Positions 1-33,430 of a stretch of 33,430 nt of DNA are shown one piece after another. The position numbers were made by a program, and so were the translations under genes. The number at the start of each line of letters is the position of its first letter. The stretch's first letter is position 1. Below the pieces are notes generated by a model. That model worked only from the letters and a program-made list of their open reading frames with translations. It was not told the origin of the DNA and did no database searches. This stretch comes from Desulfuromonadales bacterium (GTDB lineage Bacteria; Desulfobacterota; Desulfuromonadia; Desulfuromonadales; Geopsychrobacteraceae): NCBI GenBank assembly GCA_019429255.1, contig JAHYIY010000028.1, positions 1-33,430 of the forward strand. The letters are read 5' to 3'.

Positions 1-4
1 AATC

Positions 5-195
5 AGTGAGCCGTGAGCAGTGAGCGGTAAGCAGTAAGCCGTGAGCAGTAAGCCGTGAGCAGTAAGCCGTGAGCAGTAAGCCGTGAGCAGTAAGCCGTGA
101 GCGGTGAGCCGTAAGCCGTAAGCTGTAATCCGCTCACTGTTTACCGTTCACTAAAGATTTTCACCGTTCACGGCTCACCGCTCACGGTTCACGGT
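5..195. repeat. Heptamer repeat array with inverted right arm
   Basis: Positions 5-130 read as 18 consecutive 7-base units of the form NGTRAGC. Units 5 to 14 (33-102) alternate AGTAAGC and CGTGAGC, making a perfect 14-base repeat five times over. From 131 the pattern inverts: 131-151 and 161-195 carry the same kind of heptamer on the minus strand (GTGAACG, CCGTGAG and similar). The block is therefore a degenerate inverted repeat around a short AT-rich centre at 152-160. There is no ORF in it. It ends about 50 bases before the first gene. Function is unknown; slippage-prone repeat DNA is the simplest reading. Confidence 0.85.
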
Positions 196-243
196 TTTTT
201 ACAAATGACACCGCGCTAGCGGCAGATTGAGTAGGGGGGAACA

Positions 244-1632
244 ATGATGGAATATCCACAACTGCATTTTCACGGGGGCACCGGCGGGGTGACGGGGTCC
301 TGTTATGAACTGCGGGTTACGCAGGATTCCGGAATCCTGATTGACTGCGGGTTGTTTCAGGGGGCGGATGAGCGGCCGTTGGAGATCGATTTTCCGGTTG
401 ATCACATCAAGGCGCTGCTGGTGACCCATGTTCATATTGACCATGTCGGGCGGATTCCCTATCTGCTCGCCGCCGGGTTTGCCGGCCCCATCTATTGTTC
501 CGAGGCCTCGGCGTATTTATTGCCGCTGGTGCTGGAGGATGCGGTCAAGATCGGCTTTACCAGGGATCGGCGCCTGGTGGAGCGTTTTCTCCGGTTGATC
601 GAAGAACGTATTGTTGCCGTGCCTTTTGGTCAATGGGCACATATCGCCGACACCGATATCAGGGCGAAGTTCAAGCGCGCCGGACACATCCTCGGGTCGG
701 CGTATATTGAGTGTGATGTGGCGGGGCGGCGCTTCCTGTTTTCCGGTGATCTGGGCGCTCCCTACGCGCCACTGTTGCCGGCACCGAGAGCACCTTATCG
801 CGCCGATACGGTCGTTCTGGAAAGCACCTACGGTGATCGTCGGCATTCCAATCGTCGGCAGCGGCGCGAATTATTGCGTCAGGTGATCAAACGGGCATTT
901 GCCGATCGTGGAGCTATCCTGATACCGGCATTCAGTATCGGCAGGACCCAGGAGCTGCTGTATGAACTGGAAGATCTGATCTTTCACTGCCGTGCTGAAG
1001 AGGTTGCCGCCGGCATGGCCTGGGATGATCTGGAAATCATCGTTGATTCGCCGCTGGCCAGTCGCTTTACCGCTGCCTATCGGCAGCTCAAGGATTTATG
1101 GGATGCTGAAGCCGGTCGCAAGGTTGCAGCGGGGCGCCACCCTTTGTCGTTTGAACAGTTGATCACCATCGACTCCCATCAGGATCATCTCCATACCGTT
1201 GACTATCTGCAGCGCACCGCGCGCCCGGCCATTGTGATTGCCGGCAGCGGCATGTGTAATGGCGGTCGGATTGTCGCCTATCTCAAGGCCTTGTTGGGCG
1301 ATCCTCGCACCGATGTACTTTTTGTTGGTTACCAGGCCGATGGTACACCAGGGCGTGCTATCCAGACCTATGGTCCGCGTGGCGGCTATGTGTTTCTGGA
1401 TGGGGAGCGCTATGACATCAAGGCACACGTCCATACAATGAGCGGCTATTCTGCTCACGCTGATCAGCGTAATCTGGTTAATTTCATCAAGCGCATGCGC
1501 CATCTGCCCGATACTGTTTACCTTGTCCATGGTGATGGCGATGCCAAGGTAGCGTTGAAGACCGAGCTACAGAAGTTGTCGAAGTCGATGACTATTGTCA
1601 TTGGGCAGAAGAATTTAGAATCCACAATTTAG
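244..1632 (+). CDS. MBL-fold beta-CASP ribonuclease-like protein
   Basis: This is a 462-residue metallo-beta-lactamase protein of the beta-CASP group, the family of CPSF-73/Ysh1-like RNA nucleases. The metal site motif HVHIDH lies at residues 62-67. Later motifs fit the family: GDLGAP near 170, an ESTYGDR motif near 195, AFSIGRTQE, the SGMCNGGR loop, and SGYSAHADQ followed by VHGDGDAK near the C-terminus. The length suits a bacterial single-protein member. ATG at 244 follows a GGGGGA ribosome site; the ATG at 247 is also possible. The family processes or degrades RNA in the cytoplasm. The natural substrate here cannot be read from sequence. The next gene starts 141 bases downstream. Confidence 0.9.
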   Translation: MMEYPQLHFHGGTGGVTGSCYELRVTQDSGILIDCGLFQGADERPLEIDFPVDHIKALLVTHVHIDHVGRIPYLLAAGFAGPIYCSEASAYLLPLVLEDAVKIGFTRDRRLVERFLRLIEERIVAVPFGQWAHIADTDIRAKFKRAGHILGSAYIECDVAGRRFLFSGDLGAPYAPLLPAPRAPYRADTVVLESTYGDRRHSNRRQRRELLRQVIKRAFADRGAILIPAFSIGRTQELLYELEDLIFHCRAEEVAAGMAWDDLEIIVDSPLASRFTAAYRQLKDLWDAEAGRKVAAGRHPLSFEQLITIDSHQDHLHTVDYLQRTARPAIVIAGSGMCNGGRIVAYLKALLGDPRTDVLFVGYQADGTPGRAIQTYGPRGGYVFLDGERYDIKAHVHTMSGYSAHADQRNLVNFIKRMRHLPDTVYLVHGDGDAKVALKTELQKLSKSMTIVIGQKNLESTI

Positions 1633-1773
1633 CACCTGACTGCTGTTTTTATTTTGCTCCTTTCTGAGCTGGATTTATGGTTTAATTGGTTGCCCCAAAC
1701 TAAGATAAATTGAGGTTATGCTGATCAGGCCCCTGAGCCGAACATAAATTCTTCAATCTACTGACAGAAACTG

Positions 1774-3840
1774 ATGCTGACGGAAATTCTCCTCTGGTTA
1801 AATGTTCTCTTCTGCCCGCTAGCGGTGGTGATACTCCTTGTCCGCCGCTCTTTTAGCGTGGCGACCCTGTTGTTTATGGTGGCCCTGATCGCTTTAGCCT
1901 GGTTGGGTTTTATTGATCTCTCCTCGCTACGTTCGCCGCAACGTATCTATGGCTTGCGCAATGTTGGCATGCCGTTAGAGGTCGTTGTCGTTTTCGCCTG
2001 CTACTTTTATACAAAAACCTCCTTTCGTGACAACTCGACGATTTATCGTGGCTTTGGCTTCTGGCTTGCCATCCTGTTATTTGTCGCCCTTTTTGTCTAT
2101 GCACTGGTGACGCCATCCCTGGATTTGATCTTTTCTCCCGATTTTGCTGATGAACGGATCCTGTTTTTGACGGCATCAGGATTTCTTGTTTATCTGATAC
2201 TGATGCTGGTACTGGTGTTTGGACTGGTGCAACTTGAACGTACCCTGGCCGGGCTGCACGAGCTGCAGCGCTGGAAGGTCAAACTCGAAGTGCTCGCCAG
2301 CGGTTTGTTGATGGCGGCATTCGCCCTCTATTTCAGTCATAGTTTGTTGTTTCGTTCGATCAATGCTGATTATCTTTCCATTCGTTCAGCGGCAGTGTTA
2401 GCAGCTGTGGTACTTTTCTGCTATTCGCGGCTGGTTCGCGGCGATGGCGAGCGCCTGGCATTGTCGCGGGGGATTGCTCATCGTTCATTTGTGTTGTTGC
2501 TGGTGGGGGGCTATCTGATTCTGCTGGGCACCATCGGCGGCGGCTTACGTTACCTTAATATCGGCGATGCCAGGGTTTTTATCAATATTCTGCTGCTGGT
2601 AGGGAGTCTTGCCCTGGCGTCGGTGTTCCTGTCGGAGCGCTTGCGGCGCAAGCTGAAAGTTCTGCTACAGAAAAACTTCTATCAGAGTAAATACGATTAT
2701 CGCGAGCAGTGGGAGCGTTTCTCCCGGCATATGGTCGATGGTGGCAGTTTAGCCCATATCCAGAATGGCATTCTTGATCATTTATGTTCGATTCTGGCGT
2801 GCAAGGGTGCAGCGCTCTACTTATTTGATCATGAGAAAAAACATTATGTGCCGGCTGCTGTATTTAATCTTCCCCGCGACTGGCGGCCGTTTCTTGTTGA
2901 TGATCCGATGGTGTGCCGGTTGGCTGAAAAAGACTGGATTCTCAATCTGCATGATGACCCCCCTGATCTGCAGGGGTCGTTGCTTGAGACGCTCCATGAA
3001 TCCGACATCTTTTTGATATTGCCGCTGTTTTTTGATGAAGAGCTGGAAGGCTTTGTCTTGCTTGGGGAGCAGATCAATCCTGACGAGTTATTAAGCTTTG
3101 AAGATTATGATATGTTGCGGATGCTGGCTCGTCAGTCGATTGCAACCATTCAGGGGTTGCGTCTTGCCGATCAGCTGGTGGTGGCGCGTGAGCTGGCAGC
3201 TATCGGCAAAGTATCGACCTTTGTTCTGCACGATCTGAAAAATCAGGTTTCCGGCCTGTCGTTGCTGATGGAAAATGCCGCCGTGCATATTGAAAATCCC
3301 GAATTTCAACAGGATATGCTGGAAACCATCGGCAATACCGTAAGCAACATGAAATCCCTGATAACTCGCTTAAAAGGATTAAAGGAAAAACCACAACTGG
3401 CTGTTTCATCGGTACCATTGAGCAAAATTATTGCTGATGCGGCAGGCACGATCGGGGGAACAATCCATGTCGACGGTGATCGGGACATTTTAGTTGCCGT
3501 TGATGAAGAAGAAATTTACAAGGTTATAGTTAATATCCTGGTCAATGCCAGAGAAGCAACGTTAGATGGAAGTTCTGTTGATATCAGTTACGGTGCCGAT
3601 CAGCTACAGGCATGGATCAAGATTAAGGACGCAGGCTGTGGCATGAGTGCGGAATTTATCCGGACCCATCTTTTTAAGCCGTTTGAAACCACAAAAAAGC
3701 ATGGCTTTGGCATCGGTCTGTATCAATGTCAGCAGATCGTTACGGCTCATAATGGAGAAATTCTGGTTGCCAGTCGTGAGGGAGAAGGGACGGTGTTTAC
3801 TGTCAGGTTACCTCTGGCCTTTGATATGAGGCCGTCTTGA
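1774..3840 (+). CDS. prsK: PEP-CTERM system histidine kinase PrsK
   Basis: This is a 688-residue membrane sensor kinase. The first 300 residues hold about eight hydrophobic helices with no clear periplasmic domain. A GAF-like region follows (about 325-460), then the dimerisation/phosphorylation helix with His486 in HDLKNQ, the N-box around NAREA (about 591-595), and G-boxes DAGCGMS (from 619) and HGFGIGL (about 643-649). This architecture and the HDLKN box match PrsK, the kinase partner of PrsR in genomes with PEP-CTERM/exosortase systems. The gene ends 28 bases before prsR, so they are probably co-transcribed. The ribosome site before ATG 1774 is weak. The stimulus is unknown, and no exosortase gene is in the window. 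Confidence 0.88.
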   Translation: MLTEILLWLNVLFCPLAVVILLVRRSFSVATLLFMVALIALAWLGFIDLSSLRSPQRIYGLRNVGMPLEVVVVFACYFYTKTSFRDNSTIYRGFGFWLAILLFVALFVYALVTPSLDLIFSPDFADERILFLTASGFLVYLILMLVLVFGLVQLERTLAGLHELQRWKVKLEVLASGLLMAAFALYFSHSLLFRSINADYLSIRSAAVLAAVVLFCYSRLVRGDGERLALSRGIAHRSFVLLLVGGYLILLGTIGGGLRYLNIGDARVFINILLLVGSLALASVFLSERLRRKLKVLLQKNFYQSKYDYREQWERFSRHMVDGGSLAHIQNGILDHLCSILACKGAALYLFDHEKKHYVPAAVFNLPRDWRPFLVDDPMVCRLAEKDWILNLHDDPPDLQGSLLETLHESDIFLILPLFFDEELEGFVLLGEQINPDELLSFEDYDMLRMLARQSIATIQGLRLADQLVVARELAAIGKVSTFVLHDLKNQVSGLSLLMENAAVHIENPEFQQDMLETIGNTVSNMKSLITRLKGLKEKPQLAVSSVPLSKIIADAAGTIGGTIHVDGDRDILVAVDEEEIYKVIVNILVNAREATLDGSSVDISYGADQLQAWIKIKDAGCGMSAEFIRTHLFKPFETTKKHGFGIGLYQCQQIVTAHNGEILVASREGEGTVFTVRLPLAFDMRPS

Positions 3841-3868
3841 CGGTTTAACCAGCGAAGCGGGGATAGTA

Positions 3869-5296
3869 ATGAACGATTTGCTTATCGTAGATGACAGCCC
3901 TGAAATCCGCAAGCAGCTCAAGTGGGGATTGGCCAAAGACTACCGGATCCATCTGGCTGAAAGTGTCACAGAGGCCCTGTCTCTCTTTGACCAACACCAG
4001 CCGCGGGTGGTGTCCCTTGATTTGGGGCTGCCACCTGATGTGGATGGTGCAACCGAAGGACTACGTTGCCTTGAGGAAATACTGAAGAAAAAACCGGATA
4101 CCAAGGTTATTGTGCTGTCGGGCAATGAAGACCACAAGAATGCACTGGCTGCTGTTGATATGGGAGCCTATGATTTTTATCACAAACCCATTGACCTGAA
4201 TGAGATCCGGATTATTCTTGAGCGCGCTTTTCACCTGGCAACACTCGAAGAGGAAAATCGCCGCCTGCATTTATCCGCTCAGCAATCGGGAAACGATTAC
4301 AGCGGTATCATTGGCCAGTGTCCGGCGATGCTCGAGGTATTTGCAACGATTAAAAAAGTGGCCTCAATCAATGTGCCGGTGCTGATTTTAGGTGAAAGCG
4401 GTACCGGCAAAGAGGTTATTGCCCAGGCGATTCATCAGCGCGGCATCCGCCAGGGCAAGCCGTTTATCGCCATCAATTGCGGTGCCATACCGGAAACCCT
4501 GCTAGAGTCTGAATTGTTTGGTCATGAAAAGGGATCTTTCACCGGCGCCGGCAATCGGGTCCAAGGCAAGGTTGAATATGCGCAGGACGGCACCCTGTTT
4601 CTGGATGAAATCGGTGAGATGCCGCCTTTGCTGCAGGTGAAAATACTGCGGTTTTTACAGGAAAAAGTGATTCAACGGGTCGGTGGACGTGAAGATATTC
4701 CCCTCGATACGCGAATTATCGCGGCAACCAACACCGACATTGTCCAGGCCATCAGCTTGGGTGATTTTCGCGAAGATCTTTATTATCGCATTGGCGTTAT
4801 CACAATCAATCTGCCGCCGTTACGTGAACGGGGAGAAGATATTGAGTTGCTGGCCAACTATTTCCTGCGTCGCTTTGGTCAGGAATATGGCAAAAAAGTT
4901 CGTGGTTTCAGTTTGGCTGCCCGCAATGGACTGCTTGCCTACGATTGGCCGGGGAATGTCCGTGAACTGGAAAATAAGATCAAGCGTGCAATTATTATGA
5001 CCGAACAACCGATGATTGCTGCCGCTGACCTGGGGTTTGCCACCACTGAAGCAGATGATGCTTTATCCGGCGGCCCTGAGCTGGAAGAAAAGGCTGTGTC
5101 CCAAGAGTACCTCCTGCCGGTGCGCAGCATAACCCTGAAAGAAGCGCGACTGCAGATTGAAAAAACCCTGTTGGTACAAGCGCTGGAAGACTCTGCCGGC
5201 AATATTCAAAAGGCCGCCGACCAGTTAGCGGTGACCCGCCCAACCCTTTATGACCTGCTGAAAAAACATGGGTTGTATATATCTGGACAAGGTTAG
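3869..5296 (+). CDS. prsR: Sigma-54-dependent response regulator PrsR
   Basis: This is a 475-residue NtrC-type activator. The receiver domain (1-125) has the acidic pair Asp8/Asp9, the phosphoacceptor Asp51 and a Lys in the HKP motif. The AAA+ domain has Walker A GESGTGKE (175-182), the sigma-54 contact loop as GSFTGA (222-227, Ser for the usual Ala) and Walker B around Asp246/Glu247. A Fis-type helix-turn-helix ends the protein (about 440-470). It is expected to activate RpoN promoters after phosphorylation by PrsK; the rpoN gene lies about 12.5 kb downstream. In PEP-CTERM organisms this pair controls exported PEP-CTERM proteins and exopolysaccharide, which is known for the family and inferred here. 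Confidence 0.92.
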   Translation: MNDLLIVDDSPEIRKQLKWGLAKDYRIHLAESVTEALSLFDQHQPRVVSLDLGLPPDVDGATEGLRCLEEILKKKPDTKVIVLSGNEDHKNALAAVDMGAYDFYHKPIDLNEIRIILERAFHLATLEEENRRLHLSAQQSGNDYSGIIGQCPAMLEVFATIKKVASINVPVLILGESGTGKEVIAQAIHQRGIRQGKPFIAINCGAIPETLLESELFGHEKGSFTGAGNRVQGKVEYAQDGTLFLDEIGEMPPLLQVKILRFLQEKVIQRVGGREDIPLDTRIIAATNTDIVQAISLGDFREDLYYRIGVITINLPPLRERGEDIELLANYFLRRFGQEYGKKVRGFSLAARNGLLAYDWPGNVRELENKIKRAIIMTEQPMIAAADLGFATTEADDALSGGPELEEKAVSQEYLLPVRSITLKEARLQIEKTLLVQALEDSAGNIQKAADQLAVTRPTLYDLLKKHGLYISGQG

Positions 5297-5330
5297 AATA
5301 CCCTTTTTGTGAAGATATCATAATGCCCGG

Positions 5331-6221
5331 TTACTGGGTGGTAAAGCTGTACATTTCGCTATGATAGACAGTTTCGGGAGCGCTCGTGCTATACGCATCG
5401 ACTTTCCAGTAATAGGTTGTTCCCGACCCCAGAGAGCTGGTCTGGTAACTGGTGCTGGGGCCGGTGTCAATGCGCGTCAGGGTCGCTGACGGGGAAGGGA
5501 CCCCTCCTCCCGTCGAGGCGGTTGAGGATAACGAATCCCCTGTGCCGGAACCGCCACCTTCTCCACACGCCACCAGGGCAAAGAGTGCCAGTCCCGCTAC
5601 GGCCGATCGGCCTATATAGGCAGGACGTGAACCTTCTCTACGGCTAGTCAGCCATGTTGTCAATAATAGCAATAGAGCGATGATGATGAAAAAGGTCGGC
5701 GTGGGTTCCGGTAAAAGCTTCCTGGGGAAAGGGTCGAAGGCGTAAGGGGTGCCTGCCGCTTTGTTGACCTGTTCCTTGTCGGTCCCATAATAAAGGATAT
5801 AGTTCAGATCCTGGAGAGGGCCGGCTTCCCACTCAAAAGTAACATTCCAGGGGATAACGATACTTTCTTTTTGCGGCCAGTGTAATGGCGGCATCCAGGC
5901 GGTGGCGACGATGTTGGAGAAACCGCTTTCATTTTTATCGCTGTCGTAGGCGGTGACGGTAAAGTAGTAGACAACTTTTTCTTGCAGTCCACTGATCGTC
6001 GCCATCAGGGAATTCTCAACGTCGAGAGGTGAGGGCCCTTGATCTGCTCCTGTGCCTGCGAGGGGCAGCTGCGGCGACAGCGGTTGATAGTAGACCCTGT
6101 ATCCGGCTACATCGGGGCTGGGGCTAGGTTCCCAGTAGAGGGTGACTTCCCGCGCGAAAGCGAATGAGGTAATATTGACAAAAAACAGGACGGCTGCTAT
6201 AAGTATCTGATTATATTTCAT
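5331..6221 (-). CDS. FN3 protein with internal PEP-CTERM-like segment
   Basis: This is a 296-residue exported protein. Residues 1-23 are a signal peptide with likely cleavage after AFA. An FN3 domain covers about 24-108. A second FN3 begins near 118, breaks off near 165, and resumes at about 246-296 (SGTTYYWKVDAYS, ending YSFTT). The inserted stretch contains PEPTPT (171-176), a hydrophobic helix (177-192) and arginines 194-195, which together resemble a PEP-CTERM sorting signal. It then has a second hydrophobic run (207-218) ending in a lipobox-like LVAC (Cys219) and a Gly/Ser-rich linker. ATG 6221 follows an AAGGA site; an upstream TTG (6239) would add six residues. It converges on prsR. 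Function is unknown; a surface or envelope role is inferred. Confidence 0.75.
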   Translation of the reverse strand: MKYNQILIAAVLFFVNITSFAFAREVTLYWEPSPSPDVAGYRVYYQPLSPQLPLAGTGADQGPSPLDVENSLMATISGLQEKVVYYFTVTAYDSDKNESGFSNIVATAWMPPLHWPQKESIVIPWNVTFEWEAGPLQDLNYILYYGTDKEQVNKAAGTPYAFDPFPRKLLPEPTPTFFIIIALLLLLTTWLTSRREGSRPAYIGRSAVAGLALFALVACGEGGGSGTGDSLSSTASTGGGVPSPSATLTRIDTGPSTSYQTSSLGSGTTYYWKVDAYSTSAPETVYHSEMYSFTTQ

Positions 6222-6251
6222 CTTTTCATTTTCCTTCAATTTAGAGCAGGC

Positions 6252-6260
6252 ATTGTAGCA
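6252..6260 (-). promoter_or_regulatory. Extended -10 promoter for the FN3 gene
   Basis: On the minus strand TGC plus TACAAT forms an extended -10 box about 30 bases before the ATG at 6221. The matching -35 position (TTAATT at 17-base spacing) is weak. A TTGCT resembling a sigma-54 -12 element overlaps it, but there is no -24 GG at the right distance, so a sigma-70 type promoter is preferred. Confidence 0.4.
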
Positions 6261-6307
6261 AATGTCGATAAAATAATTAACCCCATTTTTTAAAGTTGGT
6301 TATTTAT

Positions 6308-6531
6308 GATGGCGTCGCAAAAACTCACCAACTGCCGCGTTGCTGCGTTTATTTCGCTGCTTCGACGTACGTAAGTACGCCTCATTGCTCAACAAACACG
6401 CGCCTTGCATTTGGCGCTTTTTGCTTAGCCAGCTAACCGGATACTTTTTGCGAAAGCATCAAACATTGATGCGTTGGCAAAAAGTTTCAATCTGGATGGA
6501 TCAGCACAAAGCGAGTTTTTGCGACGCCATC
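6308..6531. mobile_element. MITE-like element with 19-bp terminal inverted repeats
   Basis: The ends are perfect inverted repeats: GATGGCGTCGCAAAAACTC at 6308-6326 and its exact complement at 6513-6531. The left 126 bases (6308-6433) are closely similar to 17625-17750. The right half contains a strong hairpin at 6443-6485 (ACTTTTTGC pairs with GCAAAAAGT, and GCATCAA with TTGATGC). No transposase is encoded; the 66-codon ORF across the element is not convincing. With its flanks it fills the 358-base gap between the divergent FN3 and corC-like genes. Mobility is inferred from the ends and the second copy. A structured interspersed repeat not moved by a transposase is the alternative. Confidence 0.65.
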
Positions 6532-6579
6532 CAGCATTAGCATCTGCGACAGCATGCCAATAGGGAGAATTGAACCACG

Positions 6580-7440
6580 GTGGACACGGGCGGTGAAAAG
6601 GGACGACAGGGGATAATGCAACGCCTCCTGAATCGTTTGCGCAGGCGAGCTTCGGCCGGCAGCGAAGAAGAGTTGCAGCAGCTTATTGATGAATCGGAAC
6701 AACGTGGCATTATTGATGAATCGGAAGGGGACATGCTTCAGTCGATACTGGAGCTCGATGAAACCTACTTGCGCGAAATTATGGTGCCACGCACCGATAT
6801 GGTTTGTGTCGATGCTGCTGCTCCCTTGACTCAGGTGCTGGAGGCCATCCTCCAGTCAGGTCACACGCGTATCCCGATCTACAAGGGGAATATCGATAAC
6901 ATCATCGGTCTGGTGTATGCCAAGGATCTGCTCCATTACTGGGGGCAGTCACTTGAGAAGATTCCCCTGGACAGGGTCCTGCGCCAACCGTTTCTGGTGC
7001 CTGAGTCGAAGCAGGTCAGCGTGTTGCTGCGGGAGTTTCGAGAAACGCGGGTGCATATTGCCATTGTCATCGATGAATATGGTGGTACCGCCGGCCTGGT
7101 TACCATTGAGGATCTGATCGAGGAGATCGTCGGTGACATTCAGGATGAATACGATCTTGAAGAGGAGTGGCTGATCGCAGATTCAGATGGCACTGTGGTA
7201 GTCAATGGACGGCTCAATATTGAAGAGTTCGAAGAATACTTCGATGTTGAGGTTGAACGTGAAAAATTCGATACCATCGGTGGTTACGTTATTGAATTGT
7301 TCGGCCGGGTGCCGGCAGTTGGTGAGAAAGTTCGTGTTGGGCAGTTCGATATGTTGATTGAAAAAGGGGATCAGCGTTCCATTCAGCAGATCCGTATTTT
7401 TCCGCTGCGGGCAGATACGGGCAATGATGACGCGGATTGA
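6580..7440 (+). CDS. CorC/HlyC-family CBS-domain protein
   Basis: This 286-residue protein has an acidic N-terminal segment (EEELQQLIDESEQRG), a CBS pair (about 60-195, with VPRTDMV and the typical YGGTAGLVTIEDLIEEIVGDI) and a C-terminal CorC_HlyC domain (about 205-280). The family is linked to Mg/Co efflux and membrane integrity. It has no membrane domain, so it is the cytosolic CorC/YbeX type. The GTG at 6580 has an AGGGAG upstream with about 12 bases spacing. An ATG at 6616 would remove 12 residues and is the alternative. The gene overlaps lnt by 17 bases, the same ybeX-lnt pairing seen in enterobacteria. Confidence 0.85.
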   Translation: MDTGGEKGRQGIMQRLLNRLRRRASAGSEEELQQLIDESEQRGIIDESEGDMLQSILELDETYLREIMVPRTDMVCVDAAAPLTQVLEAILQSGHTRIPIYKGNIDNIIGLVYAKDLLHYWGQSLEKIPLDRVLRQPFLVPESKQVSVLLREFRETRVHIAIVIDEYGGTAGLVTIEDLIEEIVGDIQDEYDLEEEWLIADSDGTVVVNGRLNIEEFEEYFDVEVEREKFDTIGGYVIELFGRVPAVGEKVRVGQFDMLIEKGDQRSIQQIRIFPLRADTGNDDAD

Positions 7441-8947
7441 TAAAAACCTCCTGATAGCAGCTTTTTCCGGTGGGTTGTTGGCCTTGTCGTTCCCGCGTCC
7501 CGATTTTTATTGGCTCGCCTGGGTGGCATTGGTACCGCTGCTGCTGGTGATGGAAAAACGCCCCTTCGCCAGCGGTTTTTGGGCCGGGGCGGTCTTTTTT
7601 GCCGCTGTTCTCTACTGGCTCAATATTGTCATGACCACCTTTGGCGGCCTTGATCCCTTCTCCTCCCTGGTAGCCTATCTGCTGCTGGTCACCTATCTGG
7701 CGCTGTTTTTCGGCGTTGCCACCTGGCTTGCCCGGCGCGGTAAGCTGCGTCTTGGTATCCCGGTTCTGCTCAGTCTGCCGATTATCTGGGTCGCCCTTGA
7801 ATTTTTGCGCGGCTGGCTACTGACCGGCTTTCCCTGGGCGTTGATTGGTTATTCCCAGCAGAATTTCAGCCTGGCTATCCAAAGTGCTGATGTCACCGGC
7901 GTTTATGGCGTTAGCCTGATGCTGATTGCGGTCAATGCCCTGATCGCCCAAGTGATTCAGTATCCCCGGCATTCCTTTAGTCGCTGGGCGGTTGGCGGCG
8001 TGGCGCTGCTGCTGATCAGTCACTTTGGTTATGGGGTCTGGCGCTCGGGACAGTTGGCCGATGATCGTCCGCAGCAGTTACAGGTGGCGCTGATTCAGGG
8101 CAATTTTGAGCAGTCGCAAAAATGGGACCCGGCCTTGCAGCAGGAGACCATCGAGCGCTATCTGTCGCTGTCGCAGCAGGCCCTGGCACAGAGTCCTGAT
8201 CTGCTGATTTGGCCGGAAGCGGCAACCCCCTTTTTTCTCCAGGATCCTTCCGCGCTGGCCGCCCAGGTTCATGCTTTTCCGCCGCGCAGCGGCGTACCGC
8301 TGCTGGTGGGTACCCCGGCTTATCAGGTGACGGCCGCCGGCGAATATCAATACTTAAACAGTGCCTTTATGATCGGCACCGATGGTGTCCGGCACGGGCG
8401 TTCCGACAAGGTTCATCTGGTCCCCTTTGGTGAATATGTGCCGCTGGGTCGGTTGCTTTCCTTTATCGACAAACTGGTGGTGGGTGTTGGTGACTTTGTC
8501 CCGGGAGCCATTGCCCCTTTGCCGCTGGGAGAGCACTCTCTGGGAGTTCTGGTCTGTTATGAGGTGATTTTCCCCTATCTGGCGCGCCGGCATGTTCGGC
8601 AGGGGGCCGATCTGCTGGTGAATATTACCAACGATGCTTGGTTCGGGCATTCATCAGCTCCCTATCAGCACCTGGCCATGGCGCGCTTCCGGGCAATTGA
8701 ACACCGTATCTGGCTGGCGCGTTCGGCCAACACCGGCATCTCCGCCCTGATTGCCCCCAGCGGTGAGGTCGTTCTGTCCGGGCCGATCTTTGAACCCTTG
8801 CAGATGACCGGCCGGGTCGGCCTTGGCGCTGTGCCGACCTTTTATACGCGCTTTGGTGATCTGTTTGCCGTTGCCTGTCTGCTGCTGACCACCCTGCTGG
8901 CCATCGCCCAGGGGGTTGTTCCCCGCCTGCGTAAGAAAGCCGCCTGA
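7424..8947 (+). CDS. lnt: Apolipoprotein N-acyltransferase
   Basis: Lnt adds the third acyl chain to lipoproteins at the periplasmic face of the inner membrane. The 507-residue protein has an N-terminal block of hydrophobic helices (about 1-200) and a periplasmic nitrilase-fold domain. The catalytic triad is visible: Glu265 in WPEA, Lys329 in DKVHLVPFGEY and Cys378 in LVCYEVIFP, close to E. coli Glu267/Lys335/Cys387. A last helix lies near the C-terminus. The start ATGATG lies inside the 3' end of the corC-like gene, implying translational coupling; the longer upstream reading frame adds 22 non-homologous residues. Confidence 0.95.
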   Translation: MMTRIDKNLLIAAFSGGLLALSFPRPDFYWLAWVALVPLLLVMEKRPFASGFWAGAVFFAAVLYWLNIVMTTFGGLDPFSSLVAYLLLVTYLALFFGVATWLARRGKLRLGIPVLLSLPIIWVALEFLRGWLLTGFPWALIGYSQQNFSLAIQSADVTGVYGVSLMLIAVNALIAQVIQYPRHSFSRWAVGGVALLLISHFGYGVWRSGQLADDRPQQLQVALIQGNFEQSQKWDPALQQETIERYLSLSQQALAQSPDLLIWPEAATPFFLQDPSALAAQVHAFPPRSGVPLLVGTPAYQVTAAGEYQYLNSAFMIGTDGVRHGRSDKVHLVPFGEYVPLGRLLSFIDKLVVGVGDFVPGAIAPLPLGEHSLGVLVCYEVIFPYLARRHVRQGADLLVNITNDAWFGHSSAPYQHLAMARFRAIEHRIWLARSANTGISALIAPSGEVVLSGPIFEPLQMTGRVGLGAVPTFYTRFGDLFAVACLLLTTLLAIAQGVVPRLRKKAA

Positions 8948-8987
8948 ATGATTCACAATCATTTGTCGTTTAACCCCGTTTCTCTGT

Positions 8988-8993
8988 TATCAT
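8988..8993 (+). promoter_or_regulatory. Possible extended -10 promoter for Na/Pi gene
   Basis: TGT plus TATCAT is an extended -10 box in the 221-base gap between lnt and the Na/Pi transporter gene. TTGTCG at 8963-8968 could be a -35 box, but the spacing is 19 bases. A small palindrome, ATGATT-CAC-AATCAT, at 8948-8962 directly follows the lnt stop codon. No clear Pho box repeat was found in the gap. Confidence 0.3.
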
Positions 8994-9168
8994 TCTGCCG
9001 GTGAGATTGCGCCAATGGATAAAGCGCTTGTCATCCTTGCGTACCTTTGTCGATAATCCTTTCGCTATGGTTCTGCAGGCGTAATGGCTTCCCGCATCCG
9101 CGGGCCTGACGATAAAAATCAGTTGTTGATTCTTTTGCCCTGCACTTTAAAACCCCCAGGCGCTAATA

Positions 9169-10923
9169 ATGACCCGAATCCTGTCCGTTATGTGCCCGTT
9201 GATGATTGTGCTGAGCGTTGCCCCGGCAGCGGCAGGCCTTGGTGCGCCCGAAGCTCAAAATGTATCATGGGGGGGCATGCTGATGGGGCTTTTTGGTGGT
9301 CTGGCGTTGTTTCTGCTGGGGCTGGATCGTTTGACCGAATCCCTTAAAGCAGCAGCCGGATCGCGTCTGCAGTCCTGCCTTGAGCGTTTTACCAGCAACC
9401 GTTTCAGTGGTGCCCTGATTGGCGCGCTGACGACCGCCATGCTGCAGTCTTCATCGGTGACCACTGTCCTGGTTGTGGGTTTTGTCAGTGCCGGGGTGAT
9501 GAGCTTAAGTCATTCGGTCGGCGTTATCATGGGCGCCAATATCGGTTCGACCTTTACCGCCCAGATTATTGCCTTTAATGTTTCAGGATACGCATTGTCG
9601 TTGGTGGCCGGCGGATTTGCGATACTGACCTTTGCCCGGCGCGAACAGTTTCGCCACTACGGCGGGGCGTTGCTGGGGTTGGGGCTGATTTTTTTTGGTA
9701 TGGGAATCATGACCGATGCTATGGTGCCGCTGCGTTCCTATCCGCCTTTTCTAGAGTGGATGGTGGAGATGGCGAACCCGTTGATTGGTCTGCTGATCGG
9801 CGCCCTTTTTACCGCCCTGATCCAGTCTTCCGCTGCGACAACGGGCCTGGTTATTATCATGGCCAGCCAGGGTTTTGTTTCCTTGCCGGCCGGTATTGCC
9901 CTGGCGTTGGGGGCCAACATAGGTACCTGCGTGACCGCTATGCTGGCGACCCTCGGTAAACCTCGCGCTGCATTGCGTGCTGCCACTGTTCATGTGTTGT
10001 TTAATATTGCCGGGGTGCTGTTGTGGCTCGGTTTTATCGACCAGTTGGTCGCCTTGACGGTGACCCTGTCACCACAGTATCTCGACCTCGAGGGGATGGG
10101 TCGGTTGGCAGCGGAAACGCCGCGCCAGATTGCCAATGCCAACACCCTGTTTAATGTTGTCAATACCCTGGTGTTTATCGGCTTCGCGCCCATTTTTGCC
10201 AGACTGGTGATGATGCTGGTGCCGGATCGCAAGGAGCCGGACAAGCTCCCGGTCGTTGCTCCGCAGTATCTTGATGAACGCCTGCTGGATACCCCGGCGG
10301 CGGCACTGAATCTGGTGCGGATGGAGATCGGTCACCTGGGGCAGGAGGTGGGACAGATGACCCAGGCAATCTGGCCGGCGCTGGAAAAACTCGACAATAA
10401 TCTGTTTCGGGACGTTAAAAAACGCGATGATGCCATTGATCTGCTCCACGCCGCAATCATCAGGTACCTTTCCTTGCTCGGCAAGAAAGAGTTGACCGAG
10501 AGTCAAGCTCACGACTATTACCTGTTGAGTCAAGCGGCAGATACACTGGAGCGGATTGGTGACATTATTGAGTCGGAGCTGGTTGAGGCCGGCTTCCGAA
10601 TGGCGCAATTGCACCTGCACCCCGGTAAGCAGATTAAGGAGCTGTTGGGGCGCTTGCATGCCTTTATCTGTAGTGCTGTCGAACTGGCGGTTCGCGCGGT
10701 CAGCGAAAATGATAGCGGTCCGGCTCAAGAGGTTCTGGCTTTACGCCGTGATGTCAATGAAACGGTTGAAGGGGCTTTTCGTCGGCAAGTGGCGAGTATG
10801 GCAGCGAGTGATACGGAACGTCTGAAATTGTTGCAGCTTGAGTTCGAGATAACCGATAAGCTCAAGCAGATTTATTCGTTGACCAAGCGCATTGCGCGAC
10901 TTTACCATGCTCATAATGAATAA
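9169..10923 (+). CDS. Na/Pi cotransporter with PhoU-like tail
   Basis: This 584-residue protein is of the Na/Pi-cotransporter II (NptA/YjbB) family. A signal-like segment starts it (cleavage near APAAAG). Two inverted-topology transport repeats each carry the QSS motif: MLQSSSVTT (about 87-95) and LIQSSAATT (about 219-227). After about residue 350 the protein becomes a soluble helical PhoU-like domain ending in a charged coiled region. It should move phosphate with sodium across the inner membrane; bacterial relatives may act as exporters, so direction is not claimed. It ends 27 bases before kdsB. The ribosome site before ATG 9169 is weak (CAGG, spacing 8). Confidence 0.88.
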   Translation: MTRILSVMCPLMIVLSVAPAAAGLGAPEAQNVSWGGMLMGLFGGLALFLLGLDRLTESLKAAAGSRLQSCLERFTSNRFSGALIGALTTAMLQSSSVTTVLVVGFVSAGVMSLSHSVGVIMGANIGSTFTAQIIAFNVSGYALSLVAGGFAILTFARREQFRHYGGALLGLGLIFFGMGIMTDAMVPLRSYPPFLEWMVEMANPLIGLLIGALFTALIQSSAATTGLVIIMASQGFVSLPAGIALALGANIGTCVTAMLATLGKPRAALRAATVHVLFNIAGVLLWLGFIDQLVALTVTLSPQYLDLEGMGRLAAETPRQIANANTLFNVVNTLVFIGFAPIFARLVMMLVPDRKEPDKLPVVAPQYLDERLLDTPAAALNLVRMEIGHLGQEVGQMTQAIWPALEKLDNNLFRDVKKRDDAIDLLHAAIIRYLSLLGKKELTESQAHDYYLLSQAADTLERIGDIIESELVEAGFRMAQLHLHPGKQIKELLGRLHAFICSAVELAVRAVSENDSGPAQEVLALRRDVNETVEGAFRRQVASMAASDTERLKLLQLEFEITDKLKQIYSLTKRIARLYHAHNE

Positions 10924-10950
10924 CTTCTCCATCCTGAGGATTGCTACCTG

Positions 10951-11715
10951 ATGAAAAAAGTGACTGCGATTATTCCGGCTCGCTACGCTTCAACGCGCTT
11001 TCCCGGCAAGCCCCTGGCCTTGTTACAGGGGCTGCCGATGATTCAGCATGTCTGCCGGCGGGTGGCCGCCGCTGACCTGGTTGATCGTGTTATTGTGGCT
11101 ACCGATGACCAGCGTATCCTGGACGCCGTCCTCGGGTTTGGCGGCGAGGCGATGATGACGTCCGCTGATCACCCGACCGGGACTGATCGACTGGCAGAGG
11201 TAGCGGGGGTACTCGACAGTGAGCTGATCGTCAATGTACAGGGGGATGAGCCGCTGATTCAGCCGCAGATGATCAATCAGGCGATACGACCGCTGCTTGA
11301 CGATGCAGCTATCGAGATGGGAACCCTGGCAGCACGATTGACCAGAGTGGAAGACTTCCACAGCCCTCATGTGGTCAAAGTGGTCAGGGATCTGGCCGGT
11401 TTTGCCTTGTATTTCTCTCGTGCTCCGATCCCCTGGCCACGCGATCTCGGTGAGTTGGAGTTGGAGGAGCGTTTGCCGCAGCTGGCAGTGTGGCGCCATG
11501 TTGGTCTCTATGTCTATCGGCGTGCGCTGCTGCTGGACTATCCGAATTGGCCGGAAACGCCTCTGGAAAAACTGGAGCGTCTTGAGCAGTTGCGCGCGTT
11601 GGAACGGGGTGTGCGCCTTTACGTTGCCGAAACCGAGTGGGATAGCCACGGCGTTGATACCCCGGCTGACCTGAAGCGCGTTGAAATGCTGATGAATCAG
11701 GAAAAAAACAGTTAA
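10951..11715 (+). CDS. kdsB: CMP-Kdo synthetase (3-deoxy-manno-octulosonate cytidylyltransferase)
   Basis: KdsB activates Kdo with CTP to CMP-Kdo for lipid A core assembly, in the cytoplasm. The 254-residue protein is of normal length. It starts with the nucleotide-binding motif IPARYASTRFPGKPL (residues 8-22), then has ATDDQRI (about 51-57), the HPTGTDRLAE loop (about 74-83) and NVQGDEPLI (about 94-102). The ATG is preceded by GAGGA. It heads a Kdo/LPS-export gene series on the plus strand, and the next gene supplies its CTP. Confidence 0.96.
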   Translation: MKKVTAIIPARYASTRFPGKPLALLQGLPMIQHVCRRVAAADLVDRVIVATDDQRILDAVLGFGGEAMMTSADHPTGTDRLAEVAGVLDSELIVNVQGDEPLIQPQMINQAIRPLLDDAAIEMGTLAARLTRVEDFHSPHVVKVVRDLAGFALYFSRAPIPWPRDLGELELEERLPQLAVWRHVGLYVYRRALLLDYPNWPETPLEKLERLEQLRALERGVRLYVAETEWDSHGVDTPADLKRVEMLMNQEKNS

Positions 11716-13461
<1,746 letters not shown>

Positions 13462-13465
13462 CAAC

Positions 13466-14302
13466 GTGGAACAAGTCACCGTTGGCAAAACGCACTTTGG
13501 CGGTAACAAGCCCCTGGTATTGATTGCCGGGCCCTGTGCTATTGAAGACGAAAATCTGACCTTACGCATTGCCGAAGGGCTCAAGGAGATTACCTCCCGG
13601 CTTGGTTGCGAGCTGGTGTTCAAGGCCTCCTACGACAAGGCCAATCGGACTTCAGTCAGCTCTTTTCGAGGTTTGGGGATGGAATCCGGATTACGGATTC
13701 TGGAGCGGGTCAAGAAGGAATTTGAGCTGCCGATTCTCTCTGATGTCCATGATGTGAGCCAGATTGCTGCTGCTGCCGAAGTCCTGGATGTGTTGCAGAT
13801 TCCCGCTTTTTTGTGCCGGCAGACTGACCTGCTGGTGGCGGCCGGGCGGACGGGTAAGCCGATCAATATCAAAAAGGGGCAGTTTCTTGCGCCCTGGGAC
13901 ATGGAGCACGGTGTCAACAAGGTTGTTTCAACCGGTAACCGCCAGATTCTGCTGACCGAACGGGGTGCGACCTTTGGCTATAATAATCTGGTGACCGACA
14001 TGCGCGCCCTGGTGATTATGCGCCAGTTGGGCTACCCGGTGATTTTCGATGCGACCCACTCGGTGCAGTTGCCCGGGGGCGCCGGTGGTTCATCCGGCGG
14101 CCAGCGCCAGTTCGTCGCTGCGCTATCGCGGGCAGCGGTAGCTACCGGCATTGATGGCCTGTTCTGGGAAGTGCACGAAGACCCTGATCGAGCCCTGTGT
14201 GATGGGGCTAATTCCCTGCCGCTGGCGCAGGTGGAGGCGATGTTAACGCAGATCCTGGCAATCGATACGCTGGTGAAAGAAACTTTGGCTCAAGGTGAAT
14301 AA
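13466..14302 (+). CDS. kdsA: Kdo-8-phosphate synthase
   Basis: KdsA condenses PEP with arabinose 5-phosphate to give Kdo 8-phosphate. The 278-residue protein has the family motifs LIAGPCAIE (about 18-26), FKASYDKANRTS (about 52-63), the FDATHSVQLPGG loop (about 193-204) and WEVHEDPDRALCDG near the C-terminus. The start is GTG at 13466, with ribosome site GGCAGGAG lying inside the end of pyrG. The stop is 3 bases before the next gene. kdsA, kdsD and kdsC here are the successive steps of Kdo synthesis. Confidence 0.97.
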   Translation: MEQVTVGKTHFGGNKPLVLIAGPCAIEDENLTLRIAEGLKEITSRLGCELVFKASYDKANRTSVSSFRGLGMESGLRILERVKKEFELPILSDVHDVSQIAAAAEVLDVLQIPAFLCRQTDLLVAAGRTGKPINIKKGQFLAPWDMEHGVNKVVSTGNRQILLTERGATFGYNNLVTDMRALVIMRQLGYPVIFDATHSVQLPGGAGGSSGGQRQFVAALSRAAVATGIDGLFWEVHEDPDRALCDGANSLPLAQVEAMLTQILAIDTLVKETLAQGE

Positions 14303-14305
14303 TAT

Positions 14306-15268
14306 ATGCTTGAAATAGCCCGACGGGTATTGCAGATTGAGGCAGATGCTGTTTATGCCTTGAAAGAACGATTGAACGAAGACTTTATCAAGGCAATTAA
14401 GATAATTATGGCTTGCCAGGGGAAGGTGGTTGTCACCGGCATGGGCAAATCCGGCCTGATCTGTCACAAGATAGCCGCGACCATGGCCTCGACCGGGACA
14501 CCGACCTTTTTTCTTCACCCGGCCGAAGGTATCCATGGTGACCTGGGGATGCTGTCACGCGGCGATGTGGTGATAGCTGTCTCTTATTCCGGCGAAACTG
14601 AAGAGATCTGTCGCATTCTGCCGGTGATCAAGCGCATGGGGTTGCCCCTGATTGCCATGTCGGGGCGTCCGGCCAGCACCCTGGGAATTGCTGGTGATGT
14701 CCATCTGGATGTCAGTGTTGCCGAAGAAGCTTGCCCGTTGGGGCTGGCACCAACGGCGAGCACTACCGCCACCCTGGCGATGGGAGATGCCCTGGCGGTG
14801 GCTCTGTTGAATGAACGTGGATTCCGGGCCGAAGATTTTGCCATGTTCCATCCCGGCGGCGCTTTGGGTAAAAAACTGCTGTTGCGGGTTGAGGATCTGA
14901 TGCACAAAGGGGCCGACATCCCGCTGGTGTCACCGGACACCTTACTGCGCGATGCCCTGTTTGAAATTACCAGCAAAAAACTGGGGGTGACCGGGGTAGT
15001 CGACTCCGCCGGTTTATTGCTGGGGGTGTTTACCGATGGCGATCTACGGCGGATGATGGAGCATGGGCTGGAAACCCTGCAACTACCTATCGCCGATGCC
15101 ATGTCGACTTCGCCCAAGCGGATTTTACGACGTAATCTGGCGGCCAAGGCCCTGCAGATCATGGAGCAGCATGCCATCACGTCTCTTTTTGTTTTTGAGG
15201 ATGAACAGAGCCAGGTGCCCATCGGTATTATCCACCTCCACGATCTGTTGCGGGCCGGAGTGGTTTGA
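14306..15268 (+). CDS. kdsD: Arabinose-5-phosphate isomerase (KdsD/KpsF family)
   Basis: This enzyme isomerises ribulose 5-phosphate to arabinose 5-phosphate, the KdsA substrate. The 320-residue protein has an N-terminal SIS sugar-isomerase domain (about 30-170, with GMGKSGLICHKIA and VSYSGETEEI) and two C-terminal CBS domains (about 195-320). The HPGGALGKKLL link between them is typical. Its stop codon overlaps the start of kdsC (TGATG), so the two are translationally coupled. KpsF would be the name if it served capsule synthesis, but the lipid A neighbours favour KdsD. Confidence 0.95.
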   Translation: MLEIARRVLQIEADAVYALKERLNEDFIKAIKIIMACQGKVVVTGMGKSGLICHKIAATMASTGTPTFFLHPAEGIHGDLGMLSRGDVVIAVSYSGETEEICRILPVIKRMGLPLIAMSGRPASTLGIAGDVHLDVSVAEEACPLGLAPTASTTATLAMGDALAVALLNERGFRAEDFAMFHPGGALGKKLLLRVEDLMHKGADIPLVSPDTLLRDALFEITSKKLGVTGVVDSAGLLLGVFTDGDLRRMMEHGLETLQLPIADAMSTSPKRILRRNLAAKALQIMEQHAITSLFVFEDEQSQVPIGIIHLHDLLRAGVV

Positions 15269-15798
15269 TGAGTGTGCAACTGAACGATAAACTTGCCGCC
15301 ATCAAATTGTTGCTGCTTGATGTTGATGGCGTCATGACCGATGGCCGCATCATTTACGATCAACAGGGTAATGAGCTAAAAGCTTTTGATGTCAAAGATG
15401 GTCATGGCCTGAAGATGCTGCAACGCGCCGGCTTTCAGGTCGGGATTATCACTGGCCGCTCATCGGCTATCGTTGACCGGCGCGCTGAGGAGTTGGGGAT
15501 CGCTATTGTGTATCAGGGGGCGAAGACCAAACTCGAGCCCTACCTGAAAATCCTTAAGCACACCGGCCTGGCTGATCATCAGGTTGCCTATGTCGGGGAT
15601 GATCTGATTGACCTGCCCCTTCTCCAGCGTGTCGGTTTCAGCGCCACCGTTGCCGATGCCGTGCCGCAACTGGCAGAACGGGTCGATTACGTCACGCGCC
15701 GGGACGGTGGTCGCGGTGCGGTCAGAGAAATCTGCGATCTGCTGTTGCAGGGCGGTGGTCACTGGCATGAGCAGACAGCGCGTTATTTTTCCCCGTGA
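15268..15798 (+). CDS. kdsC: Kdo-8-phosphate phosphatase
   Basis: KdsC removes the phosphate from Kdo 8-phosphate. It is a 176-residue HAD-superfamily protein without a large cap domain, as usual for this tetrameric enzyme. The catalytic DVDGVMTDG motif has Asp18 and Asp20, followed by TGRSS (motif II), a conserved Lys in KTKLEPY and GDDLIDLPLL (motif III/IV). The ATG at 15268 overlaps the kdsD stop by one base; the TTG just before it is not needed. A 37-base gap separates it from lptC. Confidence 0.95.
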   Translation: MSVQLNDKLAAIKLLLLDVDGVMTDGRIIYDQQGNELKAFDVKDGHGLKMLQRAGFQVGIITGRSSAIVDRRAEELGIAIVYQGAKTKLEPYLKILKHTGLADHQVAYVGDDLIDLPLLQRVGFSATVADAVPQLAERVDYVTRRDGGRGAVREICDLLLQGGGHWHEQTARYFSP

Positions 15799-15835
15799 GT
15801 GATTCTGTGTGTCATAATCAGGCGCTGACGCAGCC

Positions 15836-16414
15836 ATGCTGAATCTGCGGCGAATTCTGGCACTGGTCATCCTGCTGGCAGTTGTCCTGCTCAGTCTGGT
15901 GGTCTGGCGGCATGTCCGGCAAATGCCCCTGCAGGAAATTCTCACAACCCTGCCTCAGGATATTGATCTGGCCCTGGATAACCTGAACTACACGGAAACT
16001 CAAGACGATCGCAAGCGCTGGACCCTGGTTGCCGATCGCGCTGAGTATCTGCGCAGCAGCAATCTGGTGCGGCTGAACCCGGTGCAGCTGACTTTTTATC
16101 AAGCCGGCGCATTTGGTGATTTAACCCTGACCGCCACCCATGGGGAGCTGCAGGAAGATACCCGCCAGCTCGATATTTGGGGTGATGTCGTGATTGTTGG
16201 TGAGGGTGGCGAACGTTTGCAGACGGAATCCCTGCGTTATGATGACCAACGGCGGCAGCTTTCAACCGCTGCGCCGATCCATTATCGGGCTCCGCGAATG
16301 GAATTGACCGGTGTGGGGCTGCTGGTCGATATTGAAAAAAACACCATGCGGGTAAAAAAAGATGTCAGGATGCTGCTGTTGCCGGAACCAAAGGAGAATC
16401 CGGGTGAGAATTGA
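15836..16414 (+). CDS. lptC: LPS export protein LptC
   Basis: LptC is the inner-membrane-anchored periplasmic link between the LptBFG transporter and LptA. The 192-residue protein has a short basic start, one membrane helix (about 5-23) and a beta-rich LptC/YrbK domain with the pattern LTATHGELQEDTRQLDIWGDVVI (about 98-120). Sequence conservation is low, as is usual for LptC, so the position between kdsC and lptA is an important part of the call. It overlaps the lptA start by 11 bases. The ribosome site before ATG 15836 is weak. Confidence 0.9.
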   Translation: MLNLRRILALVILLAVVLLSLVVWRHVRQMPLQEILTTLPQDIDLALDNLNYTETQDDRKRWTLVADRAEYLRSSNLVRLNPVQLTFYQAGAFGDLTLTATHGELQEDTRQLDIWGDVVIVGEGGERLQTESLRYDDQRRQLSTAAPIHYRAPRMELTGVGLLVDIEKNTMRVKKDVRMLLLPEPKENPGEN

Positions 16415-16904
16415 TCTGATCCTCAAGTGTCTATTGCTATTGATCTTTGGCTGGACGGCTAACGCTGTTGCAGTCGATTTCCTGGCTGCGGCGGACCGAG
16501 ATCAGCCGCTGGAAATCACTTCGCAGCAACTGGAAGTATTTCAGGATGAACAAAAATCTCTATTTAGCGGCGCAGTCGTAGCGCAGCAGGGGGAAATGAC
16601 CCTCTATACCGATCAGCTTACGGTGATCTTTGACGGTCAGAACGACGTCAGCCGCATCGAAGCTGCAGGTAGCGTACGCATTGAAGAACCCTTGCGCAAA
16701 GCGCGTGGTGACCATGCTGTTTTTGACCGTGATGCCGACACCCTGATTTTGTCCGGCAATGCCGAGGTGGTGCAGGGGGAAAATCGTATCACCGGCGATG
16801 AAATTACCCTGTTTATCGGTCAGAACCGCAGCCTTGTCAAAAGTCACGACAGCGGCCGGGTACGGGCGGTGATCCTGCCGGAAAAACAACCGGAGTCGCC
16901 GTGA
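16404..16904 (+). CDS. lptA: LPS transport periplasmic protein LptA
   Basis: LptA forms the periplasmic bridge that carries LPS to the outer membrane. The 166-residue protein starts at GTG 16404, with AAGGAG seven bases upstream inside lptC. The first 22 residues form a signal peptide (cleavage near ANAVA). The OstA domain follows, with the pattern [15 protein letters not shown] and the beta-jellyroll repeats [19 protein letters not shown] and [19 protein letters not shown]. It overlaps lptB by four bases (GTGA). A longer upstream reading frame begins with a Cys-rich stretch that is only the lptC frame shifted. Confidence 0.93.
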
Positions 16905-17626
16905 AACGAACCCTGCGGGCTACCGGTTTACGCAAATCCTACGCTGGTCGTGAGGTCGTCGCCGGTGTTGATCTGGAAGTCAGTTCCGGTGAAGTGATCG
17001 GCCTGCTTGGGCCCAATGGTGCCGGTAAAACGACCAGCTTTTATATGGTGGTTGGTCTGGCAGCTCCCGATCAAGGGCAGATTTTTCTTGATCAAACCGA
17101 GTTGACGGCCATGCCCATGTATCAGCGCGCGCGCGCCGGAATTTCTTATCTGCCGCAGGAACCTTCGGTCTTTCGTAAACTGTCGGTCGCTGAAAACCTC
17201 CTGGCGATCATCGAGACCCTGAACCTGACCAAAGCTGAACAACAGCAGCGTTTAGAGCAGTTGTTGGCCGATTTGAACGTCGCCCATATTCGTGATTCAA
17301 AAGGCTTTGCCCTGTCCGGCGGCGAACGTCGACGGGTTGAAATTGCCCGCTCGCTGGTGCTTAAGCCGGCCTTTTTGCTCCTCGATGAGCCTTTTGCCGG
17401 TATCGATCCGATTGCGGTCATCGATATTCAGAATATTATTTCGGATCTCAAGGCGCGTGGTATCGGTATCCTGATATCGGATCATAATGTGCGCGAGACC
17501 CTTGGCGTCTGTGATCGTGGCTATATTCTTAACCAGGGGCGGGTGTTGGAATACGGTACGCCCGAGCAAATCGCGGCAAGTCCGGTGGCCCGGGAGATTT
17601 ACCTGGGAGAAAAATTCAAGCTCTGA
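16901..17626 (+). CDS. lptB: LPS export ABC transporter ATPase LptB
   Basis: LptB powers LPS extraction from the inner membrane with LptF/LptG. The 241-residue ATPase has Walker [10 protein letters not shown] (37-45), a Q-loop in YLPQEPSVF, signature LSGGERRR, Walker [12 protein letters not shown], and the H-loop ISDHNVRET. The family marker FAGIDPIAV is present. The start is GTG overlapping the lptA stop. The stop codon (17624-17626) shares its last two bases with the first bases of an interspersed repeat copy. lptF and lptG are not in the window. Confidence 0.97.
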
Positions 17627-17750
17627 TGGCGTTGCAAAAACTCGCCAACTGCTGCGTTGCTGCAAATGTATCGCTGCTTCGACGTACATAAGTACGCCTC
17701 ATTGCTCGACATTTGCGCGCCTTGCATTTGACGCTTTGTGCTTAGCCATC
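17625..17750. repeat. Second copy of interspersed structured repeat
   Basis: This 126-base stretch aligns without gaps to 6308-6433 and begins with the same GATGGCG end. It lacks the right part and the far terminal inverted repeat of the first copy. Inside it GCAAATGT pairs with ACATTTGC around a GTACATAAGTAC centre. It begins within the lptB stop codon. A perfect 13-base direct repeat, TTCAAGCTCTGAT, lies at 17615-17627 and again at 17773-17785, bracketing the unit. It occupies most of the 217-base gap before rpoN. Confidence 0.8.
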
Positions 17751-17843
17751 GACTTTGATGCTGTTTGATTGCTTCAAGCTCTGATCTGACACTTAAACGA
17801 TATCTGATTTGCAAAACCATCAGGTTTGGACTACAAAGGAAAT

Positions 17844-19307
17844 ATGGCACTCGATCTTCGACTTCAGGTAAAACTCAGCCAGCAACTGGTGATGACCCCC
17901 CAGTTGCAGCAGGCTATTAAGCTGCTGCAGTTGTCGCGACTGGAGCTGGTTGAGGCTATTTCCCAGGAACTTGAGGAAAATCCGATTCTCGAAGAAGGGA
18001 TCGATCTGCAGGAGGAAAAAGAAGAAGAGGTGCGCAGCGGACTCGAAGATGACTTCAGTCCAATCCAGGAAAAATCTTCCGAGGAAGAACTTTCCGGCGA
18101 GATGGATGGGGTCGCTGATATCGATTGGCAAACCTATCTGGAAGGTTACAGCCTCAGCAGTAGCAGCAATGATGCCCGCGATAACTATGAAGAGCAGGAG
18201 GATCGTCCTTCTTTTGAAAGTTTGATGACCCAGCCGCGTCGCTTGAGCGACCATCTGCTCTGGCAGCTTGGTCTTTCGACTGTGTCTGAAGTTGAACATC
18301 GTGCCGCGGTTGACATTATCGGCAACCTCGATGATTCCGGTTATCTGCAGACGGCTATTGAAGAGCTGGCGGAGCACGCCGCTGTCGATCTGGTGGTTTA
18401 TGCCGCCGCCCTGAAGCGTGTGCAGGGTTACGATCCTGCCGGGGTGGCCTGTCGTAATCTGCAGGAATGTCTGTTGCTGCAACTTGAACGTCTGGATCTG
18501 TCTGACTCGTTAGCTGCCGTGTTGCTGCGTGATTTTATCGACGAACTCGAAGGGCGCAAATATCCGCAGATTGCCAGGGCACTAAAACTTCCCGTTGAGG
18601 AGATTTTTGCCGCAACCAAGCTGATTTCCGATCTTGACCCGCGTCCGGGCAGTGCTTATAACGACGAAGAAGCCCACTATATTATCCCCGATATCTATAT
18701 TCACAAACTGGGCAATGATTATGTCGTTACCCAGAATGATGATGGGCTGCCGAATCTGCGCATCAGCTCTTTTTATCGTAACGCGCTGATGGAGTCAAAA
18801 GGGGTCGACAAACAGACCGGCGATTATATCCAGGATAAAATGCGCAGTGCCGTGTGGTTGATCAAGAGTATTCATCAGCGCCAGCGCACCATTTATAAGG
18901 TCACCCAGAGCATTGTTAAGTTTCAGCGCGACTTTTTCGATAAGGGTATCGAGTATCTCAAGCCGATGGTATTGCGTGATGTCGCTGAAGATATTCAGAT
19001 GCATGAGTCCACCGTCAGTCGAGTGACGACCAATAAATATGTTCAGACCCCCCAGGGGTTGTTTGAACTGAAATTCTTTTTTAACAGCGGCATCAACACC
19101 AGCGATGGTGATGCGATTGCCTCTGAAAGCGTCAAAAACAAGATCAAGGAAATCGTCGCTGCCGAAAACCCCAAAAAACCCTTGTCTGATCAGAAGATCG
19201 TCGATTTACTGGCAGAACAGGAGATCGATATTGCCCGACGCACGGTTACCAAGTATCGTGAGATGCTCGGCATCGGCTCATCGACCGAACGCAAGCGTTT
19301 ATTTTGA
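17844..19307 (+). CDS. rpoN: RNA polymerase sigma-54 factor
   Basis: This is a 487-residue sigma-54. Region I is present (MALDLRLQVKLSQQL, then MTPQLQQAIKLLQL). An acidic region II covers about 50-115. The core-binding and DNA-binding region III follows, ending in the RpoN box ARRTVTKYRE (464-473). It directs transcription from -24/-12 promoters and needs activators such as PrsR in this window. ATG 17844 is chosen because relatives begin this way; AAAGGA is only about three bases away, and an in-frame TTG at 17826 is the alternative. Placement after lptB is the common proteobacterial order. Confidence 0.97.
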   Translation: MALDLRLQVKLSQQLVMTPQLQQAIKLLQLSRLELVEAISQELEENPILEEGIDLQEEKEEEVRSGLEDDFSPIQEKSSEEELSGEMDGVADIDWQTYLEGYSLSSSSNDARDNYEEQEDRPSFESLMTQPRRLSDHLLWQLGLSTVSEVEHRAAVDIIGNLDDSGYLQTAIEELAEHAAVDLVVYAAALKRVQGYDPAGVACRNLQECLLLQLERLDLSDSLAAVLLRDFIDELEGRKYPQIARALKLPVEEIFAATKLISDLDPRPGSAYNDEEAHYIIPDIYIHKLGNDYVVTQNDDGLPNLRISSFYRNALMESKGVDKQTGDYIQDKMRSAVWLIKSIHQRQRTIYKVTQSIVKFQRDFFDKGIEYLKPMVLRDVAEDIQMHESTVSRVTTNKYVQTPQGLFELKFFFNSGINTSDGDAIASESVKNKIKEIVAAENPKKPLSDQKIVDLLAEQEIDIARRTVTKYREMLGIGSSTERKRLF

Positions 19308-19362
19308 CAGGAGGTTTGACGGTATTTGTCAGGCTGTTCCTGCGCAATAGTTTTAATTGCGC

Positions 19363-19368
19363 TATAAT
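19363..19368 (+). promoter_or_regulatory. Possible -10 box upstream of hpf
   Basis: A perfect TATAAT sits in the 113-base gap between rpoN and hpf, about 52 bases before the hpf ATG. There is no convincing -35 hexamer at 16-18 bases, and no good -24/-12 pair, so this is a weak call. Confidence 0.28.
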
Positions 19369-19407
19369 CTAGATTAAATGAGGCTCTATGGAAGAGTCCT
19401 CGGTAAT

Positions 19408-19414
19408 GAGGAGG
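19408..19414 (+). promoter_or_regulatory. Ribosome binding site deciding hpf start
   Basis: GAGGAGG lies six bases before ATG 19421. It fixes the start there rather than at upstream in-frame codons, which would add 11 residues not seen in the family. Confidence 0.8.
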
Positions 19415-19420
19415 TTCTTT

Positions 19421-19969
19421 ATGCAAATTGCTGTGACCTTTAGACACATGGAAAGCAGTGATCCACTTCGTGATTATGTGGAAGAAAAACTGGCGCGGGT
19501 GAAAAAGTACATCGATGAACCGATTGACGCCCAGGTGGTTCTTTCGGTTCAAAAAAAGATTAATCAGCGCGCCGAGGTGACGATGGTAGCCAAAGGGCTG
19601 ACCATGAAGAGCGTCGAAGAAAAAGAAGATATGTACGCTGCCATCGATCTGATGGTCGACAAGATCGAGCGCCAACTCAAACGCTATAAAGAAAAGCTCA
19701 AAAATCATAAAGGCAGTGAAGGGGTCCAGCGGCGTATAGAAAAAACCGTTTATTCAGCGCCGAGCGTTGATGAAGGTCGGGATGAGCCGGAAATTATCCG
19801 CAGCAATTCGTTCTTTATCAAACCGATGTCGGTTGAAGAGGCGGTGATGCAGATGGATCTGCTCGGCAAGGAGTTTCTGGTGTTTACCGACGATCGTTCC
19901 GAAGAGATGAATGTTGTCTATCGGCGTAAAGATGGAAATTACGGTTTGATCGTACCTCACGGCAAATAG
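19421..19969 (+). CDS. hpf: Long-form ribosome hibernation promoting factor
   Basis: This 182-residue protein has the S30AE/RaiA ribosome-binding domain (about 1-100, starting MQIAVTFRHMESSDPLRDYVEEKL) and a C-terminal domain (about 120-180, with IIRSNSFFIKPMSVEEAVMQM and YGLIVPHG). That makes it the long HPF type, which dimerises 70S ribosomes into 100S particles by itself. The ribosome site is strong. It follows rpoN as in many proteobacteria and is followed by a clear terminator. Confidence 0.95.
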   Translation: MQIAVTFRHMESSDPLRDYVEEKLARVKKYIDEPIDAQVVLSVQKKINQRAEVTMVAKGLTMKSVEEKEDMYAAIDLMVDKIERQLKRYKEKLKNHKGSEGVQRRIEKTVYSAPSVDEGRDEPEIIRSNSFFIKPMSVEEAVMQMDLLGKEFLVFTDDRSEEMNVVYRRKDGNYGLIVPHGK

Positions 19970-19976
19970 AACGGCT

Positions 19977-20015
19977 TCGGGGTTTATGCATAGCAATGCC
20001 TAAATCCCGATTTTT
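19977..20015 (+). terminator. Intrinsic terminator between hpf and ptsN
   Basis: The hairpin pairs TCGGGGTTTA (from 19977) with TAAATCCCGA (ending 20010), then GCAT with ATGC around an AGCA loop. This gives about 14 pairs, one of them G-U, with one mismatch. Five T residues follow directly (20011-20015). It begins eight bases after the hpf stop codon and splits rpoN-hpf from the PTS genes. Confidence 0.85.
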
Positions 20016-20048
20016 ACATCTGCTTTTGATGGATAAAGATAAGAGATT

Positions 20049-20510
20049 ATGAAGATTTCAGAACTGTTGAATCCGCAGGCTATCATCAGCGAGCTTGGCG
20101 CCGGCGATAAAAAGGGGGTTCTCGCGGAGTTGACGGATGCCCTGGTGGCGCTGGTTCCCGAACTGGATCGTGCGCGGGTTCTTGCCGTTCTTCACGAGCG
20201 CGAAAAGCTCGGCAGCACCGGTATCGGTGACGGCGTCGCAATTCCCCACGGCAAGATAGCCAATCTGCCGGCGCTTCAGCTGGTTTTTGCCCGCAGCACG
20301 AAAGGGGTCGACTTTGAGTCGATGGATGGTCAGCTGACTCAGTTGTTCTTTTTATTGATCGCGCCGGAAGGTGCCGTCGGTGTGCATCTCAAGACCCTGG
20401 CGCGGATTTCCAAGCTGCTTAAGGATATCAAAGTGCGCAAGCAGCTCCTCGCAGCTGACGACGCTGCGGCGATCTACCAGATAATTCTTGCCAATGAAGG
20501 TACCCCGTAG
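20049..20510 (+). CDS. ptsN: PTS IIA-Ntr protein
   Basis: This 153-residue regulatory EIIA is of the nitrogen/fructose family. The phosphorylated His67 lies in VAIPHGKI. It receives phosphate from an HPr-type carrier and typically regulates potassium uptake, phosphate or nitrogen responses rather than sugar transport. The motif REKLGSTGIGDG just before it is typical. The ribosome site is poor (AAGAGA close to ATG). It stands alone between a terminator and hprK, with 79 bases before hprK. No nitrogen-branch EI (PtsP) is in the window, so phosphate may come from the ptsH/ptsI pair downstream. Confidence 0.93.
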   Translation: MKISELLNPQAIISELGAGDKKGVLAELTDALVALVPELDRARVLAVLHEREKLGSTGIGDGVAIPHGKIANLPALQLVFARSTKGVDFESMDGQLTQLFFLLIAPEGAVGVHLKTLARISKLLKDIKVRKQLLAADDAAAIYQIILANEGTP

Positions 20511-20589
20511 ACCCTAGGATCTGCGGTACTGCAATGGCGGATCCTGTGATGGCAGCTGCCGCAGGGGACGCTGATCAGGTGTTGATTCC

Positions 20590-21564
20590 ATGTCAACCTT
20601 AAGTATCAGGGAAATTCTCGAAGAGAAAGAAGCCGGACTCCAACTGGAGTTGTTAGCTGGTATGGGCGGCTTGGAAAATCTGGTCTCCCAGCCGAGGATT
20701 CAGAAGCCGGGCCTGGCCCTGGCGGGTTTCATCGACAGCTTACACCCCGACCGCATTCAGGTGTTTGGTTCCACTGAACTGAGTTTTTTGGCCAATATGG
20801 CGACTGACGAAGCGCAAAGGCGCATCCGTGAGCTGTGTCAGCGCCGCATCTGTTGCCTGATTGTTACAAAAAACCAGCCGGTCCCCGAATACCTCATCCA
20901 ACAAGCTGAAATCCTTGACACCCCTTTGTTGCGCACCCGGCTGCTGAGCTCCGACTTTATTTCCCTGATCACCCGTTTTCTCGAAGAGCGCTTGCTGCCG
21001 ACCTCAACCCTCCACGGTGTTCTGGTTGATGTGCTTGGTATTGGTGTGTTGATTCAGGGCAAGAGTGGCATCGGTAAAAGTGAGTGCGCCCTGGAGTTGG
21101 TGTTGCGCGGCTACCGTCTTGTCGCTGATGACATTATCCGGGTACGCTTCAAATTGCCCTCGGTCATTTTCGGCGAAGGGATGGATCTGCTTCATTACCA
21201 CATGGAGATCCGCGGTCTGGGCATTCTTAACATCAAACACCTGTTCGGTGTGTCCTCAATCCGCGAGCGCAAGAAAATTGATCTGGTTGTTGAACTGGTC
21301 AAGTGGGAGGACGAAAAGGATTATGATCGCCACGGCCTCGACGAAAACACCTATCAGCTCCATGGTGTTGAGCTCCCTTTTGTGCGTATTCCAGTAGCCC
21401 CCGGGCGCAATATCGGTACCATTGTCGAGGTCGCGGCCCGTAACCAGTTGCTCAAGGAAATGGGCTATCACAGCGCCCGCGAGTTCCAGGATCTGCTTGA
21501 AAAACGCATGGCTGAGGCTGCCCATCTGCATGCTCACACCATTATCGGCGAGAACCTCGAATGA
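20590..21564 (+). CDS. hprK: HPr kinase/phosphorylase
   Basis: HprK phosphorylates HPr on Ser46 and can reverse the reaction. The 324-residue protein is of the full-length type: an N-terminal domain (1-130) and a catalytic core with HGV at 142-144, Walker A GKSGIGKS (157-164) and the signature EIRGLGILNIKHLFG near 206. The HPr encoded downstream has a Ser46, so a substrate is present. The gene overlaps rapZ by four bases (ATGA). Confidence 0.95.
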   Translation: MSTLSIREILEEKEAGLQLELLAGMGGLENLVSQPRIQKPGLALAGFIDSLHPDRIQVFGSTELSFLANMATDEAQRRIRELCQRRICCLIVTKNQPVPEYLIQQAEILDTPLLRTRLLSSDFISLITRFLEERLLPTSTLHGVLVDVLGIGVLIQGKSGIGKSECALELVLRGYRLVADDIIRVRFKLPSVIFGEGMDLLHYHMEIRGLGILNIKHLFGVSSIRERKKIDLVVELVKWEDEKDYDRHGLDENTYQLHGVELPFVRIPVAPGRNIGTIVEVAARNQLLKEMGYHSAREFQDLLEKRMAEAAHLHAHTIIGENLE

Positions 21565-22421
21565 ACAATCGTCTGATGATTATCACCGGTCTGTCCGGGT
21601 CCGGCAAATCCACTGCCGCGCGGGTTCTGGAAGATCAGGGTTTTTTTGTCGTCGATAACCTGCCGCTGGTGATGCTCCCTGATTTTATGCAACGCGCGCG
21701 GCAGGAGTTATGCCGCTATACCGATGTGGCTGTGGTTATCGATGTGCGCAATCGCTCCTTTCTTACCGACCACGTCGGCACCTTCGAGCAGCTGCGAACT
21801 GCCGGTCACCAGGTCGAGATTCTTTTTTTTGAAGCAGACGATGACGAACTGTTGCAGCGCTTTTCGGAAACCCGGCGGGCGCATCCGCTGGCTCTGACCG
21901 GAACGGTGCAGGAGGGGATTGAAAAAGAGCGGCGGCAACTCAAGCCGCTACGGGATGCTGCTGCCAAGGTGATTGACAGCAGCCATCTCAATGTCCGTCA
22001 ATTGCGTGATTTGGTGTTGGAACATATCGGGGCAGAGTATTCGGCACGGTTGATCGTCAACCTTGAATCCTTCGGTTATCGCTATGGATTGCCACCGGCC
22101 GCGGATTTGGTCTTCGATGTGCGATTTCTTCCCAACCCGCACTACCTGCCGGAATTACGACCATTAACCGGACTGGATAAAGGGGTGCGTGATTATGTCC
22201 TGATGCAGCCGGAAGCCCGCGAATTTCGTCGTCATCTTGACAATCTACTGACATTTTTGCTGCCCCACTATCGCAAGGAAGGCAAAAGCTATCTGACCAT
22301 CGGCATTGGTTGCACCGGGGGGCGTCACCGCAGCGTGTCAATTGTTGAAGATCTGTATCAGTATTTTCCTGTAAGGGATGTTATTATCCAAAAGAACCAT
22401 CGTGATGTCGCCAAGGGGTAA
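21561..22421 (+). CDS. rapZ: RNase adapter / nucleotide-binding protein RapZ
   Basis: This 286-residue RapZ (YvcJ family) has Walker A GLSGSGKST (10-18), VVDNLP at about 30-35, and the C-terminal motif GCTGGRHRSV near 253. In E. coli RapZ guides RNase E to a small RNA controlling glucosamine-6-phosphate synthase; elsewhere the role differs, so only the family is sure. It overlaps hprK by four bases and is three bases before the IIA-Man gene, within a tight operon. Confidence 0.94.
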   Translation: MNNRLMIITGLSGSGKSTAARVLEDQGFFVVDNLPLVMLPDFMQRARQELCRYTDVAVVIDVRNRSFLTDHVGTFEQLRTAGHQVEILFFEADDDELLQRFSETRRAHPLALTGTVQEGIEKERRQLKPLRDAAAKVIDSSHLNVRQLRDLVLEHIGAEYSARLIVNLESFGYRYGLPPAADLVFDVRFLPNPHYLPELRPLTGLDKGVRDYVLMQPEAREFRRHLDNLLTFLLPHYRKEGKSYLTIGIGCTGGRHRSVSIVEDLYQYFPVRDVIIQKNHRDVAKG

Positions 22422-22424
22422 CGG

Positions 22425-22823
22425 ATGATCGGAATCGTGGTCGTCACTCATTCGCGATTGGCTGCTGAATTATGTCGGGCAGCGGAAATGATTTTGGGGC
22501 CACTCGATCTCCTGGTCGCTGTCAATATCGAACCTGAAACCTCGGTGGATGCTGCACGCAATCAGGTGTTTGAGGCTTTTCGGCGGGTGGGTGCTGATGG
22601 TGACGGGGTGCTGATTATGACCGATCTGTTTGGCGGAACGCCGACCAATATCAGCGCCGAACTCCTTGCCGAAGGTAACGTCGATATCCTTACCGGCGTT
22701 AATCTGCCGATGCTGCTCAAGGGTGCAAATCTGCGGTTGACCTGTGAGCTGGATGAGCTTGCCGCTCAACTCGCCGAATATGCGCGTACAGCCATCATTC
22801 GTCCGGTCGAGCTGTTGCGATAA
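22425..22823 (+). CDS. Mannose-family PTS IIA component
   Basis: This 132-residue EIIA is of the mannose family. It begins MIGIVVVTHSRLAAEL with the likely phosphorylated His9, and has the TDLFGGTPTN motif near 66-75. It takes phosphate from HPr and passes it to IIB. It is a free-standing IIA rather than a IIA-IIB fusion. It lies three bases after rapZ and 27 before the IIB gene. Confidence 0.93.
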   Translation: MIGIVVVTHSRLAAELCRAAEMILGPLDLLVAVNIEPETSVDAARNQVFEAFRRVGADGDGVLIMTDLFGGTPTNISAELLAEGNVDILTGVNLPMLLKGANLRLTCELDELAAQLAEYARTAIIRPVELLR

Positions 22824-22850
22824 CCTTACTGGTTGACAAGTGGATATGTC

Positions 22851-23348
22851 ATGAATCTGGTCCTGACACGTATCGATAACCGCCTCATCCATGGGCAGGT
22901 TCTTGAAGCCTGGGTTCCCCATGTGCAGGCCAACTGTATTGTCGTCGCCGATGATGTCCTTGCCGCCAATTCCTTGAAAAAACTGATGATGAAGGCCTCA
23001 GTGCCGAGCCGTATGCGGGTTGAAATCGGCACGATTGCTGATGTCGTTCGTCTGCTGCTCGCCAATACCCTGGAGAGTTACCGGATTCTGCTGTTGTTTG
23101 CTACCCCGGCTGATGCACTGCGTGCCTACCGTTTGGGTTTAAAATATGAGCAATTAAATCTGGGGAACCTGCACGCCGATGCCGGCAAGGCGCGCTTTAG
23201 CTGTACAGTTTTTCTTGATGTTGAAGATCTGGACGATCTGCAAACGCTCGAAGAAGCCGGCGTCAGGATCACCGCGCGCTGTATTCCTGCTGACACTGAC
23301 CGACCGTGGCGGCGCCTGATTCCAGGGCCCAGGGGGGCGGACTCATGA
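22851..23348 (+). CDS. Mannose/sorbose-family PTS IIB component
   Basis: This 165-residue IIB starts MNLVLTRIDNRLIHGQV, with the phosphorylated His14 in the RLIHGQV motif. ATG 22851 is preferred over the upstream TTG in the same frame because GTGGA lies just before it and homologues start here. It overlaps the IIC gene by four bases. Sugar specificity cannot be read. Confidence 0.93.
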   Translation: MNLVLTRIDNRLIHGQVLEAWVPHVQANCIVVADDVLAANSLKKLMMKASVPSRMRVEIGTIADVVRLLLANTLESYRILLLFATPADALRAYRLGLKYEQLNLGNLHADAGKARFSCTVFLDVEDLDDLQTLEEAGVRITARCIPADTDRPWRRLIPGPRGADS

Positions 23349-24040
23349 TCCTTGAGCTGTTGATCGGCGGGGTCATTGCGCTGGTCTGTGGCCTCGATCG
23401 GGTGGCGATGTTGCAGATTCTCGTGTCGCGGCCAATTGTTGCCGCTCCGGTGACGGGATTGCTGCTGGGTGAACCGTTGATCGGCCTGCAGGTAGGGGTG
23501 ATGGTTGAGTTGTTGTGGCTGGCGCGTCTGCCGGTGGGTGCTGCGGTCCCCCCTGATGACACCCAGGTAGCCATCGCCGCTACTGTGTTGAGCATTACTC
23601 TGGGGCATCAACTTGAAGCCCTCTCGGTTGAACTGATGCTCTTGTCCTTGCTCGTGGCCCTGCTGGTTGGCAAGGTGGGACAGTACTTCGATCACTGTGC
23701 GCGTAATTACAACAGCATTCTTCCCGTCCAAACCGATCGGGCGCTAGAGAACGGACTCTTTGGTCGGGCGCAGTTGCTCCATCTGCGCGGCTTGCTGAGT
23801 TTTTCCGCCGCAGCGCTACTGACCTATTTCACCATTGTCACCTGTGGTCTGTTGCTGATTCCGCCGATCTGGCCCTGGCTGCAGATCTCCATGTCTTATT
23901 CAGCCGGGTTGCTGCAACTGGCACTGCCGTTAATCGGGGTTGCGGTCATTCTTGGTACAATTAATGTCAGTCGCGCCATTACCCTGTTTTGTGCCTCCTT
24001 TGGCATGGCATTTTTGCTGATGTGGCTGGTGCAACCATGA
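23345..24040 (+). CDS. Mannose-family PTS IIC membrane component
   Basis: This 231-residue membrane protein has several hydrophobic helices and the family motif around VAMLQILVSRPIVAAPVTGLLLG and the MVELLWLARLPVGAAVPPDD loop. It forms the sugar pore with IID. It is a little shorter than E. coli ManY. The ATG overlaps the IIB stop, and its own stop overlaps the IID start (both ATGA). Confidence 0.9.
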   Translation: MILELLIGGVIALVCGLDRVAMLQILVSRPIVAAPVTGLLLGEPLIGLQVGVMVELLWLARLPVGAAVPPDDTQVAIAATVLSITLGHQLEALSVELMLLSLLVALLVGKVGQYFDHCARNYNSILPVQTDRALENGLFGRAQLLHLRGLLSFSAAALLTYFTIVTCGLLLIPPIWPWLQISMSYSAGLLQLALPLIGVAVILGTINVSRAITLFCASFGMAFLLMWLVQP

Positions 24041-24810
24041 GGCTTGGTTGGCAGACACGTTTACATGTCTGGTTTCGTCTGTTGTTTCTTCAGGCAAGCT
24101 GGAGCTATCAGCGTATGCAGGGGCTTGGTTTTCTTTTCGCTCTTCTGCCGGGATTACGCAAGATCTATTCCGAAGAACAAATGCGCGAAGTATCACTGCG
24201 CCATGCCGGTTATTTCAATACCCATCCTTATCTGGCACCTTTGGTCGTCGGAGCGGTTCTGAAGCTTGAAGAAGAACGAGCTATCCACGGCGAGGATCGC
24301 AGCATCGATATCGACGATTTCAAAGAGATCGTCGCGGCACCTTATGCTGCCATTGGCGATGCCTTGTTCTGGGGGGGATTAAGGCCACTGGTTGCGGGGA
24401 TAACTCTGTTCTTTGCCGTCAAGGGAATTGTCTGGGCACCACTGATATTTTTGCTGGTTTTCAATCTTTTTCCCTTCTGGTTCCGGATTGTTTTTTTCGA
24501 ATACGGCTATCGCCATGGAATTAAGTCGGTGGCTTATATCCAGGAACACAACCTGCCGGATTGGGCAGTGCGAATCAAAGAGGCCGCAGTGGTTGTTTTG
24601 GGCGGACTTTGTGCCTTTATGGTTTTTTCGCACCTGCTTGACCATCAACTGCCAAGCTGGCCGGGGTTATTGGCCCTGGTTCCAATGATTCTGTTGGGTG
24701 TGGGTGCCCGGCGCGGGATGTCGACCCTGCTGCTCATCTTCATTACCTGTACCATTATTATTGTCGCCGGAATCTTTTGGATTGATGTGGCACTTTTTCT
24801 TAAATTGTAG
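24037..24810 (+). CDS. Mannose-family PTS IID component
   Basis: This 257-residue IID has the family motif SWSYQRMQGLGF (about 21-32), HAGYFNTHPYLAPLVVG (about 57-73) and, near the C-terminus, membrane helices. Together with IIC it completes a four-part mannose-type permease. The start overlaps the IIC stop; the longer upstream frame is an artefact. HPr follows 13 bases later. Substrate unknown. Confidence 0.92.
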   Translation: MRLGWQTRLHVWFRLLFLQASWSYQRMQGLGFLFALLPGLRKIYSEEQMREVSLRHAGYFNTHPYLAPLVVGAVLKLEEERAIHGEDRSIDIDDFKEIVAAPYAAIGDALFWGGLRPLVAGITLFFAVKGIVWAPLIFLLVFNLFPFWFRIVFFEYGYRHGIKSVAYIQEHNLPDWAVRIKEAAVVVLGGLCAFMVFSHLLDHQLPSWPGLLALVPMILLGVGARRGMSTLLLIFITCTIIIVAGIFWIDVALFLKL

Positions 24811-24823
24811 GGACATACTGATT

Positions 24824-25090
24824 ATGCAGACACGCAAATTCACGATTGTTAACCGCCTTGGCCTGCATGCCCGGGCAGCAGCCCTTCTGGTCAAGTCTGC
24901 TGCTCGTTTCAGCGCTGAAATCACCATCAAAAAAGAGGACATGGAGGTCAACGGCAAAAGTATTATGGGGATCCTGTTGCTGGCAGCGCCCAAAGGGAGT
25001 GATATTCATCTGATGATCGAAGGCACTGACGAAGAACTGGCCATGCAGCACCTTGCTGAATTGATTGAGGGTGGTTTTGGAGAAGAATAG
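24824..25090 (+). CDS. ptsH: HPr phosphocarrier protein
   Basis: This is an 88-residue HPr. His15 lies in NRLGLHARAA (the EI phosphorylation site), and Ser46 lies in NGKSIMG (the HprK site). Both regulatory residues are therefore intact. Start at ATG 24824; a longer in-frame ORF from 24698 adds a hydrophobic tail from the IID frame. It overlaps the ptsI start by about 14 bases. Confidence 0.96.
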   Translation: MQTRKFTIVNRLGLHARAAALLVKSAARFSAEITIKKEDMEVNGKSIMGILLLAAPKGSDIHLMIEGTDEELAMQHLAELIEGGFGEE

Positions 25091-26852
25091 GACAACACAA
25101 GACGTCTATCTGGTTGGTGTCGGCGTTTCCCCCGGAATTGCCATTGGCCAGGTCAGCTTGCTTGATCATCGCTATCCGGTTTACGAGCTTCATATCGAAG
25201 CCGAAGAGATAGATACGGAGATTAAGCGTTTTCGTCAAGCTGTGGCGGAAGCTACAACTCAGCTCCAGCGTATCAAGGAGCGGGTGTCGGAGCAGGTTCA
25301 TCTGCGCGAGCATCTGTACATTCTTGATACCCACATGCTGATTCTGGAAGATGAGATGCTGGTTGGCGCAACTGAGACCGCCATCCGCACCCAACGTAAT
25401 GCTGAAAGCGCCCTGCGACAGGTGTTGAAAAATCTTCGTAGCCTGTTCGATAACATTGAAGATGAATATTTACGTGAGCGGCACTCCGATGTCGATGCCG
25501 TCGGCGAGCGCTTGTTGCGGATTCTTTGTGGTGCCGACGAGCAGATGACCGGCCGCGTTGAAAATGAAGCGATTATTGTTGCCCACGATCTGTCGCCGGC
25601 AGAGACCATGCAGGTCGATCGTTCACGGGTCCTCGGATTTCTCACCGACAAAGGGGGGCGCACCTCCCATACCGCAATCCTCGCGCGCTCCTTGGATATT
25701 CCTGCAGTTGTCGGCCTGGAAACAATCACGTCCCAGGTTGAGGATCGTCAGACGATTATTATCGATGGGGAGAGCGGGGTTGTTGTCCTTAACCCTTCGC
25801 CGGCAACCATATGCAAATATCAACAGCGCAAAAAGCATTTTGAACATCTTGAACATGAACTTGAAGATTATCGTAACTTACCAGCCATCACCACTGACGG
25901 GATGCGTATTTCCCTCTGTGGTAATCTGGAAATGGAGAGTGAGTTCAAGCTGGCGCACAAACATGCCGCAGAAGGTATTGGCCTGTATCGTACCGAGTTC
26001 CTCTTTCTCGGACGTCAGCAACCGCCAAGTGAAGAAGAACAGTTTGATGCCTATTGCAGTGCGTTAGAGCGCATGGACGGCCAGTCGGTGACCATCCGTA
26101 CCCTCGATATCGGTGGTGACAAGTTTGTCACCGGGCTGAATCTGGATGACGAAGCCAATCCCGCCATGGGGCTGCGTGCGGTACGTTTCTCACTGCAGGA
26201 GGAGGGTCTGTTCCGTGTACAGTTACGGGCGATTCTGCGCGCCTCAGGGCGTGGCCGGGTGCGGATCATGTTTCCGCTGATCAGTGGTGTTGCCGAGATC
26301 CGCGCCTGCAAACGGATCCTGCGGGAAGTGACCAAAGAACTGCAACGTCAGGGGTTTGCATGCAACCCGGACATCCCGGTTGGAATCATGATCGAAACGC
26401 CGGCAGCCGTCATGATAGCTCCCTTTCTGGCGCAGGAAGTCGATTTCTTCTCCATCGGCACCAATGACCTGATCCAGTATTTTCTCGCTGTTGACCGCGG
26501 CAATCAGCATGTCGCCTATCTTTATGATTCTTTCCATCCGGCGATTTTACGGGCACTGAAAATGACCTGTGATGCCGCCCATGCTGCCGGCATCAGTGTC
26601 TGTATCTGCGGCGAGATGGCCGGTGAGCCTCTGTATACCCTGGTGTTGATCGGTCTTGGCCTCGATGGTATGTCGATGAATCCATCCTGTATCCCACGCG
26701 TCAAGCGTGTCCTGCGTCATGTCTCAAGAGAACAGGGGAAGGAACTGGTGGAGCGTTTGTTAACCCTGCCGACCAGCAAAGAGGTGTCGGTTGCTATCGA
26801 TCTACACATGCGCACACTGCTGCCTGATTTATTTGCTCGCCCCTTGCTGTGA
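25077..26852 (+). CDS. ptsI: PTS enzyme I
   Basis: Enzyme I transfers phosphate from PEP to HPr His15. The 591-residue protein has N-terminal SPGIAIGQV, the phosphohistidine loop GGRTSHTAILARSLDIPAVVG (His198), the PEP-binding region LYRTEFLFLGRQQPPSEEEQ, and the active cysteine in ICGEMAGEPLY. No ATG opens the frame. TTG 25077 is chosen because GAGG lies six bases upstream inside ptsH; TTG 25065 is an alternative. It ends 95 bases before metK. Confidence 0.95.
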   Translation: MEKNRTTQDVYLVGVGVSPGIAIGQVSLLDHRYPVYELHIEAEEIDTEIKRFRQAVAEATTQLQRIKERVSEQVHLREHLYILDTHMLILEDEMLVGATETAIRTQRNAESALRQVLKNLRSLFDNIEDEYLRERHSDVDAVGERLLRILCGADEQMTGRVENEAIIVAHDLSPAETMQVDRSRVLGFLTDKGGRTSHTAILARSLDIPAVVGLETITSQVEDRQTIIIDGESGVVVLNPSPATICKYQQRKKHFEHLEHELEDYRNLPAITTDGMRISLCGNLEMESEFKLAHKHAAEGIGLYRTEFLFLGRQQPPSEEEQFDAYCSALERMDGQSVTIRTLDIGGDKFVTGLNLDDEANPAMGLRAVRFSLQEEGLFRVQLRAILRASGRGRVRIMFPLISGVAEIRACKRILREVTKELQRQGFACNPDIPVGIMIETPAAVMIAPFLAQEVDFFSIGTNDLIQYFLAVDRGNQHVAYLYDSFHPAILRALKMTCDAAHAAGISVCICGEMAGEPLYTLVLIGLGLDGMSMNPSCIPRVKRVLRHVSREQGKELVERLLTLPTSKEVSVAIDLHMRTLLPDLFARPLL

Positions 26853-26877
26853 TGATGAGTAAATGCGATAAATACAG

Positions 26878-26906
26878 TTGACTCACAATGTCTATCCCCC
26901 TATCTT
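26878..26906 (+). promoter_or_regulatory. Sigma-70 promoter for metK
   Basis: TTGACT (26878-26883) and TATCTT (26901-26906) are separated by exactly 17 bases in the 95-base gap before metK. A strong AGGAGG follows at 26932-26937, ten bases before the ATG. No SAM riboswitch fold is recognisable in the roughly 35-base leader. Confidence 0.6.
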
Positions 26907-26947
26907 GTCAAATTCAAAAAATAGTTACTTGAGGAGGAATAAAAACA

Positions 26948-28117
26948 ATGGCCATGACCGATTTTCTGTTTACTTCAGAATCTGTAAGCGAAGGGCACCC
27001 GGATAAGGTTGCTGACCAGATTTCCGATGCCGTTCTCGATGCGATTCTTGTTCAGGATCCAAAAGCCCGGGTCGCCTGTGAAACCATGGTGACCACCGGC
27101 ATGGCGATCATTGCCGGCGAAATCACCACCACTGCCTATGCCGACCTGCCGACCATCGTGCGGCAGACCATCAAGGAAATTGGCTATAACGACTCTGCTA
27201 TGGGTTTTGACTATGAAACCTGCGCGGTATTGACCTCTATCGATCAGCAGTCCCCCGATATTTCCCAGGGAGTGACCGAAGGGGAGGGACTGTTCAAGGA
27301 ACAGGGTGCCGGTGATCAGGGGTTGATGTTCGGTTTTGCCTGTGACGAAACCCCCGAGTTGATGCCGATGTCGATCATGTTTGCCCATCGCCTGACCAGC
27401 AAGCTGGCCGAAGCGCGCAAGAGTGGCCGCTTGCCCTTTTTGCGCCCCGACAGCAAGTCGCAGGTGTCGATTCAGTATGTTGATGATCAGCCGACGCGTA
27501 TCGATACGGTGGTGCTGTCATCACAGCATATACCGGATGTGACCTATGACCACCTCAAAGAAGCCATTCTCGAAGAAGTTGTCAAACCGAACCTGCCGGT
27601 TGAGCTGATCGACAGCAAAACCCGCTACCTGATCAACCCGACCGGGCGTTTTGTCGTCGGTGGCCCCATGGGTGACTGCGGCCTGACCGGGCGCAAGATT
27701 ATTGTTGATACCTACGGCGGGCAGGGCTCCCACGGTGGTGGCGCCTTCAGCGGTAAAGACCCGAGCAAGGTCGACCGCAGTGCGTCCTACATGGCGCGTT
27801 ATGTGGCAAAAAATATTGTGGCTGCCGGCCTGGCGAGCAAGTGTGAAGTTCAACTGGCCTACGCCATCGGCGTCGCCGATCCGGTTTCGGTGATGATTAA
27901 CACCTTCGGCACCGGCAAGATCCCCTCCAACCGCATCGCTGAAATTGTCCAGGCTGAATTCGACATGCGCCCGGCGGCGATTATCAAGCAACTCGACCTG
28001 CTGCGTCCCATCTACCGGCAGACGGCCGCTTACGGTCATTTTGGGCGGGAGCTGCCGGACTTCACCTGGGAGCGGATCGACCGGGTTGAATCGTTAAAAT
28101 CTCGAGCAGGGCTTTAA
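26948..28117 (+). CDS. metK: S-adenosylmethionine synthase
   Basis: MetK makes SAM from methionine and ATP. The 389-residue protein is of normal length and has the family motifs [20 protein letters not shown] (from about residue 7), [15 protein letters not shown] (about 119-133), and [22 protein letters not shown] (about 262-283). ATG 26948 is chosen from AGGAGG; ATG 26954 would also fit. It is separated from the PTS genes by its own promoter, and is followed by an inverted repeat and a convergent minus-strand gene. Confidence 0.97.
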
Positions 28118-28126
28118 AAAATTATA

Positions 28127-28227
28127 GCCACCAAGGCTCCAAGAACACCAAGAAGGGCAAAACCTGAGGGTTGCAACAACAAAAAACCATATTCTATTTA
28201 TCTTGGTGACCTTGGTGTCTTGGTGGC
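28127..28227. repeat. Inverted repeat between metK and esterase gene
   Basis: The left arm (28127-28153) and right arm (28201-28227) are inverted 27-base copies with four mismatches. Each arm consists of near-repeats of CACCAAG. The loop is 47 bases. Sitting between two convergent genes, it may end transcription from both sides, though no T-tract follows. It is of the interspersed repeat type, not a classic terminator. Confidence 0.7.
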
Positions 28228-28234
28228 TGATTGA

Positions 28235-29017
28235 TTACTTCTTGTTCACGCCAAATAAAAATTTCAACGGCAAATGCACGCGGTCGCGCCAGGCACTCTC
28301 CGAGTGGTCGGCAGCAGGATCAAGGTAGTAGCGAAACATCTTCTCGTCATTTTCACTGAGCTGCGCAATATCTGCGGCAATCTCCTCGACCTCATCACCA
28401 TAGCGTCCTTCCCGTCCCCCGATATCAAGCCAGATTTTGAGCCCGCTCAATTCTTTTCGATAGCGCTGCAGATCGGCCTTTAACGCCGCCGGATTCCACC
28501 AGCAGGAAGGGGAGAGGGCAGCAACAGCACCAAACTGGTGACTGCGGCGCAGGGCAATGTTGAGGCTGACCAGTCCCCCCATGGAAGAGCCCATCAGGGC
28601 GTTGGCTTCAGCCTCAGGGCGGGTCAGAAACAGGCGGTCAATGTGGGGTTTGAGTTCGTCAGCGAGAAATTCTTCATAACGGCTGCCCCGGGCACTGATT
28701 GCCTGACCGGCGTGGATGCGATCCTGGTGGGCAAATTCGGCCAGGCGTTCGCTTCCGGCGTGATCGCTGGCGACAACAATCAGCGCTTCGATCTGCCCGC
28801 TGTTGACGAGTTCTGTGATGATGCGATCCAGGTGCCAGGCCTGCCCGGAAAAGGACTCATGATCGTCAAACAGATTCTGGCCATCCTGAACATAGAGGAC
28901 CGGATAGCGTCGTGTCGCCGTAGCCTGGTAGCCCGCCGGCAGCAGGATACGAACCCTGCAGGAGCGTTGCAGGGCGCGCGAGGGAAACGTGTCGATGGCC
29001 AGCAGATGGGCGTTCAC
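28235..29017 (-). CDS. Putative esterase (alpha/beta hydrolase)
   Basis: This 260-residue protein is of the esterase D/enterochelin-esterase type. It has YPVLYVQDGQNLFDD (38-52), the nucleophile elbow GSSMGG with Ser145, ALSPSCWW (about 167-174), and a late HSESAW that likely holds the catalytic His. No signal peptide is obvious. It starts four bases inside the end of the ATP-grasp gene, so the two should be coupled. Substrate is not known; a link to whatever the ATP-grasp enzyme makes is inferred from coupling. Confidence 0.85.
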   Translation of the reverse strand: MNAHLLAIDTFPSRALQRSCRVRILLPAGYQATATRRYPVLYVQDGQNLFDDHESFSGQAWHLDRIITELVNSGQIEALIVVASDHAGSERLAEFAHQDRIHAGQAISARGSRYEEFLADELKPHIDRLFLTRPEAEANALMGSSMGGLVSLNIALRRSHQFGAVAALSPSCWWNPAALKADLQRYRKELSGLKIWLDIGGREGRYGDEVEEIAADIAQLSENDEKMFRYYLDPAADHSESAWRDRVHLPLKFLFGVNKK

Positions 29018-30180
29018 AGACTGTTGAGCTGGTGAATGTCGGCAACCACTGCCCGCCCTTCCTCCTTGGTTGCAGTGCGGATGATAAAGCCGTAATTGCC
29101 GATGGCGGCACTGAAGATGGAGTCAATCGGCTGGTGGTGGGCTATTGTCGCACCATGGCGGTTGAGAATCTCATCAACGCTGTAGCTGTAAGGCTTGCCA
29201 TATTTGCGCCCGGCGTAAAAACAGTCGTACTTGCGTGAAATCTCAGCACTAAAAGGGCGTCCCTGGACGATATTGCAGTACTCAGTGAAAATATCGATGT
29301 CGTTGGCGTAGTTGAACATGTCAACGGTCAATCCGCCGGGGGGACGGATGTTGATCTCCAGGCCGATCAGCTGGTTTTGCGGGGTGCGGAAATATTCAAT
29401 GTGGAAAAAACGTTCCCGGATAGCGAAGGCCTTCACCGTCGCCAGTCCGGCTTTGACCAGATCCCTGGGCAGGATGCGGGGGATATGGTAGTAGAGATCA
29501 ACCTCATTGTTGACACTCTCCATGACGCCGCTACCGTAGACCAGTGACGAAGAAAAAACCACCTGGCCTTGTGCATCAACCAGTCCATCAAAGGTTTCAA
29601 TGCCACCAGTGACAAAAGGTTCCATGAAATAGTCGATAGCCGCTTTGCGCGCAAAAAACTGTTCAAGTTCTTTATCGCTATTAAGACGCCAGGTGTCGGC
29701 GGCGCCAACGCCGTTGTCCGGTTTGACAATTACCGGATAACCGTGGGTGGCAATAAAGGCCCGCCCTGCCGCCAGATCATCAACAATGGCACCATCAACC
29801 ACGGCCACCTGTGCTTGTTTGAAGGCCTTTTTCATCCGTGACTTGAGTTTCATGTCCATAATTTCATCACGCTTGATACCGGCGACATTGAAGTCGCTGC
29901 GCAGGGCGGCATCGAGCTCAAGCCAGTGCTCGTTGTGGGACTCAATCCGGTCGATCTTGCCGTAACGGTGGGTAAAATAGCCGCAGGCCCGGATCACCTC
30001 GGCATAGTCGCTCAGGTTTTCAACCCGGTAGTATTCGCTTAACGCCTGCTGCAGTTCACGCGGGAGCTGGTCATAGGGTTCCTCGGCAATGCCCAGGACG
30101 CGGATGCCGGCCGCCGCCAGGCGGGTCCAGAAGCTAACGAAGTTGGGTGGAAAATGGGGGGAAATACAGACAAAATTCAT
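29014..30180 (-). CDS. ATP-grasp ligase-like protein
   Basis: This 388-residue protein has an N-terminal nucleotide-fold-like segment (about 1-105, MNFVCISPHFPPNF), then an ATP-grasp domain with the ATP-binding loop VIVKPDNGVGAADT (Lys153) and the metal-binding LEINIRPPGG (from about 274). Members join a carboxylate to an amine or thiol using ATP. ATG 30180 follows a GGAG site; an upstream in-frame ATG at 30258 adds 26 residues with no family signal. It overlaps the esterase gene. It sits downstream of agmatine genes across a 224-base gap, so joint control is uncertain. The substrates are unknown. Confidence 0.78.
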   Translation of the reverse strand: MNFVCISPHFPPNFVSFWTRLAAAGIRVLGIAEEPYDQLPRELQQALSEYYRVENLSDYAEVIRACGYFTHRYGKIDRIESHNEHWLELDAALRSDFNVAGIKRDEIMDMKLKSRMKKAFKQAQVAVVDGAIVDDLAAGRAFIATHGYPVIVKPDNGVGAADTWRLNSDKELEQFFARKAAIDYFMEPFVTGGIETFDGLVDAQGQVVFSSSLVYGSGVMESVNNEVDLYYHIPRILPRDLVKAGLATVKAFAIRERFFHIEYFRTPQNQLIGLEINIRPPGGLTVDMFNYANDIDIFTEYCNIVQGRPFSAEISRKYDCFYAGRKYGKPYSYSVDEILNRHGATIAHHQPIDSIFSAAIGNYGFIIRTATKEEGRAVVADIHQLNSL

Positions 30181-30244
30181 TGTAGGCTCCAATGCTGGGG
30201 CGGCTGGTTGTTGCTCGTGTTTAAGCTTATCATCGGCTTTTTGG

Positions 30245-30374
30245 TCCACGGAAAACACGGAAAGACACGGAAAATTAAATCATTACAGCAAAACAGCCAA
30301 TCACCAAAGAGCTTACGCAATGACGTAGCGTATCTTTTTTGATTTTGTTCGTGTATTCCATATGTTCCGTGGAT
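30245..30374. repeat. Inverted repeat of CACGGAA-type units
   Basis: Left arm about 30245-30275 and right arm about 30344-30374 are imperfect inverted copies, both starting from CCACGGAA and built of ACACGGAA-like units. They sit in the 224-base gap between aguB and the ATP-grasp gene. It may stop transcription from aguB. No promoter for the ATP-grasp gene was convincingly seen. Confidence 0.65.
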
Positions 30375-30404
30375 AACTGCTTTTTCCAGGTTAAAAGATA
30401 TCTG

Positions 30405-31289
30405 CTAACGGATGAATCTTTTGGTCATGTCAGCATAAGCGTCAATCCGCCGGTCGCGCAAGAATGGCCAGATGCGCCGCACCTGTTCGGTGCGCTGCAG
30501 ATCAAGGGTGACGCACACCACCTCGTCGTTGGCGTCTGACGCCTGGGCGCGGATTTCCCCCTGGCAACCGGCGACGAAACTGCTTCCCCAGAACCGGGCG
30601 CCGGCGGTCACCTGCGACGGATCAGCTTCAAAACCGCTGCGGTTAACTGCTATCACCGGCAGGCCATTGGCAATGGCGTGGCTGCGCTGGATGGTGATCC
30701 AGGCATCGCGCTGACGTTGTTGTTCTGCAGCGCTATCGTTCGGGTCAAAACCGATGGCAGTGGGGTAGAGCAGCAGATCAGCGCCGGCCAGGGCCATCAG
30801 GCGCGCCGCTTCCGGGTACCACTGATCCCAGCACACCAGCACGCCGAGGGTGCCGACGGAGGTGACAATCGGGGTAAAGCCGAGATCGCCGGGGGTGAAA
30901 TAGAACTTTTCGTAATAGCCGGGATCATCAGGGATGTGCATTTTGCGGTAGCACCCGGCAATGCTGCCATCCTTTTCCAGCACGACGGCGGTATTGTGGT
31001 AGAGCCCCGCGGTGCGTTTTTCAAACAGGGAGAGGACGATAACGAGGCCCAGTTCCCGCGCCAGTTCCCCGAAGGTTTCGGTGGCTGGTCCGGGGATGGA
31101 TTCACCCAGATCAAAGTTATTGCTGTCCTCGGTTTGACAAAAATAAGGGGCGCAATGCAGCTCCTGCAATACCACCAGCTCTGCTCCCTGGGCAGCGGCC
31201 TGTCTGATCCCGTCAAGGCTGCGGGCAATGTTGTCGTTACGCTCCGGGGTGCAGTGGTGCTGCACCAGCCCAACGGTTATTGTTGCCAT
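30405..31289 (-). CDS. aguB: N-carbamoylputrescine amidase
   Basis: This enzyme hydrolyses N-carbamoylputrescine to putrescine, CO2 and ammonia. The 294-residue nitrilase-superfamily protein has the triad Glu43 (LQELHC), Lys116 (YRKMHIPDDP) and Cys153 (LVCWDQWYPE). The motif HIPDDPGYYEKFYF is characteristic of AguB. ATG 31289 is chosen over the longer frame because GGAG lies seven bases upstream. It overlaps the end of aguA by 13 bases. Confidence 0.95.
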   Translation of the reverse strand: MATITVGLVQHHCTPERNDNIARSLDGIRQAAAQGAELVVLQELHCAPYFCQTEDSNNFDLGESIPGPATETFGELARELGLVIVLSLFEKRTAGLYHNTAVVLEKDGSIAGCYRKMHIPDDPGYYEKFYFTPGDLGFTPIVTSVGTLGVLVCWDQWYPEAARLMALAGADLLLYPTAIGFDPNDSAAEQQRQRDAWITIQRSHAIANGLPVIAVNRSGFEADPSQVTAGARFWGSSFVAGCQGEIRAQASDANDEVVCVTLDLQRTEQVRRIWPFLRDRRIDAYADMTKRFIR

Positions 31290-32326
31290 GTCAATACTCC
31301 AGAAGGTAGCTGCATGGTAACGCAATGCAGAGAACCATGCTGTTTGATAAGGGGCAGGCAGTCGATGCCGATGACCTCGCGATCGGGGAAACAGGTACCG
31401 ATCGTCGCCAGGGCGACACTGTCAGCAGCATCCTGGTAACAAGGCACCAGTACCGCATCATTAATGATCAGAAAGTTGGCGTAGGTCGCCGGCAGGCGTT
31501 TCTCCCCGTCGTATTGTGCTTGTGGCCAGGGCAAGGGGATCAGCCTGAAGGGAGTGCCGGCTTTCGTGGTAAAACTGCGCAACTGTTCTTCCATGCGCTG
31601 CAACTCTTCGTAGTGTTCATCCTGCGGATCATCACAGCACACATAGAGGATCGTGTCGTTGGGACCCAGGCGGGCGAGGGTGTCAATGTGGGCATCAGTA
31701 TCATCACCGGCGAGCCAGCCGTAATCAAGCCACAAGATGTGTTGACTGCCGAACAGGGAGCGCAGTTCTGTTTCCAGCTGATGGTTGTTCAGATGCGGAT
31801 TGCGGTTCGGATTCAACAGGCAGTTGGACGTGGTCAGCAGGGTGCCGTTGCCGTCTGATTCGATACTTCCCCCTTCGAGAATCAACCCGACCGTTTCCAA
31901 CGCGACACTGGAGAAGAGCGGAGTCGTTGCCAGGTGGCGGGTGACCTGATTATCCTGGTCGGCGGCAAACTTCAACCCCCAGCCGTTAAAACCGAAATCG
32001 AGCAGACGTGGTTGGCCGTCGGCAATGATGGTGATCGGTCCGAAATCGCGGATCCAGGTATCGTTGGTAGCGATATCCAGCAGATGAATCCGGTCGCTGA
32101 TGATGGCGGCGCGGTTCAGCTGTTGATCGACAACAAGCGGCTCAGGGGTGACAATGATTACCCGCTCAAAGCGGCTGATCTGCCGGGCCAGTTCGAGGTA
32201 GACAGGTAGTACCTCATCCAGCATATCAGCCCAATCGCTGTTCTGATGCGGCCAGGCCAGCAGTACCCCATCCTGGGGATCCCATTCTGCCGGCAGATGG
32301 CGTGATGCTGTTATGTTTGTTTGCAT
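31277..32326 (-). CDS. aguA: Agmatine deiminase
   Basis: AguA converts agmatine to N-carbamoylputrescine, the AguB substrate. The 349-residue peptidyl-arginine-deiminase-family protein begins with PAEWDPQDGVLLAWPHQNSDW (about 12-32). It has TWIRDFGPI (about 109-117), ILEGGSIESDG (about 169-179) and the C-terminal catalytic Cys335 in SLHCVTMQ. The gene starts ten bases after mntP ends, and it overlaps aguB, so mntP-aguA-aguB is a likely operon. Confidence 0.94.
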   Translation of the reverse strand: MQTNITASRHLPAEWDPQDGVLLAWPHQNSDWADMLDEVLPVYLELARQISRFERVIIVTPEPLVVDQQLNRAAIISDRIHLLDIATNDTWIRDFGPITIIADGQPRLLDFGFNGWGLKFAADQDNQVTRHLATTPLFSSVALETVGLILEGGSIESDGNGTLLTTSNCLLNPNRNPHLNNHQLETELRSLFGSQHILWLDYGWLAGDDTDAHIDTLARLGPNDTILYVCCDDPQDEHYEELQRMEEQLRSFTTKAGTPFRLIPLPWPQAQYDGEKRLPATYANFLIINDAVLVPCYQDAADSVALATIGTCFPDREVIGIDCLPLIKQHGSLHCVTMQLPSGVLTWQQ

Positions 32327-32336
32327 GGAAGAAAGC

Positions 32337-32903
32337 TCACTTAAACAAGGTATTCTCGAGCAGAATTTTCAAGCCAATGGCAATCAGCAGCAGCCCGCCG
32401 GCACATTCCACCTTGCTGCTCCACAAAGTCCCCAGTCGCTGGCCAAGGAGCATGCCACCAAGGGTGAAAATCGAAGCGGTCACACCGATGACCAATGCCG
32501 GCAGCCAGATCGATACCCCCAGCAGCGCCAGACTGAAACCCACCGCCAGAGCATCAATGCTGGTCGCAATCGACAGCATCACCAGCGACATGCCGCGGGT
32601 CGGATCCTTGCGTTCACTCTTCTCTTCACCGTGGGTCAGGGCATCGTAGAGCATCTTGACCCCGATCAGCGATAATAGCACAAAAGCCAGCCAGTGACTG
32701 ATGGCCTCCATATAATGGCGCAACCCCACCCCCGCCATCCACCCCAGCACCGGCATCATCCCCTGAAACAGGCCAAAATGAAAACCGAAGCGGAACAGGT
32801 GCCGATAGGTCACCGTCGCCAGGGTTAGTCCCGCCGCCAGCGCCACGGCAAAGGCATCCATCGCCAGGGCGATAGCAATACCGATCAGGGTCAGAGTGTC
32901 CAT
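32337..32903 (-). CDS. mntP: Manganese efflux pump MntP
   Basis: MntP exports Mn(II) across the inner membrane. The 188-residue protein has six predicted helices and two related halves, each with a membrane aspartate: LAMDAFAVALA (Asp16) and TSIDALAVGFS (about 113-123). An AAGGA site lies about 12 bases before the ATG. No yybP-ykoY (manganese) riboswitch is recognisable upstream; the predicted leader is only about 30 bases. Confidence 0.93.
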   Translation of the reverse strand: MDTLTLIGIAIALAMDAFAVALAAGLTLATVTYRHLFRFGFHFGLFQGMMPVLGWMAGVGLRHYMEAISHWLAFVLLSLIGVKMLYDALTHGEEKSERKDPTRGMSLVMLSIATSIDALAVGFSLALLGVSIWLPALVIGVTASIFTLGGMLLGQRLGTLWSSKVECAGGLLLIAIGLKILLENTLFK

Positions 32904-32939
32904 TGGTGCAACGATCCTTGGCAGTAAAAATTTGGTGGC

Positions 32940-32948
32940 TTTATAGCA
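32940..32948 (-). promoter_or_regulatory. Extended -10 promoter for mntP operon
   Basis: On the minus strand TGC plus TATAAA makes an extended -10 box about 37 bases before the mntP ATG. The -35 region at 17-base spacing (TTCTGC) is poor, as is common when the extended -10 is present. It would drive mntP-aguA-aguB. Confidence 0.5.
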
Positions 32949-32998
32949 TGTTTTAAGGTGGGGCAGAATACTTAAGAGAAGAATTTAGCTGCCACTCC

Positions 32999-33402
32999 CG
33001 GGGACTGGCTCCGCCAGGTGCCTGTCCCCCTGCTCGCTGACCCTGTCCCCCTACTGGCTGACCCAAAAATCACCACCCCGTCATGCTCCGCCTGCCACCC
33101 CTCCATAGAGGGGAATAAGGGCCTCCCTCAAAATTCCCCTCCCTCGGAGGGGTGCCCCGACAGGGGTGGGGTGGTCGCACCGGGGACTGGCTCCGCAGGT
33201 GCCTGTCCCCCTGTTTGCTGCCCCTGTCCCCCTGCTCGCTGACCAAAAAATCACCACCCCGTCAGGCTCCGCCTGCCACCCCTCCATAGAGGGGAATAAA
33301 AGCGTGCATAAAATTCCCCTCCCTCGGAGGGGTGCCCCGGCAGGGGTGGGGTGGTCGCACCGGGGACTGGCTCCGTCAGGTGCCTGTCCCCCCTGTTTGC
33401 TG
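32999..33402. repeat. Tandem array of about 180-base palindromic repeats
   Basis: Two near-identical units, 32999-33180 (182 bases) and 33181-33360 (180 bases), are followed by a partial third from 33361. Each starts with an interrupted palindrome, GGGGACTGG to TGTCCCC, then has a long imperfect hairpin whose arms include ACCACCCC and GGGGTGGT (33253-33260 with 33348-33355 in the second unit). ORFs here read only repeat sequence. From mntP to the window end (527 bases) no real gene is seen. Confidence 0.85.
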
Positions 33403-33430
33403 CGATTATCTCCGCGCCTCCCCACCCCCG

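Follow-up and report, generated by a model that had tools for sequence, protein, structure and literature searches.

The window analysed here, a stretch of 33,430 nucleotides, contains a minus-strand open reading frame that starts with an ATG at 6221 and encodes a protein of 296 amino acids (coding positions 5334-6221). The same start methionine was found in two relatives of the same genus. The gene, its neighbours and the segments of its product are as follows (positions are those of the window, with the basis of each assignment in brackets).

1774..5296, plus strand: prsK and prsR, convergent neighbours that are kept beside orthologues (TIGR02916 and TIGR02915 over cut-off; synteny).
5331..6221, minus strand: whole gene including the stop, a 296-residue FN3 protein with an internal lipoprotein-signal-like module (open reading frame).
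6153..6221, minus strand: N-terminal signal peptide, residues about 1-23, with a predicted cleavage site (sequence; helix 2-17 in the model).
5916..6152, minus strand: first FN3 domain, residues 24-102 (Pfam PF00041, 36.1 bits, cut-off 25).
5754..5900, minus strand: second FN3 domain, first half (strands A, B, C), residues 108-156 (model, structure alignment).
5700..5753, minus strand: Pro-rich linker, residues 157-174, containing most of the non-conserved PEPTPT (171-176).
5640..5699, minus strand: helix 1, a putative stop-transfer segment, residues 175-194 (model, module statistics).
5619..5639, minus strand: short basic loop, predicted to be cytoplasmic, residues 195-201 (at least two K/R in 49/49 modules).
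5568..5618, minus strand: helix 2, residues 202-218, ending LVA, the putative h-region of an internal lipoprotein signal (model, module statistics, Cys contexts).
5565..5567, minus strand: lipobox Cys219, invariant (30/30 alignment rows, 56/56 check modules).
5487..5564, minus strand: Gly/Ser-rich tether, residues 220-245 (alignment, Cys contexts).
5334..5486, minus strand: second FN3 domain, second half (strands C', E, F, G), residues 246-296 (model, structure alignment).

The second FN3 domain is interrupted by an insert that runs, in order, through the linker, helix 1, the Lys/Arg loop, helix 2, the lipobox cysteine and a Gly run. A first-pass annotation of this DNA had described PEPTPT, a hydrophobic run, two arginines and a second run ending in LVAC, and translation of the open reading frame returned the same residue numbers. 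PEPTPT covers residues 171-176 (DNA 5694-5711) and is followed by 120 residues; the first hydrophobic run occupies 177-193, ahead of RR at 194-195, and the second (206-218) ends LVAC, with GEGGGSG directly after Cys219. The basic stretch around the inter-helix loop comprises residues about 194-205. At residues 240-295, the C-terminal part of Pfam PF16656 matched below its cut-off (28.9 bits against 30).

An AlphaFold model of the uncut chain, built with ten sequences (mean pLDDT 64.8, pTM 0.42), contained strands within residues 113-146, helices at 175-194 and 202-217, and strands within 248-295. The strands bordering the hairpin (139-146 and 248-254, named C and C' here) are the third and fourth of the second FN3 domain in the model. 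Modelled residues 110-296 aligned as one FN3 domain, best with 3pdd (Z 10.4, 84 residues, 2.0 Å), and other structure-alignment rows for this domain span residues 108-296; the alignments cover only Foldseek-ranked entries, so that absence from them excludes no family. The pLDDT was below 50 for residues 157-174 and 194-245 (linker, loop, all of helix 2 and tether). A module from Nitrospirota (L117), also modelled as an uncut chain (mean pLDDT 69.0, pTM 0.51), has the same split, with helices at 64-86 and 91-109, and its residues 1-171 aligned as one FN3 domain (3pdd, Z 10.0, 83 residues, 2.1 Å). As modelled, both halves of the second FN3 domain pack into a single FN3 fold; the insert thus sits where the first-pass annotation had put it, and the two predicted helices agree with the membrane hairpin within an extracellular fold that it had offered as one option. 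A paralogue (L029) has both FN3 halves and no hairpin, and its genome also encodes an interrupted relative (L018), which makes L029 a natural insert-free form. Fragment complementation of FN3 domains has reportedly been studied by the Koide group.

We assessed which parts of the insert are conserved. In an alignment of 18 rows, Cys219, Gly220 and Gly223 were invariant, and Pro171 and Gly222 nearly so; the linker, helix 1 and the loop contained no invariant position, and PEP was not conserved. Within the insert, the sole invariant or nearly invariant positions of a 30-row module alignment were the cysteine (30/30) and the three glycines directly after it, although six of these rows (five from Nitrospirota, and L059) were chosen by a script that looked for a lipobox and have their cysteine by selection. 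Among 49 distinct modules, helix 1 and helix 2 each reached a mean hydropathy of at least 1.6 over 15 residues in 48, and the loop between them averaged 3.8 K/R and 0.2 D/E, with at least two K/R, and more K/R than D/E, in all 49. The cysteine was left uncounted in this set because the script demanded a Cys-Gly-like motif. PEP preceded helix 1 in a single module, that of the window protein itself.

As a check, we fetched 56 modules that had not been picked for their cysteine, and it was present in every one, albeit under a search model that itself includes the Cys column. These modules came from the order-search matches listed, in which Cys had not been counted before, with two end-only matches left out. 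Two of the 56 carry in-frame stops, and two overlap with the sets above (L194 is apparently from the same contig as row L059, and L196 from that of L058 in the 49-module set). The 30 rows and the 56 check modules, 86 in all, provided 84 distinct Cys contexts. The residue before the cysteine was Ala, Gly or Ser in all 84, compared with a frequency of 28.5% over positions -15 to -4 (binomial p about 1e-46, to be read as a strong bias only, given that the sequences are related). Position -3 was Leu, Val, Ile, Met, Ala, Phe or Thr in 79 contexts, and Gly followed the cysteine in 81. A PROSITE-type lipobox pattern fits 71 contexts; the 13 misfits have Gln (6), Asn (3), Pro (2), Cys (1) or Glu (1) at most four residues before the cysteine. 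The lipobox proposed in the first-pass annotation is well founded. As expected of a bacterial lipoprotein, its cysteine follows a basic n-region and a hydrophobic stretch; however, the signal is not N-terminal, and the cysteine is residue 219. It had also been suggested that homologues lacking PEP and Arg and keeping two plain helices would indicate a simple membrane hairpin. PEP is indeed absent from the homologues, but they keep the basic loop and the cysteine, so the insert does not amount to two plain helices. Since PEP is not conserved, the 'PEP-CTERM-like' part of the earlier description is peculiar to the window sequence.

The module is widely distributed. Of 60 relative genomes, 33 had a match to the window protein, and 25 matches in 23 of them extend from residue 25 or earlier to residue 285 or later, all without an internal stop; two further genomes (G004 and G044, from fetched sequences) bring those with full-length relatives to 25. 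Queried with the 30-row module alignment, 67 of 136 genomes of the order contained the module at E up to 1e-15. Of 297 genomes drawn from the phylum, 120 matched at E up to 0.001, and most of the matches listed are short; whole modules occur among them in at least eight genomes (five from the same order and three from one genus of another family). In a contig collection, the window protein alone found no relative; the alignment query did, and the best 80 of 188 relatives were retained, with five Nitrospirota loci carrying the module among the 79 resulting loci. The plasmid collection searched returned no match.

Nine long proteins that end in the module were scanned with Pfam. Five are subtilases, one is a lactonase-like beta-propeller, and two, from Nitrospirota, have HYDIN/ASH-like domains; in the ninth (L021), Pfam recognised nothing at E up to 0.001 over the first ~300 residues. 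Judged by sequence, the insert is a conserved C-terminal module, common across the order and to other protein types, and the recurrence of the helix pair, the basic loop and Cys-Gly across the order places it beyond chance. The internal arrangement to which the first-pass annotation had drawn attention, a lipobox inside a split FN3 domain, is both unusual and recurrent.

Several further carriers were observed. L022 encodes another long protein with the module, and the genome of the window itself has a second carrier (G000:C40, L180 3274-5898), a subtilase in an 875-aa frame with a choice-of-anchor D domain and the same split-FN3 lipobox module at its end. Three loci from another family of the phylum (L184, L185, L187) have the module at the end, with Pro-Gly-Cys at the lipobox, and a front part that by eye resembles a beta-propeller of the sorbosone-dehydrogenase type. 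The window protein's relative in L060 (record Shewanella sp. MAG-BB-1) has its frame broken between the FN3 halves.

The prsK and prsR genes that had been noted next door were present together in the stretches fetched for 19 loci of full-length relatives, and PrsR was convergent with the gene, at about 2.1 kb or less, in 18 of them; in the exception (L174), it lies more than 7 kb off and is not convergent. PrsK/PrsR are linked with PEP-CTERM in the accessible part of Haft 2006 (PMC1569441). A search of 60 genomes with the exosortase model TIGR02602 gave no match in the genome of the window (G000; 99.93% complete, 61 contigs), nor in a further nine genomes among the 25 that have a full-length relative; the model was over cut-off in 15 of these 25 against 9 of the 35 without one (Fisher p 0.015). 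PF09721, searched in 13 genomes, confirmed the ten absences, that in G000 included, and matched the positive controls G001, G003 and G007. The XrtA protein of a relative, searched against the window's genome alone and with no positive control, found no match there. Hence the gene forms part of the prs neighbourhood. It is commoner where an exosortase is, yet it is kept where none was found. The window's genome likewise retains prsK/prsR though no exosortase was matched there.

As processing enzyme, an exosortase was set aside in the absence of a TIGR02602 or PF09721 match in G000. Rhombosortase (TIGR03902) was over cut-off in 0/13 genomes; it matched below threshold in 13/13 and in all 14 controls, and these matches are therefore taken as ordinary rhomboids. 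LspA was found in the window's own genome and in 12 of the 13 genomes searched, G027 being the one where it is missing. Two genes from the FN3 gene, the window carries at 7358-8947 what we take, by eye, to be a gene for apolipoprotein N-acyltransferase (Lnt). Elsewhere in the window (244-1632) lies a gene for a beta-CASP metallo-beta-lactamase-like protein whose NCBIfam matches fall below cut-off (type VII Cas14, 325.8 of 800 bits; aCPSF1, 263.9 of 580.2); a relative of it also occurs near prsK in L168, L171 and L172. Candidate sigma-54-like promoters lie 85-179 bases upstream of the FN3 gene in four distant relatives (L174, L178, L179, L181), and none as good was found upstream of the window gene.

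The signals on which Lgt and LspA act have a cytoplasmic N-terminus, and an ordinary lipoprotein signal consists of a basic n-region, a hydrophobic h-region and [L/V/I]-x-[A/G/S]-Cys. We consider it fairly probable that the insert works as an internal lipoprotein signal of a re-entrant kind, and that the protein, once cut and lipidated, has the lipidated half clasped by the split FN3 domain. The N-terminal signal peptide would export the front part of the protein. With that part already outside, the chain must re-enter before the signal can be presented, and helix 1 would halt export and return it to the cytoplasm. The basic loop together with helix 2 would then mimic the start of a new lipoprotein; the abundance of K/R and the positive-inside rule predict a cytoplasmic loop and a helix 2 oriented like a signal peptide. 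Lgt would attach the lipid to Cys219, with LspA cleaving on its N-terminal side, so that the last 78 residues (tether and strands C', E, F and G) would be lipidated at their new N-terminus. These strands would stay bound to strands A, B and C of the same domain, and the split FN3 would serve as a clasp through which the protein carries a lipid anchor at its C-terminal end. The anatomy of the insert, its conservation and the single fold of the model come from the data, and the topology, the lipidation, the cut and the later association of the two parts are predictions built on them. Returning the chain would be the task of helix 1 and the basic loop, which may explain the lack of a motif in helix 1 as against the fixed context of the cysteine. 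Our literature search found no paper on Lgt or LspA acting on a mid-protein signal, and papers on an internal, central or C-terminal lipobox name no internal signal in their accessible parts.

The hairpin would already anchor the protein, which makes the lipid look superfluous unless helix 1 is subsequently cleaved off; nothing conserved in the 30-row alignment marks a cut that would remove it. Two alternatives bear on this point. An uncut hairpin, whose two helices hold the FN3 domain to the inner membrane and whose cysteine is either lipidated without a cut or has another role, would fit the complete FN3 domain that the halves form within one modelled chain, as well as the want of a second conserved processing motif in the 30 rows. 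However, a plain hairpin needs no invariant cysteine with Ala, Gly or Ser before it and Gly after it, and we regard this reading as unlikely, if still a serious competitor. Excision on both sides, by LspA behind helix 2 and another protease before helix 1, would account for a lipid that is kept despite the hairpin, in that a two-chain lipidated FN3 domain would be free to leave the inner membrane, and helix 1 with its Arg resembles, by eye, known C-terminal sorting tags. It appears improbable, given that no motif before or in helix 1 is conserved across the 30 modules, that 10 of the 25 genomes encoding a full-length relative gave no exosortase match, and that rhombosortase was nowhere over cut-off in the 13 genomes.

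The first-pass annotation had described a PEP-CTERM-like signal, and mid-protein sorting by an exosortase with PEP as the cleavage motif (compare the name of NF033207, midcut-by-XrtH) would be consistent with the PEP, helix and RR of the window protein, the adjoining prsK/prsR, exosortase genes at a distance of about 4-14 kb in eight relatives, the higher frequency of exosortase in genomes with a full-length relative, and a weak NF033207 match of two orthologues. Nevertheless, PEP occurs in 1/49 modules, that one in a genome without an exosortase match, and NF033207 was over cut-off in 0/60 genomes; the proposal is not supported, and we hold mid-protein exosortase sorting to be very improbable. 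An assembly error, a frameshift or a recent fusion of two genes, the latter two raised at the outset, has nothing in its favour and a negligible chance of being correct: the same open arrangement occurs across the order, in full-length relatives free of internal stops and in other proteins, and these homologues refute an artefact.

If the internal lipoprotein signal operates as proposed, the wider reading would be of a portable module that gives all carrier protein types a C-terminal lipid anchor by way of the ordinary lipoprotein enzymes, with a re-inserting hairpin and, as clasp, a cut domain reassembled from two chains; in its boldest form, the hairpin would be excised on both sides and the domain left intact. 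We give this broader proposition slightly less than an even chance. The signals served by Lgt and LspA are known from protein N-termini; should these enzymes also act on a re-entrant signal within a protein, C-terminal lipid anchoring would need no dedicated sortase-like enzyme, and lipoprotein predictors restricted to N-termini would overlook a class of anchored proteins that includes proteases, beta-propellers and FN3 proteins. A domain cut by signal peptidase and still held together would be a natural split-domain clasp, usable as a tool. Overall, the arrangement suggests an unusual mode of membrane attachment, through the C-terminal end of the protein.

Several known systems resemble the module in part. 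PEP-CTERM is a C-terminal domain with fewer than 10 residues behind it in 87% of proteins, and its PEP is near-invariant, according to the accessible part of Haft 2006 (PMC1569441). The window sequence, alone among the modules, shares its PEP, helix and basic residues, and has PrsK/PrsR as neighbours; measured against that same part of the source, it differs in the length of the C-terminal remainder (120 residues), in the rarity of PEP among modules, and in a genome, G000, with no exosortase match. MYXO-CTERM, acted on by myxosortase, has an invariant cysteine before one C-terminal helix, an inverted topology and no defined lipobox, as set out in the available portion of PMC11980579; C-terminal anchoring through an invariant cysteine, predicted lipidation and an intramembrane cut are the points of likeness. 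Here, by contrast, the cysteine comes after helix 2 and is oriented as in a normal lipoprotein signal; on that account of MYXO-CTERM, the two are comparable in outcome with the topology inverted. With the ordinary lipoprotein signal of Lgt and LspA the module shares the basic n-region, hydrophobic stretch, lipobox, cysteine and Gly tether, but it lies far from the N-terminus, is preceded by a helix and is placed inside a folded domain.

Two NCBIfam families were also compared. NF033207 (midcut-by-XrtH) denotes by its name a mid-protein processing site, and the two orthologues that match it do so weakly (20.6 and 22.3 bits against a cut-off of 45). The window protein did not match it at E up to 0.01, and its own genome differs in having no detectable exosortase. 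Literature on 'midcut' concerned unrelated subjects only, and no paper was found on lipo-invert. NF058595 (invert_tail, 'lipo-invert putative C-terminal anchoring domain'; NCBIfam release 20.0, June 2026) matches residues 169-234 of the window protein, covering linker, helix, loop, helix and Cys-Gly (25.0 bits, E 1.8e-5, below the cut-off of 37). At E up to 0.01 it matches 29 of the 30 modules, and its name suits a C-terminal anchor made by a lipoprotein-like signal. It was over cut-off in one of 60 relatives (37.8 bits, genome scan) and in 0/395 genomes drawn from the phylum; a partial protein (L057), apparently from the same contig as the 37.8-bit orthologue, scored 36.1 bits. Sub-threshold matches are not specific, because at E up to 0.001 they also occur in 5/14 unrelated control genomes. 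The NF058595 model has 113 positions, too short for both FN3 halves, whereas the module described here has 175 and includes both. Given that NF058595 exists, a tail of this kind has probably been recognised before; what this analysis adds is the split FN3 domain, the order-wide spread, the presence without a detectable exosortase and the putative re-entrant mechanism.
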